The notes below the pieces were generated by a model. It was not told the DNA's origin. It saw only the letters and a program-made list of their open reading frames with translations, and made no database searches. A program made the translations under genes and the position numbers. Source: Guyparkeria sp. SCN-R1 (GTDB taxonomy: Bacteria; Pseudomonadota; Gammaproteobacteria; Halothiobacillales; Halothiobacillaceae). Taken from it: a stretch of 64,000 nt of DNA. This document shows, piece after piece, positions 1 through 64,000 of this stretch; positions within the stretch are counted from its first letter, which is position 1, and every line of letters begins with the position of its first letter. The stretch covers positions 1-64,000 of the forward strand of contig NZ_QZMT01000005.1 of assembly GCF_003932495.1 (NCBI RefSeq), given 5' to 3'.

Positions 1-8
1 GTCCCTCC

Positions 9-42
9 ACCCCGACAAGCCCAGTTTTTGACTTGCCGGGGT
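9..42. repeat. Short inverted repeat near the window edge
   Basis: Positions 9-19 and 32-42 form an 11-bp inverted repeat with one mismatch around a 12-nt T-containing loop. It may be the terminator of a gene lying left of the window, but there is no clear U-run after the stem. Confidence 0.35.
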
Positions 43-96
43 AAACATACAAGCGTCTTCAGGCGCGAAATGTTCATGTGGGAATTTGTTCTGGTT

Positions 97-120
97 TCGC
101 GGCTGAAGCCGCTCCTACAA
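97..120. repeat. REP-like palindromic element
   Basis: Read on the minus strand this 24-bp stretch starts TTGTAGGAGCGGC and continues with the complementary TTCAGCCGCGA, so GCGGC and GCCGC form a short stem. This is the layout of the intergenic REP repeats of Pseudomonas and some high-GC sulfur oxidisers. It lies just beyond the deaD terminator, as REPs commonly do. Only one copy is present in the window, so the repetitive nature is inferred from resemblance. Confidence 0.6.
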
Positions 121-141
121 TGCACGTGACGGCCCAAACGC

Positions 142-169
142 AAAATGGCCGCCCGAGGGCGGCCATTTT
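142..169 (-). terminator. Terminator of deaD
   Basis: Two perfectly complementary 13-nt arms (142-154 and 157-169) form a GC-rich stem with AAAA on one side and TTTT on the other. On the minus strand the stem is followed by TTTT, 22 nt after the deaD stop. The symmetrical A/T ends mean it could also act on the plus strand. Confidence 0.8.
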
Positions 170-190
170 CTTTATCGATGGTCGAATTCC

Positions 191-1924
191 TTATCGACGG
201 TCGAAATTGCGACGCGGCGGGCGCCCCTTGCCGGGGTGGCCACCCGGGCCGCCGGGGCCGCGGGGTTTGCGGCGCGGTCGGCCGGCGGGTGCGGGGCCGA
301 TCGCCTGCAGGCCGAGCTTGATGCCGAACAGATGGATGTTGCTCATCTGCTGGACCAGGCGGTCGGGCATGCCTCCGGGTAGGTCGACGAAGCTGTGATC
401 CTGCTCGATCTCGATCGCACCGATCTGCTTGCCGTTGATGCCGCCCTCGTTGGTCAGCGCGCCGACGATGTTGCCCGGCGTAACGCCGTGCTCGCGGCCG
501 ACATTGATGCGATAGCGGATCTTGTCGGAATCGTCGCGCGGGCCGCTGTCACGCTCCTGCATGGCCGGCGGCGGGGCCATTTCCTTGATCTGCTCGGCGA
601 TCACCGGGCGATCTTTTTGCAGCAGGAAGGCCAGTGCGGCGGCCACCTCGGCCATCTCGATGTCGTGCTCGTTCTGGTAGTCGTTCAACATCTCGACGAA
701 CGGTGTCAGTTCCTCGGCCTCGCGCACCTCGGTGATCTGGTCCTTGAGCTGTGAGCTGCGCTTGCTGGCGATGTCTGTCGCGCTCGGCAGACGCATCTGC
801 TCGATCGGCTGGCGCGTGGCCCGCTCGATGGCCTTGAGCATGCGCTTTTCACGCGGGGTGACGAACAGGATCGCCTCGCCCGAGCGCCCGGCACGGCCGG
901 TACGGCCGATGCGGTGGACGTAGGCCTCGGTGTCGTAGGGGATGTCGTAGTTGATGACGTGGCTGATGCGCGGCACGTCGAGGCCGCGGGCGGCGACATC
1001 GGTGGCGACGATCATGTCGAGTTGCCCGTTCTTGAGCTTCTCGACCGTCTTTTCGCGCTCGGCCTGGCCCATTTCACCCGACAGGGCCGCGGCCGAGTGG
1101 CCCCGTGCCTGCAGGCGCTCGGCCAGGTCGTTGGTGGCCTGACGCGTGCGCACGAAGATGATCGCGGCGTCGAAGTCCTCGACCTCGAGGATGCGGGTCA
1201 GCGCGTCGGGCTTGTGCATGCCCGAGACCGGCCAGAACCGCTGGCGAATCGCCGAGACGGTGCTGGTGCTGTTCTTGATCTTGATTTCCTGCGGGTTGCG
1301 CAGGTGACGCTGGGCGATGCGACGGATCGGCTCGGGCATGGTCGCCGAGAACAGGGCGACCTGGCGCTCGGCGGGGACCTCGGCGAGGATCGCGTCGACG
1401 TCGTCGATAAAGCCCATCCGCAGCATTTCGTCGGCCTCGTCGAGGACGACCATGCGGATCTGGTCGAACTGGAGCGTGCCACGACGCAGGTGATCCTGGA
1501 TGCGGCCCGGGGTGCCGACGACCACGTGCACGCCGCGCTGCAGCAGCTTGCGCTGCTGGAACATGGCCTGTCCGCCGTAGATCGGAGCGATGTGGAAGTC
1601 GGGAATGTGGCGGGCGTAGTTGGCCATCGCCTCGGCGACCTGGATGGCCAATTCGCGGGTCGGGGCGAGGACCAGCATCTGCGGGGCGCGAATGCTGGTA
1701 TCGATGCGACTCAACAATGGCAGCGCGAACGCGGCGGTCTTGCCGGTGCCCGTCTGGGCCATGCCGATCAGGTCGCGGCCTTCCAGCAGCGGCGGGATGC
1801 TCTGCGCCTGGATCGGGGAGGGGGTTTCGTAGCCGACGTCTTGGATCGCCTGCTGGATGGCAGGGCTCAGATCGAGATCGGCAAAGCGAACCGAGGGTTG
1901 CTCGGTAGCGGGGGTATCGGACAT
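191..1924 (-). CDS. deaD: DEAD-box ATP-dependent RNA helicase DeaD/CsdA
   Basis: 577-residue RNA helicase that unwinds structured RNA and assists ribosome assembly and cold adaptation. The RecA-like core carries the DEAD-box motifs in order: a Q motif, AQTGTGKT, PTRELAIQ, TPGR, DEAD, SAT, ARGLDVP and HRIGRTGRAG. After the core is a DbpA-type RNA-binding domain followed by a short basic, glycine/proline-rich tail (GRPPRR). The reading frame stays open for 59 codons upstream, but that stretch is low-complexity and unlike the family. I therefore start at the ATG whose product begins MSDTPATEQ. It is transcribed divergently from the MscS-type gene across a 315-bp gap. Confidence 0.95.
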   Translation of the reverse strand: MSDTPATEQPSVRFADLDLSPAIQQAIQDVGYETPSPIQAQSIPPLLEGRDLIGMAQTGTGKTAAFALPLLSRIDTSIRAPQMLVLAPTRELAIQVAEAMANYARHIPDFHIAPIYGGQAMFQQRKLLQRGVHVVVGTPGRIQDHLRRGTLQFDQIRMVVLDEADEMLRMGFIDDVDAILAEVPAERQVALFSATMPEPIRRIAQRHLRNPQEIKIKNSTSTVSAIRQRFWPVSGMHKPDALTRILEVEDFDAAIIFVRTRQATNDLAERLQARGHSAAALSGEMGQAEREKTVEKLKNGQLDMIVATDVAARGLDVPRISHVINYDIPYDTEAYVHRIGRTGRAGRSGEAILFVTPREKRMLKAIERATRQPIEQMRLPSATDIASKRSSQLKDQITEVREAEELTPFVEMLNDYQNEHDIEMAEVAAALAFLLQKDRPVIAEQIKEMAPPPAMQERDSGPRDDSDKIRYRINVGREHGVTPGNIVGALTNEGGINGKQIGAIEIEQDHSFVDLPGGMPDRLVQQMSNIHLFGIKLGLQAIGPAPAGRPRRKPRGPGGPGGHPGKGRPPRRNFDRR

Positions 1925-2239
1925 GGATATCTCAACAACAGGCGGCAGGGGCCGCGGGGGACAGGCGGGCGCTGGGCCCTCACATCGGAGCGCTCCGGAG
2001 ATGGTCCGGGGCTCTTTGGCGGGCTCGTGGCTCGGCGGAAACCCGGGGGCGCGGTGTATCGCAAGGCGACGCAAAGCGGTAAATCCCGAGTAATCGGTCA
2101 TTCTACCGTTCCGGGAGCGCTTTGTCCCGAACTATTGTGCGTCTCCGACTATTGAGGTGGCCGACGCGACGATGGGATGGCTGCTATGTTGAGTGAGGCG
2201 CGCGCCCGCGTCATTGGTCAATGGCAAATGGAGCTAGAA

Positions 2240-4141
2240 ATGGTCCACGGATTCGAGTCGTATCTTCCCATGCGCCGCTGGCCTCGATTCGCCCATTATC
2301 CGATCCGGTCGCGACTACCGTCTTGGCGGGGCCTGCTGGTAGTGGGTCTTCTGGTGCTGGCCACGCCACTGGGAGCGGCTACCAGCAGCGCGTTGACGCC
2401 GGGGGCAGGCTCGTCCAGCGCCGCCGCGACGGATGATGACGACGAGACGCCGGAGCCGAATCTCGACTCGCGCCTCTACGAACCGGACGGGGACCTGCGC
2501 TCCACAGCGATAGGGGATCTCAGCACGCCACGTGGAACCCTGATGAACCTGATTGCGGCGGCGGGCAGTGCTGACTATCGACAGGCTGCCAAATCGCTGC
2601 AAGTACCCGGCGACATGACGCAGGCCGAGATGGAGGACGCCGCCGGCAAGTTGACCTATGTGCTGCGCCAGCGTCTGCAATTGCGGGAGGACGTATTGCC
2701 GAACAATGGCGACGGATTGCGTGAAAAGGAACGTGAGGAGGAACGGTCTCCCCGAGACTCGATCCTGTTGACGGAGTTCGAGGTGGCGGGAGAGCAGGTG
2801 CCGGTGCGTCTCGTGCGCACGGTTACCGACGAGGGCGCGCGCTGGTGGTTCGATGCGGAAACCGTCGCCGGGACGGACGTTCTGTACGACAACACGGGCA
2901 TGGGGAAGATTGTCTCCATGTTGCCGTTCTACCGAATCAAGTACGAGGTGCTGGAAAGCAACGTGTTTCGGTTGGGACTGGCGGCCCTTGGTGTGGCGCT
3001 CAGCGCGATCCTGGCCTTGCTGATCCGCTGGGCGGTGTTGCGTCTCGCAAGGCGCTTTTTGCCGAATGATGTGGTGGCTGACTGGATGCCTTACCTGCGG
3101 CGTTATGTCGGCTTTGCGTTCCTGTCGCTGGTCTTCTTCCTGCTGGCGGGGTCGTTGTTCGAGCCGCTGATCCTGTTGCCTGCTCCGGCGCAGTCGTTTT
3201 ACGAGTCGCTCGTCTTCGTCGGCGTGGCCGGCTCGGTGACCTGGCTGCTGATCAACGTGGTGCGCATGTTCTTTTCCACCTACGGGCAGAGCAAGCTGCG
3301 ACGACTGGAGGACAGCAGCATCTTTCTTGCCCGCACCTACAACACCAAGATGACGGTGCTCAGTCGGACGCTGATCGGGGTGATCTTTTTCGTGGGTGTG
3401 ATTGTCGCGTTATCGACCTTCGACTGGTTTGCCTCGCTGGGGCTCTCGTTGCTCGCCTCGGCCGGCCTGATCAGTCTGCTCATCGGTATCGGTGCCCAAC
3501 GCAGCATCGCCAGCCTGTTTGCCGGGCTGCAGGTGGCGCTCACCCAGCCGATGCGCATCGGGGACCTGGTGATTTTCAAGGGCGAATGGGGATACATCGA
3601 GAACATCACCTATACCTACGCGGTGATCCGCATATGGGACCTGCGCCGACTGACCGTGCCGTCGACGATGTTGATCGACGAGCCGATCTACAACTACTCG
3701 TATGCCAGTGAGGATGGCGACCTCAACGTCTATGGCGAGGTTTACCTGTATCTCGATTACACCGCGCCGATTGATGCGATCCGGGAGAAGCTGGCCGAGT
3801 TGGTCAAGGATGACGAGAACCACGACGGCGAGGTGGCCAGCGTCCTGGTCACCGACTGTCGCGACTGGACCCTGGAGGTGCGGGCATTGGTGAGTGCGAC
3901 CGACGGGTTGGCCGCCTGGTACCTTCGTTGCAAGGTGCGTGAAGGATTGATCGCTTTCCTGCAGGAACTCGAGGATGGGCGATACCTGCCGCGCTCACGG
4001 GTGGTGCTCGAGCGAGAGCTGGCCGATGGCCGGTCGAGTGGAGAGTCGAGTCGCGGGGACGGCGATACGACGCCACAGCGGTCGCAGGAAGAGCGTCACG
4101 GTGTCGGGGCGCGTCCCGACGATCTTGCCGAGAACAACTGA
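2240..4141 (+). CDS. MscS-family mechanosensitive ion channel
   Basis: About 633-residue inner-membrane channel of the MscS superfamily, expected to release solutes on hypo-osmotic shock. A signal-like hydrophobic segment near the N-terminus (GLLVVGLLVLATPLGA) precedes a roughly 190-residue soluble region with an acidic, disordered start. Then come several membrane helices and the MscS pore/beta-domain signature (GIGAQRSIASLFAGLQ ... MRIGDLV ... GYIENITYTY). The C-terminal tail is polar and probably disordered. The frame is open from an ATG at 2177. The ATG at 2240 is preferred because GGAG lies 6 nt before it. The large periplasmic N-terminal part is longer than in E. coli MscS and closer to multi-domain MscS paralogues. 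Confidence 0.88.
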   Translation: MVHGFESYLPMRRWPRFAHYPIRSRLPSWRGLLVVGLLVLATPLGAATSSALTPGAGSSSAAATDDDDETPEPNLDSRLYEPDGDLRSTAIGDLSTPRGTLMNLIAAAGSADYRQAAKSLQVPGDMTQAEMEDAAGKLTYVLRQRLQLREDVLPNNGDGLREKEREEERSPRDSILLTEFEVAGEQVPVRLVRTVTDEGARWWFDAETVAGTDVLYDNTGMGKIVSMLPFYRIKYEVLESNVFRLGLAALGVALSAILALLIRWAVLRLARRFLPNDVVADWMPYLRRYVGFAFLSLVFFLLAGSLFEPLILLPAPAQSFYESLVFVGVAGSVTWLLINVVRMFFSTYGQSKLRRLEDSSIFLARTYNTKMTVLSRTLIGVIFFVGVIVALSTFDWFASLGLSLLASAGLISLLIGIGAQRSIASLFAGLQVALTQPMRIGDLVIFKGEWGYIENITYTYAVIRIWDLRRLTVPSTMLIDEPIYNYSYASEDGDLNVYGEVYLYLDYTAPIDAIREKLAELVKDDENHDGEVASVLVTDCRDWTLEVRALVSATDGLAAWYLRCKVREGLIAFLQELEDGRYLPRSRVVLERELADGRSSGESSRGDGDTTPQRSQEERHGVGARPDDLAENN

Positions 4142-4192
4142 CACGCCTGCGGGTGTGTCTGGTATCGGAGCCTTATTCAGGCTGCAGCCAAC

Positions 4193-4219
4193 AAAAAAAC
4201 CCGGCCTCTTGGGCCGGGT
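4193..4219 (-). terminator. Terminator of grxD
   Basis: The stem ACCCGGCC/GGCCGGGT (roughly 4199-4219) is followed on the minus strand by a run of seven T. It lies 30 nt after the grxD stop and also sits between the convergent mscS-type gene and grxD. Confidence 0.85.
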
Positions 4220-4248
4220 CGATGATCGATCGGTGTTTGCCTTGCCGG

Positions 4249-4587
4249 TTATTCGCCCTTGTCGGCCTCCGCCTTGGCCGCCGCCTCTTCGAACAGCGGC
4301 TTCAATTCGCCACGCTCGTACATCTCGATGGTGATGTCCGCGCCGCCGATCAGCTCGCCATTGACGTAGACCTGCGGGAAGGTCGGCCAGTCCTGGTAGC
4401 TCGGCAGGGCCTGCATGATCTCCGGGTCGGCCATCACGTTGACGTAGCCGAACGGCACGCCGCAGGCCTTCATTGCCTCGGCGGTACGGCTGGAAAAGCC
4501 ACAGGTCGGGAACTGCGGCGTGCCCTTCATGAAGATCAGGATCGGGTTTTCTTTGACGAACTGGTCGATGCGCTCAAGAGCATCCAT
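4249..4587 (-). CDS. grxD: Monothiol glutaredoxin GrxD (Grx4)
   Basis: 112-residue cytoplasmic monothiol glutaredoxin that binds and transfers [2Fe-2S] clusters with glutathione, often with BolA. The active site is CGFS (in FPTCGFSSRTAEAM), preceded by IFMKGTPQFP and followed by the glutathione-binding WPTFPQVYVNGELIGGADI block. Length is normal for the family. The ATG has GGGAGA upstream. It stands alone, downstream of nothing in the same direction closer than 134 bp. Confidence 0.97.
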   Translation of the reverse strand: MDALERIDQFVKENPILIFMKGTPQFPTCGFSSRTAEAMKACGVPFGYVNVMADPEIMQALPSYQDWPTFPQVYVNGELIGGADITIEMYERGELKPLFEEAAAKAEADKGE

Positions 4588-4721
4588 GGTGATGGTCTCC
4601 CGTCTAAGTCGGTGTCTGGTGGCCCCGTCGATGAATCGGCGGGCCGAATGACTTTATATGGGACCAAATTCGTACCGATTTGGCAAGGCTTGCACGGGCG
4701 CGGCCCGACAGGCAGGGCGCA

Positions 4722-6323
4722 CTAATGTTCGTAGTGGCGCGCCTTGACCTGGTTGCGGCCGGCCTGCTTGGCGCTGTAGAGCGCGCCGTCGGCGGCGTTG
4801 ATGATCTCTTGCGGGGTGATGTGTTCGGGATAACCCGCCACACCGGCGCTGAACTGGCAGTGGATGGTGTCGCCGGACTCGGTGGTCACGGCGATCTCGG
4901 CGAACTGCTCGCGCAGCCGGTCGATCAGCTCCACGGCCGCATCGATCTCGGTGGCCGGCAGGACGACCAGGAACTCCTCGCCGCCGTAGCGGCCCACGCC
5001 GTCGTACTTGCGCAGGCGGGTATTGAGCAGGGTCGACAGCCGGCGGATAACGCGGTCGCCACTCGGGTGGCCGTGGGTGTCGTTGATGCTCTTGAAGTTG
5101 TCGATGTCGATCATCACGACCGACAGCGGTTGCTCCTGACGGATGGCGCGGTCGAGCTCGCTGTCGACCAGGTTGGTGATTGCGCGGTGGTTGAGTAGCC
5201 CGGTGAGCGAGTCGGTGCGACGTTCGGCACGCGCCTGGCGGTAGCGTTGCGCACGGTAGCGCACCATACGGATCAAATCGTCGCCGGCAATCGACTTGTT
5301 GAGGAAATCGTCGCCGCCCTGGAGCTTGGCCTCCAGCCGGTGTTGGTCGCGTTCCTCGGTGGACATGAACAGGATCGGTACGTCCGAGAGTTGCGGGTGC
5401 TCGCGGAAGATGCGCGCGAGGTCCACGCCGTCCATCTCCGGCATGTAGAGATCCAGCAGGATCACGTCCGGCTGTTCGGTGATCGCGGCATCGAAGGCGG
5501 CCTGGGGGCGGGTCTCGAACAGCAATCGGACATTGGCGCGGGCGAACTGCTTGCGCCAGTACATGCCCGCGGTGGCCATGTCGTCGACCAGCAGCACGGT
5601 GATCTGCTCGTCGTCGCATTCGTAGGCGCGTGCCCCGGTCAGGAGGGTGTTGAGGCGCGCGGAGTCGATCGGGTAGGTGATCACGTGGTCGATGCCGGCA
5701 CGCACGGCGGCTGCGCGGATGGCGAAGTCGTCGCGCTGACTGATCATCAGCGACTGGGCGCAGGCGGACATGCGCTTTTTCAGCTCGGCAAGTTGGCTGA
5801 ATTCGCGCTCGTGATCGGCATCGTCCTGCGCGAGATAGATCAATAGGCCCGTGTGCTCCAGTAGGGCCGGATCGGGGTTTTCCAGGTTGATCGGGTGGGC
5901 GCCGAATCCGCTGCGCCGCAGGGAATCTTCCAGCACTTCGGGGACGTCGGTACTGCCGGTGTATAGCGCAATGGCCTCCGGGGTGTCGTCCTGCGTCTTT
6001 TGTAGGTGCTGGACCAGGCGATCGAAGTAGCGGATCAGTCGATTGAGCCTTGATAGGTCGGCCGAGCCCTGGGCGTGTTCACGCTCGATTTCCTGATCGA
6101 TCCGGTTGAGCACCCCCAGCAGCACGCGCAGTTTCTGGTGGCGGGCACGCTGAATCAGACAGCGAACCTGGCTCTGCAGGTCGGCCAGTCGCGTTGCGCG
6201 GCGAGCGGTGGGGTCATCGACGGTCGCCCGCAGCGAGGAGGCCGCCATCGGCCAGTCGCGGGAACCCGCGTCCCAGTCGGGCAGATCGATGGGTTCGGGC
6301 TCGGTCACGGCGTCGTCTGGCAT
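4722..6323 (-). CDS. Receiver-domain diguanylate cyclase (PleD-like)
   Basis: 533-residue predicted cytoplasmic response regulator making cyclic-di-GMP. Residues about 115-230 look like a degenerate receiver fold without the acidic phosphorylation pocket. Residues about 240-355 are a full receiver domain (LLVDD, phospho-acceptor Asp291 in LLDLYMPEMDG, conserved Lys in LNKS). A GGDEF domain follows, with active site GGEEF at 447-451 and an inhibitory RxxD site (RKYD, 438-441). The two-receiver-plus-GGDEF order is that of PleD. An N-terminal 110-residue helical segment is extra. No histidine kinase is adjacent, so the partner is not identifiable here. Confidence 0.92.
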   Translation of the reverse strand: MPDDAVTEPEPIDLPDWDAGSRDWPMAASSLRATVDDPTARRATRLADLQSQVRCLIQRARHQKLRVLLGVLNRIDQEIEREHAQGSADLSRLNRLIRYFDRLVQHLQKTQDDTPEAIALYTGSTDVPEVLEDSLRRSGFGAHPINLENPDPALLEHTGLLIYLAQDDADHEREFSQLAELKKRMSACAQSLMISQRDDFAIRAAAVRAGIDHVITYPIDSARLNTLLTGARAYECDDEQITVLLVDDMATAGMYWRKQFARANVRLLFETRPQAAFDAAITEQPDVILLDLYMPEMDGVDLARIFREHPQLSDVPILFMSTEERDQHRLEAKLQGGDDFLNKSIAGDDLIRMVRYRAQRYRQARAERRTDSLTGLLNHRAITNLVDSELDRAIRQEQPLSVVMIDIDNFKSINDTHGHPSGDRVIRRLSTLLNTRLRKYDGVGRYGGEEFLVVLPATEIDAAVELIDRLREQFAEIAVTTESGDTIHCQFSAGVAGYPEHITPQEIINAADGALYSAKQAGRNQVKARHYEH

Positions 6324-6396
6324 GGGGCTCGGTCCATTGAGTCGGTGGGGCTGAGTCAGTTCAGCGTTTCCTGATATTGACTCTAACGCAATCCAA

Positions 6397-6463
6397 CGGC
6401 GGTCTGTACCGCCGTGATTTGATTGCCCATAAAGCTGGATAGTGAGGCAATCGACCGCCGTGA
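6397..6463. repeat. Nested direct and inverted repeats upstream of the receiver-GGDEF gene
   Basis: ACCGCCGTGA occurs at 6408-6417 and again at 6454-6463. The first copy is half of a hairpin with CGGCGGT (6397-6403). Between them GATTGCC (6421-6427) pairs with GGCAATC (6446-6452). The block lies 74-140 bp upstream of the GGDEF start and just after the amidotransferase stop, so it could be an operator array or a leader structure. No ordinary terminator U-run is present. Confidence 0.45.
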
Positions 6464-6493
6464 ATGTTCCCTGAGTCTTCCTATAAACCGGGC

Positions 6494-8260
6494 CTAAATC
6501 CCCTGTTCCTGCAGCCAGAGTTCGAAGACTGCCAGGTGCCAGATCTTCGCCCCTTGCAGGCGGGTGAAGTGACGATCGGGTTCGGCGAGCAGCTTCTCCA
6601 CGTAGGCCGGCTCGAACAGCCCGCGGGCGCGCGCGGTGTCCGAAGTGAGGATCTCGCGCATGAACTCCAGGAACGGGCCGCGCACGAACTTGAGCGCCGG
6701 CACCGGGAAGTAGCCCTTGGGTCGGTCGATGACCGCATCCGGAATCCGCCCGCGGGCGATGCTCTTGAGGATGCCCTTGCCGCCCTGGGCGAGCTTGTGC
6801 TCGGCCGGTACGCGCATGGCCGCCTCGACCAGACCCGTGTCGAGGAAAGGCACGCGCGCCTCCAGCCCCCAGGCCATAGTCATGTTGTCGACCCGCTTGA
6901 CCGGATCGTCGACGATCAGCGTGCTGGCATCGAAACCCAGCACGCGGTTGGCGAACGAGCCGCGGCCGGCTCCCGACAGTCCCTGCTTGACCAGTTCGCT
7001 GGTGGCGTCGGGGCCGCGAAAGCGCTCGGTGACCATCGCCATCAGTTCCTCGTGGCTGCGGTCGAAGTAGTAGGGCGCGAAGCGCTCGAGGTCCGAGCCT
7101 TCCGTTTCCGCCATCTTCGGGTACCAGAAGTAGCCGCCGAAGACCTCGTCGGCGCCTTGCCCCGAGAGCACCACCTTGACCTCGCGGGCGACCTGTTCGG
7201 AGAGCAGGTAGAAGGCGACCGCGTCCTGACCGAACATCGGTTCGTTCATCTCGCGCACCGCCTCGGGCAGGCGGGTGAGCACCTGCTCGTTGGGCACGTG
7301 GAAGCGGAAGTGTTCGGTCTGGTAGCGCTCGGCGACCGGGTCGGCGTACTCGAACTCGCTGCCTTTCTCTTCCGGCTGGTCCTCGAATCCGATGGTGAAG
7401 GTCTTCGGGGTGACGCCCGCCTCGTGGGCCAGCGCGACGATCAGCGAGGAATCCAGCCCGCCGGAGAGCAGTACGCCGACCGGTACGTCACTGATGGTCA
7501 GGCGCTTTCGCACCGCATCCAGCAGACGCTCGTGGATGAGATCGGGCCATTCGTCGGCCGGGACGTCGTGGTCCTCGGCGGTGTCGATGGCCCAGTAGCG
7601 GTTCAGCGTCCGGTTGCCGTTGCGATCGACGCGCATCCAGTGCCCGGGCGGCAGCTTGTTCACGCCGCGGAAGATGGTGCGCGGCGCCGGGACGACCGCG
7701 TGCAGGGTGAACTGGTGGTGCAGGGCGGTGGGATCGAAATCGGCGTCGACGTTGCCCGCGGCCAGCAGGGCCGGGATGCTCGAGGCAAAGCGCAGCGGGC
7801 CGTCACCGACGGTGTGGTAGAGCGGCTTGATGCCCTGGCGATCGCGGAACAAGAACAGCGATTCGTCGCGCATGTCCCAGATCGCGAAGGCGAACATGCC
7901 GTCGAGGCGCGAGACGCCGTCCGGGCCCCACTCGCGGAAGGCGGCAAGGATCACCTCGGTGTCGCCGGTGGAGGCGAAACGATGCCCGAGCGACTGCAGT
8001 TCCTCGCGCAGTTGCGGGTGGTTGTAGATGGTGCCGTTGAAGACGATCGCCAACCCGCGTTCGCGGTCGATCATCGGCTGGTGACCGTGGAAAGAGAGAT
8101 CCAGGATCGACAGACGCCGATGACCGAAGGCCAGCGGCCCGTCGGAGAAGCTGCCCTCATGGTCTGGCCCCCGCCGTTCCAGCCGGCTCATCATCCGCCG
8201 TACCGCGGTCAGGTTGCCGTCACGTCCGCCGGTTTCCAGCCATCCGCAAATGCCACACAT
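6494..8260 (-). CDS. Asparagine-synthase-family glutamine amidotransferase (possibly NAGGN-type)
   Basis: 588-residue class-II amidotransferase. After Met removal Cys2 (MCGICGW) is the glutaminase nucleophile, followed by RRGPD and FNGTIYN. The synthetase half has the ATP pyrophosphatase loop LLSGGLDSS, GQGADEVFGGY and RVDNMTMAWGLEARVPFLD. The frame extends 42 codons further upstream, but Cys2 must be N-terminal, which fixes this start. The C-terminal region with DRPKGYFPVPALKFVRGP and the total length look closer, from memory, to the amidotransferase that amidates N-acetylglutaminylglutamine (an osmolyte) than to plain AsnB. The usual GNAT/ligase partner gene is not adjacent, so generic asparagine synthase B remains possible. 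Confidence 0.85.
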   Translation of the reverse strand: MCGICGWLETGGRDGNLTAVRRMMSRLERRGPDHEGSFSDGPLAFGHRRLSILDLSFHGHQPMIDRERGLAIVFNGTIYNHPQLREELQSLGHRFASTGDTEVILAAFREWGPDGVSRLDGMFAFAIWDMRDESLFLFRDRQGIKPLYHTVGDGPLRFASSIPALLAAGNVDADFDPTALHHQFTLHAVVPAPRTIFRGVNKLPPGHWMRVDRNGNRTLNRYWAIDTAEDHDVPADEWPDLIHERLLDAVRKRLTISDVPVGVLLSGGLDSSLIVALAHEAGVTPKTFTIGFEDQPEEKGSEFEYADPVAERYQTEHFRFHVPNEQVLTRLPEAVREMNEPMFGQDAVAFYLLSEQVAREVKVVLSGQGADEVFGGYFWYPKMAETEGSDLERFAPYYFDRSHEELMAMVTERFRGPDATSELVKQGLSGAGRGSFANRVLGFDASTLIVDDPVKRVDNMTMAWGLEARVPFLDTGLVEAAMRVPAEHKLAQGGKGILKSIARGRIPDAVIDRPKGYFPVPALKFVRGPFLEFMREILTSDTARARGLFEPAYVEKLLAEPDRHFTRLQGAKIWHLAVFELWLQEQGI

Positions 8261-8321
8261 CGTTTCGTACGCCTGTTCTGAGAGGATTTTGTGTCGGGGG
8301 AGTCTAGCCCAATGGGCCGCC

Positions 8322-9053
8322 TTAGAGGCCGATGATGCCGTACTCGGAGAGAGTCGGTTCCCAGCGGCGCCACTCGGGGTAGGCATGATCCATCACGCCG
8401 TAGAATCGGGCGTTGTGGCCGCGCTCGACCAGGTGCGCCAGTTCATGGACGATCACCAGGTCGATCGCCTCGACCGGCAGGCGCACCAGCTCGAGGTTGA
8501 GCCAGATACGCCGCGCTTGGATGTTGCAGGTGCCCCAGCGTGATCGCATTCGCCGGATGCGGGTCTCGGGCCGGGGCAGCGCCATGTGATCGGCCCAATG
8601 AGGGACGCGGTGGTCGAGCACGCGTTTGAATTCCCGGCGGCAGTGTTCGCGCAGCAATGCCTGCCCCTGCTCGACCCCGGCGCTGTGGACACGGATGGTG
8701 CCGGGCTCTTGCCGCACTTGCCCCCGGGGTGTCGAGTCGTCGTGCCAGACAAGCGCGTGTTCCTCGCCGAACAGGTGGAGTCGATTCGGGAGTTGACCCT
8801 CGGTGATGACGGGCGGTCGATTGGCCAGCTTGCGGCGCTGTTCCTCGATCCAGCCGGCCCGGCTGGTGACAAACGCCCGCACCGCGCGGTCGCTGACTCG
8901 GCGTGGGGCGTTGACCCGCAGCGAACCATCCGCCGGATCGAGCCGCAGGTAGAGGTGTCGAATCGATTTGCGCTGCACCCGGACCTCGCCCATTGGGTGG
9001 TCGAGGCGGCTGACGCGTGTTTGTGTAGATCGTTTGGGGAGCAGGCGTTTCAT
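8322..9053 (-). CDS. YgjP-like metallopeptidase-domain protein (M48/SprT-like)
   Basis: 243-residue cytoplasmic protein of the YgjP family. The zinc-binding motif is VIVHELAHLVERGHNARFY, where HELAH supplies two ligands and a further His lies in GHN. Upstream is the RMRSRWGTCN block that recurs in this family. No catalytic role has been firmly established for YgjP proteins; a metal-dependent hydrolase is assumed. The gene stops 61 bp before the amidotransferase start, so the two may be cotranscribed. Confidence 0.85.
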   Translation of the reverse strand: MKRLLPKRSTQTRVSRLDHPMGEVRVQRKSIRHLYLRLDPADGSLRVNAPRRVSDRAVRAFVTSRAGWIEEQRRKLANRPPVITEGQLPNRLHLFGEEHALVWHDDSTPRGQVRQEPGTIRVHSAGVEQGQALLREHCRREFKRVLDHRVPHWADHMALPRPETRIRRMRSRWGTCNIQARRIWLNLELVRLPVEAIDLVIVHELAHLVERGHNARFYGVMDHAYPEWRRWEPTLSEYGIIGL

Positions 9054-9149
9054 TGGGGACGAAGTCTAACCGAGCGCGGCGAGCGGAACGGCAAGCGACT
9101 ACGCTGGTCGCACGCGAAACCAGTTTCGAGCCAATGATCGAGGCCCCGG

Positions 9150-9599
9150 ATGCTCAAGACACTGCAATCGTTGTTCTTCCCCGACCAGCCCGCCGCCGAG
9201 ACCAACCGGGAGACCCGACTCGACGCGGCCGTGGCGATCCTGTTGATGGAGGTGGCCCGGGCGGACTTTGACGTGGCCGACGACGAGCTTGACGTGATTC
9301 GCCGTACCCTGATCGACGATTTTGCCATGGGGGCGGATCAAGCCGATGAACTGGTGCGTCACGCTGCGGCCGAGGTGGATGATTCGACCGGATTTTTCCC
9401 GTTCGTGCGGGTGCTCAACGAGCAACTCGGCCAGGATCAGAAGCGACAGGTGGTCGAGACACTCTGGCGCCTAGCCTACGCCGATGCCGGCAAGCACCAT
9501 CTCGAGGAATCGATCATCCGCCAGATAGCCGACCTGCTCTACGTGCCGCACAGCGAGTTCATCCGCGCCCGGGTGCGGGCCGAGCAAGCCGCCGATTGA
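9150..9599 (+). CDS. TerB-family protein
   Basis: 149-residue all-helical protein of the TerB/DjlA-N type. It has the acidic block EVARADFDVADDELDVIRR that in this fold can bind metal, and the repeated second acidic helix with AYADAGKHHLEESIIRQIADLL. No other ter genes lie nearby, so a tellurite-resistance role is not supported. The family more generally acts at membrane or stress complexes. GAGG lies 7 nt before the ATG. The gene runs convergently into the chemoreceptor gene. Confidence 0.82.
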   Translation: MLKTLQSLFFPDQPAAETNRETRLDAAVAILLMEVARADFDVADDELDVIRRTLIDDFAMGADQADELVRHAAAEVDDSTGFFPFVRVLNEQLGQDQKRQVVETLWRLAYADAGKHHLEESIIRQIADLLYVPHSEFIRARVRAEQAAD

Positions 9600-9618
9600 G
9601 TGCCGGCGAGGCGCCAAT

Positions 9619-9649
9619 AAAAAGCCCCGCGACCGATCGTTGCGGGGCT
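9619..9649 (-). terminator. Terminator of the chemoreceptor gene
   Basis: AGCCCCGC (9623-9630) pairs with GCGGGGCT (9642-9649). On the minus strand the stem is followed by TTTTT-ATT. It lies 24 nt after the chemoreceptor stop and 20 nt after the TerB stop, and may serve both genes. Confidence 0.85.
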
Positions 9650-9672
9650 CGTTGATCTAAACCGGTCGCCCG

Positions 9673-11592
9673 TCAGGTCTTGAACTGGTTCACCAGTGCC
9701 TGCAGCTGCGAGGCCAGTCGTGCCAGTTCGTGGCTCGCCGTGGAGGTCTGCGCACCGCCCTCGGCGGTCTGGGAGGCGGCCTCGTTGATATTGGAGACGT
9801 TGCGGTTGATCTCCTCGGCCACCTGGCCCTGTTCCTCGGCCGCCGAGGCGATCTGGTGGTTCATGTTGGTGATCGTCTCGATCGCGCGGGTGATGGTCAC
9901 CAGCGACTGGCCGGCCTCGCGGGCCTGATCGGCGGTCTTGCGGGCGTGCACCTGGCTGCTCTGCATGGCGCCGACCGCCTGCTTGGAGCCACCCTGGATG
10001 CTCTCGACCATCTCACGGATCTCCAGGGTAGAGGCCTGCGTCTTGCTTGCAAGCGAACGCACTTCTTCGGCCACCACGGCAAAGCCACGGCCGTGCTCGC
10101 CGGCCCGGGCCGCCTCGATCGCGGCGTTGAGGGCCAGCAGGTTGGTCTGCTCGGCGATCTCGCGGATGACGTCGACCACCGTGCTGATCTTCTCGCTGGC
10201 GGTCTCGAGGTTGCCGATGATCGCGCCGGCCTCCTCGATTTCGTCGGCCAGCGCGGCGACATGGTTGATCGTCTCGTTGACCACGCGTTGACCGTCCTTG
10301 GCCTCCTCGTCGGCGTTCTGCGCGGCGTCGGCGGCGCCCGAGGCGTTCTGGGCGATGTCCTGGACCGTGCTGGTCATCTCGTTCATGGCCGAGGCGACCA
10401 TCTCGGTCTCTTGGCGCTGCTTCTGCACGCCCTCGTTGGTGTCCGCGGTGATCTGCGAGAGTTCCTCGGCGGAGGCCGAGAGCTGGCCGGTCGAGTTCGC
10501 GACTTCGTGGATCGAGTCGCGCATCTTGCCGGCAAAGCGGTTGAAGGCGGCCGACAGGTCGGCAATCTCGTCGCGACCGCTCTCGTCGAGCGTCTGGGTG
10601 AGATCGCCGTCACCGGCGGCGATGTCGTCCATCGCCTTGACGGTGCGACGCAGCGGGCGAGTGATGCTGCGGGTGATCAGGAAACCGATGATCGCGGCGA
10701 TGGCGATCGCCACGGCCATTACGGAGATGACCTTGTTGCGGGCCGCGGCCTGGCGCTCGACGTACTCGCTGCGATCCATGCTCACGGCAAGCACGCCAAC
10801 CGGGTTACCCGAGAAATCCGCGATGGTATGGGCGTAGGTCACCGTCGGTGTCTCGTCGAGCGCGTGCTCCCAGATCGTGGTGTCGCTCTTGGCGGCACGC
10901 AGCTGGTCGGCATCGAGCGCGCCTGGCTGGCCGAGGGTCGAGCCGAAGGCCTCGAAGCCGCCGCTGTCGGTTTCCAGGTACAGGCCGATGTCCACGCCAT
11001 AGCCGGCCTTGAACTTGTCGAAGAACGGCTGACCGAAGCTCATGCCGAACTCGACGCTGCCCTGGTGCTCGCCCTGGTAGCGGATCGGTGCGATGCCGCG
11101 CATGCCGAGTCCGGCCACGCCGCGCTCCAGGCCGCGAACGCCCTTGCTATCACTGTTGGTCGCCAGGACGGTCTTGCGGAAACCGGAGAGGTCGTCACCG
11201 AACTTCTCCGGTTTGTGGGCGCGGAAGAAGGAGGTAGCCGGCGGCAGGTGGAACTGGAACTGGCGCGCGCCGTAGTCCTCGCGCATCGGGGCGAACATCG
11301 GCAGGGTCATCGTGCTGATCCGCTCCCGATCCTGCTCGGCCATCGCCTGTTCGATATCCGGAATGCGCGAAACTGCCGTGCTCAACGCTTCGGCCAGACG
11401 CCCCTCGGCGCTGATCTCGGCCTGTGCGCTTTCGAACAGCCCGCGCAACTCGCGTTGCTGGGCCTGCTTGATGGTGGCCGAGAATTCGGTGATCACCAGA
11501 GGGATGATCAGGGCCGCGATAAAGACGATGACCAGGGCAAAGCCGAGGGCGAGTCGGGCGCCGATGGTCAGGTTCTTGAACAGGGCAGGCAT
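9673..11592 (-). CDS. Methyl-accepting chemotaxis protein
   Basis: 639-residue inner-membrane chemoreceptor. It has an N-terminal membrane helix ([18 protein letters not shown]), a periplasmic Cache-like sensor of about 240 residues (with [23 protein letters not shown]), a second helix, HAMP ([25 protein letters not shown]), and a long coiled-coil signalling domain. The CheA/CheW tip is the invariant [19 protein letters not shown] followed by [12 protein letters not shown]. The C-terminus ([10 protein letters not shown]) has no NWETF-type CheR tether. Expression is very probably from the sigma-28 promoter at 11645-11671. The ligand is unknown; the [13 protein letters not shown] block recalls double-Cache sensors of small carboxylates. 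Confidence 0.93.
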
Positions 11593-11644
11593 GGTTGGCT
11601 CCGCGTGGTCTGGCTCGGGGCAGATGGATGAGTCGGGACCCGTG

Positions 11645-11671
11645 AAATCGGCCGATGCGCTGGAAACTTTA
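11645..11671 (-). promoter_or_regulatory. Sigma-28 (FliA) promoter of the chemoreceptor gene
   Basis: On the minus strand: TAAAGTTT (11664-11671), exactly 11 nt, then GCCGATTT (11645-11652). The FliA consensus is TAAAGTTT-N11-GCCGATAA, so the -35 half is perfect and the -10 half matches at 6 of 8. It lies 53 nt upstream of the chemoreceptor ATG. Confidence 0.9.
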
Positions 11672-11692
11672 ACCTCAGTTATTTGCTGAGGT
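11672..11692. promoter_or_regulatory. Dyad immediately upstream of the FliA promoter
   Basis: ACCTCAG (11672-11678) and CTGAGGT (11686-11692) form a perfect 7-bp inverted repeat around a 7-nt AT-rich centre, directly abutting the -35 box. The position suits an activator or repressor site. The protein is unknown. Confidence 0.4.
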
Positions 11693-11809
11693 ATTAGTTC
11701 GTACTCAAACGATTCTCCGGCGCGGCTTCACGCGTTGGCCGGTCCGGTCCGAAGGTGACAAAAGTCGGGGAGCCTAACCAACCCTCCGTCGCCTATTGAA
11801 GGGCGTTTC

Positions 11810-13714
<1,905 letters not shown>

Positions 13715-13795
13715 AGGGTCGGAGCTTGAGGCTGAAGGCTGAAAAGGGTGTGCATTGTACGCGGTTGCTCCGCGTCAAGGCGGGGGATTATCCCC

Positions 13796-14251
13796 TCAGC
13801 GTCGTTCGCGGAAGAACTCGGTGAGGAGTTCGGCCGCCTCGGTCTCGCAGGGGCCGGTGTCGATCACGGGACGAAAGTGATGCCAGTCGGCCCGATTGAG
13901 GTCGATGGCAGAGCCGCAGGCACCGGCGCGCGGGTCCGGGGCGGCGTAGACGATCCGCGCGACGCGGGCGTGCGAGGCCGCAGCCAGGCACATGGGGCAG
14001 GGCTCGAGGGTGACGTAGAGAGTGCAGTCGTCGAGGCGATAGTTGGCCAGATGCCGCCCGGCCTCGCGCATGGCCAGTATCTCGGCGTGTGCGCTGGGGT
14101 CGTGCAGGGCGACGGGGCGGTTGTGCCCGCGGCCGATGGTGGCTCCGTTCGCGTCGACCACGATGGCGCCGACCGGCACCTCGCCCAGCTCGATCGACTG
14201 TCGAGCCAGGGCAAGGCAGGCCTGCATGTGCTTGCGGTCGTGGCCGCTCAT
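13796..14251 (-). CDS. tadA: tRNA-specific adenosine deaminase TadA
   Basis: 151-residue zinc deaminase converting A34 to inosine in tRNA-Arg(ACG). Zinc and catalytic residues are in HAEILAMREA (His ligand and catalytic Glu) and TLEPCPMC (two Cys ligands). The YRLDDCTLYVTLEPC context is diagnostic of TadA rather than cytidine deaminase. It begins 27 bp after the guaA stop, so it is probably cotranscribed with guaBA. Confidence 0.95.
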   Translation of the reverse strand: MSGHDRKHMQACLALARQSIELGEVPVGAIVVDANGATIGRGHNRPVALHDPSAHAEILAMREAGRHLANYRLDDCTLYVTLEPCPMCLAAASHARVARIVYAAPDPRAGACGSAIDLNRADWHHFRPVIDTGPCETEAAELLTEFFRERR

Positions 14252-14278
14252 GGAGTCAGCGCTGGTGGCGAGCGGACG

Positions 14279-15880
14279 TCATTCCCACTCGATGGTGCCG
14301 GGCGGCTTGCCGGTGACGTCGTAGACCACCCGCGAGATGCCGCGAACCTCGTTGACGATGCGCAGCGAGACCTTTTCCAGGAACTCGTAGGGCAGGCGTG
14401 CCCAGCGGGCGGTCATGAAGTCGATGGTCTCCACGGCCCGCAGGGCGACGACGTAGTCGTAGCGTCGGCCATCGCCCATCACGCCCACCGAACGGACCGG
14501 CAGGAACACGGCGAATGCCTGCGAGACCTGGTCGTAGAGGCCGGCCTCGCGCAGCTCGTGGATGAAGATGGCATCGGCGCGTCGCAGCAGCTCGGCGTAT
14601 TCGTGCTTGACCTCGCCGAGGATGCGCACACCCAGGCCCGGGCCGGGGAAGGGGTGTCGCATGATCATCTCGCTGGGCAGGCCGAGTTCCAGGCCGATCT
14701 GGCGGACCTCGTCCTTGAACAGCTCGCGCAGCGGCTCGACCAGGCCGAGCTTCATGTGCTCGGGCAGGCCACCGACGTTGTGGTGCGACTTGATCACGTG
14801 CGCCTTGCCGGTCTTGGAGCCGGCCGACTCGATCACGTCAGGGTAGATGGTGCCCTGGGCCAGCCATTGCGCGTTCTCGCGCTTGCCGGCCTCGTCATCG
14901 AAGATGTCGATGAAGGTGTTGCCGATGATCTTGCGTTTCTTCTCGGGGTCGGCCTCGCCGGCCAGCCGGGAGAGGAACCGGTCCTCGGCGTCGACGCGGA
15001 TGACGCGCACGCCCAGGTGCTCGGCGAAGGTGCGCATCACCTGGTCGCCTTCACCCTCGCGCAGCAGACCGTTGTCGACGAAGATGCAGGTGAGTTGGTC
15101 GCCGATGGCGCGGTGGAGCAGGGCGGCGACCACGGAGGAGTCCACGCCGCCGGACAGGCCGAGGATGACTTCCTCGTCCCCGACCTGCTCGCGGACCTGG
15201 TCGATCATGGTCTCGATGATCGCGTCCGAGCGCCACAGCCCTTGCGTGTCACAAATCTCGCGGACGAAGCGCTCGATGATGCGCGCACCCTGGCGGGTGT
15301 GGGTGACCTCGGGATGGAACTGCACGCCGAAGAAGTTGCGCGACTCGTCGGCCATGCCGGCGATCGGCGCGTTGTCCGAGGAGGCCATCAGTTTGAAGCC
15401 CTCGGGCAGGTCAACCACGTGATCGCCATGGCTCATCCAGACGTCCAGCAGTCCAAAGCCTTCCTCGGTGACCTCGTCTTCGATGTCCTTCAACAACGCG
15501 GTATGGCCGCGGGCGCGCACCTTGGCAAAGCCGAATTCCTGGTGGCTGGCGTTCTCGACCTTGCCGCCCAACTGGGCGGCCATGGTCTGCATGCCGTAGC
15601 AGATACCCAGTACCGGCACGCCCAGGGTGAAGACCAGTTCGGGGGCGCAGGGCGCGTTTTGCGGGTCGATGACCGATTCGGGACCGCCGGAGAGGATGAT
15701 GCCGGTGGGATTGAAGTCACGGACGAAGGCGTTGTCGACATCCCAGGAGTGGATTTCGCAGTACACCCGTGATTCGCGCACGCGCCGGGCGATCAGTTGC
15801 GTGTACTGCGAGCCGAAATCCAGGATCAGGATGCGCTCGGCGTGGATGTCGGGATGCGGGATGGTCGAGGAAGCGGTCAT
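14279..15880 (-). CDS. guaA: GMP synthase (glutamine-hydrolysing) GuaA
   Basis: 533-residue enzyme converting XMP to GMP with glutamine and ATP. The N-terminal class-I glutaminase begins [20 protein letters not shown] and has the nucleophile in [12 protein letters not shown] and the His-Glu pair in [11 protein letters not shown]. The ATP-pyrophosphatase loop is [16 protein letters not shown], and the C-terminal dimerisation domain ends PPGTIEWE. The frame is open for 27 codons upstream; the ATG starting [17 protein letters not shown] fits the family. It is the second gene of guaBA, 113 bp after guaB. Confidence 0.97.
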
Positions 15881-15928
15881 CGTGAGGTCCGTGTTTTTCA
15901 GGCAAGGGCAGCTTGGCCCTGTAACAAG

Positions 15929-15955
15929 TCGACCCGGCAGGCAAGGCCGGGTCGA
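15929..15955. promoter_or_regulatory. Hairpin between guaB and guaA
   Basis: TCGACCCGGC (15929-15938) and GCCGGGTCGA (15946-15955) form a perfect 10-bp stem with a 7-nt loop, in the guaB-guaA spacer. There is no U-run, so it is more likely an mRNA-processing or stability element, or a partial attenuator, than a full terminator. Confidence 0.5.
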
Positions 15956-15993
15956 TGGCAAACGAGGCGCCCCGGCAGGGGCGCGGCACTGGG

Positions 15994-17843
<1,850 letters not shown>

Positions 17844-17861
17844 AAGGGCGTTGTTGGCATC

Positions 17862-17886
17862 CCGACTTTGATTGCGCTAAAGTCGG
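17862..17886. promoter_or_regulatory. Operator-like dyad upstream of the small secreted protein
   Basis: CCGACTTT (17862-17869) and AAAGTCGG (17879-17886) are a perfect 8-bp inverted repeat with a 9-nt centre, 40-64 bp before the ATG at 17926. I see no convincing -35/-10 pair, so the promoter may need an activator binding this dyad. Confidence 0.45.
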
Positions 17887-17925
17887 ACTCGCTACCAGAG
17901 CAAACCACCTAGGAGGCAGTAAATA

Positions 17926-18246
17926 ATGATTAAAACAGCACGCGTTGTTGCCGCAGCAGCGGGCTTTGCCCTGATCGGTTCGGTTGGCATGGCCAACGCC
18001 GCCAGCGAAGCAGATTACGAGAAGGCCAAGCAAGAAGCCCAAGCCGCCGTTGAAGCCGTTCAAGAGAAAGGCTACGCGCCGTGGAGCCCGCACCCGAAGA
18101 GCGCCTTGTTCGGCGAAGCCGACAAGCTGGCCAAGAAGGGCGAGTACGACAAGGCCATCGAGAAGGCCGAGTACATCAAGGAGCTGCAGGCACTGGCCGA
18201 GAAGCAGTGGGCCGAGCAGGAAGCCGGTCCATACAAGACCTGGTAA
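17926..18246 (+). CDS. Small secreted helical protein, SoxXA-binding-protein-like (SoxK-like)
   Basis: 106-residue exported protein. A classical signal peptide (VVAAAAGFALIGSVGMANA, cleavage after ANA near residue 25) is followed by a charged, Ala/Lys/Glu-rich helical mature part of about 80 residues. That part contains the repeat-like segment EADKLAKKGEYDKAIEKAEYIKELQALAEKQ. Size, export and the 'alpha-hairpin with AxKGxYDKAIxKA' look resemble, from memory, the SoxXA-binding proteins (SoxK/SAXB) of sulfur oxidisers, but there is no cysteine or strict motif to prove it. AGGAGG lies 9 nt before the ATG, a very strong ribosome site suggesting high expression. It is monocistronic, ending at a strong terminator. 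Confidence 0.6.
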   Translation: MIKTARVVAAAAGFALIGSVGMANAASEADYEKAKQEAQAAVEAVQEKGYAPWSPHPKSALFGEADKLAKKGEYDKAIEKAEYIKELQALAEKQWAEQEAGPYKTW

Positions 18247-18309
18247 GGGCTTGATGATCCCGGCCAGCCCTGGCGGGTTGGCCGACCGCTAGAAACAGCA
18301 AGATTCCCG

Positions 18310-18337
18310 GGCCGCGAGCATTGTTCGCGGCCTTTTT
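18310..18337 (+). terminator. Terminator of the small secreted protein gene
   Basis: GGCCGCGA (18310-18317) pairs with TCGCGGCC (18325-18332), followed by TTTTT (18333-18337). It lies 63 nt after the stop codon. Confidence 0.9.
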
Positions 18338-18398
18338 CGTGCCGTACTTCGGGGCTGACTCGAGTCCCCGTCTTTTTTCTTGATCACGGATTGTGCCC

Positions 18399-19931
18399 AT
18401 GTCATCTCCCACCGGATCGACCGCCCTGTCGGTCACCCAGATCAACAAGCAGGCCGGTGATCTGCTCGGCCAGGTGTTCGGCCTGGTCGAGGTGGTCGGC
18501 GAGATCAGTGAGCACAAGCGGGCGGCGTCAGGGCATCACTACTTCGCGCTCAAGGATGATCGGTCGCAGTTGCGTTGCGCCTTTTTTCGCGGCAACGCAC
18601 AACGCTGCGCCCATCCACTACGCGAGGGCGAAGAGGTGGTCGCGACCGGGCGGCTGGGTATCTACACCGAACGAGGTGCCTACCAGCTGATTGTCCAGTC
18701 GATCGCGCCGGCCGGTGAGGGGCGCCTGGCCGCCGAATTCGAACGACTCAAGCAACGCCTGCTGGCCGAAGGGCTGTTCGCGCCAGAGCACAAGCGACCG
18801 ACGCCGGAGTTGCCGCGACATATCGCCGTAATCTCCTCGGACACCGGTGCGGCCATCCACGATGTCCACGTCACCCTGGCGCGGCGCTTTCCGCTGGCGC
18901 GGGTCACGTTGTTCCCGGTGCGGGTGCAGGGAAGCGAGTCGGCCGGCGAGTTGCGCCAGGCCGTGTCGCAGCTAACTAGTGATGTCTTCGATGTGGCGTT
19001 GATCGTGCGTGGCGGAGGGTCTTTGTCGGACCTCTGGTCCTTCAACGACGAGGCGCTGGTGCGTGCCTTGTACGACTGCCCGGTGCCGGTGATCAGTGGA
19101 GTCGGTCACGAGACCGACACCACGCTCTGCGACCTGGTGACCGACCGCCAGGCGGCCACCCCCACGGGGGCCGCTGAACTGGCCACACCCATCACGGCGA
19201 GCGACATGCGCCAACATGTGGAGCGGTGGGCTGATCGGGCCCGTCTGCGCTGGGAGGGGCGGCTGCAGGCCGAGTCGCAACGCCTGGACGGGCTGACGCG
19301 GCGCCTCGATCGCGCCGGCCCGGTCGAGCAGCTACGTTTCGGTCGTTATCGACTGGCCGGACTGAACTCGCCGCTGCGACGCGGTATCGAGCGTCGTATC
19401 GCGCAGGGGCGTGAACGTGCGCATGGCTTACGCCGACGCCTGGAAGGGGCGCATCCCCGGCGTCGCCTCGAGGGGCTCAGGGAACAACTGCTGGGGCCGG
19501 CAAGCCGGTTGCATCGATGCATTGCCGCAATCAACTCCGCCGAGCGTGATCGGGTTGCCACGCTCTCCCGGCGCCTGCTGGTAAGCCGAGAGCGCCTGAT
19601 GCCTCGCTGGCGAGCCCGTCTTGATGCCACGCGGCTCGATCCCCGCGGTCTGGAGCGGCGACTGCGTGAAGAGCGCACACGCCTTGCCGGCCTGTCCCGT
19701 CAGCTCGAGGCACTCGGCCCGCGTCAGGTCCAGCAGCGGGGGTATGCCCTGATCGAGACCCGCGACGAGGGTCGAAGCGATGGTTCGGGCGTGTTGGTCA
19801 AGCGGGCCACGGAGGTCGAGCGGCTGGGCAGTGCGACCGGACGATTGCCATTGACCATTCGGTTCGTTGACGGTGACGTGGCGGTGGAGTGGACGAGGTC
19901 GATATCCAGTGAGCCTTCATCGGACTCCTGA
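18399..19931 (+). CDS. xseA: Exodeoxyribonuclease VII large subunit XseA
   Basis: 510-residue catalytic subunit of exonuclease VII, degrading single-stranded DNA with XseB. The N-terminal OB-fold (VFGLVEVVGEISEHKRAASGHHYFALKDDRSQLRCAFF) is followed by the nuclease core with IAVISSDTGAAIHD, VIVRGGGSLSDLWSFNDE and ISGVGHETDTTLCDLVTD. After that comes a long arginine-rich coiled-coil and the terminal QRGYALI strand. It is somewhat longer than E. coli XseA, mostly in the coiled coil. The in-frame GTG six bases upstream is less likely than this ATG. xseB is not adjacent. Confidence 0.95.
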   Translation: MSSPTGSTALSVTQINKQAGDLLGQVFGLVEVVGEISEHKRAASGHHYFALKDDRSQLRCAFFRGNAQRCAHPLREGEEVVATGRLGIYTERGAYQLIVQSIAPAGEGRLAAEFERLKQRLLAEGLFAPEHKRPTPELPRHIAVISSDTGAAIHDVHVTLARRFPLARVTLFPVRVQGSESAGELRQAVSQLTSDVFDVALIVRGGGSLSDLWSFNDEALVRALYDCPVPVISGVGHETDTTLCDLVTDRQAATPTGAAELATPITASDMRQHVERWADRARLRWEGRLQAESQRLDGLTRRLDRAGPVEQLRFGRYRLAGLNSPLRRGIERRIAQGRERAHGLRRRLEGAHPRRRLEGLREQLLGPASRLHRCIAAINSAERDRVATLSRRLLVSRERLMPRWRARLDATRLDPRGLERRLREERTRLAGLSRQLEALGPRQVQQRGYALIETRDEGRSDGSGVLVKRATEVERLGSATGRLPLTIRFVDGDVAVEWTRSISSEPSSDS

Positions 19932-19996
19932 TAACCGGTAACCGGACAACCTGGGGCGGGCTTCCCGGTTGCGTTGCGCGCTACCGTACCGATCGG

Positions 19997-22870
19997 TCAG
20001 CGCGCTGAACTGCGCTCCATGGCATCCAGTTGTTCCTCGATCCACCGGCGTGCCGGGACGGGGCGGGCAAAGCAGAAACCCTGGAACCGTGTGCAGTCGT
20101 TTGCCTTGAGGTAATCGAACTGCTCGCAGGTCTCTACGCCCTCGGCGACCACGTCGATGCCAAGGCGTGCGGCCATGGCGAGGATGGCCTCGACCATAGC
20201 GGTGTCACCCGGGCTGTCGGGGACGTCGTCGACGAAGCTCTTGTCCAGCTTGATCTCGTTCAGGGGCAGGCGCTTGAGGTAGGCGAACGAGGAATAGCCG
20301 GTACCGAAGTCGTCGATCGAGAACGTCAGGCCCAATTCGGCCAACGCGCGCATGCGTTCGATGGCCTCGGAGGCGTGGCTGACCAGCAAGTTCTCGGTGA
20401 TCTCGATCATCAGGTGGGCCGGATCGATGCCGGTTTGCTCAATGGTCTGTCTCACCTGGTCAACGAAGTCGGGCGTGCGGAACTGGCGCGGGCTGACATT
20501 CACCGAGATGTTGAGATGTCGCTGGCCGGGCGGTGTGGATTGCTCGAGCCCATGCAGCAGGTGGCAGGCCTCGTGCAGCACCCATTCGCCGATGGCGATG
20601 ATCTGCCCGGATTCCTCGGCCAGCGCGATGAATTCCGCTGGCGAGACAAGCCCGCGCACCGGATGACGCCAGCGCAACAGCACCTCGGCGCCGACCACCA
20701 CCTCGTCGCGGTCCACCTGGGATTGCAGGTGCAGCTCGAATTCGCCACGTTCCAGCGCCTGCTTGAGTTCCTGTTCCATTCGATAGCGGCGGGTCACCGA
20801 CTCGACCATGCCCGACTCGAAGTTGACCAGGTTGTTTCGGCCGGCGCGCTTGGCCTGATACATCGCGATATCCGCCTCGCGGACCAGTTCCTCCGCGTTG
20901 TCGACCTTGCCGGCAAACAGCGTCAGACCCACGCTGGCGGTTGCCAGGTGGCGGAAGTCCTCGAACTCGAACGGTTGTTCCATGGCATGGCGCAGCTTGT
21001 CGGCCAGCGCCGTCGCGCTTTGACGCGCCCCATGGATATCGTGCGCCATCTCGGGAACGAGCACCAGGAATTCATCGCCACCCAGTCGAGCCACCGTGTC
21101 GGTGTCGCGGACCAGGCCGGACAGGCGTTGCGCGACCTCCATTAACACCTGATCGCCGCGCGCATGACCGTACAGGTCGTTGATCTGCTTGAATTCGTCC
21201 AGGTCAACGAAGAGCAACGCGCCGACACCACCATGGCGTTTGCGTTGTCGGATAGCCTGATCGACCCGATCGAGCAGCAGGGCGCGGTTGGGCAGGTCGG
21301 TTAACCCGTCGTGATAGGCCAGTCGTTCGAGCTGGGCGGCGGTTTCCTTGTCCGCCGTGACGTCGACGCATTGCCCCATGACGCCCACGAACTCGCCCCG
21401 GCTGTTGAAACGCGGTGTGCCCTTGGCCAGCAACCAGCGGTATTCGCCGCTGTGATGGCGTAATCGATACTCGCGCGTGAACGGGGTGCGTCTCTCGTAG
21501 GCGGAGGCAATGGTCTGCTGCAGTGCCGGCAGGTCGTCGGGATGCACGGCGCGCTGCCAGCCGTCTCCGAGCGCCTCGGATTGGGACAGGCCGGTGAAGG
21601 CCAGCCAGGGGCGGTTGACGTAGTCGCGTTTGTCCTCCAGGTCGGCCGTCCAGATCAGTGTCTGGCCGTTGTCGGCAAGTGTGCGAAAGTGCTGTTCGCT
21701 CTCGGCAAGCGCGTCGCGCAACCGATATTCCGCGCTCACGTCATGGAAGACGAGCACGACCCCCACCAGCGAGCCGTCGTCATGCTGGATCGGCGCGGCG
21801 CTGTCGGCGATGTGGTACCGATTGCCGCTGCGGTCGGTGAGGACGGTGTGGTTTGCCAGTCCGACCAGGGTGCCTTCGGCCAGTACTCGGCGGATGGGGA
21901 TCGCGATCGGCCGGTTGTCATCGGTCTGGCAGATCACGAACACCGCCTCGATGGGTTTGCCGATCGCCTCCTCGCGCGACCAACCGGTGAGCCGCTCGGC
22001 CACCGGGTTCATCAGCGTGATATGGCCGTCGAGATCGGTCGCGATCAGGCCATCGCCGATCGAGTCGAGAGTGACCGCCAGACGCTGTTCGCTTTCGAGC
22101 AATCGGTCGCGCGCCTCGGCGATCGCACACGTCATTGAGTTGAAGCCTTGAGCGACCTCGGCAATCTCGCTGCAGCCCCGGTCGGGCAGGCGCACGTCGT
22201 GATCACCCTGGCGCAGGCGCATTGCTGCCCGCCGCAGTCGTCCCAGTGGCCGGGTGATCTGCGAGTTGAGCACCCAGGCGGTGAGCAGGATGATCAGCAG
22301 CATCACGCCGGCCTCCGGCAGGCGCGCGAGGATCGCCTCGTTGCGGATGCGGGCGAGCGAGGCCGTCAGGTCCATGCGTACACAGACCACGCCGCGACTC
22401 TCCGAGCGCGGGCGGTCGGACAGGCCGGGCAACTCGAACGATTGCAGCGCACGGAGTGTTTCGTCCTCGTCCAAGTGCTCGAGGTAAGGCAGGCGCTGGT
22501 CCTGTCGTTGGCCAAAGGTGCCGGGGTTGAGATCGGCCAGCAGGTCATCGACCGACTTGCCTTGCCAAGTCCGGTTTGGGGAGACCAGCACCTCGCGATC
22601 GGGACCCACGGCGATCAGCATGTCGACGCGCGGATCGGTCAGGATACTGCTCACGCGTGCATTCAGGATGCCGGATTGTTCCAGCCCACCCTGTTCGATC
22701 GTGCGGGCAATCTCGGTCGTGTAGCCGAGCAAGCGCTGGCTCGAATCGGCGAGGAAGATGGCCGAGCGATTGTGGATGCCATTGACCAGCGAGACGGCCG
22801 TGATCAGGAGGAACAGCAGGCCAAGTCCCAGCGGGACCATCAGTCGCAAGGACAGGCGCGGCAGTTTCAT
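19997..22870 (-). CDS. Membrane GGDEF-EAL protein with PAS and HAMP domains
   Basis: 957-residue predicted bifunctional cyclic-di-GMP enzyme. Helix 1 is at about 11-30, a periplasmic sensor at 31-185, helix 2 at about 186-202, HAMP at 205-255, PAS domains at about 262-380 and 390-510, GGDEF at about 515-685 and EAL at about 700-945. GGDEF is intact (597-601) with an RxxD inhibitory site (RDTD, 588-591). The EAL signature is EVL (729-731) with the other catalytic blocks present: NVSPRQF, EITENLL, DDFGTGYSS, KLDKSF, AEGVET, QGFCF. Its ATG overlaps the stop of the substrate-binding protein gene by 4 bp, so the two are translationally coupled. Confidence 0.93.
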   Translation of the reverse strand: MKLPRLSLRLMVPLGLGLLFLLITAVSLVNGIHNRSAIFLADSSQRLLGYTTEIARTIEQGGLEQSGILNARVSSILTDPRVDMLIAVGPDREVLVSPNRTWQGKSVDDLLADLNPGTFGQRQDQRLPYLEHLDEDETLRALQSFELPGLSDRPRSESRGVVCVRMDLTASLARIRNEAILARLPEAGVMLLIILLTAWVLNSQITRPLGRLRRAAMRLRQGDHDVRLPDRGCSEIAEVAQGFNSMTCAIAEARDRLLESEQRLAVTLDSIGDGLIATDLDGHITLMNPVAERLTGWSREEAIGKPIEAVFVICQTDDNRPIAIPIRRVLAEGTLVGLANHTVLTDRSGNRYHIADSAAPIQHDDGSLVGVVLVFHDVSAEYRLRDALAESEQHFRTLADNGQTLIWTADLEDKRDYVNRPWLAFTGLSQSEALGDGWQRAVHPDDLPALQQTIASAYERRTPFTREYRLRHHSGEYRWLLAKGTPRFNSRGEFVGVMGQCVDVTADKETAAQLERLAYHDGLTDLPNRALLLDRVDQAIRQRKRHGGVGALLFVDLDEFKQINDLYGHARGDQVLMEVAQRLSGLVRDTDTVARLGGDEFLVLVPEMAHDIHGARQSATALADKLRHAMEQPFEFEDFRHLATASVGLTLFAGKVDNAEELVREADIAMYQAKRAGRNNLVNFESGMVESVTRRYRMEQELKQALERGEFELHLQSQVDRDEVVVGAEVLLRWRHPVRGLVSPAEFIALAEESGQIIAIGEWVLHEACHLLHGLEQSTPPGQRHLNISVNVSPRQFRTPDFVDQVRQTIEQTGIDPAHLMIEITENLLVSHASEAIERMRALAELGLTFSIDDFGTGYSSFAYLKRLPLNEIKLDKSFVDDVPDSPGDTAMVEAILAMAARLGIDVVAEGVETCEQFDYLKANDCTRFQGFCFARPVPARRWIEEQLDAMERSSAR

Positions 22871-23826
22871 GGCCCCTCCGGCAGGAAACGAGCCGTGGCG
22901 AGATCGGACAGGTCGGGGATCTGCTCGATCAGGGCGTTGGATTGCATGATTTCGGCGACGGTCCGTGCCGCCTCTCGCAGCGGGGCGGAGGGTGGCTCCA
23001 GCCAGGCATGATTGTCAGTCAGGCTCAGCAGGGCGATGCCTCCGTAGGCCTCCGCGGTTTCCTCGACGGTCAGTCCCAATCGCGGTGCCATGAGGCGGTG
23101 CGCCCGCCCCGGGCTCGATTTCACCACGGCCAGGGCCTCGAAGTAGGCCGTCAACAGGTCGGAGAGTGTCGTGTGCTGGTGGTCGATGGCCGTTTCACTG
23201 ACGGCCAGCACGTCGACGATCAACCCGGGAAAGGCACTGCTGTCGTAAAGCCGGTTCGCCCCGAGTGCGACCAGACGCGAGGCGAAAGGCTCGTAGCTGA
23301 TCACCGCGTCGACCTCGCCGTGCCGGTAGGCATCCATCTGGCCGCCGCCGATCACCGGTACCCGGGTGACGTCGTCGGGTGTCAGACCGGCTGCCTCGAG
23401 CGACTTTCGCAGCATGAGGGCGCCGGCGGCCGTGTCTTCCACCCCGATCCGTCGACCGGCCAGATCCTCTAGCCGGTCGATGCCCGGACGGGCCATGATG
23501 ACATCGGCCCCCTGGGAGGTGTCGAAGACCAGCGCGATGCGTACCGGTATGCCGCCGGCACGAGCGAGAATGAATTCATCGAGGGTAAGCGTAGCCGCCT
23601 CGACTTCGCCGGAGGCCAGCTGCATCAGGCTGTTGGTATTGGAGGGGGACTCGATTAGCCGGATCCGCTCGGGGGGAAGCAGGTCGAGTTCGCGGGCGAG
23701 GAACAGGGGCTCGTAGCCGACCCAGGTGATGCCGGAGATGCGCAACAACGGCTCGCGGGCCTCACAGCCGAGCAGGGCGGCGAGCGGGGCGAGTGCCCCG
23801 GTGACGAGAAACTGCCTTCGTTCCAT
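22867..23826 (-). CDS. Substrate-binding lipoprotein (NMT1/THI5/SsuA-type) coupled to a c-di-GMP enzyme
   Basis: 319-residue periplasmic binding protein. The leader starts ERRQFLVTG, a twin-arginine-like motif, and ends in the lipobox LLGC (Cys21), so a Tat-exported lipoprotein is likely. The body follows the NMT1/SsuA pattern: WVGYEPLFLARELDLLPPE, the SNTNSLMQLASGEVEAATLTLDE hinge region, DRLEDLAGRRIGVEDTAAGALML, and QMDAYRHGEVDAVISYEPFASRL. Relatives feed thiamine-precursor, sulfonate or nitrate ABC transporters, but no permease or ATPase is near. The only partner is the GGDEF-EAL gene, overlapped by 4 bp. A sensory role for that enzyme is inferred. Confidence 0.85.
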   Translation of the reverse strand: MERRQFLVTGALAPLAALLGCEAREPLLRISGITWVGYEPLFLARELDLLPPERIRLIESPSNTNSLMQLASGEVEAATLTLDEFILARAGGIPVRIALVFDTSQGADVIMARPGIDRLEDLAGRRIGVEDTAAGALMLRKSLEAAGLTPDDVTRVPVIGGGQMDAYRHGEVDAVISYEPFASRLVALGANRLYDSSAFPGLIVDVLAVSETAIDHQHTTLSDLLTAYFEALAVVKSSPGRAHRLMAPRLGLTVEETAEAYGGIALLSLTDNHAWLEPPSAPLREAARTVAEIMQSNALIEQIPDLSDLATARFLPEGP

Positions 23827-23976
23827 GGCAGAAGCCCTCCCTGTGGGGCGTCGTGGTCCTTCCGAATGCGACCCGGGCGTTGGCTCGATGGCCCGTCAAA
23901 ATCCGTTTCCGGATTATCCGCTCTGCTTGACTGGTGCAGACCAAAAGCCGCGTCGTGCCGGCAGGCCGCCTCAGAA

Positions 23977-24612
23977 TTACTCGGGCCGGTTTCCTGCCAA
24001 CTGTAGCTCATTGGCCTCGGCAGCGCGTCCCCCGCCCACGTACTTGCCTGACCAGAACACGTTGTCGAGGCTCGCGAATGAGACGGACTTGCCGCTGGAA
24101 GGGGCATGGATGAAGCGATCGCCACCGACGTAGATGCCGACATGATCGATCCGGTTGCCGTTCAATCGGAAAAACACCAGATCGCCGGGGCGTAGCGCCT
24201 CGCGCTCGATGCGCTTGGTGGCACGGTACTGCTCGGCGGAGGTGCGAGGCAGCTCAATGCTTGCCGCCTGGTAGGCGTGTTGGGTCAGGCCGCTGCAATC
24301 GAAGCCGTTCTCGGTGGACCCACCACCCCAGCGATAGGGCGTGCCCAGTTGGGAGACGGCCTGGATGACGGCCTCGATGGCGCGCGGATGCATGCCGGAC
24401 AGGGTGTCGATGGTTTCGAGTGGGTCGTAGGGCAGGTTGCTGCGTCGCTGCGCCTGATCGAGCACCTCGGCTGCTTCCTTGGCCTTGCTGGCTTGCTCGC
24501 TGCTGTTCGGCTTATGACTGGGTTGGGTGGCGCACCCACTGGCCAGGGTGAGGACCAGCCCCAGTCCGGCCCAGCTCAACAGGGTGGATGGAAACCAACG
24601 CCGGGCCGTCAT
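23977..24612 (-). CDS. NlpC/P60-family murein hydrolase lipoprotein
   Basis: 211-residue envelope cysteine peptidase cleaving peptidoglycan stems (Spr/MepS-like). A lipoprotein leader (LSWAGLGLVLTLASGC) is followed by a polar linker and the NlpC/P60 domain: catalytic Cys in FDCSGLTQHAY, PRTSAEQY, LRPGDLVFF, catalytic His in RIDHVGIYVGGDRFIHA. The frame is open for 78 codons upstream, but the signal sequence and lipobox fix the ATG used here. It lies 76 bp downstream of rlmKL on the same strand. Confidence 0.92.
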   Translation of the reverse strand: MTARRWFPSTLLSWAGLGLVLTLASGCATQPSHKPNSSEQASKAKEAAEVLDQAQRRSNLPYDPLETIDTLSGMHPRAIEAVIQAVSQLGTPYRWGGGSTENGFDCSGLTQHAYQAASIELPRTSAEQYRATKRIEREALRPGDLVFFRLNGNRIDHVGIYVGGDRFIHAPSSGKSVSFASLDNVFWSGKYVGGGRAAEANELQLAGNRPE

Positions 24613-24688
24613 TTGGCCGGCTTCACTCGGCCGGCTCTCACCCGCGTTACTGGCCCGGAGGCCCCGCCCGTTGACGTCGCCATGACGC

Positions 24689-26926
24689 TCAGGGACGCCG
24701 GATTTCACAGACAAAACGCCGCTCCGGGGTGCGTGCGAAATCCTTGGGCAGTGTTTTTCTCGAAATATCATCGATTTGGAATCGCTTCTCGATGGAAGGG
24801 TGCAATGTAAACCCTTTGCGGTTGTTTGAAAAGACAAGTACGCCACCCGGGGCGAGGTGGGGCATGCAGGCCGCGATCAGATCCGGGTGATCCCGCTGGA
24901 TGTCGAGCGTGTCGTCCATCGACTTGGAATTGGAGAAGGACGGCGGGTCGAGAAAGATCACGTCAAAGCGTTCCGCGGCCGGCGGCCGGTGGTCGAGCCA
25001 GCGCAGCACGTCCGCGCGGAGCAACTGGTGTTGACCATTGAGGGCGATGCCATTGAGTTCGAAGTTGCGCTCGGCCCAGTCGAGATAGGTATTGGAAAGG
25101 TCCACCGAGGTGGTGGCCTGCGCCCCGGCGACGGCGGCACGTACCGATGCGCTGGCGGTATAGCAGAACAGGTTCAGCAGGCGCTTGCCCCGGGACAGTT
25201 CGGCCAGGCGATCGCGTACCAGCCGATGATCGATGAACAGGCCGACGTCGAGATAGTCGGTGAAGTTGATCAGCAACCGGGTGTCGCGCTCGCGCAGGAT
25301 GCGTTCGATGTGTTCCCCGCCGAGTCGACCGTACTGCTGTCGACCCGACTGCCGCGCGCGCTGGCGCACCACGACACAGTCCGGATCGACACCCAGGGTG
25401 TCGACCGCGATGGCCGTGGCGGCCGCCAGGCGGGTCCGCGCCTTCTGCGGATCGATCTGTTTCGGTGCCTGGTATTCCTGGATGTCCAGCCAGGTCTGGT
25501 TGTCCTCGGTGCGGTACCAATCCACGGCGAGCTTGAAGTCGGGCAGATCGGCATCGTAGATGCGCAGGGCATTGTCACCCTGCTTGATCAGCGACTTGCG
25601 CTGTTTCCAGTTCTTGGCCAGACGATTGGCGAAGTCGGCGGCATCGTATTCGCCACGCCGGCCCTGCTCGATCAGTCGACCGGCCAGGGCATGCGGTCCG
25701 GCGGGCCGCCGCAGGCTTTTCTCGGAGAACTGTCCGCGCAGGAACTCCACCTCGACACCCCCGTGGAGCACCATCACGCGCTTCTCGAAACGCAGCGGCC
25801 AGGTCAATTCGCTTTCGGCTGCACGCAGGATGCCCCAGTACCAACCGGGCAGGCCTTCCACCCAGCGCGAGCACAGGGCGGTCCACTCGGCCTGGTCCTG
25901 TGATGCGTCGATGCGCTGGCCGAACGGCACGTTGCTGATCAGCAGGCCGGTCTCGACTCCCCGAAGCTCGGCCGGGCAGGGGGCGCGGAAGCTGTCTGCA
26001 TGGATCAGCTCGATCGCCTCGCCGAGCCCGGCCGACTCGATATTCGCGTGGGCGGCGGCGAGCTGCAGTGGGTCCCGATCCTGGGCGACCATGGTGAGCG
26101 AGCCGCGTGCCGGCGGGTTGTCGAGCCAACCGCGCGGGGCATCCTCTAGGATCGCATCGCGGGCGGTCGGCACATGACCCTTCCACGCCGGCGAGCCCAG
26201 TCGTCGTTGGCGCATCGCGGCAGGCATGCCCCAGAGCGACAGGGCGGCCTCGACCAGGAAGGTGCCCGAGCCGCACATCGGGTCGAACAGCCCGCCACCG
26301 AGGCTCGCGACCTGCGGCCAGCGCGCCCGCCACAACAGACCGGCGGCCAGATTCTCGCGCAGGGGAGCCTCGCCGCCGTCGACCCGGTAGCCGCGCCGAT
26401 GCAGCGAGCCGTTGGACAGCTCGATGGCGAGGGTCGCCTGCCCCTGGCGTGGCACGTGGCAATGGACCCGCAGGCCCGGGGTCTCGGCATCGACGCTGGG
26501 GCGGCGGCCGGTGGCGTCGCGAAACTGGTCGACCAGCGCGTCCTTGACGCGCGTGGCGATGAAGCCGGTGTGCCGCAACGCCTCGTTGCCGCCGCTGGCG
26601 GTGATCGCGAAGCTGTCGTCCGCACCCAGCTGCGCCGCCCAGTCGACGCTCGCCGCCAGCTCGTAGAGCTGATCCGCCTGCGCGACGTGGCCGCGCGCGA
26701 GCGGCAGATAGACGCGCGCGGCGATCAGGCTGTCGGCCAGGACCCGGTAGATCGCCTCGACCGGCCATTCGGCGCTCGCACCGAAGGGTCGATCGCTGAC
26801 GCTCTCCCCGGTCAGGTGCCGCAGTTCCTCGGCCAGGGCCGTCTCCAGCCCGGGCGGCGCGACCACGTCGACGGGGCGGAGGCTGCCCGTTGTGTCGCGA
26901 TCGACCGGGGTGGCGTTTGGGGACAT
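24689..26926 (-). CDS. rlmL: Bifunctional 23S rRNA methyltransferase RlmKL
   Basis: 745-residue fusion enzyme making m2G2445 (RlmL half) and m7G2069 (RlmK half) in 23S rRNA. The N-terminal THUMP region is followed by the first methyltransferase with GLFDPMCGSGTFLVEAAL and the SNVPFGQR active-site variant of NPPY. The second has LLNLFCYTASASVRAA, the SVDLSNTYLDWAERNFELN block and IFLDPPSFSNSKSMDD. Length matches the E. coli fusion. It is on the same strand as its upstream and downstream neighbours, with short spacers. Confidence 0.95.
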   Translation of the reverse strand: MSPNATPVDRDTTGSLRPVDVVAPPGLETALAEELRHLTGESVSDRPFGASAEWPVEAIYRVLADSLIAARVYLPLARGHVAQADQLYELAASVDWAAQLGADDSFAITASGGNEALRHTGFIATRVKDALVDQFRDATGRRPSVDAETPGLRVHCHVPRQGQATLAIELSNGSLHRRGYRVDGGEAPLRENLAAGLLWRARWPQVASLGGGLFDPMCGSGTFLVEAALSLWGMPAAMRQRRLGSPAWKGHVPTARDAILEDAPRGWLDNPPARGSLTMVAQDRDPLQLAAAHANIESAGLGEAIELIHADSFRAPCPAELRGVETGLLISNVPFGQRIDASQDQAEWTALCSRWVEGLPGWYWGILRAAESELTWPLRFEKRVMVLHGGVEVEFLRGQFSEKSLRRPAGPHALAGRLIEQGRRGEYDAADFANRLAKNWKQRKSLIKQGDNALRIYDADLPDFKLAVDWYRTEDNQTWLDIQEYQAPKQIDPQKARTRLAAATAIAVDTLGVDPDCVVVRQRARQSGRQQYGRLGGEHIERILRERDTRLLINFTDYLDVGLFIDHRLVRDRLAELSRGKRLLNLFCYTASASVRAAVAGAQATTSVDLSNTYLDWAERNFELNGIALNGQHQLLRADVLRWLDHRPPAAERFDVIFLDPPSFSNSKSMDDTLDIQRDHPDLIAACMPHLAPGGVLVFSNNRKGFTLHPSIEKRFQIDDISRKTLPKDFARTPERRFVCEIRRP

Positions 26927-26986
26927 GCGAGGATCCGTTACGGCAAAACGCGCGAGTCTAACCGATTGACGCTTCCGCGGCGACGT

Positions 26987-27748
26987 TCAGGGGGCCGATC
27001 CCCGCACCAGGTGCAGTCGCGAGACCAGTCGTCCCTCGAAGTGGGCGTCGAGCTCGAGCCCGTCGGGGCGCGTCTCGATCGCCAGACCCGGCTGCGGCTC
27101 GGGGTCGCTGTCGACCAGCCGGAGCAAGCCGGACGGCCAGTCGATCGCGAGGTGCACCTGCATCGGGTAGTAGCCGTCGAGGAATCGGCGCATGAACGGG
27201 CCGTTCTCGACCTGGAACCCGTCGGCGGTCGGGTGGGGTTCGATCGCGAGCACCTCGGCCCGCACGCAAAGCCGCGCGCCCCGCTCGATCTCTCGCATCT
27301 GCACGCTCGGCCCGTCGATTTTCGCCACGCCGATTCCCTGGCGCGAGGTGATGCGGATGTCCCGGGTGCGTTCCGGGTTGTAGACGATTTGTACCGCCGG
27401 CGCGGGATCGAGGTTTTCGTGGCATTGCCGCATCGCCGCCCAGCCGGTCTCGAGGCTGTTACGATCGAGGCGGATGCGTTTTTGCATGCGAGCCGCGTTC
27501 GGTTCGGGCGGGGTGGTGAGCAGTTCAAGCTCGCCCTCGTTGACCTGCCTTGCCTTCTCGATCAGGCGCTGCTCCTCGCGTGATCGTTCCTCCGCTTCCT
27601 CCCAGGCCGCATCCCAGTCGAAGGATTCGCTCGATGTCGCGTCTTCGGCCCAGGCCGGTGGCGAGGGGACTACCGCGGCGATCAGTGCCGCCAGCGTGAA
27701 CACGAGTGCCGAAAACGAGCCTCGGGCGACCGCGATCGAGACGGACAT
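26987..27748 (-). CDS. Unknown secreted protein downstream of ccoI
   Basis: About 253 residues; I do not recognise the family. A signal peptide (VFTLAALIAAVVPSPPAWA) is followed by a Glu/Arg-rich helical stretch (WEEAEERSREEQRLIEKARQ). After that is a mixed beta region with single conserved-looking Cys residues (MRQCHEN and ARLCVRAEV) that could form a disulfide. The ATG at 27748 gives the neat signal peptide; one at 27787 is possible. It starts 70 bp after ccoI and ends 60 bp before rlmKL, all on one strand. A role in periplasmic maturation of the nearby cytochromes is only a guess from position. Confidence 0.6.
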   Translation of the reverse strand: MSVSIAVARGSFSALVFTLAALIAAVVPSPPAWAEDATSSESFDWDAAWEEAEERSREEQRLIEKARQVNEGELELLTTPPEPNAARMQKRIRLDRNSLETGWAAMRQCHENLDPAPAVQIVYNPERTRDIRITSRQGIGVAKIDGPSVQMREIERGARLCVRAEVLAIEPHPTADGFQVENGPFMRRFLDGYYPMQVHLAIDWPSGLLRLVDSDPEPQPGLAIETRPDGLELDAHFEGRLVSRLHLVRGSAP

Positions 27749-27817
27749 GGAAGGGTCCACCGTGTGTTCTGGGAATGGGTAGACCATAGACCACGGCCAA
27801 CCGGCAATGCCAAGTCC

Positions 27818-30154
27818 TTACCCCGACCCGGCGGCGACGTTCGTCAAGCCGGTGGCCTGTGAGCCCTGCGGTGGATGACCGCCGTGGCGAGCGGCGTTAA
27901 GGATGACGGTCAGCGAACTGGCTGCCATCGCGGCGGCGGCCATCACGGGCGGGATGACGCCGAATGCCGCCAACGTGAGTCCGCCGGCGTTGTATCCCAG
28001 GGCGAAAACGAGATTCTGGCGCATGACTCGGCGGCCCTGGCGGGCGATCCGGATGGCACGCTCGACCCCGTCGACCCCCTCTCCGCCAAGCACGACCCCG
28101 GCGGCCATCGCCGCGGTGCTGTTGGCGTTCGACACGGCGATGCCGACGTCCGCAACCGCCAGGGCCAGGGCATCGTTGGCGCCGTCGCCGACGAAGGCGG
28201 CTTGCCCGCTCGCCGCGCGCAATCGCCGGGCCTTGTCCCCCGGCAGGCAGTCGGCGGTCACCCGCTCCGGTGGGATACCCACCGCGCGGGCCACCCGCAA
28301 GGCGGAGTCGTGACGGTCGCCGGTGAGCATCCCGCACTCGATCCCCAGCTCGCCCAGGGCGTGTACCGTCGCCGCGGCCGCGGGGCGCAGCGGGTCGTCA
28401 AGCACGATGGTGGCGACGTGGTTGCCGGCGATCGCCAGTTTCACCTGCATGTCGTCGCCGGCGCGAGGACTGTGAACCGGGATGCCGTGCGCTTCGAGAA
28501 AACTCGCCGAGCCGACCAGCAGTTCGCCATGGCGGGGGTGTCGCGCGCTCACCCCGGCATCCTCGCGGCGCGCCTCGAGCGGCATGACCGGGGCACCCGC
28601 CGCCTGGCGCAGGGCCCGGGCGATGACGTGTTCCACGTCGCCCTCGGCGGCCGCGGCCAGGCCGAGCAGGGTGGCTCGGTCGGCGGGAAGTGCGCTGGGC
28701 AATGGCTGGTGGACCATGACCTCGGCCACCGCGGGGTGGCCGGCGGTCAGGGTGCCGGTCTTGTCGAGAAAGACGCGTTCGATGCGAGCCAGTCGCTCCA
28801 GCGCGGCGGCGTCGCGAAACAGCACGCCCGCGTCGGCGGCGCGTCCGGCCTGGGTGACGTAGGCGATGGGCACGGCGATGCTGATCGCGCAGGGGCAGGC
28901 GACCACCAGCACCGAGGTCGCGCGCAACAAGGTTTCCTCAAGGGGCAGCCCGAGCAGCAGGCCGGCCATGCCGGTCAAGGTGGCCAGTCCGATGGCCCCC
29001 GGGGCGAGCCAGCGGGCGACGCGGTCGGCCAGTCGTTGCGTGCCGGGGCGGGCCCGCACCGTTTCGATCACCCGTTCGCCGATGCGGTCGATCTCGCGTT
29101 CGCCCACCCGGGCCGTGACTTCGACCACCAGGCCCCGCTCAAGATTGACGCAGCCGGCCGACACGGCATCGCCGGCTCGGACCTCGGCGGGGCGCGATTC
29201 GCCGGTCAACACGGCGCGATCGACGCGGCCTTCCCCCCGACGGAGGATGCCGTCAAGCGGGATGCGCTCGCCGGCCGGCACCCGGATCCGTTCGCCGACC
29301 GCCACCGATTCGGCGGCGACGGTCTCCGCGCTGCCGTCGCGATGCAGGCGGATAGCGACTTCCGGCAGCCGCGCGTGCAGGGCATCGATGGTGACGGCCG
29401 CCCGCCGCAGGGCCCGGGCTTCGAGCAGGCGTCCCACCGTCAGAAGGACCACCAGCATCACCGCCGTGTCGGCGTAGACGTGCTCCACGCCGCGCGACAG
29501 TTGCCAGGCCGAGAGCCCCAGCGCGGCCAGCACGCCGAGACTCACCAGGGTATCCATGCCGGGCACGCCGGTGCGAAGCGTGCGCCACCCGGCGAGCAGG
29601 ATGGGGCGGCCGGCCAGGGCGAGTGCGGGTAGCGCGAAGGAGACGCTTGCCAGCGCGAGCCACCAGCCCACCGATCCGCCCGACTGCTCCGCTACGCCCA
29701 GGTAGAGCAACAGCGAGAACAGCATGGTCCAGACCCCGAAGAACGCGGCGAGGGTCAGACGAACCCCCAATGCGCGGATCTCCCCGTCCAGCCGCTCGGC
29801 CGTTGTCCGGTGCCGGTCGGGTGGGGCGAGGCGATACCCCAGCCGGCGAACCGCCGCGGCGAGGGTGGCAAGCGACGTTCGGCCGGGGTCCCAACGCAGC
29901 AGGGCGGCCGAGCCGATGAAGCTTACCTGGGCGTCGAGGACCCCGGGGCTGTCGCGCAGCACTCGCTCGGTGGCCGCGGCGCAACTCGGGCACCACAGGC
30001 CCTCGATAGTGACCAGGGCGCGGCCCCGGCCCTCGAGCGAGTCGAGGCCGGCGAGGCGGTCGTCGGGGGTCGCCGATGCGTCCGCCGGCGCACCCGCCCG
30101 GCACGCGCCATCCGAGGGCTCGGTGGCGCTCGCGCCGTCACGGCGAGCCGTCAT
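27818..30154 (-). CDS. ccoI: Copper-translocating P-type ATPase for cbb3 oxidase assembly (CcoI/FixI-like)
   Basis: 778-residue P1B-type ATPase. An N-terminal heavy-metal domain has the CxxC motif in IEGLWCPSCAAATERVL, close to the GMWCxSCA form of CcoI. Then come eight predicted helices with the CPC motif (VACPCAISIAVPI), the phosphorylation site DKTGTLTAGHP, the HP-type nucleotide region and the hinge GDGANDALALA. CcoI pumps copper to the periplasm for CuB assembly of cbb3 oxidases. Membership in the ccoN-ccoO operon, overlapping the tsdA-like gene by 17 bp, supports that role over general copper export. The first 45 residues are a disordered Ala-rich extension. Confidence 0.9.
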   Translation of the reverse strand: MTARRDGASATEPSDGACRAGAPADASATPDDRLAGLDSLEGRGRALVTIEGLWCPSCAAATERVLRDSPGVLDAQVSFIGSAALLRWDPGRTSLATLAAAVRRLGYRLAPPDRHRTTAERLDGEIRALGVRLTLAAFFGVWTMLFSLLLYLGVAEQSGGSVGWWLALASVSFALPALALAGRPILLAGWRTLRTGVPGMDTLVSLGVLAALGLSAWQLSRGVEHVYADTAVMLVVLLTVGRLLEARALRRAAVTIDALHARLPEVAIRLHRDGSAETVAAESVAVGERIRVPAGERIPLDGILRRGEGRVDRAVLTGESRPAEVRAGDAVSAGCVNLERGLVVEVTARVGEREIDRIGERVIETVRARPGTQRLADRVARWLAPGAIGLATLTGMAGLLLGLPLEETLLRATSVLVVACPCAISIAVPIAYVTQAGRAADAGVLFRDAAALERLARIERVFLDKTGTLTAGHPAVAEVMVHQPLPSALPADRATLLGLAAAAEGDVEHVIARALRQAAGAPVMPLEARREDAGVSARHPRHGELLVGSASFLEAHGIPVHSPRAGDDMQVKLAIAGNHVATIVLDDPLRPAAAATVHALGELGIECGMLTGDRHDSALRVARAVGIPPERVTADCLPGDKARRLRAASGQAAFVGDGANDALALAVADVGIAVSNANSTAAMAAGVVLGGEGVDGVERAIRIARQGRRVMRQNLVFALGYNAGGLTLAAFGVIPPVMAAAAMAASSLTVILNAARHGGHPPQGSQATGLTNVAAGSG

Positions 30155-31298
30155 CGAGCCTCAATGCATGCTGATCGCGAAAGGTTTGCCATTCGGCATG
30201 ATCGAGGGGTTCGCCCAGGAGTCGGCCGCGCAGCCGCTGGCCGTAGTAGCCCTTCTTGTCGTCGTGATACCGAGACTGCGCCTCGGCGACGGAAAGGTCT
30301 TTCTCGATCTGGCGCGGGTCGGGGGGACGCGGGAAGCTGTTGATGAAGGCGGCCACGTCCCAGGCCTCCTGGTCGCTGAGGTAATCGCGCTTGCCCAGCG
30401 GCATGTTTGCCTTGATGAATGCCGCGGCGGTGGGCACGCGGTGCATGCCGGCGCCCCAGTTGTACGAATCGGGACCCCATAGCGGCGGGAAGATCCGCCG
30501 CCCGTTGATGTCCTTGTGTCCCTGCCCGTCGAGGCCGTGGCATACCGCGCAATTGGCGCGGTAGACCTGTTCGCCGCGTTGGTAGTTGAAGCCCCGCTCG
30601 GTGCGTTCGAGGGTGGGATAGCCCCGGCCGGGGAGGTCCTGGCCGGTGGGCGCCCCGTCGGCAAGCCAGAACATGTAGCTCTGCAGGTCCTTGTAGATGG
30701 AGTGGTTATCGGGCGGTGGGCCGCCGCTCGGCGACTCGCGCGCGTTCATCGAGTAGGTGAAACACCCCTTGAGACGATCCTCCATGGTGTTGACCATGTC
30801 GTTCTTGCCGCGGTATTTCGGGTAGACGCCCCAGGCGCCCCACAGTGGCGCGCTGCCCTGGCGCCGACCGGCGTCGAGGTGACAGTTCGCGCATGCCAGG
30901 TCGTTGCCGGTGAATCTCGCCGCCCGCGTGCCGGTGTTGACGAACACGCTGCGTCCGCGACGGATGGCATCGCCCATCTTGCCGTCGGGTATCTCCTTGT
31001 CGCTCGGCGGGACGAAGTGGTTGTCCTCGCCGACCGGTACCGTCGGGAAGTCGGCGTCTGCATCGTCAGCGAGGGCCTGGCGCGATTCGTCCAGCGCGGC
31101 CCGCGCCTGCCGGGCCTCGCGATCGGCGCGGGTGGTGGCTGCCTGCTCGGGGGTCTCGCCGATGGCGCCGAAGGGCCAGATCTCGTGTTCGGCGGCGAAG
31201 AATCCCGCCCCGAGCAGCACCACGGCGCCGGCCACCGCCAGGGCGGACCGTGCCAGCGCCGAGCGTTCGCGGGTCGTCCGATCGCCTTGTTGGCTCAT
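30138..31298 (-). CDS. tsdA: Membrane-anchored TsdA-like dihaem thiosulfate dehydrogenase
   Basis: 386-residue dihaem c-type cytochrome of the TsdA family, coupling two thiosulfates to tetrathionate (or the reverse). An N-terminal uncleaved-looking helix (residues about 17-36) is followed by a charged linker. Haem sites are CANCH (136-140) and CAVCH (250-254). Cys179 in DRLKGCFTYSMN matches the cysteine that ligates haem 1 in TsdA. Other family blocks are APLWGAWGVYPKYRGKNDMVNTMEDR, FPPLWGPDSYNWGAGMH and KANMPLG (Met299 as likely haem-2 ligand). The C-terminus carries an extra 55-residue charged tail. The start codon overlaps the tsdB stop by 4 bp. Confidence 0.88.
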   Translation of the reverse strand: MSQQGDRTTRERSALARSALAVAGAVVLLGAGFFAAEHEIWPFGAIGETPEQAATTRADREARQARAALDESRQALADDADADFPTVPVGEDNHFVPPSDKEIPDGKMGDAIRRGRSVFVNTGTRAARFTGNDLACANCHLDAGRRQGSAPLWGAWGVYPKYRGKNDMVNTMEDRLKGCFTYSMNARESPSGGPPPDNHSIYKDLQSYMFWLADGAPTGQDLPGRGYPTLERTERGFNYQRGEQVYRANCAVCHGLDGQGHKDINGRRIFPPLWGPDSYNWGAGMHRVPTAAAFIKANMPLGKRDYLSDQEAWDVAAFINSFPRPPDPRQIEKDLSVAEAQSRYHDDKKGYYGQRLRGRLLGEPLDHAEWQTFRDQHALRLDDGSP

Positions 31299-32152
31299 CC
31301 GTCGCCCTCCGTCTGTGCGGGATTCGTGGTGGCATCGGTCTGTTCCGACCTCGAGCCCGCCGGCGAGGTGAGTTCCTGGCGGGGTGGCCGGCTGGCCAGA
31401 TAATCCGCCAGGGCGCGACGGTCGGCGTCGGAAAGCACGCGCGCCACGTCGTGCATGAAGTTCTCCGGGTCGTTGTCGCGCCGGCCGGTGGCGAAGGCGG
31501 TGAGCTGCTGGTAGAGGTAGACCGGCTGCTGACCGGCGATCGGCGGGAAGCTCGGCCCCACTCCCCAGCCGGACGAGCCGTGGCAGCTGTAGCAGGCGGG
31601 CGCGCTCACGCGCCAGTCGCCGCGGAGCGCGAGTTCACGCCCGCGGTCCATGTCCCCGCCCAGCGAGGCCCCCGCCGGCGCCTCGAGCGACATCTCGGCG
31701 TAGAAACGCCCCAGGGCCGCCATCTCCTTTTCGCTCAAGCCGCGGGCGACGTAGTTCATGCTGGCGTTCTTCCGCCGTCCGGTGGCAAAGTCCGCCAGCT
31801 GCTTGGCGATATAGCCGGCGGGCAGGCCGGCGAGGGCCGGGATTTGCTCGGTTCCCTCGCCCTTCGCGCCATGGCAGGAGGCACAGGACCAGGTGCCGTT
31901 CCCGCCGGCGATCAGGTCACCGGCGATTCCCGGGGATACCTCCGCGCTGCGGGCCTCCCAGCGCATGGCGGCCAGCGGGTCGATCGGGTCGGAGGCGCTC
32001 GCGGCCGCGTCGTCGTTCCCGGAGGGGGAACAGCCGGTGCCCAGCAGGGCGAAGCCGGCGGCCATCGCCACCGTCGCCGCAACGCCGGCAAGCCGGCCGG
32101 CTGTCGGTGGACCGGTTCGGGTTGAGGGGCTGTGTCGAAGTCTCAGAGGCAT
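31295..32152 (-). CDS. tsdB: Dihaem cytochrome c4-type protein, probable TsdB electron acceptor
   Basis: 285-residue exported dihaem cytochrome. A leader (VAATVAMAAGFALLGTGC) may be a lipoprotein or ordinary signal, since the lipobox is poor. Two homologous class-I halves follow: CASCH (90-94) with Met132 (NASMNYVA), and CYSCH (187-191) with Met233 (ENFMHDVA). Each half has the GYIAKQLADFATGRR / YLYQQLTAFATGRR segment of c4-type cytochromes. TsdB proteins of thiosulfate dehydrogenase systems are of this type and are encoded just before tsdA, exactly as here. It would carry electrons from TsdA to the oxidase. Confidence 0.82.
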   Translation of the reverse strand: MPLRLRHSPSTRTGPPTAGRLAGVAATVAMAAGFALLGTGCSPSGNDDAAASASDPIDPLAAMRWEARSAEVSPGIAGDLIAGGNGTWSCASCHGAKGEGTEQIPALAGLPAGYIAKQLADFATGRRKNASMNYVARGLSEKEMAALGRFYAEMSLEAPAGASLGGDMDRGRELALRGDWRVSAPACYSCHGSSGWGVGPSFPPIAGQQPVYLYQQLTAFATGRRDNDPENFMHDVARVLSDADRRALADYLASRPPRQELTSPAGSRSEQTDATTNPAQTEGDG

Positions 32153-32160
32153 GGCGGCGG

Positions 32161-32838
32161 TCAGTGTCCGATGGGTTTGGAATCGCCGCTACCGGCCTTT
32201 TGCCTCGCTTGCCCGACGGGCTGGCCGAGGGTATCGGCGATATCGGCCTCGCCTTTGAGTGGCGCGGAGCGATCGGCGAGGCGCTGGCGAAGCTCGGCAA
32301 CTCGCTCGGGGCTTACGGCGCCGGCGTCGTTGCCCCAGGCCTGGCGGATGAAGCTGACGATTCGGGCGATCTGCTCGTCGTTCAATGCGTTTCGGAAGGT
32401 CGGCATGCGCCCGTCGAAGCTTCGCCCGTCGACGGTGACCGGTCCGCTCAACCCCATCAGCACGATCCCCACCGGCGCGTCGGCGTTGCCGGTGACGAAG
32501 GGCGAGCCGGCCAGCGGCGGCACCGCGCCGCGAATGCCGATACCGTCCTCCTGGTGACAGGTGGCGCAGTTGTCCTCGAACAGTTCCCGTCCCGGGGCGA
32601 GTACCGCTCGTCCACTTCCCTCCGACCCGGCGGTCGCGCCAGGGTTCGCCCCGGCCCGGGTGCCGGCGCTCGCCGTGGCTGGCTCGTCGCTGACGGTGAA
32701 CAGGGTGAACGCCCCCCAGGCGGCCAGGGCGATCACCACCGAATAGACGATCACCGGGATGCCGCGTTGCCGTTCGTAGGGAATGAACGAGTCGTCCCGG
32801 ACGCCGCCGATCGAGGTAATGAACCGGCGTTTCTTCAT
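32161..32838 (-). CDS. Membrane-anchored monohaem cytochrome c in the cbb3 operon (possible CcoP replacement)
   Basis: 225 residues. A cytoplasmic N-terminus (MKKRRFITSIGGVRDDSFIPYERQRG) is followed by one helix at about 28-46. An Ala/Gly linker leads to a class-I cytochrome domain with CATCH (91-95) and Met145 (DGRMPTF), then a charged tail. Classical CcoP has two haem-c sites, so this is about half a CcoP in haem content. Its place directly after ccoO, overlapping it by 4 bp, suggests it is the third subunit of this oxidase or the docking cytochrome between TsdB and CcoO. Confidence 0.8.
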   Translation of the reverse strand: MKKRRFITSIGGVRDDSFIPYERQRGIPVIVYSVVIALAAWGAFTLFTVSDEPATASAGTRAGANPGATAGSEGSGRAVLAPGRELFEDNCATCHQEDGIGIRGAVPPLAGSPFVTGNADAPVGIVLMGLSGPVTVDGRSFDGRMPTFRNALNDEQIARIVSFIRQAWGNDAGAVSPERVAELRQRLADRSAPLKGEADIADTLGQPVGQARQKAGSGDSKPIGH

Positions 32839-33455
32839 CCCCGCTCACCCCCGTGGCGGTACCCGTTGTCGCGCAGGTTCCGGTGCACCGGCGGGTAGCT
32901 GTGGTCGAGGCTGAGCAGGTAGGCGACCAGGTCGAGGGCGGACTGGCGCGCGACCACCACCTTGCCTTCGGGCCGGAATGCCTTCGGCACGTCGACGACG
33001 ACATCGTCGGGCCCGGCCGAATCCTTGGTCTCGAACAGGAACGGGAAGGCGGGCATGATGCTGTCGGGGTGCACGGCTCGCGGGGCGTAGAGGTGCGTCA
33101 GTTGCCAGGCGCGCGAGGGCTGGCGTGCGCCGATGTTGAACAGGTCGGGGCCGGTACGCATGGTGCCGAGCTGGTGGGGCCGGTCGTAGACGTAGTCCGC
33201 CGCGGTCGAGGGCCGTCCCCAGCCGCGCGCCTGGTCGGGAGCCTGCGAGGGGTCGCGCGGCTGCTGCGAATGGCAGTAGACGCAACCGAGTCCCACGTAG
33301 TGGGCGCGCCCGCGCAATTCGGCCTTGGAATACGGTTCTAGTTGCTTCGGCGCCTCGATCGGGGCGATCTGCAGGGCGGGCCCGATCAGCAGAAAGATCA
33401 TGGCCAGGGCGAGGATCGCCAGCGCGACGAGGCCTAACGGCAGGAGTCGATTCAT
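32835..33455 (-). CDS. ccoO: cbb3-type cytochrome c oxidase subunit II (CcoO)
   Basis: 206-residue membrane-anchored monohaem subunit taking electrons to CcoN. An N-terminal helix (residues about 4-25) precedes EPYSKAELRGRAHYVGLGCVYCHSQQPRDP, with CVYCH at 58-62. Then come GPDLFNIGARQPSRAWQLTHLYAPRAVHPDSIMPAF, with Met134 as probable axial ligand. These blocks are characteristic of CcoO/FixO. It overlaps ccoN and the following cytochrome gene by 4 bp each. Confidence 0.95.
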   Translation of the reverse strand: MNRLLPLGLVALAILALAMIFLLIGPALQIAPIEAPKQLEPYSKAELRGRAHYVGLGCVYCHSQQPRDPSQAPDQARGWGRPSTAADYVYDRPHQLGTMRTGPDLFNIGARQPSRAWQLTHLYAPRAVHPDSIMPAFPFLFETKDSAGPDDVVVDVPKAFRPEGKVVVARQSALDLVAYLLSLDHSYPPVHRNLRDNGYRHGGERG

Positions 33456-35008
33456 GCGGCACCCCCTGTCTGCAACGACTCACCGGAATGGTCGGCGCTC
33501 ACCGGGCGTTTGCCCGGTGCCGTGAGGAAGGCCACCAGGTGCAGGGCGAACAGGACGTGGCCGGCGGTCATCATGCTGCCGCCGACCGAACGGGCGGTGA
33601 GGTAGGGGACGGTCAGTCGGACGCTCTCCATGAAATCGCGGGTGGGATCGAGCATCGCCATCCCCTGCAGCCACCCGCCGATCGTCAGCGAACCGACGTA
33701 GATGCCGACACCGATCGCCGCCAGCCAGAAGTGCCAGGCGATCAACGCGCGCCAAGGCCAGTGTCGCCCGGTCAGGTGCGGCAGGATGTAGTAGATCGAA
33801 CCGAACATCACCAGGGAGACGAAGGCGTACATGCCCATGTGGGCGTGACCGACCGTGTAGTGGGTGAAGTGAGTGACGGTGTTCACCGCGCGCAGGGCCT
33901 CGAGCGAGCCTTGCAGGGAAACCACGGTGTAGCAGATCGCACCCAGCGCCACGAACCGCAACGGGATGCTCTCGCGCCAGGCCCAGCCGTTGCTCAGGCT
34001 CAGGGTGTGCTGGTTGATCGCCACGGCGAGTACCGGCACGACCATCATCACCGACTGGACGACCGAGAGCGTCACCGCCCAGGTCGGGATCGGGCCGCCG
34101 ACGAGGTGGTGTAGGCCGACCTGGCTGTAAAACAGTGCCAGCGCCCAGAAGCCCAGCAGCGACAACCGGTAGGAGTAGATCGGCTTGCCGATGATGCGGG
34201 GGATGAAATAGTAGGCGGCGGCCAGCCCCAGCGGCGTCGCCCACAGGCCCAGCACGTTGTGCGCGTACCACCAGTTGACCGTCGCCGCCTGGGCGCCGCT
34301 ATACAGCGAGGGCACGTTGGCGGTGACGAACAACACCACGAACCACAGCAGCGCGGCACTGAGATACCAGCCAGAGACGTAGATGTGTTCGATCTGGCGA
34401 TGTCGCCCCGTCAGCAAAATGGGTATCCCGATCAGCACCACGGCCGCCGCCAGCGCGATGTCGATCTGCCACGGGAATTCCAGCCATTCCATTCCGTCGG
34501 TCCAGCCCGAGCCGAGGGCGACCACGCCGGCCAGTGTCGCGAGGTTCCAGAGGATGCCGCCCCACAGCGCCACGGTCGGGTGTCGCAACCGGGTGCGGAA
34601 CAGGGTGGGTGCCAGCCACAGGGCGGTGCCGAGACCGGCGAGCGAGGTCCAGCCGTAGACCACGCTGTTGAGGTGCATGGTGCGCACACGACCGAAGGTC
34701 AAGGGGGCACTGCCGTCGAGCAGCCCCGGGATGTGGAGCTTGAGCGAGGCGATCAGCCCGAAGGTCGATCCGATCACCAGCCAGGCGATCGCGGTGACGA
34801 AGAAGAACAGGATCAGGCGTCGCTCGGCCGGACCGAAGGATTGCTCCCCGGTGGTCTGACGCTCGTTATCCGCCTCGGGCAGTATCGAGCTGGCCTGGTC
34901 GTCGGAAATCGCGAACTGGTTCGAGTAGATCGCCCAGATGAGGGCGAGGATCGCGATCAGCGAGAGGACGAAACTGAAAGCCAGCAGCGAGCCGATCGAG
35001 TAAAGCAA
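33452..35008 (-). CDS. ccoN: Divergent cbb3-type oxidase catalytic subunit CcoN with an N-terminal CcoS-like segment
   Basis: 518-residue haem-copper oxidase subunit, a proton-pumping O2 reductase core. All catalytic residues are visible: His112 and His390 for haem b, His388 for haem b3, His250, His300 and His301 for CuB, and the cross-linking Tyr294 (spacing from His250 as in Pseudomonas CcoN). Residues 1-50 (helix, then IWAIYSNQFAISDDQASSILPEAD) resemble the free-standing assembly protein CcoS (WAxxSGQFDDL...ILxDxD). The start is TTG with AGGAG 9 nt upstream. It heads the six-gene operon. No FNR/ANR box is visible upstream. Confidence 0.93.
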   Translation of the reverse strand: MLYSIGSLLAFSFVLSLIAILALIWAIYSNQFAISDDQASSILPEADNERQTTGEQSFGPAERRLILFFFVTAIAWLVIGSTFGLIASLKLHIPGLLDGSAPLTFGRVRTMHLNSVVYGWTSLAGLGTALWLAPTLFRTRLRHPTVALWGGILWNLATLAGVVALGSGWTDGMEWLEFPWQIDIALAAAVVLIGIPILLTGRHRQIEHIYVSGWYLSAALLWFVVLFVTANVPSLYSGAQAATVNWWYAHNVLGLWATPLGLAAAYYFIPRIIGKPIYSYRLSLLGFWALALFYSQVGLHHLVGGPIPTWAVTLSVVQSVMMVVPVLAVAINQHTLSLSNGWAWRESIPLRFVALGAICYTVVSLQGSLEALRAVNTVTHFTHYTVGHAHMGMYAFVSLVMFGSIYYILPHLTGRHWPWRALIAWHFWLAAIGVGIYVGSLTIGGWLQGMAMLDPTRDFMESVRLTVPYLTARSVGGSMMTAGHVLFALHLVAFLTAPGKRPVSADHSGESLQTGGAA

Positions 35009-35316
35009 ACGAATGGACTCCTGCGCGAACCGCGGTCGCGCCTGGGCGGTGGTTGAACGGGTAGCTGGTGAATCGTGAAGCTAGCCTACTGATTCGGCTT
35101 TAACAAGTGAGAATCGAACATGGCGTTCTGGTTCCCACGGTTCTTGCGGCACAAGTCGGCCCGGCATGACGACAGGCGTGCGGGGCGGCATGCGGCATTG
35201 ACGGGGCATCGATGGCAGAATGGCCCGATCGTGGATCGCGGCGTGCCGGCCCACCCGCCGAGGGTGTCGGGCCTGGTATCGCCCCGATCCCTTGGCGCGG
35301 GAGGACGAACACCATC
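35009..35316. other. Divergent intergenic region between ccoN and the YejF-type gene
   Basis: This 308-bp gap must hold the promoters of the respiratory operon (minus) and the YejF-type gene (plus). For ccoN a possible pair is TTGTTA (35101-35106) with TAGCTT (35078-35083), 17 bp apart, but the -10 is weak. I see no TTGAT-N4-ATCAA site for FNR/ANR and no obvious operator. The open frame running through it on the plus strand looks non-coding before the GTG at 35317. Confidence 0.4.
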
Positions 35317-36912
35317 GTGGATGCGAACCGAGCGAGTCCGTTGCTGGAAATCACCGGCCTGGATGTCTCCGTGGAAGGAAGCCGGTTGGTGCGTGGGGTC
35401 TCCTTCGAGGTCGCCGCGGGCGAGCGGGTTGCCCTGGTGGGGGAGTCGGGGTCCGGCAAGACCGTCACGGCCTTGTCGATACTCCGGCTGTTCGACGCCG
35501 GCGGGGCGAGTACGCAAGGCGACATCCGCTTCGAGGGCGAAGACGTGCTGGCGATGAGCCAGCCCCGACTGCGGGGCCTGCGCGGCAATCGGGTGGGCAT
35601 GATCTTCCAGGAGCCGATGACCGCGCTCAATCCGCTCAAGACGATCGGCGCTCAGATCGCCGAGGTGCTGGTGCGCCACCGGGGTCTGCGTGGCGAGGCG
35701 TTGCGGCAGCGGGTCAACGAATTGCTCGACCAGGTGCGGCTACCCGAGCCCGAGCGCGTGATGCGCGCCATGCCTCATCAGCTTTCCGGCGGGCAGCGTC
35801 AGCGGGCCATGATCGCGATGGCGATTGCCTGCAACCCGAGCCTGGTCATTGCCGACGAGCCCACGACGGCACTGGATGCCGGGCTGCGCAAGACCATCAT
35901 GGATCTCCTGGTGGAGCTGCAGCAGCGTCTGGGCATGAGTCTCTTGCTGATCACCCACGACCTGCCGGTGGTGCGCCGTTACGCCGACCGCGTGATGGTG
36001 ATGCGCGACGGGGCGATCGTCGAGGCCGGCCCCACCGACGCGATCTTCGCCCGCCCCAAGGACAGCTACACCCAGACGCTGCTCGAGGCCCGCCAGGTCG
36101 CCCCGATGGTCGGTCCGGTGCGTCCGGATGCCGCCGAACGGCTGCGTTGCGAAGGTCTGGGGGTCACGGTCGGCAAGCGGCGCTGGTTCGGGGCCGACAC
36201 GCGCAGCGAGATACTCAAGGGCATCGATCTTGCCCTGCACGCTGGGCAAACCCTGGGCGTGGTGGGCGAATCGGGCTCGGGGAAGACGACCCTGGCGCTA
36301 TCGCTGCTGCGGCTGATGGACGGGGCCGAGGGGGCCGTCTGGCTCGCCGGTCGGCGTGTCGACGGGATGCGCGAACGCCAGTTCCGCCCGTTCCGGCGCG
36401 ATTTGCAGGTGGTATTCCAGGACCCGTACGGCGCGTTGTCGCCACGCATGAACATCGCCCAGATCGTCGGCGAGGGGCTGGATGTCCACGAAGCGGGGCT
36501 CACGCGCGGCGAGCGGCGAGAGCGAATCGAGCGGGTGCTTGAGGAAGTGGGCCTCGACCCGGCGGTGATGTCGCGCTACCCGCACGAGTTCTCCGGCGGG
36601 CAGCGCCAGCGCATCGCGATCGCGCGCGCGCTGATCCTCAAGCCCAAGGTGCTGGTCCTCGACGAACCGACCAGTGCGCTCGATGCGGCGGTACAGTTGC
36701 AGGTGCTGCGCCTGCTCGGCGACCTGCAGGCCGAGCACGGTTTGACCTACTTGCTTATCACCCACGATCTCGCCGTGGTGCGCGCCCTGGCGCACCGGGT
36801 GGTGGTGATGCTCGACGGCGAGATCGTGGAGTCCGGCGAGACCCGCGCGTTGCTGGATGCCCCGGTCCACGACTACACCCGCCAGCTGATCGAGAGTGCG
36901 CTGCTCGCCTGA
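35317..36912 (+). CDS. yejF: YejF-type dual ABC ATPase (peptide/microcin C import)
   Basis: 531-residue ATP-binding protein with two full nucleotide-binding domains of the oligopeptide type. The first has GESGSGKTVTALS, LSGGQRQRAMIAMAI and ADEPTTALDAG; the second has GESGSGKTTLALS, FSGGQRQRIAIARALI and LDEPTSALDAAVQ. The layout is that of YejF, which energises the YejABE peptide transporter. No permease or binding-protein genes are adjacent, so the partners must be encoded elsewhere. I start at the GTG preceded by GGGAGGA; the 35 upstream codons are low-complexity. Confidence 0.88.
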   Translation: MDANRASPLLEITGLDVSVEGSRLVRGVSFEVAAGERVALVGESGSGKTVTALSILRLFDAGGASTQGDIRFEGEDVLAMSQPRLRGLRGNRVGMIFQEPMTALNPLKTIGAQIAEVLVRHRGLRGEALRQRVNELLDQVRLPEPERVMRAMPHQLSGGQRQRAMIAMAIACNPSLVIADEPTTALDAGLRKTIMDLLVELQQRLGMSLLLITHDLPVVRRYADRVMVMRDGAIVEAGPTDAIFARPKDSYTQTLLEARQVAPMVGPVRPDAAERLRCEGLGVTVGKRRWFGADTRSEILKGIDLALHAGQTLGVVGESGSGKTTLALSLLRLMDGAEGAVWLAGRRVDGMRERQFRPFRRDLQVVFQDPYGALSPRMNIAQIVGEGLDVHEAGLTRGERRERIERVLEEVGLDPAVMSRYPHEFSGGQRQRIAIARALILKPKVLVLDEPTSALDAAVQLQVLRLLGDLQAEHGLTYLLITHDLAVVRALAHRVVVMLDGEIVESGETRALLDAPVHDYTRQLIESALLA

Positions 36913-36988
36913 GGGGCGACCCGGAGTCGAGGCGGCTCCGGGCGGGCGTGAGCCTCGTCGTCCCCATGTGGCGGCAAGCGCGGGCAAG

Positions 36989-37006
36989 GGCCGCGCCGGC
37001 GCGGCC
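36989..37006. terminator. GC palindrome between convergent genes
   Basis: An 18-bp perfect palindrome (GGCCGCGCC/GGCGCGGCC) sits between the convergent YejF-type gene and the GAF-GGDEF gene, 12 bp from the latter's stop. There is no U-run, so termination would be inefficient or Rho-assisted. Confidence 0.4.
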
Positions 37007-37017
37007 GGGGCGCCCGT

Positions 37018-38151
37018 TCAGCCCGTGATGGGGCCCAACCCGTCGATCACCCGGATCCCGTCCCGTTGTTCCGAACCGACGCCGATGCGGCCGCGCCCGG
37101 CGGCCTTGGCAGCGTAAAGGGCCTCGTCGGCCTGACGCAGCAGTTCGTCGGGGCTGTCCTCGCGCCGTGGTGGTTCGAGGCTTGCCACGCCCAGGCTGGT
37201 ACCGGTATCGCAGGGAGAAAAATCCGCGCGCTCCACAGCCGCGAGCACCCGCCTTGCGACGTCGATGGCCGCGTGGTGATCGGCCAGGGGCAGGATGATC
37301 GCGAACTCGTCGCCGCCGTAGCGGGCGATGAAGTCGGTGGGCCGGGACACCGAGCGCAGGATGTCGGCGAAGGTGCGGATCACCCGGTCGCCGACCTGGT
37401 GACCGAAGCGGTCGTTGCAGGGCTTGAAGCGATCGAGATCGAGCAACACCAGCGACAGCGGGCTTTCGTGTTCGCGGGTGAGCGCCAGGGCCTCTTCCAG
37501 GCGGGTGTCGAAGGCGGCGCGGTTGCCCAGGCGCGAGAGCTTGTCGGTATCGGCGCGGGTGCGCAGTTCGCCAGCGATGGTCTCGAGTTCGCGATTGCGA
37601 TGCTCCAGCTGAGCGAGGATGACCTCGCGTTCCTCGTGCTCGCGTCTGAGCTCGCGCTCGCCCCGACGCAGCTCGGCCAGGCGCATGGCCTGGCGGGCCA
37701 GGGCATCGACGGCGGCCCGCTGATGGGTATCCAGCGTTCTCGGCCGGTGATCGACCACGCACAGCGTGCCGATCGCCAGACCGTTATCGGTCGTCAGCGG
37801 CACGCCGTAGTAGAAGATGGTGGGCGAGCGGGCGTCCATCACGTTGGGGTTGTCGGCGAAACGCTCGTCCTCGCGCGCATCGGGGACGTAGGTAGCCCGG
37901 TCGGGCGTCAGGATCGCGTGCGCGCAGAAGGTATGCTCGCGTTGGACATCGTCGAGCGTGGCGCCGTCGACCGACTTGAACCATTCGCGCTCGGCGTCAA
38001 TCAGGCCGATCAGCGCCAGCGGGGTGTCGCTGAGGTAGCGAGCGAGATGGGTGAGGTCGTCGAACGACGGGTCGGCCGGGGTATCGAGTATCTCCAAGCC
38101 GCGTAGCGCCGCGAGCCGTTCGGTTTCGTTGGCCGGGATGGCTGGCTTCAT
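37018..38151 (-). CDS. GAF-GGDEF diguanylate cyclase
   Basis: 377-residue soluble predicted diguanylate cyclase. The N-terminal GAF domain (about residues 15-165) has the common LDTPADPSFDDLTHLARYL start, the DAEREWFKSVDG block and CAHAILTPDRATYVPDAREDERFADNP. A coiled linker leads to GGDEF (ARYGGDEFAIIL) with an inhibitory RxxD site (RPTD) just before. GAF domains of this subtype often sense small ligands or redox, but no haem or Fe-S motif is evident. It is a single gene, upstream of nothing in its direction except the convergent ABC gene. Confidence 0.92.
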   Translation of the reverse strand: MKPAIPANETERLAALRGLEILDTPADPSFDDLTHLARYLSDTPLALIGLIDAEREWFKSVDGATLDDVQREHTFCAHAILTPDRATYVPDAREDERFADNPNVMDARSPTIFYYGVPLTTDNGLAIGTLCVVDHRPRTLDTHQRAAVDALARQAMRLAELRRGERELRREHEEREVILAQLEHRNRELETIAGELRTRADTDKLSRLGNRAAFDTRLEEALALTREHESPLSLVLLDLDRFKPCNDRFGHQVGDRVIRTFADILRSVSRPTDFIARYGGDEFAIILPLADHHAAIDVARRVLAAVERADFSPCDTGTSLGVASLEPPRREDSPDELLRQADEALYAAKAAGRGRIGVGSEQRDGIRVIDGLGPITG

Positions 38152-38206
38152 GGGCCTCCACGTGTCGATGAGACCCGCCCGGCACCGCAGGCGGGCCGGC
38201 GCCGGA

Positions 38207-39424
38207 TCACCCCCGGAATCGTTGCATCACCAGCGAGGCGTTGGTGCCGCCGAAGCCGAAGCTGTTCGAGAGCACCGTGTCGATCCGCTGGTCTTCCAGC
38301 GTCCGCGTGGCGATCCGGGCGTGTTCGGCCTCGGGCTCGAGGGTCTCGACGTTCGCCGAGGCCGCGATGAAGTCGTTCTGCATCATCAGCAGCGAGTAGA
38401 TCGCCTCGTGCACGCCGGCGGCGCCAAGCGCGTGGCCGGAGAGCGACTTGGTCGAGGTGACGATCGGCTGGTGATCGCCGAAGACCTCGGTCATCGCCTG
38501 CAGCTCGCGCAGGTCGCCGACCTTGGTGGAGGTGCCGTGGGCGTTGACGTAGTCAATCGGCGCCTCGACCGTCGACAGCGCCTGCTGCATGCAGCGCACC
38601 GCGCCTTCGCCGGAGGGCTGGACCATGTCGTAACCGTCGGAGGTTGCGCCGTAGCCGGTGACCTCGGCGAGGATAGTCGCGCCGCGGGCCTGGGCGTGCT
38701 CGAGCGACTCGAGGACGACCATGCCGCCGCCACCGGCGATGACGAAGCCGTCGCGGCCCACGTCGTAGGGACGCGAGGCCTTGTCCGGCGTGTCATTGAA
38801 GTTCGAGGACAGGGCGCCCATGGCATCGAACATCGCCGACAGTGACCAGTGCAGCTCCTCGCCGCCACCGGCGAAGATCACGTCCTGCTTGCCGAACTGG
38901 ATCTGCTCGACGCCGGCACCGATGCAGTGCGCGGAGGTCGAGCAGGCCGAGCTGATCGAGTAGTTGATGCCCTTGATCTTGAACGGCGTGGCCAGGCAGG
39001 CCGAGGTGGTCGAGCCCATGGTGCGGGTGACCATGTACGGACCGACCCGCTTGATGCCTTTTTCCCGGGCGATATCGGCGGTGGCGACGATGTTCTCGCA
39101 GGAAGAGCCGCCAGAGCCGGTAATCAGACCGGCGCGCGGGTTGGAGACCTGCTCTTCGGTCAGGCCGGCTTGCTCGATCGCCTCTTTCATCGCGAGGTAG
39201 TTGTAGGCGGCTGCCGAGCCCATGAAGCGCAGCAGCTTGCGATCGATATGCTCGGCCGGATCGATCTTGAGCGTTCCGGCGACGTGCGAGCGAAAACCGT
39301 GCTCGACCTGCTCGGGGTTGCGTTCGATGCCCGAACGACCTTCCTGAAGCGAGGCGAGCACCTCTTTGCAGTTGTTGCCCAGGCTGGACACGATGCCCAT
39401 GCCGGTGATGACGACTCGGCGCAT
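38207..39424 (-). CDS. fabB: 3-oxoacyl-ACP synthase I (FabB)
   Basis: 405-residue condensing enzyme that elongates saturated and unsaturated acyl-ACP chains. The active-site Cys is in [18 protein letters not shown], with the catalytic histidines in [11 protein letters not shown] and [11 protein letters not shown]. The start [18 protein letters not shown] is as in E. coli FabB. It lies 7 bp after fabA, the standard gammaproteobacterial fabA-fabB pair for unsaturated fatty acids. Confidence 0.97.
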
Positions 39425-39431
39425 TGAGTGG

Positions 39432-39950
39432 TTACTCCGAAAGTGCTTCTGTGCTGGTAAACAGTCCTACCCGAAGATCTTTGGCTTCGTAGATGACGAC
39501 GCCGTCGCAGAGCATCTGCGCATCGGCAATGCCCATCGTGAGCTTGCGCATGATGACGCGCTTCATCTGCACACGGTATTCAACCTTCTTGTTTCTCGGC
39601 AAGACCTGTCCCGAGAATTTTACATCACCGACGCCCAATGCGCGCCCGTGGCCCTTGCCGCCGCTCCAGCCGAGGAAGAAGCCGACCAACTGCCACATGG
39701 CGTCCAGGCCCAGGCAGCCCGGCATGACCGGGTCGCCTTCGAAATGGCAGGCAAAGAACCAGAGATCCGGGTGGATCTTGAGTTCCGCCTGCATCTCGCC
39801 CTTGCCGTATTCGCCACCCTCGTCGGTGATCAGGTTGATGCGATCGAACATCAGCATCGGCGGCAGCGGTAGTTGCGCGTTGCCGGGCCCGAACATTTCG
39901 CCCGTGGCGCAGCGAATCAGATCGTCGTATTCGAAGGTCGATTGGGACAT
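39432..39950 (-). CDS. fabA: 3-hydroxydecanoyl-ACP dehydratase/isomerase (FabA)
   Basis: 172-residue dehydratase that also isomerises trans-2- to cis-3-decenoyl-ACP, starting unsaturated fatty acid synthesis. The hot-dog fold carries the catalytic His in [23 protein letters not shown], with the Asp of the same block, and the [12 protein letters not shown] segment. The frame is open 25 codons further upstream; the ATG giving [11 protein letters not shown] with AGGA upstream is the family start. Coupled to fabB. Confidence 0.97.
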
Positions 39951-40091
39951 GGTATTCCTGGCGCAAAAACGCGGATGGTACCGCAATCCGGTCTTGTACG
40001 CAGCCTGCGGCAAATCACGCGGCACGTAGGTAATTGAATTGGCATATGATCACCTGTGTTCTGGCCAAAGACAATGAGTGGAGGTGAGCAG

Positions 40092-40559
40092 ATGAAAGGA
40101 CGTATCGATAAGACGGTCGCGGGCCTGATGGCCGTGTTGCTGGCCCCGGGGCTGGCATTTGGGCCGGCGCAGGCCAGCGAGGACGAACACGATGCCAGCG
40201 GCGTGCACGAATTCCACGAAACCATGGAGAAGCTGGGCGAGCACACCGAGCAGATCGTGAAGGCGTTCAACCACGAAGACTGGGAGTGGGTGGCCAAGGA
40301 AGCGCGGGCCATCGCTGAACACCCGCGCCCGCCCGCCGAGGAGCGCAAGCGCATCATGGCGTTCGCCGGGGATCGTCGTGCCGAGTTCCAGAAAGCCGAC
40401 CACGCGGCCCACGAGTCAGCGGCGACGCTCGCCGACGTGGCGGATATCGGTGACGGCCGAGAGGTCATCCGGGCGTTTGCCGACCTGCAGGCCACCTGCC
40501 TCGATTGTCACGCGAGTTTCCGGAACGATTTCCGCCAACACTTCTACGTGAACAAGTAG
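40092..40559 (+). CDS. Cytochrome c'-family protein (c-556-like)
   Basis: 155-residue exported protein. A signal peptide (TVAGLMAVLLAPGLAFGPAQA) is followed by a four-helix-bundle-like body and a C-terminal haem site CLDCHASFRNDF, the position and sequence typical of cytochrome c'/c-556. Such proteins bind NO or act in electron transfer, but no axial-Met evidence separates the types here: there is a Met early in the mature protein (ETMEKLGEHTEQIV). GGAGG lies 7 nt before the ATG. A TATGAT -10 box at 40045-40050 is a plausible promoter. It is divergent from fabA. Confidence 0.85.
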   Translation: MKGRIDKTVAGLMAVLLAPGLAFGPAQASEDEHDASGVHEFHETMEKLGEHTEQIVKAFNHEDWEWVAKEARAIAEHPRPPAEERKRIMAFAGDRRAEFQKADHAAHESAATLADVADIGDGREVIRAFADLQATCLDCHASFRNDFRQHFYVNK

Positions 40560-40668
40560 GGGGCAGTCGGTTAGTTCTTGTGTCGTCGGGGCCAGACCTT
40601 GCGCCCCCCACTAAAGGTCGTCGCGTCTCCCTGCCATCGTGGCGGGGGCGGGCGGCCTTTGTCGTTAC

Positions 40669-41082
40669 CTAATCGAACTCGGGCCGCTTGACGGCCAGCA
40701 GGCCGGTCAGCCAGCCGATCCAGCCGAGCATCAGAAATAGCCCGCCGATGGGCGTGATCGCCCCGGGCCAGGGTTGGTTGAACAGGGTCAGGGCGTAGAG
40801 GCTGCCACTGAACAGGATGATGCCGATCAGCCAGAGCCCCGCGATGGTCAGCCGCCAGCGGGCTGGGGCAGCCCAGTGGGCCATCAGCATCAGTGCCAGG
40901 GTGTGCACGAAGTGCAGCATGATGGCGGTGTCCACCTGCCGTTGGGCGTCCAGGTTGGTCGGCGCCATCGGGCCGTGCGCGGCCAGCGCGGCCAGCATGA
41001 CCGCGACCAGGCCACTGACCAGACCGATGGCCAGCACCCGTCGGTCCGCGAGATGGACTTGATGGCCGGGAGTCTCCCGCAT
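40669..41082 (-). CDS. DUF423 membrane protein (YgdD-like)
   Basis: 137-residue integral membrane protein of the DUF423/UPF0382 family with four predicted helices. The conserved features are LAALAAHGP after helix 1, HFVHTLALMLMAHW, and the C-terminal GSLYALTLFNQPWPGAITPIGGLFLMLGW. Its function is not established. It lies 30 bp downstream of the small PA3496-like gene on the same strand. Confidence 0.92.
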   Translation of the reverse strand: MRETPGHQVHLADRRVLAIGLVSGLVAVMLAALAAHGPMAPTNLDAQRQVDTAIMLHFVHTLALMLMAHWAAPARWRLTIAGLWLIGIILFSGSLYALTLFNQPWPGAITPIGGLFLMLGWIGWLTGLLAVKRPEFD

Positions 41083-41112
41083 GCGTTGGCTCCGCTGGTT
41101 TGGAAGGGGGGG

Positions 41113-41292
41113 TCAGAATTCGTCGGTCATCTGCGCCCGCAGTCGGCGTTCCTCGAGGAGGTCGTCAAGTCGGCGCCGGGCATCCTTCGTACCCTTGATG
41201 CTGTCGAGCAGGGAGTCGTTGTTCTGCTCGTCGTCTTCGACGTCGGTATCGTCCCAGTCGTCGATATCTTGGTAGTCGTTTTCTTTGCTCAT
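41113..41292 (-). CDS. Small PA3496-family protein
   Basis: 59-residue protein too short for usual ORF cut-offs. An acidic N-terminal half (NDYQDIDDWDDTDVEDDEQNND) is followed by a basic helix SIKGTKDARRRLDDLLEERRLRAQ. The layout, an acidic head then DARRRLDxLLEERRL, matches from memory the PA3496 family described as putative envelope-integrity proteins. There is no signal peptide or membrane segment, so the location is unclear. A GGCAGG sits just before the ATG. It is in line with DUF423 and probably cotranscribed. Confidence 0.78.
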   Translation of the reverse strand: MSKENDYQDIDDWDDTDVEDDEQNNDSLLDSIKGTKDARRRLDDLLEERRLRAQMTDEF

Positions 41293-41623
41293 GATGTACC
41301 TGCCTGATCAAAACGTTCAAGGCGACCATCGAGCGAGGTCGCGTTGGTATCGATCGACGGTCATGGCCAAGTCCTACAGGCCATCATGGGTCCCGGGTGC
41401 ATGTCCCGAGCCGGCGCCCGTCCGCGGGGATGACCAGCCGATTTCCGGCGCGTTATACCGCGTTTTTTCGGTCGGTCAAAGCAAATTGTTCATCGCGCCG
41501 GGGCGCGCATGGCCGCGGGCTTTGCGGCGATGCAACAGGTGGGTACGGGGAGGTCGGAAAACGCGTCCGTTGAGCGTGTGTGCGGAGTGCGGGAAAGGGC
41601 GGGGGTGAGGCTGACGCCGAGGC
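41293..41623. other. 331-bp non-coding gap between the PA3496-like gene and fis
   Basis: I see no convincing gene here. It contains a CGCGCC/GGCGCG hairpin (about 41495-41508), a GCGACC/GGTCGC inverted repeat (about 41321-41340) and a T-rich patch (GTTTTTT near 41462). It would include the 3' end of the dusB-fis transcript and the promoter of the PA3496-like and DUF423 genes. The plus-strand open frame through it is Arg/Pro-rich without features. Confidence 0.35.
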
Positions 41624-41932
41624 TCAGATCAGGTCGTGGTCGCGCAGTTTCTTTCGCAGTGTGCTGCGGTTGATGCCCAGGCAGGCGGCGGCCCGGCTCT
41701 GGTTATGATCGCAGCGTTCCAGCACGCGGGCGAGCAGGGGGCGCTCCACCTGACCCATGACCAGCTGATAGAGGTTGCTGGGCTGGTCTTCCTCGAAGGC
41801 ATCCCAGAGGATGTCGAGCGCGTCGATGATGGTCTCGTGCACGTCTTGGTGACATTCGGCCGCACGACGGGCGCTGCCGTTGAGCGACGACACGTTGGGC
41901 TGGGAGGTGGCGGTGCTGGATGAGTAGGTCAT
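41624..41932 (-). CDS. fis: Fis-family DNA-binding protein
   Basis: 102-residue nucleoid-associated regulator. The C-terminal helix-turn-helix (ARVLERCDHNQSRAAACLGINRSTLRKKLRDHDL) is the Fis signature, preceded by the helical region with LYQLVMGQVERPLLARVLE. The N-terminal arm is Ser/Thr-rich and differs from E. coli. The start used gives MTYSSST; the frame remains open 22 codons further. It follows dusB by 112 bp, the classical dusB-fis order that gives Fis growth-phase control. Confidence 0.93.
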   Translation of the reverse strand: MTYSSSTATSQPNVSSLNGSARRAAECHQDVHETIIDALDILWDAFEEDQPSNLYQLVMGQVERPLLARVLERCDHNQSRAAACLGINRSTLRKKLRDHDLI

Positions 41933-42044
41933 TATTCTTTTCAACAACGCGGCATGAGGGGCGGACAGGACCACGAGACGCCGGGACGAACGGATCACTC
42001 CGTGGTCGTCCCGTGTCTCCTCGATCGAGCGTTCCGCTGGCCGT

Positions 42045-43115
42045 TCAGGCGCTCACGTTGGCGGACGGTCTCGATACGCTGCGAAGCTCGGCCTCCCGCC
42101 GGTCAAGCCACCGGCGCTGGGACTCGATGGTCTCCAGTCGGTTGAACTTCTTGCGCGTCCCTTCGTCAATCGGTAGCTGCGAAGAATACCACCCCCAGTG
42201 CTTCCTCGCGATGCGCACGCCCATCACATTTCCGTAATGGCGATAAATATTCTCGAATTGCTCGCGCACAAAGCCCATGATCTCGGTCGGTGCCGGATCG
42301 GGCGGAACGTCGCGGCCTTCCAGCGCGGCACGCAACTGGGCGAATAGCCACGGGCGACCGAAGGCAGCACGACCGATCATCAGCCCGGCGGCACCGGTCT
42401 TTTCCAGCACCGCCAAGGCCCGGTCCACCGAGTCGATATCGCCGTTGGCCAGCACCGGGATGCGGCGTTCGGCGACCACCTGCGCGATGGTGTCGTATTC
42501 CGCCTCGCCGAGGTACTTCTGCGCCCGCGTGCGACCGTGAATCGAGAGCATGGCGATGCCCGACTCCTCGGCGATCCGGGCGATTTCGGGGGCATTGCGC
42601 CATGTCTCTTCCGGTCCGGTACGCATCTTGAGCGTGACTGGGCAGGGCACGGCATTGACCGTCGCCTCGAGCAGTCGGGCGACCGTATCGGGCTCGGCCA
42701 TCAGCGCCGAGCCGGCCGCCTTGCGGCAGACCTTCTTGGCCGGGCAGCCCAGGTTGAGGTCGATCAGCTGCGCGCCGTCGCGGTAGGCCTGACGCGCGGC
42801 CTCGGCAAGATCATGGGGCTCGTTGCCCAGAAGCTGGACGGCGCGCGGCTCCGGGTCGTCGGCGCGGATGCGGCGTTGTTCGCTCTTGCGCGTGTTCCGC
42901 AGCTCCGGCTTGCTGCTGATCATCTCGTTGACCACCAGTCCCGCGCCCTGGTCGAAACACAGCTGGCGAAAGGGGCGATCGGAAATGCCGGCCATCGGCG
43001 CGAGCGCCAGGGGAAACTCGATCGGCAGGCGGCGGTCGCATCCGACCAGCTCGATCGGTGCAAGACGCGCTGCGGACGCGGTTTGCGTTGGCAGGTCAGG
43101 GTGTGCGGACGTCAA
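42045..43115 (-). CDS. dusB: tRNA-dihydrouridine synthase DusB
   Basis: 356-residue FMN enzyme reducing uridine to dihydrouridine at position 17 of tRNA. Blocks are ALAPMAGISDRPFRQLC, MISSKPEL, IDLNLGCPAKKVCRKAAGSALM with the catalytic Cys in GCPAKKVC, SIHGRTRAQKYLGEAEYD, VLANGDI and GLMIGRAAFGRPW. Its first 20 bp overlap the end of dctM, so this operon may extend from thrB through dctQM to dusB-fis. Confidence 0.95.
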   Translation of the reverse strand: MTSAHPDLPTQTASAARLAPIELVGCDRRLPIEFPLALAPMAGISDRPFRQLCFDQGAGLVVNEMISSKPELRNTRKSEQRRIRADDPEPRAVQLLGNEPHDLAEAARQAYRDGAQLIDLNLGCPAKKVCRKAAGSALMAEPDTVARLLEATVNAVPCPVTLKMRTGPEETWRNAPEIARIAEESGIAMLSIHGRTRAQKYLGEAEYDTIAQVVAERRIPVLANGDIDSVDRALAVLEKTGAAGLMIGRAAFGRPWLFAQLRAALEGRDVPPDPAPTEIMGFVREQFENIYRHYGNVMGVRIARKHWGWYSSQLPIDEGTRKKFNRLETIESQRRWLDRREAELRSVSRPSANVSA

Positions 43116-44478
43116 GGGTCTCGGGCAGCCAGGTGACGATGTCCGGGAAAATTACCAACAGGGCCAGCACGGCTATCTGGATGGCGATGAACGGCAGGAC
43201 CCCGCGATAGATCTGGGCGGTGCGAATGCTGGCCGGTGCCGCCCCGCGCAAGTAGAACAGCGAGAAGCCGAACGGCGGGGTGAGGAAGCTCGTCTGGAGG
43301 TTCACCGCGAGCAAGATGCCCAGCCAGATCGGGTCGATGCCCATCATCAGCAGGACGGGGGCGACGATCGGTACCACCACGAAGGTGATCTCGATGAAGT
43401 CGAGCATGAAGCCGAGCAGGAAGACGATCACCATGACGATCAGCAGGGCGGTCATCGCGCCCCCCGGCAGGCCCGAGAGCAGGTCATGAACCATTTCGTC
43501 GCCGCCGAACCCGCGGAAGACCAGCGAGAAGATCGAGGCGCCGATGAAGATCATGAACACCATCGCGGTTACTCGCAGGGTGGCGGTCAGGCTCTCGTGC
43601 AGCACGGGGAAGGTCAGGCGTCGCTTCGCCAAGGCGAGCAGCAGGGCGCCAACCGCGCCAACGGCGGCCGCCTCGGTCGGCGTGGCGATGCCGCTCATGA
43701 TTGAGCCGAGCACCAGCACGATCAAAGCGATCGGTGGAGCCAGCGCGATCAGTAGCCGGCTGATTGGTGGTCGCTCGGCGAGTTCGGCCTCGGTGAGTCC
43801 CGGCACCCGCTCGGGCTGGCGCCAGGCCACGAACAGGATGTAGGCGGCGTAGGCGCCCACCAGGATCAGGCCGGGGATCAGGGCGCCGCTGAACAGATCG
43901 CTTACCGCCACGGTCTCGGGCGAGAAGATGCCTTGCTCGAGCTGCGCCTGGGTGTAGGCATTGGCCAGCTGGTCGCCCAGCAGCACGAGGATGATCGACG
44001 GCGGGATGATCTGGCCGAGCGTACCGGCGGCGGCCACCGAGCCCGAGGCCAGGCGGGGGTCGTAACCGCGGCGCAGCATGACGGGCAGGGCGATCAGCCC
44101 GAGCGTCACGACGGTCGCGCCGACGATGCCGGTGCTGGCCGCGAGGATCGCGCCGACCAGCATCATCGACAGCCCCAACCCGCCCGGGCGGCGGCCGAAC
44201 AGCGCGCTCATGTTCTCGAGCAGGTCGTCGGCCACCCGGGCCTTTTCCAGCAACACGCCCATCAGCACGAACAGCGGCACGGCCACCAGCGTCTGGTTGA
44301 GCATGATGCCGAACAGGCGGTTGGGCATGGCGCTCATCAGGCCGTGGTCGAAGACGCCGATCAGCGTGCCGAGCCCCGCGAAGACCAGTGAGACGCCGGC
44401 GAGCACGAAGGCGACCGGGAAGCCGCTCATCAGCGCGGCGAAGATGGTCAGCACCATCAGGAGCAGTAGCCATTCCAT
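43096..44478 (-). CDS. dctM: TRAP transporter large permease (DctM)
   Basis: 460-residue inner-membrane subunit of a tripartite periplasmic transporter, with about 12 helices. Family blocks are MSGFPVAFVLAGVSLVFAGLG, FVLMGVLLEKARVADDLLE, GILAASTGIVGATVV, PPSIILVLLGD and TPTEAAAVGAVGALLLAL, plus the C-terminal MGIDPIWLGILLAVNLQTSFLTPPFGFSLFYLRG. Such systems import carboxylates by sodium gradient with a binding protein DctP. No DctP gene is nearby. It is 3 bp after dctQ. Confidence 0.93.
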   Translation of the reverse strand: MEWLLLLMVLTIFAALMSGFPVAFVLAGVSLVFAGLGTLIGVFDHGLMSAMPNRLFGIMLNQTLVAVPLFVLMGVLLEKARVADDLLENMSALFGRRPGGLGLSMMLVGAILAASTGIVGATVVTLGLIALPVMLRRGYDPRLASGSVAAAGTLGQIIPPSIILVLLGDQLANAYTQAQLEQGIFSPETVAVSDLFSGALIPGLILVGAYAAYILFVAWRQPERVPGLTEAELAERPPISRLLIALAPPIALIVLVLGSIMSGIATPTEAAAVGAVGALLLALAKRRLTFPVLHESLTATLRVTAMVFMIFIGASIFSLVFRGFGGDEMVHDLLSGLPGGAMTALLIVMVIVFLLGFMLDFIEITFVVVPIVAPVLLMMGIDPIWLGILLAVNLQTSFLTPPFGFSLFYLRGAAPASIRTAQIYRGVLPFIAIQIAVLALLVIFPDIVTWLPETLDVRTP

Positions 44479-44481
44479 GCC

Positions 44482-45048
44482 TTACATGCCCTCCTTCATC
44501 GAGCCGTGCTCGGGTTCGGTGGGCTGCTCGTTGCGCAGCACGGCGACGTGTCGCAGCAGTTCGACCAGCCCCTGCCAGAAGAGCAGGGCCGGCATGACGA
44601 TCAACAGGGTTTTGAGGAGATACAGCAGCGGGATGCCACCCGGCTCCGGCGACCCTTCGCGCATCGCCCAGCTGTTGCCGACGTACTCGAGGCTGCTGAT
44701 CCCGATAAACAGACAGACCGGCCAGAGCAGGACGACCACGCCGATGATCTCGATCCAGGCGCGGGTCTTCGGGCGGGCATTGCGCGAGAGCACGTCGACC
44801 CGCACGTGGCCGTCGTGGCGATAGGTGTAGCCCATGCCCAGCATGAACATCAGCGCGAACCAGTAGGTGATCGATTCGGACAGCCACTGGTTGCTGTCGG
44901 AGAGGCCGTAGCGCAGCGCGACCACGCCGAAGACGGTCAGGGTCAGGACCAGGCCAAGCCAGGCGACCAGTCGCCCGGTCCATTCATTGATCCGGTCGAG
45001 TCGGTCGACCAGTCGGCTCAGCCGGCAGGATGTATCCGATTGGCTCAT
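44482..45048 (-). CDS. dctQ: TRAP transporter small permease (DctQ)
   Basis: 188-residue four-helix membrane subunit that partners DctM. It has the typical LDRINEWTGRLVAWLGLVLTLTVFGVVALRYGL first helix, WLSESITYWFALMFMLGMGYTYRHDGHVRVDVL, a third helix in IEIIGVVVLLWPVCLFIG and a fourth in LLYLLKTLLIVMPALLFWQGLVELLR. The start is the ATG of TGATG, shared with the thrB stop, so the two are translationally coupled. Confidence 0.92.
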   Translation of the reverse strand: MSQSDTSCRLSRLVDRLDRINEWTGRLVAWLGLVLTLTVFGVVALRYGLSDSNQWLSESITYWFALMFMLGMGYTYRHDGHVRVDVLSRNARPKTRAWIEIIGVVVLLWPVCLFIGISSLEYVGNSWAMREGSPEPGGIPLLYLLKTLLIVMPALLFWQGLVELLRHVAVLRNEQPTEPEHGSMKEGM

Positions 45049-46022
45049 CAGCGCACCTGTGCGGGCTGGTTGGTCTCGATCCACTCGCCGGTTGCGGTGC
45101 CGGCGGCCCGGTGCGCCTCGAGGATGCGGCGGAATGGCGTCGGGTCCTTGATGTAGGTCATCTCGCCGGCTCGCGGGAAGTATTGATCCTGCATGCGCGA
45201 GACCCAGAAGCGCAGCGCTGCGGCGCGCAACAGACCCGGCCAGGCCGCCTGTTCGGCCTCGGTGAAGGGGCGTTCGGCGAGATAGCCCGCCAGGAGCGCA
45301 TCGCGCTCGGCGGCACGCGACTGACCCTGCTCGTCCACGCACCAGTCGTTGAGCGTCACCGCGAGATCGTAGGCGAACACGTCGGTGCAGGCGTAGTACA
45401 GATCGATGATGCCGGTCAGTTCACCGTTATCGAACAGGGCGTTGTCACGAAACAGATCGGCATGGATCGCCCCGCGCGGGAGGTCCGCCCGCGACTGGTC
45501 CTGTTGAAAGGCGATCTCGTCGTCGAGCAGCTCGAGTTCGTCGTCGGTGGCCTTGCTGTGCAGTTGTCGGGCGACGTCCTCGGCCCAGCCGAGATCACGA
45601 TCGGGCGCCCGATACTCCGGGAAATCGGCGGAAATGCGGTGAAAGCGCGCCAGGGTCCGCCCGATCTCCCCGCAGGCGGCCGGATCCGGGTGGTCGAGCG
45701 AGGCGCCCGTCAGTCGCTGGACCAGGGCGGCCGGCTTGCCGTTGAGTTCGGTCAGGTAGGCCCCGTCACGGGTTGGTACCGGGTGGGCCGTGGGGATGTC
45801 GTGTTCGGCGAGGTAGGCCATCAGGTCGAGAAAGAACGGCAGCTCGTCGGCGCCGTGATTCTCGAACAGGGTCAGCACAAAATGGCCGCCGGTCGTGGTG
45901 ACGAAGTAGTTGGTGTTCTCGATCCCGGCGGCGATGCCCCGGTGTTCGACCAACTCGCCCCGGTCAAACCGGGTCAGGAAGGTGGCGAGTTGTTCGGTAT
46001 CGACCTTGGTAAAAACCGACAT
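45048..46022 (-). CDS. thrB: Homoserine kinase ThrB (aminoglycoside-phosphotransferase fold)
   Basis: 324-residue kinase phosphorylating homoserine in threonine synthesis, of the alternative (not GHMP) class found in pseudomonads and alphaproteobacteria. It begins MSVFTKVDTEQLATFLTRFDRGEL, has GIAAGIENTNYFVTT and the catalytic loop AIHADLFRDNALF, then GIIDLYYACTDVFAYDLAVTLNDW. The remaining thr genes are not in the window. It is coupled to TRAP permease genes, an unusual neighbourhood. Confidence 0.92.
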   Translation of the reverse strand: MSVFTKVDTEQLATFLTRFDRGELVEHRGIAAGIENTNYFVTTTGGHFVLTLFENHGADELPFFLDLMAYLAEHDIPTAHPVPTRDGAYLTELNGKPAALVQRLTGASLDHPDPAACGEIGRTLARFHRISADFPEYRAPDRDLGWAEDVARQLHSKATDDELELLDDEIAFQQDQSRADLPRGAIHADLFRDNALFDNGELTGIIDLYYACTDVFAYDLAVTLNDWCVDEQGQSRAAERDALLAGYLAERPFTEAEQAAWPGLLRAAALRFWVSRMQDQYFPRAGEMTYIKDPTPFRRILEAHRAAGTATGEWIETNQPAQVR

Positions 46023-46070
46023 GACGGTCTCGTTCGTTGCTTGGGTTTGCCCGGATTTCGTTGTGTCGGC

Positions 46071-46790
46071 TCAGAGGTCGAGCAGCTTCTGCTGCTCTTC
46101 CTCGGTCGCCGTGACACCGCGGTTTCGGTAGAAATCGAAGATCGCGTCCACCGCCTCGTCGGCCGTGTCGCAGAGGGTGAACAGCTTCATGTCCTCGGCG
46201 GCGATGGTCTTCTCGCCCAGCAGCTGGTCGCCGAACCAGTCGATCAGTCCCTGCCAGAACGTGCTGCCCAGCAGGACGATCGGAATCCGCCGGGACTTGC
46301 CGGTCTGCACCAGGGTGAGGATCTCGGCCAGCTCGTCGAGGGTGCCGAAGCCGCCCGGCATCACCACGTAGGCCGAGGCGTGCTTGACGAACATCACCTT
46401 GCGGGCGAAGAAGTGCTGGAAATGCAGCGAGACGTCCTGGTAGTCGTTGTCGTTCTGCTCGTGGGGCAGGGCGATGTTCAGACCCACGCTGGGTGCGCCT
46501 CCGGCCTGAGCGCCCTTGTTGGCCGCCTCCATGATGCCCGGCCCACCGCCGGAGATCACCGAGAAACCGGCGTTGGAGAGCTTCTGCGCCACCTCGACAG
46601 TCAGGCCGTACCAGGGATTGTCTTCCTTGTACCGCGCCGAACCGAAGATGCTGACGGCCGGCTCGATGCTGGCGAGCGTCTCGTAGCCGTGGACGAACTC
46701 GGCCATGATCTGGAAGACCTTCCACGACTCCTGCGAGAGCCGTTGTTGCTGATCCATCCGGGTCGGGTGATTGGGTAGCTTTCTACTCAT
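46071..46790 (-). CDS. LOG-family nucleotide phosphoribohydrolase
   Basis: 239-residue Rossmann-fold protein of the LOG (lysine decarboxylase-like) family. It has SIFGSARYKEDNPWYGLTVEVAQKLS, the SGGGPGIMEAANKGA loop and the diagnostic VMPGGFGTLDELAEILT motif. Relatives hydrolyse nucleotide 5'-monophosphates to ribose phosphate and base, including cytokinin precursors, although physiological roles in bacteria vary. It lies 48 bp upstream of thrB on the same strand. Confidence 0.9.
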   Translation of the reverse strand: MSRKLPNHPTRMDQQQRLSQESWKVFQIMAEFVHGYETLASIEPAVSIFGSARYKEDNPWYGLTVEVAQKLSNAGFSVISGGGPGIMEAANKGAQAGGAPSVGLNIALPHEQNDNDYQDVSLHFQHFFARKVMFVKHASAYVVMPGGFGTLDELAEILTLVQTGKSRRIPIVLLGSTFWQGLIDWFGDQLLGEKTIAAEDMKLFTLCDTADEAVDAIFDFYRNRGVTATEEEQQKLLDL

Positions 46791-46862
46791 GCAAGACCGC
46801 GTGAAGCCGAGGTGTTCCCGGGATGTTTCCCCCGGAGTTCAGTGGGGTTTCAGTGGTTGCCG

Positions 46863-46877
46863 ACCCGTCGGTGACGG
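46863..46877. repeat. Short hairpin in the LOG-polA divergent region
   Basis: CCCGTC and GACGGG, separated by GGT, form a 6-bp stem in the 148-bp divergent gap. No clear promoter boxes can be tied to it. Confidence 0.3.
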
Positions 46878-46938
46878 GGCTGCCTGTGGCATAGTACCGG
46901 CCTGATATCCACGGAATACAAAAGGGGCAAATCCTACC

Positions 46939-49653
46939 ATGTCCGACCGCAACGGACCCGTGATTCTCGTCGATGGCAGTTCCTTCCTGTTTCGCGCCTT
47001 CCACGCCCTCCCGCCGCTCACCGCGCCCGATGGCACGCCCACCGGCGCCATCCACGGCGTGGTCAACATGCTCCTCAAGATGCGGCGCGAGGCCGATCCC
47101 AGCCACATGGCGGTGGTGTTCGACGCCCCGGGGAAGACCTTTCGCGACGACATTTATCCCGACTACAAGGCTCACCGGCCGCCGTTGCCCGACGACCTGC
47201 GGGTGCAGATCGAGCCGGTGCATGCACTGGTTCGGGCGTTGGGTTTTCCGCTCCTGTGCATCGAGGGGGTCGAGGCCGACGACGTCATCGGCACCCTGAT
47301 GCACGAGGCGCGCGAGAACGACGAGGAGGTGATCGTCGCGACCGCCGACAAGGATTTCGCCCAGCTGGTGGCCCCCAGCGTGACGCTGGTCAACACCATG
47401 AGCAACAAGACCACCGACGTCGCGGCCGTCGAGGAAAAGTACGGCATCACCCCGGCACAGTTCATCGACTTTCTCGCACTGGTCGGCGACAAGGTCGACA
47501 ACATCCCCGGCGTCCCGGGGTGTGGCCCCAAGACGGCCACCAAGTGGATCAACCAGTACGGCTCGCTCGACGAGATCATCGCGCATGCCGAGGAGCTCAA
47601 GGGCAAGGTGGGGCAGTCGTTGCGCGATTCGCTAGAGTTCCTGCCCACCAGCCGCGAACTGGTGACCATCCGCACCGATTGCGAGCTGCCGGTCACCCTC
47701 AACGAGTTGGTGATCGAGCCGGCGGACGTCCAGACCGGCCTGGCATTGGCCGATCGCTACGGACTCAACTCGCTACGCCGCTGGTTCGGCGAGCAAGGAC
47801 TCGAGGAGGGCAACTCGGTCGCGGAGACGGTCGAACGCCCCGAGGTCGAGTACCACACGGTGACCGATCTCGACACGCTGGATGCCTGGATCACGCGGAT
47901 CGAGGCGGCCCCGCGCGTGGCCTTCGACACCGAGACCAATTCGCTCGAGCCGATGCAGATGGCGATCGTCGGGCTGTCGTTCGCGATCGAACCCCACGAG
48001 GCGATCTACGTACCATTGGTGCACGTCGATGCCCACGGCGAACGCATCGAGCCGCAACTGGATCGCGACACGGTGCTCGCCCGGCTCAAGTCGTGGCTGG
48101 AAGATGATCGTCCCACCAAGATCCTGCAGAATGCCAAGTTCGACATGCACGCGCTCGCCAGTCACGGCATCACCCTGCGCGGGCTCGTGGATGACAGCAT
48201 GCTCGAGTCCTACGTGCTCGATCCGACCGCCTCGCGCCACGACATGGACACGCTCGCCTCCCGCGAGCTGTCGTATCAGACCACTACCTTCGAGGAGATC
48301 GCCGGCAAGGGTGCCAAGCAACTGACCTTCGACCAGATCGAGATCGATGTGGCCGGCCCGTATGCCGCCGAGGATGCGGACATCACCCTTCAACTGGCCG
48401 ACCGCCTGCGCGCGCAGCTGGCCGAGGTGCCCACCCTGATGACGGTCTACGAGGGGATCGAGCGGCCGCTGGTGCCGGTGCTGTTCAGCATGGAGCGTGC
48501 CGGCGTGGCGATCGACAGCGAGCAGTTGGCGCGCCAGGGCGAGGCGATTGGCGCACGAATCGCCGCGATCGAAGCCCAGGCCCAGGAGATCGCCGGCGAG
48601 ACCTTCAATCTCGGTTCAACCAAGCAGCTCAAGGCCATCCTCTACGAGCGCATGGGGCTGCCGGTGAAGGTCAAGACGCCCAAGGGCGAGCCGTCGACCA
48701 ACGAGGAGGCGCTCTCAGCGCTGGTCGACGAGCATCCGCTCGCCCAACTGATCCTCGATTACCGTGGCCTGACCAAGCTCAAGAGCACCTACATCGACCG
48801 CCTGCCCGAGCGCATCGACCCCACGACGGGGCGGGTGCACAGCATGTTCCACCAGGCGGTAACCGCGACCGGGCGCCTGTCGTCCTCGAATCCCAACCTG
48901 CAGAACATCCCGGTGCGTACCGAGGAGGGGCGGCGCATCCGCAAGGCGTTCGTCGCCACGCCCGGCCACAAGCTGATTTCGGCAGATTACTCGCAGATCG
49001 AACTGCGGATCATGGCGCACCTGTCGGGTGACGAGGGATTGCTGTCGGCTTTCGAGCACGGCGAGGACATCCACCGGGCCACCGCCCGCGAGGTGTTCGC
49101 CGATGGCGGCGAGGTCTCGGACGAGCAGCGTCGTGCCGCCAAGGCGATTAACTTCGGCCTGATCTACGGCATGTCGGCCTTCGGGCTGGCGCGCCAGATT
49201 GGGGTGGGGCGGACCGAGGCGCAGGATTACATCGATCGCTACTTCGCTCGTTATCCCGGCGTGGCGCGCTACATGGACGACACGCGCCGGCAGGCCCACG
49301 AACGTGGCTTTGTCGAGACCGTCTTCGGCCGGCGCCTGTACCTGCCCGAACTCAAGAGCCGCAATGGCCAACGCCGCCAGTACGCCGAGCGCACCGCGAT
49401 CAACGCACCCATGCAGGGCACGGCCGCCGATATCATCAAGCGGGCGATGTTGGCCTTGCACGAGAACGTGGTGATGCCTGGCCGGGCCCGGATGATCATC
49501 CAGGTGCACGACGAGCTGATCTTCGAAGCGCCGGCCGCTGAGGCCGAGTCGCTGGCGAACGAGATCGAGACCACCATGATCGCCGCCGCCGAGCTACGGG
49601 TGCCGCTCGAAGTGGGAATCGGCATCGGCGAGAGTTGGGACGAGGCGCATTGA
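46939..49653 (+). CDS. polA: DNA polymerase I (PolA)
   Basis: 904-residue replication/repair polymerase. The 5'-3' exonuclease (residues 1-290) starts VILVDGSSFLFRAFHALPPL and has EGVEADDVIGTL and ATADKDFAQLV, and the helix-hairpin with NIPGVPGCGPKTATKW. The 3'-5' proofreading domain has VAFDTETNSLEP and NAKFDMHAL. The polymerase has SADYSQIELRIMAHLSGDE, RAAKAINFGLIYGMSAFGLA and IIQVHDELIFEA. All catalytic carboxylates are present and the length is normal. It is followed by a strong terminator and is a stand-alone gene. Confidence 0.97.
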   Translation: MSDRNGPVILVDGSSFLFRAFHALPPLTAPDGTPTGAIHGVVNMLLKMRREADPSHMAVVFDAPGKTFRDDIYPDYKAHRPPLPDDLRVQIEPVHALVRALGFPLLCIEGVEADDVIGTLMHEARENDEEVIVATADKDFAQLVAPSVTLVNTMSNKTTDVAAVEEKYGITPAQFIDFLALVGDKVDNIPGVPGCGPKTATKWINQYGSLDEIIAHAEELKGKVGQSLRDSLEFLPTSRELVTIRTDCELPVTLNELVIEPADVQTGLALADRYGLNSLRRWFGEQGLEEGNSVAETVERPEVEYHTVTDLDTLDAWITRIEAAPRVAFDTETNSLEPMQMAIVGLSFAIEPHEAIYVPLVHVDAHGERIEPQLDRDTVLARLKSWLEDDRPTKILQNAKFDMHALASHGITLRGLVDDSMLESYVLDPTASRHDMDTLASRELSYQTTTFEEIAGKGAKQLTFDQIEIDVAGPYAAEDADITLQLADRLRAQLAEVPTLMTVYEGIERPLVPVLFSMERAGVAIDSEQLARQGEAIGARIAAIEAQAQEIAGETFNLGSTKQLKAILYERMGLPVKVKTPKGEPSTNEEALSALVDEHPLAQLILDYRGLTKLKSTYIDRLPERIDPTTGRVHSMFHQAVTATGRLSSSNPNLQNIPVRTEEGRRIRKAFVATPGHKLISADYSQIELRIMAHLSGDEGLLSAFEHGEDIHRATAREVFADGGEVSDEQRRAAKAINFGLIYGMSAFGLARQIGVGRTEAQDYIDRYFARYPGVARYMDDTRRQAHERGFVETVFGRRLYLPELKSRNGQRRQYAERTAINAPMQGTAADIIKRAMLALHENVVMPGRARMIIQVHDELIFEAPAAEAESLANEIETTMIAAAELRVPLEVGIGIGESWDEAH

Positions 49654-49742
49654 ATATCGGCGACTGACACGATGCCCGACGGTATCGACAGGCCAACCAG
49701 TTGACTGCCGGCTTTTCTCCCAGCCCACGTTCACGGGCAATC

Positions 49743-49785
49743 AAAAACGCCCGCTGATGCACAAGGCATCGGCGGGCGTTTTTTT
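49743..49785. terminator. Bidirectional terminator between polA and the EAL gene
   Basis: A 15-bp stem (AACGCCCGC... / ...GCGGGCGTT) with a five-base loop, preceded by AAAAA and followed by seven T. It serves polA on the plus strand, about 90 nt after its stop, and the EAL gene on the minus strand, 20 nt after its stop. Confidence 0.92.
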
Positions 49786-49804
49786 GTGGCGAGTGGGTCC
49801 GGTG

Positions 49805-52381
49805 TCAGTCGGCCTGACGGCTCGGTTGGATCTCGGGTACCGGGTAGCTGGGGATATTGCCGTGCATGAACTCGCCGTCCCAGTAGTCCTCGTCGAAGGG
49901 CCGTGAGAAGACGAAGCCCTGAATCTGCAGGCGACTGCCGAACTTTCGCAACTCGACCAATTGCTGTGGGGTTTCGACGCCCTCGATTACGACCTCGAAC
50001 TCGAGCTTCTCGGCCATCGCGAGGATCGACTCGAGCAGCTTGCGGGCATCCTCGCTGCGCTCGATCTCGTCGACGAACTGCTTGTCGATCTTGAGCTTCG
50101 AGATCGGCAGATTGTTGAGGTAGGCGAGCGAGGAATGGCCGGTGCCGAAGTCGTCGATGGCGATGGCAAAGCCGTGCATCGCCAACTGGTGGAGTCGCTC
50201 GGCCAGCAGGGTCGGGTCGGAGCCGAAGTCGCTTTCGGTGATCTCGAGCACGATCGACGAGGTCGGCAGGCCGGCGGTCTTGGCCAACTGGATCAGGCGT
50301 TCGTCGACCTTGTCGAGCAACAATAGCTGCGGCGGGACGTTGATCGAGATGGTCAGTTCCTGGCCCGCCTGACGCTGCCAGTCGGCGACGCGCCGACAGG
50401 CGTGGTTGAGCGCCCATTCGGTGAACTCGCCGATCAGGTTGTGCTCCTCGGCCAGGGGAATGAACTCCGCTGGCGAGATCCAGTCGCCACGATAGCGCCA
50501 GCGCATCAGGGCCTCGAAGCCCACCAGCGTGCCACTGGCCAGTGACACCTGCGGCTGGTAGTGCACCCGCATCTCGCGATTGCCGAGTGCCTTGCCGAGT
50601 GCCTGGGTCAGTTCGAAACGCCGTTTTGCGGCATGCGTATGGCCTTGGGCGTGGCCGATGATGCGGTTACCGCCCTCGGCTTTGGCCTGCGAGAGGCCGT
50701 TATCGGTAATGCGCAGCAATTCCTCGGCGGTCTGACCCTCGGCCGGGAACTGCGCCGAGGTGACGCTGGCGCGGATATCCAGGCGGTATCCGGCCAATTC
50801 CACGCGTTGGGTGAGGTGGGCGTGGGCCTGGCGCATCGCCTCGTCGACCCGCGATTCGAGCTCGGCGGCATTGTCGGCGAAGACCAGGAAGGCGAATTCG
50901 TCACCGTCGATGCGTGCGAGCAGGGCGCGTGGGTCGGTGATCTCGGCCAGGCGATCGCCCATGACCCGCAGGATACGGTCACCGAAGCGTCGGCCCAGGG
51001 CCTCGTTGAACGCCGTGAAGCCGTCCAGGCCCAGCGCGACCAGGGCGAATGGTTGGTCCGGATGGGTCTGAATCTGGGTGTCGACCTGCTGAACGAAGTA
51101 GCCGCGGTTGAGCCGGTCGGTGACCCGGTCCTGGCGGGCCAGCGCGAGGACCTCGTTCTCGCGGGCACGGATCTCGGTGTGATCGTTGATCACCACGATC
51201 ACGTGGCCACGTTTCTCCCGCGGTTCGCCGACCAGCCGGATGGATACCAGCGCGATCAGTGCCTTGTCGTCCTCCGGGCGGGTGAACTCGATTTCGCTGC
51301 GCCACTCGCCCTTTTCCAGGACGTGCTTCCAGATCGGTGCGACCACGTGGCTGGGCTGGGCGAGCAGGATCTCGAGCAGGGGGCGTTCGGCCAGTTTTGT
51401 CGTGCTCATTTCGAGCAACAATTCAGCCGCCGGGTTGGCACGGCTGACGAAACCCTGAATGTCGGTGACCAGCACCGCCTCCTGCACCTCGTCGAAGACC
51501 GAGGCGGTCAGGGCCAGTGAGTCCTCGGCGCGCCGGCGACTCAGGGATTCCTTGTCGTGCTTCTTGAGCATCGCCTGGAGTTGCTCGCGGGAATTCGACA
51601 GGCTGACCAGCGAGCTGCGGAACTGCTGTACCGCCCGCGCGATCCGTCCCAACTGGTCGCGACGCTTCTGTTGGGCACCGGCAGTGGCCTGTTGGCCGGC
51701 GACGATGCGCTCGGTGATCTCGGCCAGTTGACGGATTTGCCGGTTCGTCAGCCAGAGCACCAGCATCAGCAGCAGGGCCTGCAGGGCGACGAACACGATC
51801 AGGACGAGCTGGTAATTGTCGGTGACCGCGGCATTGGCGCCCCGGATGGCCCGCATGGTCTCCTCGAGTTCATCGTTGGCCGCGTCGATCAGCCCACCGA
51901 ATCCGTCGGTCATGATCGCGGCTCGCTGTTCGGCCAGCCGCGTCTGAATGCGTGCTATCTCGTCGCGCGGCGCCGCGGCGACGTTCTGATTGGCTTCGAC
52001 CAGGCTACGCGCCTGGGTTTCGATTGAATCGGCGAGCCGGTTGATAGCGCCGGGGTGGTTTTCCCGCAGCGGGGCGAGGGCCACGCTGCCTCGAATCGCG
52101 GAGGCGATCTGGGTGAGTTCGGTGCGCAGGTTCGAGACATCGCGGCGCGCCCCCGGTGCGAAGCCGGCGACCTCCCGTTCGACCTTGGCGGCGATGCCCG
52201 CGTACTCGTTACGGATCTGCTCGATCGACTTGTGCGTCTCGACGAAGCCGTGACTGGCCTCGGCGAAGGTCTCGACGTTCGACTGGGCCAGATTGCCCAG
52301 GTAGAAAACCAGGCCGGCACTGAGAGCCAACTGGGCGAGGATGAAGAGGAGGAATTGCAGCGGCAGGGGGAGCAGTCGCAT
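49805..52381 (-). CDS. Membrane EAL phosphodiesterase with degenerate GGDEF
   Basis: 858 residues. Helix 1 is at about 8-28, a periplasmic helical sensor at 30-190 (four-helix-like), helix 2 at about 191-211, then a coiled linker, PAS at about 290-400, GGDEF at about 415-575 and EAL at about 590-840. GGDEF is degenerate: RIDGDEF (492-496 DGDEF). EAL is intact (EAL at 623-625, EITESDF, DDFGTGHSS, KIDKQF, IEGVET, QGFVF), so cyclic-di-GMP breakdown is the likely output with GGDEF as a GTP-binding regulator. The start is the ATG of MRLLPLPL; the long upstream open frame is not credible. Confidence 0.9.
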   Translation of the reverse strand: MRLLPLPLQFLLFILAQLALSAGLVFYLGNLAQSNVETFAEASHGFVETHKSIEQIRNEYAGIAAKVEREVAGFAPGARRDVSNLRTELTQIASAIRGSVALAPLRENHPGAINRLADSIETQARSLVEANQNVAAAPRDEIARIQTRLAEQRAAIMTDGFGGLIDAANDELEETMRAIRGANAAVTDNYQLVLIVFVALQALLLMLVLWLTNRQIRQLAEITERIVAGQQATAGAQQKRRDQLGRIARAVQQFRSSLVSLSNSREQLQAMLKKHDKESLSRRRAEDSLALTASVFDEVQEAVLVTDIQGFVSRANPAAELLLEMSTTKLAERPLLEILLAQPSHVVAPIWKHVLEKGEWRSEIEFTRPEDDKALIALVSIRLVGEPREKRGHVIVVINDHTEIRARENEVLALARQDRVTDRLNRGYFVQQVDTQIQTHPDQPFALVALGLDGFTAFNEALGRRFGDRILRVMGDRLAEITDPRALLARIDGDEFAFLVFADNAAELESRVDEAMRQAHAHLTQRVELAGYRLDIRASVTSAQFPAEGQTAEELLRITDNGLSQAKAEGGNRIIGHAQGHTHAAKRRFELTQALGKALGNREMRVHYQPQVSLASGTLVGFEALMRWRYRGDWISPAEFIPLAEEHNLIGEFTEWALNHACRRVADWQRQAGQELTISINVPPQLLLLDKVDERLIQLAKTAGLPTSSIVLEITESDFGSDPTLLAERLHQLAMHGFAIAIDDFGTGHSSLAYLNNLPISKLKIDKQFVDEIERSEDARKLLESILAMAEKLEFEVVIEGVETPQQLVELRKFGSRLQIQGFVFSRPFDEDYWDGEFMHGNIPSYPVPEIQPSRQAD

Positions 52382-52425
52382 TCGGGTCGTCCTGAGTCCG
52401 AGAAGATTTGTCCGTCGTCGTGGGC

Positions 52426-52887
52426 TTACACGGCGTGCGCAGAGTTTCGCGCAAGGGCATCCCCGAGTCCAGCGGCGATCGGTTGGATTCGGGCGAGCAA
52501 TTCGATCGGTTCCATCGGTTCGCGCTCGCCGGCGCCCCAGACCACACCCGGCCAAGCCCGATCCTCGGCAAAGCGGACGACACAATGCAGATGGAGCTGG
52601 TCAACGAGGTTGCCGATCGCGCCGACGTTGAGCCGCTCCGGGTGGTAGAGGCGTTCGAGGGTCTCGCTCAAGGCCTGAAGGCCGTCAAGCGCCTCGTTGC
52701 GCCAGTCTGGCGGGAGTTGATGCAGCTGCTCGGCGTGGGGACACATCGGCACGATCAGGGTCCAGACAAAGCGCCGGTCGTTGATCAGCCGGAACTGCAG
52801 CCGTCCATGATTGATTACCGGAAAACTGTCGGCTTTCAGGCGCGGGTGCAGGTGCCAATCCGTAGCGGTCGGTCGGGCATCGGTCAT
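52426..52887 (-). CDS. HIT-family hydrolase
   Basis: 153-residue histidine-triad protein with the motif LVDQLHLHCVVRF. In this subfamily the first His of HxHxH is Gln, and the second His is the expected nucleophile. Relatives hydrolyse nucleotide phosphoramidates or dinucleoside polyphosphates. Its start overlaps the MotB-like gene stop by 4 bp, so it is part of the stator operon, although a motility role is not evident. Confidence 0.88.
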   Translation of the reverse strand: MTDARPTATDWHLHPRLKADSFPVINHGRLQFRLINDRRFVWTLIVPMCPHAEQLHQLPPDWRNEALDGLQALSETLERLYHPERLNVGAIGNLVDQLHLHCVVRFAEDRAWPGVVWGAGEREPMEPIELLARIQPIAAGLGDALARNSAHAV

Positions 52888-53861
52888 CGTGCGTCCTCCT
52901 CGTTGGCGGGCAGCTCCAGCACCAGATCCACGCGGCGGTTCTCGGCGCGGCCGGTGGCGGTGTCGTTGCCGGTGATGGGTTGCGTGTCGGCGAGCCCGAC
53001 CGCGTGCAGTCGGCGGGGGCGGATGCCGGCATCGATCAATTCGCGTACCACCGACGCGGCCCTGGCCGCCGACAACTCCCAGTTGGAGGGGTAGCGCCAG
53101 GTCTGAATGGGGCGATTGTCGGTGTGGCCCTCAACGGTGATGCGATAGTCGCTGCCCTCGAGGCGTTCGGCGAGTCGCGCGAGCAGGTGACGGCCAGCGC
53201 CTGACAGACCGGCCTCGCCGGTGGGGAAGAGGATATTGTCCTTGACCCGCAATTGCACCCGATCGGCGATTGTCGAGACCTCGACGTCGTCACCCATGTC
53301 CTCGAACTGCCCGGCCAGGGCTCGGGCCTGCTCACCCGGATGGTTTTGTCCTTGGGCGGATGCGCCACTGCCATCGGAGTCCATGGCCGCGCCGGACGTC
53401 GGCTCCGGTGCTTCCTGGTGAGACTCGGCATCGCCGGGTTCAGCGAACAGTTGCTCGTGGCGCTCGCCGATCAGGGCATCCCCGCTGGCGGTGCGGGCAT
53501 CCGGGTTCGGTTTGTCGCCTCCAATGATTATCTCGGGTGGGTCGGTATCCCCGGTGGCGTCGCTGGCCGCTGGCCGATCCGTGTTCGCTGGCTGGTTGCT
53601 CTGCATGCCACTGCCCGGCTCGATCGGATTCTGTGCCTTGTGCTGATAGGCGTAGGCGGCGAGCAGGACGAACAGCGTCAGCAGCAGGGTCATCAGGTCG
53701 ACCATGGTCAGCAGCCAGTAGTTCTGATCGTCCTCGACCTGGCGGACGTCGGGCTCCCAGCCCTCGCTCCATGGCCGCCCCCCGTCACGGGCGGCCGCGG
53801 CAACCCGAGCCTCCTGGAGTTCGAGTTCCTGTGCGCTGGGGTCGGCGCTCACGCTGTTCAC
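52884..53861 (-). CDS. motB: MotB/MotD-type stator protein with OmpA peptidoglycan-binding domain
   Basis: 325 residues. A polar N-terminal stretch of 45 residues is followed by one helix (WLLTMVDLMTLLLTLFVLLAAYAY) with the proton-channel Asp55. Then comes a Pro/Asp/Gly-rich periplasmic linker of about 110 residues and an OmpA-like domain (residues about 200-315: ITVEGHTDNRPI ... YPSNWELSAARAASVVRELIDAG). The longer N-terminus and low-complexity linker differ from standard MotB (MotD-like or a secondary stator). It overlaps the MotA-like gene by 4 bp. Confidence 0.85.
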   Translation of the reverse strand: MNSVSADPSAQELELQEARVAAAARDGGRPWSEGWEPDVRQVEDDQNYWLLTMVDLMTLLLTLFVLLAAYAYQHKAQNPIEPGSGMQSNQPANTDRPAASDATGDTDPPEIIIGGDKPNPDARTASGDALIGERHEQLFAEPGDAESHQEAPEPTSGAAMDSDGSGASAQGQNHPGEQARALAGQFEDMGDDVEVSTIADRVQLRVKDNILFPTGEAGLSGAGRHLLARLAERLEGSDYRITVEGHTDNRPIQTWRYPSNWELSAARAASVVRELIDAGIRPRRLHAVGLADTQPITGNDTATGRAENRRVDLVLELPANEEDAR

Positions 53862-54712
53862 TCGCTGGCCTGTCTCGGGCGGCGGCGTGGGCTTTCGTTC
53901 CGGCCGTTGGATCGGTCCTTGGCCCGGCTGCGTTGCCGGTCACCGTCACGTAGCTCATCCTCGCTCTGCGCAAGGAACGAGCCGAGGGTTTCGCGGATGA
54001 AGGCCGGCGAGCGATCTTCCTGCATTAGCAGCACGCCCTCGACCATCATGTTCATCAACATCACGCGTTGCTCGGTACGCCGCTCCAGCTTCAGCGCGAT
54101 CGGCTTGAACAGCATGTTCGACAGCAGGATGCCATACAGGGTGGTAATCAGCGCCAGGGCCATGTTGGTGCCGATGGCGCCGAACTGGTCGGCATCCATC
54201 GCCGACAGCATATTGATCAACCCGAGCAGGGTGCCGAGCATGCCGAAGGCCGGCGCGAAGGTCGCCATGGTGCGGAAGATCTGTGCCTCGGCCCGTTCGC
54301 GGGCCCGCATCCGGGAGATGCGCCACTGCATCAGGGTGATCAGATCCTCCGAGGACGCCCCGTCGAGCACCATCTGCATGCCCGAGCGCAGGAACGGGTT
54401 CTTGATGCGATTGAGTTTCTCGTCCGCCCGGCTGATCTGGCCCTGGAACTTGAGCTTGGACACCTCGACCAGCTCGTTGATGTCGCGCTCGGCGTAGAGT
54501 CGCTCGTTCTTGAGCACGATGCCGAACACGCGAAAGACGCGCAGCACCTCGTGCAGCGGGTAACTGACCAGCGTCGCCGCCATCGTGCCGCCGACGACCA
54601 GCAACAGGCCCGGTAGGTTGAGGAAGTTGGCCGGGTCCTCGGCGGAGAGGCCAATGGCCGCGACCACGATGGCCAGGCCGGAGAACATGCCGAGTAGCGT
54701 GCTGGGATTCAA
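53858..54712 (-). CDS. motA: MotA-type stator/proton-channel protein
   Basis: 284-residue MotA/TolQ-ExbB family membrane protein. It begins NPSTLLGMFSGLAIVVAAIGL, with helices in FLNLPGLLLVVGGTMAATLVSYPL. The family block is FAPAFGMLGTLLGLINMLSAM and MALALITTLYGILLSNMLFKPIALKLERR. The C-terminal tail is basic and extended. The start chosen is a TTG with GAGG upstream, giving the typical 'x-NPSTxxG' MotA beginning; an ATG nine codons later (MFSGL) would clip the family motif. It is coupled to the MotB-like gene. Confidence 0.85.
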   Translation of the reverse strand: MNPSTLLGMFSGLAIVVAAIGLSAEDPANFLNLPGLLLVVGGTMAATLVSYPLHEVLRVFRVFGIVLKNERLYAERDINELVEVSKLKFQGQISRADEKLNRIKNPFLRSGMQMVLDGASSEDLITLMQWRISRMRARERAEAQIFRTMATFAPAFGMLGTLLGLINMLSAMDADQFGAIGTNMALALITTLYGILLSNMLFKPIALKLERRTEQRVMLMNMMVEGVLLMQEDRSPAFIRETLGSFLAQSEDELRDGDRQRSRAKDRSNGRNESPRRRPRQASE

Positions 54713-55004
54713 AGGGCTCGGTCCTCGAGGATCGGTGATGCCGGAAACAAGGGCGCCCGCAGCAAACAGGCGAAAACAACAACCGCCACGAACAAAACGG
54801 ACGAGCCAAACGATAGCATTGCCTTCGGCGTCCCCGATCCCGTTTGCGCAGGGCGTACCACTCGTCCAGGTTGGCTGGCCGGGGCGACCGCCCGATGCCG
54901 GCGGTTGTCCGGTTCGCCCGTCTCTGGCGGTTATCTTTATCATCGACCGACTGGCCGTATTCTTGAGCCCTGATCTCAACTCAATGGCAGATAGGAGATA
55001 CAGC

Positions 55005-55808
55005 GTGGAGCGGATTGATACCCATTGCCACCTGGAAGCGGCCGCGTTTGGCGACGACCTCGACGAGGTGGTCCGGCACGCGCTTGCCAACGGGGTAACC
55101 GGAATCGTGGCGGTGGGGGTGTCTCCCGTAGACTTTGGCGATCAGTGTCGAGCCATGGCGCATGCCCGCGCCGTGGGCGTGTCTGCCTGGGGGGCGTTCG
55201 GCACGCATCCCTGGTGGAGTGATCGGGTGGATATCGATCAGGCCCTGGCGGGCCTGGAGCATCAGTGGCAGTCGGCCGAGCGTCCCATCGCGGTGGGGGA
55301 GATCGGCCTGGATTTCGCCCAACCGGGCCTGGATGCCGACGTGCAGAACGCGCTGTTCCCCGCCCAGCTCGACTGGGCCGGCGAGCGAGACCTGCCGGTG
55401 ATCCTGCATGAGCGCAAGTCCGCCGATCGATTGTTGTATTGGCTGCGACGCCATCGTCATGCCGGCGGGGTGGTGCACGGGTTCACCGGCTCGCAGCAGC
55501 AGGCCGAAGGCTTCATCGAGCAGGGTTTTTACCTCGGCGTGGGCGGGGCGATCACGCACCCCGGTGCCCATCGCATGCACCGGATGATGCGTGAGCTCCC
55601 ACTTGATGCACTGGTGCTGGAGACCGATGCCCCCAACCAGCCCGGGCACGCGCATCGCGGCGAGCGCAATCTGCCCGGCTATCTGTCCGAGAATCTGGAC
55701 AGTCTGGCCGAATTGCGCGGTATGGAGCCGGAGGAATTGCTCGAGCGCGTCAATCGAAACACCCGGCGACTGTTCAAGGACCGGCTTGGCTACAATGCTG
55801 CCCCGTAA
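55005..55808 (+). CDS. TatD-family metal-dependent hydrolase
   Basis: 267-residue TIM-barrel hydrolase with metal ligands in RIDTHCHL, the AVGEIGLDF block, VILHERKSADRLLYWLRR, VVHGFTGSQQQAEGFIEQGFYLGVGG and ETDAPNQP. TatD-like proteins act as DNases or D-aminoacyl-tRNA deacylase-like enzymes. The GTG at 55005 follows AGGAG with 6-nt spacing and gives the family N-terminus. An in-frame ATG at 54984 lies just upstream. tcdA follows 37 bp after. Confidence 0.9.
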   Translation: MERIDTHCHLEAAAFGDDLDEVVRHALANGVTGIVAVGVSPVDFGDQCRAMAHARAVGVSAWGAFGTHPWWSDRVDIDQALAGLEHQWQSAERPIAVGEIGLDFAQPGLDADVQNALFPAQLDWAGERDLPVILHERKSADRLLYWLRRHRHAGGVVHGFTGSQQQAEGFIEQGFYLGVGGAITHPGAHRMHRMMRELPLDALVLETDAPNQPGHAHRGERNLPGYLSENLDSLAELRGMEPEELLERVNRNTRRLFKDRLGYNAAP

Positions 55809-55845
55809 TTCTCCAACCGCCACACGACAACCGGACCGAGCCAAC

Positions 55846-56583
55846 GTGACTGCCATCAATCCCGTCGACGAACGTACCGAACTGCTTATCGGAGAGGAGG
55901 GTCTGCAACGCCTGCGTGCCGCGACCGTGCTGGTCGCCGGATTGGGTGGCGTGGGCGGCGCGGCTGCCGAGTCGTTGGCCCGCGCCGGGGTAGGGCGATT
56001 GATCCTGCTGGATCACGACACGTTCGCTGCTTCAAACCTCAATCGCCAGTTGCTATCCACCCGCGAGGTGCTCGGGCGTGGCAAGGCGGAAGTAGCGGTG
56101 GAGCGGCTGGCCTCGATTCGCGACGACATTGAACTGGTACCCAGCGCGGACTTTCTCGACGTCTCTGGGGTGGAGGTATTCCTTGACCGGCATCAACCGG
56201 ATTTCGTCGCCGACTGCATCGACTCGATCGCGGTCAAGGCGAGGTTGCTGGCCGTGGCGCGCGAGCAGGGGCGAGGCACGTTTACCGCCCTGGGAGCGGG
56301 TAATCGTCTGGATCCGCGCCGGATGCAGGTCGGGCGGCTCGATCAGGTGCACGGCTGTGGGTTGGGGGCGGTGCTGCGGCGCAAGCTGAGAAAGGCGGGC
56401 GCCCCGGTGGACTTCCCGGTGGTCTACTCGACCGAAGCGCCGCGCAAGCCCGCCCCGCATCAGCCGACCGACGATGGCAGTCAGCCGCGCGCGGTCAACG
56501 GCACCATCAGCTACCTGCCCAACCTGTTCGGCCACGTGGTCGCCGGCGAGATCATTCGCCGGTTGCTGGACGGCGAAGGCTGA
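55846..56583 (+). CDS. tcdA: tRNA threonylcarbamoyladenosine dehydratase TcdA (CsdL)
   Basis: 245-residue ThiF/E1-like enzyme that cyclises t6A37 in tRNA to ct6A. It has ELLIGEEGLQRLRAATVLVAGLGGVGGAAAESLARAGVGRL with the Gly-rich ATP loop, DHDTFAASNLNRQL and the IDSIAVKARL segment. The C-terminal part has NGTISYLPNLFGHVVAGEIIRRLL. The start is GTG (product V/MTAINPVDERTELL); the upstream open frame overlaps the TatD gene and is not used. It is convergent with pyrC'. Confidence 0.93.
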   Translation: MTAINPVDERTELLIGEEGLQRLRAATVLVAGLGGVGGAAAESLARAGVGRLILLDHDTFAASNLNRQLLSTREVLGRGKAEVAVERLASIRDDIELVPSADFLDVSGVEVFLDRHQPDFVADCIDSIAVKARLLAVAREQGRGTFTALGAGNRLDPRRMQVGRLDQVHGCGLGAVLRRKLRKAGAPVDFPVVYSTEAPRKPAPHQPTDDGSQPRAVNGTISYLPNLFGHVVAGEIIRRLLDGEG

Positions 56584-56598
56584 GCGCCGCCTTCGAAC

Positions 56599-57969
56599 TC
56601 ACTGCTCGCGCAGGAATACCCGCCGACCATTGACCCAGGTGGTCTCTACCTGGTGGGCGAAGTCCCAGCCCGTAAACGGCGTGTTCTCGCCGGCGCTCGC
56701 CAGGCCGACCGAGCCGAGGCTCCACATCGCATCTGGATCGACCAGGGTGAGATCGGCACGCTGGCCCACGGCGATCGAGCCGGCATCGGACAGACCAAAC
56801 AGCGCGGCCGGGCGCGTCGTCAGCGCATCGATGGCGCGCTCGAAACCGATCACGCCTTCCTCGACCAGCTTCAACACCAGCGGCAGCAGGGTCTCGAGCC
56901 CCGAGATGCCGGGCTCGGTCTCCGGGAAGGGGGCGAGCTTGGCATCCGGTTCGTGCGGCTGATGATCCGAGACAACGGTGTCGATCAGGCCCTCGGCAAG
57001 CCCCCGGCGCAGCGCATCGCGATCGCGAATGGTCCGTAGCGGCGGGATGACGTGGGCGTTGGGATCGAGCGCGTCGGTGTCCATCTCGGTGAGCCAGAGA
57101 TGGTGGGCCGAGACGCCGGCGGTGATCGGCAGGCCATCGGCCTTCGCCCGCTCGATCAACTTGAGGGCGGCGGTAGAGGATAGCTGCGGCACGTGCACTC
57201 GCGCGCCGGTCTCGCTGATCATGGCGATCAGTTGCGCCAGCGGCGCGGTCTCGGCGGAGACCGGCAGGCCCGGTAGGCCGAGGCGGGTGGCCACGGCGCC
57301 ATCATGTGCGCAGCCCCGTGTGGAGAGCGAGGGGTCCAGCGGCTGGAGCAGTACCTGCAGATCGAAGGTCGCGGCGTACTCCAGTGCCCGCCGCATCAGG
57401 CGCAGGTCCTGGAATGGGTAGTGGGCATTCGAGATCGCGACGCAGCCACCGGCGTCCAGTGCCGCCATTTCGGCGAGCAGCTCACCGCCCAGTTGCTGGG
57501 TCATCGCGCCGATGGCAACCACGCGGGCGCGACCGGCCAGCTGGGCGCGGCGCTTGATGTAGCGCGCGACCGCGACGGTATCGAGTACCGGGACGGTGTC
57601 GGGTGGCATGACCACCGTGGTAATCCCGCCGGCGACGGCGGCGGCACTTTCGGTCGCGATGGTGGCCTTGTGTTCGTGTCCCGGCTCGCGCAGACGCGCC
57701 CAGCCGTCGATGACGCCGGGAATCAGCCAGTGGCCCTCGGCACAGACATGCTCGGCGGTATCGGCCGGCCAGTCGCCGGGTGCATCGCCGATCCCGACGA
57801 TGCGTCCGCCACCGAGATAGATATCGCTGGAGGTATCTAGCCCATTTGACGGATCACGTAGCCGGGCGCCGCGGATGACCCAGCGATCGCAGTCGATACC
57901 GGGACGACATCCCTCCGGGTGGCGCACCGGGTCGTGATCGATGCCGAGGTTTTCCGGTGCGTCCTTCAT
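56599..57969 (-). CDS. pyrC': Dihydroorotase-like protein PyrC' (probably catalytically inactive)
   Basis: 456-residue amidohydrolase-fold protein. The active-site HxH of dihydroorotase (PGLIDxHVHLREPG) is replaced here by [14 protein letters not shown], so both metal-binding histidines are lost. Other metal-site blocks are also altered ([10 protein letters not shown]). This fits the pseudo-dihydroorotase that pseudomonads need to stabilise their aspartate carbamoyltransferase. The gene overlaps pyrB by 4 bp. The ATG giving MKDAPENLG is preferred over one 10 codons upstream. Confidence 0.93.
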
Positions 57970-58979
57970 GTGTTGTCTCCCCGGTTGGCGCTCATGCACA
58001 GACTCATCACCGCCATGCGCACGCCGATGCCGTTGGATACCTGCTCGAGAATCACCGACTGCGGCCCGTCGGCCACCGACGATTCGATTTCCACGCCTCG
58101 GTTGGCCGGGCCCGGATGCATGACCATCGCGTCGGGCTTGGCCCAGGCGAGTTTCTCCTCGGTCAGACCGTAAAGGCGGTAGAACTCCTCTTCGCTGGGC
58201 AGCAGGCCCGCCTCCATTCGTTCGCGTTGCAGGCGAAGCATGATGATCACGTCGACGTCCTTGAGCCCTTCACGCATGTCGTGGAATACGCGCACACCAA
58301 GCTTCTCGACGTCGGTGGGGAGCAGGGTGCGCGGGGCGATCACGCGCAGTTCACCCACATTGAGCGAGTTGAGCACGTGCATCTGCGAGCGGGCCACCCG
58401 CGAATGGCGGATGTCGCCGACGATCGCCACCCGCAGCGGCGTGAAATCGCCCTTGTGCCGACGGATGGTGAAGGCGTCAAGCAAGGCCTGGGTCGGGTGC
58501 GAGTGCCAGCCGTCGCCGGCATTTAGTACGGAGACGTGCGGGGCGACGTGACGGGCGATGAAGTGGGCTGCACCGGACTGCTCGTGGCGGACGACGAACA
58601 TGTCGGCCTGCATCGCCTCGATATTGCGCAGGGTGTCGAGCAGGCTTTCGCCCTTTTTGGTCGCCGAGGTGGCGAGGTTGAGGTTGAGTACGTCGGCGGA
58701 GAGGCGCTTGGCAGCCAGTTCGAAAGTGGTGCGGGTCCGGGTCGAGGACTCGAAGAACAGGTTGACCACGGTCCGGCCGCGCAGCAGCGGCACCTTCTTG
58801 ATCTCGCGATCGGTGACCGAGACGAAGCCCTCGGCGGTATCGAGGATGCGAGTGATCCACTGCGGCCCGAGTCCCTCGATTGTCAGCAGGTGGCGCAGGT
58901 GGCCTTGTTCATCGAACTGGATTGCCCAGGGATCCGGGGCAAACTTCGGGATCTTCGGGCGGACGAATTTCACGGCCAT
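57966..58979 (-). CDS. pyrB: Aspartate carbamoyltransferase catalytic subunit PyrB
   Basis: 337-residue enzyme condensing carbamoyl phosphate and aspartate in pyrimidine synthesis. The carbamoyl-phosphate loop is [19 protein letters not shown], followed by [15 protein letters not shown], the [15 protein letters not shown] block, and [14 protein letters not shown] near the C-terminus. It starts about 25 residues before the E. coli equivalent, a pseudomonad-type extension. It is the middle gene of pyrR-pyrB-pyrC', with a 5-bp gap to pyrR. Confidence 0.95.
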
Positions 58980-58984
58980 GGCGC

Positions 58985-59506
58985 TCAGCTCTCCTTGCTG
59001 GTGACGAGTCGGGCGGTCATCGGGTCGGGGCCGTCGACGTGGATCTGTTCGTCGGGGCCGAGCGTCAACTCTTGACCGGCCCAGTCGGCGCAGATCGGCA
59101 GCTCACGACCGTCGCGCTGGTAGAGCACCGCCAGGGCGATCCGGCGTGGTCGGCCGTAGTCGAACAGCTCGTTCATCGCCGCACGCACCGTGCGACCCGT
59201 AAACAGCACGTCGTCGACCAGAATGATATCGCGACCGTCGACATCCACCGACAGGTCCGAAGGGCTGACCTGGGGATGCAGGCCGAGTGTATTGAAATCA
59301 TCACGATAGAAGGTGATGTTCAACCGGCCCAGCGGCTCCTGGCAGCCCAGTGCGCGGTGCAGGGCATCGGCCACCCAGACCCCGCCGGTGTGAATACCCA
59401 CGATCAGTGGATCGACCAGAGTGCCATCCTGCTGATCCGAGCGGATCTGGGCCTCGAGCCGGTCGATGGCCTCGTTGACGGGCAACAGGCGGTCGGTCTG
59501 TGTCAT
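58985..59506 (-). CDS. pyrR: PyrR (pyrimidine operon regulator/uracil phosphoribosyltransferase)
   Basis: 173-residue phosphoribosyltransferase-fold protein. The PRPP loop is [27 protein letters not shown], with [18 protein letters not shown] and the [19 protein letters not shown] strand. In Bacillus it attenuates pyr operons by binding RNA; in gammaproteobacteria a role at pyrB is likely but less defined. I see no obvious PyrR RNA-binding leader upstream. It is cotranscribed with pyrB. Confidence 0.93.
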
Positions 59507-59546
59507 CGCAGGGGAGTCCGGGTGAGATTGATGGGATCGAATTGTA

Positions 59547-60101
59547 TCAATGCCGCGACGTAGCGGGAGAGCCGACCAGGTTTTGCGTGACCTCGGCCTT
59601 GGTGACGGTCTCGATCAGGCGCGGCGTCGACTGGGCAAAGAAGGTATCAAGAATGACCGCGGCGGCCATGGCGTCGATCTGACCCTGATCGCGTTCGACG
59701 GCACGGCGCCCGCGGCGCTTGACCAGACGCTCGGTGGCCTGCTCGGAGCTCATGCGTTCATCAACGATGAATACCGGCAGGTGGTAGCGTTCGCGCAGAC
59801 GATTGCCGAAGCGGCGGATGGCGGCGGCCTGCGGGTAGCAGCGTCCCGTGTCGTCGATCGGCCAGCCGAGCACCAGCGCATCGGGCTGCCACTCCGAGAC
59901 GAGGGCCTCGATCGCCGTCCAGTCAATCTGGTCGGCGTTGCGATTGTGCAGGGTGGTGAGCGGACGGCCACTAGCAAGGCGCCGGTCGCCCACGGCCAGC
60001 CCGATACGCCATTCGCCGTAGTCGAAGCCCAGTGCCAGGGAGCCGGGCATGGAGTCGGCCTGGGAGCCGGGCGCTGGTGAGGCAGGCTCCGTGGCAGTCA
60101 T
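59547..60101 (-). CDS. ruvX: RuvX/YqgF RNase H-fold nuclease (rRNA maturation)
   Basis: 184-residue protein with the YqgF fold: ALGFDYGEWRIGLAVGD (catalytic Asp), VLGWPIDDTG, VFIVDERMSSEQATERL with the catalytic Glu, and DQGQIDAMAAAVILDTFF with the last Asp. It is implicated in 16S rRNA 5' maturation. The start ATG is in TGATG with the yqgE stop, so the two are coupled. An upstream ATG extends the N-terminus by 23 low-quality residues. N-terminal 20 residues are a Pro/Ala-rich extension. Confidence 0.93.
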   Translation of the reverse strand: MTATEPASPAPGSQADSMPGSLALGFDYGEWRIGLAVGDRRLASGRPLTTLHNRNADQIDWTAIEALVSEWQPDALVLGWPIDDTGRCYPQAAAIRRFGNRLRERYHLPVFIVDERMSSEQATERLVKRRGRRAVERDQGQIDAMAAAVILDTFFAQSTPRLIETVTKAEVTQNLVGSPATSRH

Positions 60102-60664
60102 CAGGCGTGACCGGCCTCGCCGGAGAGCAGGTTGATGTCGATGCCAAGTTGGCTGGCCGCGGTCGTCCAACGCTCGTCGACCGGCTGATCGAACAGTATT
60201 TCCTCGGTGGCCTCGACATTGAGCCAGCTGTTTTCGGCGATCTCGCGATCCATTTGCTCGCGGCTCCAGCCGGAATAGCCAAGCGCGACGATGGCCTGCT
60301 TGGGGCCCGCCCCGTCGGCCAACGCCTGGAGGATGTCCTTCGAGGTGGTCAGACCGATGCGGTCGGTCACCTCGAGCGTGGATTCCCAGCCGCCGTGGGG
60401 GGCGTGCAGGACGAAGCCCCGCTCGAGGGCAATCGGGCCGCCCATGAACACCTGCCGGCTCCGCACGTCGGGGTCGGTGCAGGTGATGCTCATGTGGTCG
60501 AGGATGTCGCCGAGGTCGAGCTCCAGCGGGCGGTTGATGGTGATGCCCATCACGCCCTCGTCGTTGTCTTCACAGATGTACGTCACGCTGTGGCTGAAGT
60601 TGGGGTCCTCCAGGTTGGGCATGGCGATCAGGAGCTGGTTGGTCAGCGAGCTGTTTTCTTGCAT
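60101..60664 (-). CDS. yqgE: YqgE/AlgH family protein
   Basis: 187-residue protein of the UPF0301 family, starting LTNQLLIAMPNLEDPNFSHSVTYICEDNDEGVMGITINRP and containing GGPIALERGFVLH and ALGYSGWSREQMDREIAENSWL. AlgH was linked to alginate regulation in Pseudomonas, but the biochemical function is not known. The yqgE-ruvX-pyrR-pyrB order matches that of pseudomonads. Confidence 0.95.
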   Translation of the reverse strand: MQENSSLTNQLLIAMPNLEDPNFSHSVTYICEDNDEGVMGITINRPLELDLGDILDHMSITCTDPDVRSRQVFMGGPIALERGFVLHAPHGGWESTLEVTDRIGLTTSKDILQALADGAGPKQAIVALGYSGWSREQMDREIAENSWLNVEATEEILFDQPVDERWTTAASQLGIDINLLSGEAGHA

Positions 60665-60742
60665 GGTCTCCCCAGTATTGGTGGCGGGCGCGTTGCCTTC
60701 AAGCCCGAATGCGGTGAGCGCTTGGGATGAGTGCTTCTCGCC

Positions 60743-61711
60743 TCAGCGGCTCGTGCCGCGTCGGCGGTTGGCTGCCCCGCCGCCCTTGCGTCGCGAGGTA
60801 GCCGGCTTGATGGTCGTTTCGCGCTTGAGCGAATGGCCGACCGGGCCGGCACTCTTGCCGCCCCCGCCACGGCGGGGTTGCGCGCGCTTGCTGTCACGCA
60901 CCGACTGACCGGCCTTGAACGGCTTATGGGCGCGGCGCGCGTCGTGGCGTCCGAGCGTCTTCTGACGCGTCTCGGCCTTGAGGCCCACCAGCTCGGCCAA
61001 TGCCGCCTGAATGTCGGGTTCGAGCTCCTGGACCTTGCCGGGTCGCAGACGCGGCGGCAGTGTGACCCCGGCGTAGCTGATGCGGATCAGCCTGGATACC
61101 GCTCCGTTGACGGCCTCGATCATGCGACGCACCTCGCGGTTGCGCCCCTCATGCAAGGTGACGTGGTACCAGTGGTTTTGCCCTTGGCCGCCGGCGTCCG
61201 CCAGGCGCTTGAAGCTGGCCGGCCCGTCCTCGAGTTCGACCCCTTCGAGCAGTTGTTTCTGCTGTTCGTCACTCAGGCCGCCGAACACGCGAACGGCGTA
61301 GGTCCGTTCGATGCCGTAACTCGGGTGCATCAGCCGATTGGCCAGCTCGCCGTCGTTGGTTACCAGCAGCAGGCCGCTGGTGTTGAAGTCGAGTCGACCG
61401 ACCGTGATCCAGCGACCCTCGCGGATCGGCGGCAGGTTTTCGGCGACCGTCGGCCGGCCCTGGGGGTCGTGGTTGGCGGTGATCTGCCCCTCGGGCTTGT
61501 GGTAGATCAGCACCCGGCGCACCGGTCGCACGTCGGGTACTTGGATGCGTCGGTCACCCATCTCGATGATGTCGCCGGGCCCGGCCTGGTCGCCCAGTGT
61601 CGCAGTCTGACCGTTGACGCGGACCGCGCCTTCGGCGATCCAGTTTTCGATCTTGCGACGCGAGCCCAGCCCCATGGCCGCGAGGACCTTCTGCAAGCGC
61701 TGTTTTTCCAT
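60743..61711 (-). CDS. rluB: 23S rRNA pseudouridine synthase RluB
   Basis: 322-residue enzyme making pseudouridine 2605 in 23S rRNA. An S4 RNA-binding domain (EKQRLQKVLAAMGLGSRRKIENWIAEGAVRVNG) is followed by the RsuA/RluB catalytic core with GRLDFNTSGLLLVTNDGELANRLMHPS, Asp of GRLDxNTSG being catalytic, and HEGRNREVRRMIEAV. The C-terminal 70 residues are a basic Arg/Gly-rich tail. The start is the second ATG of GAGGAGATGCCCATG, which has 6-nt spacing from GAGGAG. Confidence 0.94.
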   Translation of the reverse strand: MEKQRLQKVLAAMGLGSRRKIENWIAEGAVRVNGQTATLGDQAGPGDIIEMGDRRIQVPDVRPVRRVLIYHKPEGQITANHDPQGRPTVAENLPPIREGRWITVGRLDFNTSGLLLVTNDGELANRLMHPSYGIERTYAVRVFGGLSDEQQKQLLEGVELEDGPASFKRLADAGGQGQNHWYHVTLHEGRNREVRRMIEAVNGAVSRLIRISYAGVTLPPRLRPGKVQELEPDIQAALAELVGLKAETRQKTLGRHDARRAHKPFKAGQSVRDSKRAQPRRGGGGKSAGPVGHSLKRETTIKPATSRRKGGGAANRRRGTSR

Positions 61712-62032
61712 GGGCATCTCCTCGTGTCGCGGTTGTCCGCGTGGGTTGCGTTTGCCGGCGAGGCCAAGCCGCGCGGCAGCCGCCAATAAAAGGCCCGGCA
61801 TTCTATCAGGTTCGTCTGATCCGACCGACGCAACTGCCTTGCGATGAGGTGCGCGGTGGAGACCTTGCCGAGACGAATAGACGAGTGGGGCGCTTTGCGC
61901 CTACGCTTGGGCAATACAGTTGTTCGCGTTTGCATCGATTGCCTAGGCGGGGCGAGGGCTCCGGTTGGGGGCGAGCAGCGCCTAGGCTGCCGGTATTCTC
62001 CGTCCGAACAATCTGCCGAGATCGCCCGGTTC
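61712..62032. other. Divergent region between rluB and mlaE with paired GCCTAGGC palindromes
   Basis: This 321-bp gap should carry the rluB (minus) and mlaE (plus) promoters. On the minus strand TAGAAT (61800-61805) is a good -10, but the -35 is poor. Two copies of the palindrome GCCTAGGC (61941-61948 and 61980-61987) lie 39 bp apart on the mlaE side and could be a regulator site or stem. The open frame through the gap on the plus strand is not used, as MTENGSS is the plausible mlaE start. Confidence 0.4.
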
Positions 62033-63193
62033 ATGACAGAAAATGGATCTTCCGTGAACGTGCCGCCGCGTATCGCCCTCGATCGGGGCGATAACGACGT
62101 GTGGCACCTGCAGTTGGCCGGCGAATGGACCCTGGCGCAGTCCGAGACCCTTTCGACAATCGATCGGTCGCTACCCGCCGGATTCGGCGACTCGGCCGCG
62201 AGGGGCAAGACGATTCGGGTTGGCGGTGAGATCGATGCGCTCGACAGTGCCGGTGCACTGAGGCTCGCCCGGATCGTCGACGGAATGGAGCAGGGCGGTG
62301 CGGCGGTGGATCTGGAGGCGTTGCCTCAGAGTCAGCGCAATGTGATCGAGTTGCTCAAGGGGCGTCTGCCGCCACCCAAGACGCCGCGGCCGCCGCGCGA
62401 GGGCGTGTTGGCGGGAATCGGCCGGGTGACCGTCGCCAAGTTCACCGAGGGCAACGCCTTTCTCGCGTTTATCGGCGAACTGGTGGTGCGTGGCGGCAAG
62501 TTGATCGCTTTTCCCTGGCGCATTCGTTGGCGCGAGGTGGTGGCCGAGATCGAGGCGGCCGGGTTGCGTGCACTCGGTATTGTCGGCCTGCTCTCGTTCC
62601 TGGTCGGGATGGTGATGGCCTACCAGGCCGGCGCCACCCTGGCCGATTTCGGTGCCAACATCCTGATCGTCAACCTGGTCGCCATCATCACCCTGCGCGA
62701 GATGGGACCGTTGTTGACCGCCATCATCGTCGCCGGGCGGACGGGGTCCTCGTATACCGCGCAACTGGGCACGATGCGGATTACCGAAGAGATCGACGCG
62801 CTGCGGTCGATCGGCATTTCACCGTTCGACATGCTCATCCTGCCCAAGATCATCGCCCTGATGGTGGTGCTGCCCCTGCTGACGGTGTTCGCGAACCTGC
62901 TGGGGTTGTTGGGTGGGGCGGTGGTTGCGGCCTACCGTTTTGAGGTGAGTTTTGCCGTCTATTTCGATCGGTTGCCGGAGGTGGTCGACTTGACCACGCT
63001 GATGCTCGGTCTGATCAAGACGCCGGTATTCGCCATCGCGATTGCGCTGATCGGCTGCATGCAGGGCATGCGGGTGGCGGGCAGCGCGCTGGCCGTCGGG
63101 CGGGCGACGACGGTCAGCGTGGTGCAAGCGACCTTCCTGGTCATCGTGCTGGATGCTGGGTTCTCCGTGCTCTTCAACCTGATGGGGTACTGA
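62033..63193 (+). CDS. mlaE: MlaE-type lipid transporter permease with N-terminal STAS-like domain
   Basis: 386-residue inner-membrane permease of the Mla phospholipid-trafficking class. Residues about 1-120 are a STAS-like domain (WHLQLAGEWTLAQSETL, then GGEIDALDSAGALRLARIVDGM). The permease follows with FLVGMVMAYQAGATLADFGANILIVNLVAIITLREMGPLLTAIIVAGRTGSSYTAQLGTM and the MRITEEIDALRSIGISPFDMLILPKI coupling region. E. coli MlaE is about 260 residues and works with a separate STAS protein MlaB; here the STAS part is fused. mlaF follows after 6 bp. Confidence 0.93.
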   Translation: MTENGSSVNVPPRIALDRGDNDVWHLQLAGEWTLAQSETLSTIDRSLPAGFGDSAARGKTIRVGGEIDALDSAGALRLARIVDGMEQGGAAVDLEALPQSQRNVIELLKGRLPPPKTPRPPREGVLAGIGRVTVAKFTEGNAFLAFIGELVVRGGKLIAFPWRIRWREVVAEIEAAGLRALGIVGLLSFLVGMVMAYQAGATLADFGANILIVNLVAIITLREMGPLLTAIIVAGRTGSSYTAQLGTMRITEEIDALRSIGISPFDMLILPKIIALMVVLPLLTVFANLLGLLGGAVVAAYRFEVSFAVYFDRLPEVVDLTTLMLGLIKTPVFAIAIALIGCMQGMRVAGSALAVGRATTVSVVQATFLVIVLDAGFSVLFNLMGY

Positions 63194-63199
63194 CTGGCG

Positions 63200-64000
63200 A
63201 TGGTTTCAGCGTCCCACAGCCCAGCTCAGAACGAATCCATGGCGCCAATCGCGCGTCTGAGCGGCATTCGAAACTGCTTTGGCGACGAGTGCGTCCATGA
63301 CGGCCTGAGCCTCGAGCTTCCACCGGGACGGATCACCGCGCTGGTCGGCGGATCGGGAACCGGCAAGACGGTCCTGCTACGCACCCTGTCCATGCTCCGC
63401 CGCCCGGATGCAGGCCAACTGGAGCTGTTCGGTGAGGATGCCCTCGCGGTGGGCGAGCGCGCCCAACGCGACCTGCGACGGCGGATAGGTTTGTTGTTTC
63501 AGGGGGGTGCGTTATTCACTGCCCTGACGGTGCTGGAAAACGTCATGCTGCCGCTGCGTGAACACACATCGCTTCGGGGGCACTGGCTCGAGGAACTGGC
63601 GATGAGCAAGGTGCTCCTGGCCGGGCTACCTGCCGATAGTGCCGGCAAGTACCCGGCCGAACTGTCGGGGGGCATGGTCAAGCGCGCGGCCCTGGCTCGC
63701 GCGCTGGCGCTCGATCCGCGCCTGTTGATCCTGGATGAACCCACCTCGGGGCTCGATCCGATCGCCGCGGCGGGTTTCGATGATCTTATCCGCGAGTTGA
63801 CCGATTCACTGGGCCTGACCGTCATTCAGGCCACCCATGATCTCGATTCGATCTGGCGTGGTTCGGATGTGGTGGCCTTTCTGGCCAGAAAGCGCGTGCT
63901 CGCGTTCGCCCCGGCGGCCGAGCTGGCGCAACGCGACGAGCCGGAGCTGGTTGCCTATTTTCAAGGTAGTCGATCCGCGGAATATGCGAAACTCGGAACG
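63200..64000 (+). CDS. mlaF: MlaF-type ABC ATPase (partial, cut by window end)
   Basis: At least 267 codons open to the window edge, without a stop, so the gene is truncated here. It has the Walker A motif GGSGTGKT, the Q-loop LLFQGGALFTALTVLENV, the signature LSGGMVKRAALARAL, Walker B LLILDEPTSGLDPI and the H-loop THDLDS. This is the ATPase that pairs with MlaE. The start used is the ATG 6 bp after the mlaE stop; an in-frame ATG lies 13 codons later. Remaining mla genes (D, C) would lie beyond the window. Confidence 0.92.
   Translation, partial: MVSASHSPAQNESMAPIARLSGIRNCFGDECVHDGLSLELPPGRITALVGGSGTGKTVLLRTLSMLRRPDAGQLELFGEDALAVGERAQRDLRRRIGLLFQGGALFTALTVLENVMLPLREHTSLRGHWLEELAMSKVLLAGLPADSAGKYPAELSGGMVKRAALARALALDPRLLILDEPTSGLDPIAAAGFDDLIRELTDSLGLTVIQATHDLDSIWRGSDVVAFLARKRVLAFAPAAELAQRDEPELVAYFQGSRSAEYAKLGT

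Follow-up and report, generated by a model that had tools for sequence, protein, structure and literature searches.

Six genes of Guyparkeria sp. SCN-R1 probably encode a dedicated chain that carries electrons from thiosulfate to O2; we predict its activity, the formation of a complex, and co-transcription from sequence. These genes lie on the minus strand at positions 27818-35008 of the window (the whole 64,000-nucleotide stretch of DNA that was analysed). A preliminary description had reported a six-gene operon on one strand, and we found all six overlapping or adjacent ORFs where it placed them, with overlaps of 4, 4, 4, and 17 bp and a single gap of 8 bp. The gene names that it gave are each backed by comparisons to Pfam and the PDB. 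The features are:

33452..35008, minus strand: divergent C-family haem-copper oxidase subunit I, CcoN-like, 518 aa (Pfam COX1, E = 8e-78)
34880..34996, minus strand: CcoS/FixS-like N-terminal extension of CcoN, residues 5-43 (Pfam FixS, E = 1e-4)
32835..33455, minus strand: CcoO-like monohaem subunit II (FixO, E = 4e-31; CVYCH haem motif)
32161..32838, minus strand: C1, a monohaem, truncated CcoP-like cytochrome with one transmembrane (TM) anchor (hhalign and hmmsearch against CcoP)
31295..32152, minus strand: TsdB, c4-like dihaem cytochrome, the acceptor for TsdA (TsdB half of 5lo9, E = 1e-27)
30138..31298, minus strand: TsdA, dihaem thiosulfate dehydrogenase with a putative N-terminal membrane anchor (5lo9, E = 4e-87)
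27818..30154, minus strand: Cu(I)-type P1B ATPase, CcoI-like (above the cut-offs of TIGR01525 and TIGR01511)
35018..35022, minus strand: Shine-Dalgarno-like AGGAG upstream of the TTG start of ccoN (from the sequence)

The six genes most likely form one operon. A promoter scan gave no candidates, and within the window we found no FNR-type box upstream of it.

The proposed chain would operate on the periplasmic side of the inner membrane. TsdA, held there by its putative anchor, would convert two thiosulfates to tetrathionate and pass two electrons to TsdB. Next in line would be C1, which would take the place of CcoP with a single haem, and then CcoO; O2 would be reduced by CcoN at its haem b/b3-CuB site. 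The quinone pool and the bc1 complex would be bypassed on this branch. Copper for CuB would come from the P-ATPase, and the N-terminal extension of CcoN would do in cis the job that CcoS does in trans. We infer the physical complex, the direction of electron flow, proton pumping, and the ATPase's role with copper from the gene and protein sequences. We favor a dedicated chain because the genes overlap on one strand, the arrangement recurs, CcoN and TsdA form matching clades, and C1 is sometimes fused to TsdB. Also, TsdA tracks the module's CcoN within the genus, and the ligands of the oxidase and the catalytic residues of TsdA are kept.

The gene order is not a one-off or an assembly artefact: a search for ccoN-ccoO beside tsdA, which the preliminary description had suggested, turned up this order in 12 loci, which represent 7 genera of the Gamma- and Alphaproteobacteria. 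Some come from named isolates, and some lie in complete plasmid records. (Three of the 12 loci are plasmid-borne, and two of those three plasmids were typed as conjugative.) The module-linked CcoNs form one clade (support 100/100), as do the module-linked TsdAs (100/99), and the main splits of the two trees match. By these trees, CcoN and TsdA share a common history. Among 11 genomes of Guyparkeria, TsdA is found in exactly 3, the same 3 that carry the module-type CcoN; the TsdAs of sister genera fall in a different clade. In four alphaproteobacterial loci (L008, L009, L041, and L044), C1 and TsdB are a single tri-haem protein, which joins the oxidase side to the dehydrogenase side.

By sequence comparison, the best PDB matches of CcoN are the CcoN subunits in 3mk7 and 9g6b. 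Its AlphaFold model (pLDDT 84) has the CcoN fold, with 3mk7 as the top match from Foldseek (TM-score 0.89 by target). The histidines for haem b, haem b3, and CuB are present (H112, H250, H300, H301, H388, and H390), as is the cross-linking tyrosine of helix VII (Y294), and these are conserved in all 43 of the module and related CcoNs. The module also shares a monohaem CcoO and a copper ATPase with canonical CcoNOQP and its CcoGHIS accessory proteins. The preliminary description called the oxidase a cbb3, but it is not a standard one. CcoN scores well below the cut-off of TIGR00780, the NCBIfam equivalog for ccoN (260 vs. 583 bits). It is only about 31% identical to the CcoNs of the cbb3 oxidases from the same genome and lies on a separate branch, which also speaks against a standard cbb3 from which ccoP was lost. 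Relative to canonical cbb3, His243 is replaced by Gly and Glu323 by Gln (P. stutzeri numbering), and a CcoS-like part is fused to CcoN. The match to FixS is a nearly full-length alignment that scores just under the gathering cut-off, and FixS is detected in 13 of 26 relatives.

The CcoN tree has three deep branches: the canonical group, a second group, and the module lineage. Proximal and distal lineages of cbb3 have been described (Ducluzeau 2008, as cited in PMC8788666), and in Sideroxydans the distal cbb3 is upregulated on thiosulfate (PMC8788666). We infer that the second deep group is the distal lineage, as placed without the original reference sequences. Judged against this presumed distal group, which retains His243 and stays apart from it, the module's CcoN is probably not a distal cbb3 itself.

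The claim that ccoP, ccoQ, ccoG, and ccoH are absent stands in part. The six-gene cluster contains no ccoQ, ccoG, or ccoH, but CcoP seems to be reduced to C1, and another contig of the genome (C19) has ccoNO, a short ccoQ-like ORF, ccoP, and a ccoG-like ORF. Because of this canonical cluster, accessory functions may be provided in trans. The P-ATPase has the motifs CPSC, CPC, DKTG, YN, and MAASS, which include those that mark CcoI/CopA2 (CPC, DKTG, YN, and MxxSS). It is probably the copper supplier to the oxidase, with its role in assembly suggested by gene position.

CcoO and C1 each have one CxxCH haem motif, and TsdB and TsdA each have two. C1 aligns to canonical CcoP across the TM segment and the first haem domain (hhalign, 98.8%), and in hmmsearch it matches CcoP (9g83_v and 3mk7_C) from the P-x-E...P motif onward. 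Canonical CcoP is dihaem, whereas C1 combines a single haem with a single TM anchor. C1 is, by these alignments, a reduced CcoP-like subunit: CcoP appears to have been cut down, not simply lost. TsdB, which is encoded directly before tsdA, is also similar to cytochrome c4 (6q2u, E = 3e-22). By inspection, LLGTGC, a possible lipoprotein signal, lies near its N-terminus.

TsdA has a SoxA-TsdA domain (Pfam) and, besides Marichromatium TsdBA (the 5lo9 match listed above), it matches AvTsdA (E = 8e-58). Its haem sites are C136/C139/H140 and C250/C253/H254, and the haem 1 ligand is present (Cys179). Arg119, Ser127, Gly221, and the partly conserved Arg224 of A. vinosum correspond to R175, S183, G284, and R287. 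Arg109 of A. vinosum is replaced by Lys165, a replacement that has been reported in some TsdAs. Met299 is conserved, and haem 2 is of the Asn-Met type. The catalytic set is intact, and we predict that the protein is a thiosulfate dehydrogenase. TsdBA of Marichromatium purpuratum (PDB:5lo9) and the tsdB-tsdA pairs of Thiomonas, Pseudomonas, and Halomonas likewise have Cys/His at haem 1, Asn-Met at haem 2, and a dihaem c4-like TsdB directly upstream. But those genes are alone or fused, whereas in the window tsdBA lies between an oxidase and a copper pump, and the window's TsdA, unlike theirs, has a putative membrane anchor. The TsdB-TsdA fusion in Marichromatium is a precedent for a dedicated chain. 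Another is the bc1-cbb3 supercomplex of P. aeruginosa, whose entries (8smr and 8snh) list a c4-type dihaem chain (6q2u) with the cbb3 subunits, although electrons enter that supercomplex via bc1 and not from TsdA as we propose here.

Not all of the evidence favors a dedicated chain. TsdBA might be co-expressed with the oxidase yet feed a general pool of periplasmic cytochrome c, with the oxidase fed mainly by bc1 via soluble cytochromes, like a standard cbb3. The oxidase lineage is also found without TsdBA, so the oxidase does not require it; the genome holds other oxidases; and TsdB can accept electrons from another organism's TsdA (PMC9237845). In one locus (L136), a C1-TsdB-type fusion and TsdA have no oxidase nearby, so the fusion can also pass electrons to other acceptors, and in another (L135), TsdBA is retained but parts of the oxidase and of C1 have been lost. 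Also, a pangenome study of Guyparkeria reports that two named species grew on thiosulfate with no tetrathionate seen (PMC9032823), which counts against the chain. Nevertheless, the fusion in four loci, the single clade for each partner, and the strict co-occurrence in the genus imply specific coupling, and we consider the loose arrangement rather unlikely. The path from TsdA through TsdB, C1, and CcoO to CcoN, as put forward in the preliminary description, is thus strengthened by recurrence, shared history, the fusion, and the catalytic residues, and qualified by the lineage's other electron inputs.

A role for the CcoN-like protein in reducing or detoxifying nitric oxide (NO), with TsdBA as its electron supply, is very unlikely. 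NorB is a weak sequence match to CcoN, NnrS adjoins CcoN relatives in Burkholderiales, and the haem-ligand helix reads TVGHAHxG, a NorB pattern. But the matches to CcoN structures are much stronger than the one to NorB (E = 8e-23 vs. 1e-11), NnrS was not seen adjoining TsdBA-type operons, and the three CuB histidines and the cross-linking tyrosine are invariant in these CcoNs. NO reductases are not known to have those four residues. The ligands and fold make a simple NO reductase unlikely. It is similarly improbable that TsdA runs in reverse, as a tetrathionate reductase, so that the pairing switches between tetrathionate and O2 as acceptors. TsdA enzymes can work in both directions (PMC6879331), and we read the Asn-Met at haem 2 as like that of C. 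jejuni TsdA (PMC9237845; PMC6879331). However, TsdAs that have a TsdB partner are described as oxidising thiosulfate and handing the electrons to TsdB; fusion of TsdB to the oxidase's cytochrome is most simply explained by flow outward to O2; and the host, a member of a sulfur-oxidising family, has soxB.

Elsewhere, the module's CcoN lineage lies beside a sulfite-oxidase-like pair, alternative complex III, or SCO, without TsdBA. TsdBA would therefore be one plug-in among several, and this rare lineage appears to swap electron donors. More tentatively, and with some doubt, we suggest that CcoS-CcoN, CcoO, and monohaem C1 form a plug-in oxidase, a previously unnamed third lineage of the C family, which would bypass bc1 and dock directly with swappable donors (TsdBA; a sulfite-oxidase-like molybdenum enzyme with a cytochrome; or alternative complex III). 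The TsdBA form would be a stable thiosulfate:O2 oxidoreductase supercomplex.

We found no description of an oxidase-TsdA operon in the open literature that we searched. Donation from TsdB to cbb3 has so far only been proposed (PMC9237845). With TsdBA and the acceptor oxidase encoded together, and with the oxidase's C1 fused to TsdB in some relatives, the route of electrons from the tetrathionate pathway to O2 becomes directly testable. The module also suggests a role for the orphan tsdA that was noted, without explanation, in two strains of Guyparkeria (PMC9032823).

The six genes lie on the minus strand at 27818-35008, where the preliminary description had placed them, and its overlaps of 4, 4, 4 and 17 bp and single gap of 8 bp are confirmed. 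The first gene has a TTG start at 35008, preceded by AGGAG. Family searches identify it as CcoN-like (COX1, E = 8e-78), the second gene as CcoO/FixO (E = 4e-31), the fifth as a SoxA/TsdA-type enzyme, and the sixth as a heavy-metal/copper P1B ATPase. Family and structure searches identify the third (C1) as a monohaem cytochrome and the fourth (TsdB) as a dihaem c4-like cytochrome. In structure-sequence searches, TsdA matches the Marichromatium TsdBA structure (4e-87) and Allochromatium TsdA (8e-58); for TsdB, the TsdB half of the Marichromatium structure comes first (1e-27) and cytochrome c4 next. TsdA retains the Cys ligand, Arg119, Ser127, Gly221 and Arg224, with an Asn-Met pair at haem 2. 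The operon's GC content is 69.9%, versus 65.9% for the window. Immediately 3' of the operon (26987-27787, minus strand) is a 266-aa protein that had no match in Pfam or NCBIfam and is conserved beside the same operon in two congeners.

The best-supported reading is a putative co-transcribed chain from thiosulfate to oxygen. Electrons would pass from thiosulfate to TsdA, TsdB, C1, CcoO, CcoN and then O2, at the level of cytochrome c, bypassing quinol and bc1. The thiosulfate/tetrathionate couple is too positive for good ubiquinone reduction, so a cytochrome oxidase is its natural sink. (PMC9562282 gives +198 mV for this couple.) Halomonas tsdBA has been described, with TsdB proposed as a possible feeder of cbb3 (PMC9237845); two Guyparkeria strains carry a tsdA of unknown function (PMC9032823); and in Sideroxydans, a distal cbb3 is raised on thiosulfate (PMC8788666). 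We found no description of the six-gene operon in the open-licence literature, and it may have been described elsewhere.

The preliminary description had suggested looking for ccoN-ccoO beside tsdA in other genomes. When bacterial and archaeal genomes, one per species, were scanned, 30 relatives of the window's CcoN came up, and the full gene order recurs: it is found at 12 loci in 7 genera, counting the window.

Loci with the order CcoN-CcoO-C1-TsdB-TsdA-ATPase, besides the window
L005, a congeneric MAG
L053, a second congener
Marinobacter aromaticivorans
Modicisalibacter ilicicola
Two Halomonas (the ccoN frame is split in one)
A Sphingomonadales MAG and Novosphingobium rosa (near-identical loci)
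Paracoccus versutus, plasmid
Paracoccus aminovorans, plasmid
Indioceanicola profundi, plasmid

The module is rare. In the samples taken, its CcoN lineage is in at least 5 of 369 gammaproteobacterial genomes and at least 5 of 398 from Pseudomonadota, both counts including the window's genome; these are lower bounds because only part of each genome's candidates was scored.

CcoN and TsdA appear to share a history. In a CcoN tree that left out the split Halomonas ccoN, the 11 TsdBA-linked proteins group as a single clade (support 100/100). Similarly, in a tree of 79 TsdA sequences, the 12 module TsdAs and those of two degenerate loci make up a single clade (100/99); TsdAs of sister genera within the window's family belong to another. 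In both trees, the window's genus clusters with Marinobacter and Halomonadaceae (TsdA 100/98, CcoN 100/99), and the alphaproteobacteria are separate. Of the 11 genomes examined in the genus, TsdA turned up in the 3 that carry this CcoN and in no other. (For independent genomes the probability by chance would be 1 in 165; these genomes are not independent, and four of them are less than 90% complete.) Such a pattern fits gain or loss as a unit. Marinobacter aromaticivorans has two such oxidase operons within 16 kb (L006, 792-16127), of which only one includes TsdBA; the CcoN of the other falls outside the TsdBA clade.

At four loci (L008, L009, L041 and L044), C1 and TsdB are a single ORF with three haem motifs that keeps the membrane anchor of C1. 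Together with the TsdB-TsdA fusion known from Marichromatium, this links the partners pair by pair from TsdA up to the cytochrome of the oxidase itself. Two loci call for caution. One (L136, 6623-8875) has a tri-haem fusion of the C1-TsdB type and TsdA with no oxidase nearby. In the other, a decayed module (L135, 9710-12900), ccoN has lost its middle and only its ends remain, with CcoO, TsdB, TsdA and the ATPase kept; the haem domain of C1 is lost and its anchor alone is joined to TsdB. Another gammaproteobacterium (L155, 3938-10322) has tsdA and a canonical ccoNO-P operon on one strand, with tsdA 460 bp upstream, which is an independent pairing of tsdA with cbb3.

The preliminary description also held that ccoP is absent. 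There is indeed no full CcoP in the operon, but hhalign aligns C1 with canonical CcoP (98.8%) across its sole transmembrane helix and the first haem domain, so CcoP is reduced rather than simply absent; CcoP structures were also among the matches for C1. Residues 5-43 of CcoN resemble Pfam FixS (CcoS; E = 1e-4, one bit below the curated score), and FixS was detected in 13 of 26 scanned proteins, including the window's. From this similarity, we read the N-terminus as a probable fusion of CcoS to CcoN. Elsewhere in the genome, contig C19 encodes canonical ccoN, ccoO, a short ccoQ-like ORF, ccoP and a ccoG-like ORF. A second canonical ccoN lies near the end of contig C17 (L063, 765-2252), with no ccoO detected beside it there; it is either an orphan or cut off where the contig stops.

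The predicted structure of CcoN (pLDDT 84) best matches cbb3 CcoN. All 43 of 43 relatives keep every histidine for haem b, haem b3 and CuB as well as the cross-link tyrosine. In P. stutzeri numbering, His243 is replaced by Gly in all 43 and Glu323 by Gln in 40; the Glu323 change also occurs in another deep group, but the His243 change does not. A CcoN tree from a quick search splits at depth into canonical CcoN, the window's family and a third group, which we infer to be Ducluzeau's distal lineage (Ducluzeau 2008). Against 339 Pseudomonadota genomes, the family's profile scored members at 779-844 bits, the next protein at 387, and others at 344 or less.

Other members of the family have other neighbors. 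In Paraburkholderia (L046, 8797-15662; L021, 9001-15863), genes for a sulfite-oxidase-like molybdenum protein and a monohaem cytochrome come after those for the oxidase and ATPase. In MAGs of Bacteroidetes and Acidobacteria (L027, 1704-7383; L028, 6435-15955), the oxidase is followed by genes of alternative complex III (a five-haem cytochrome and a Mo/FeS protein, with an NrfD-like protein shown in L028). In Burkholderiales (L014-L029, L042, L045, L057-L059), SCO and a small membrane protein replace the ATPase, and several of these versions have NnrS directly upstream. These varied neighbors suggest that the oxidase can work with more than one kind of donor module.
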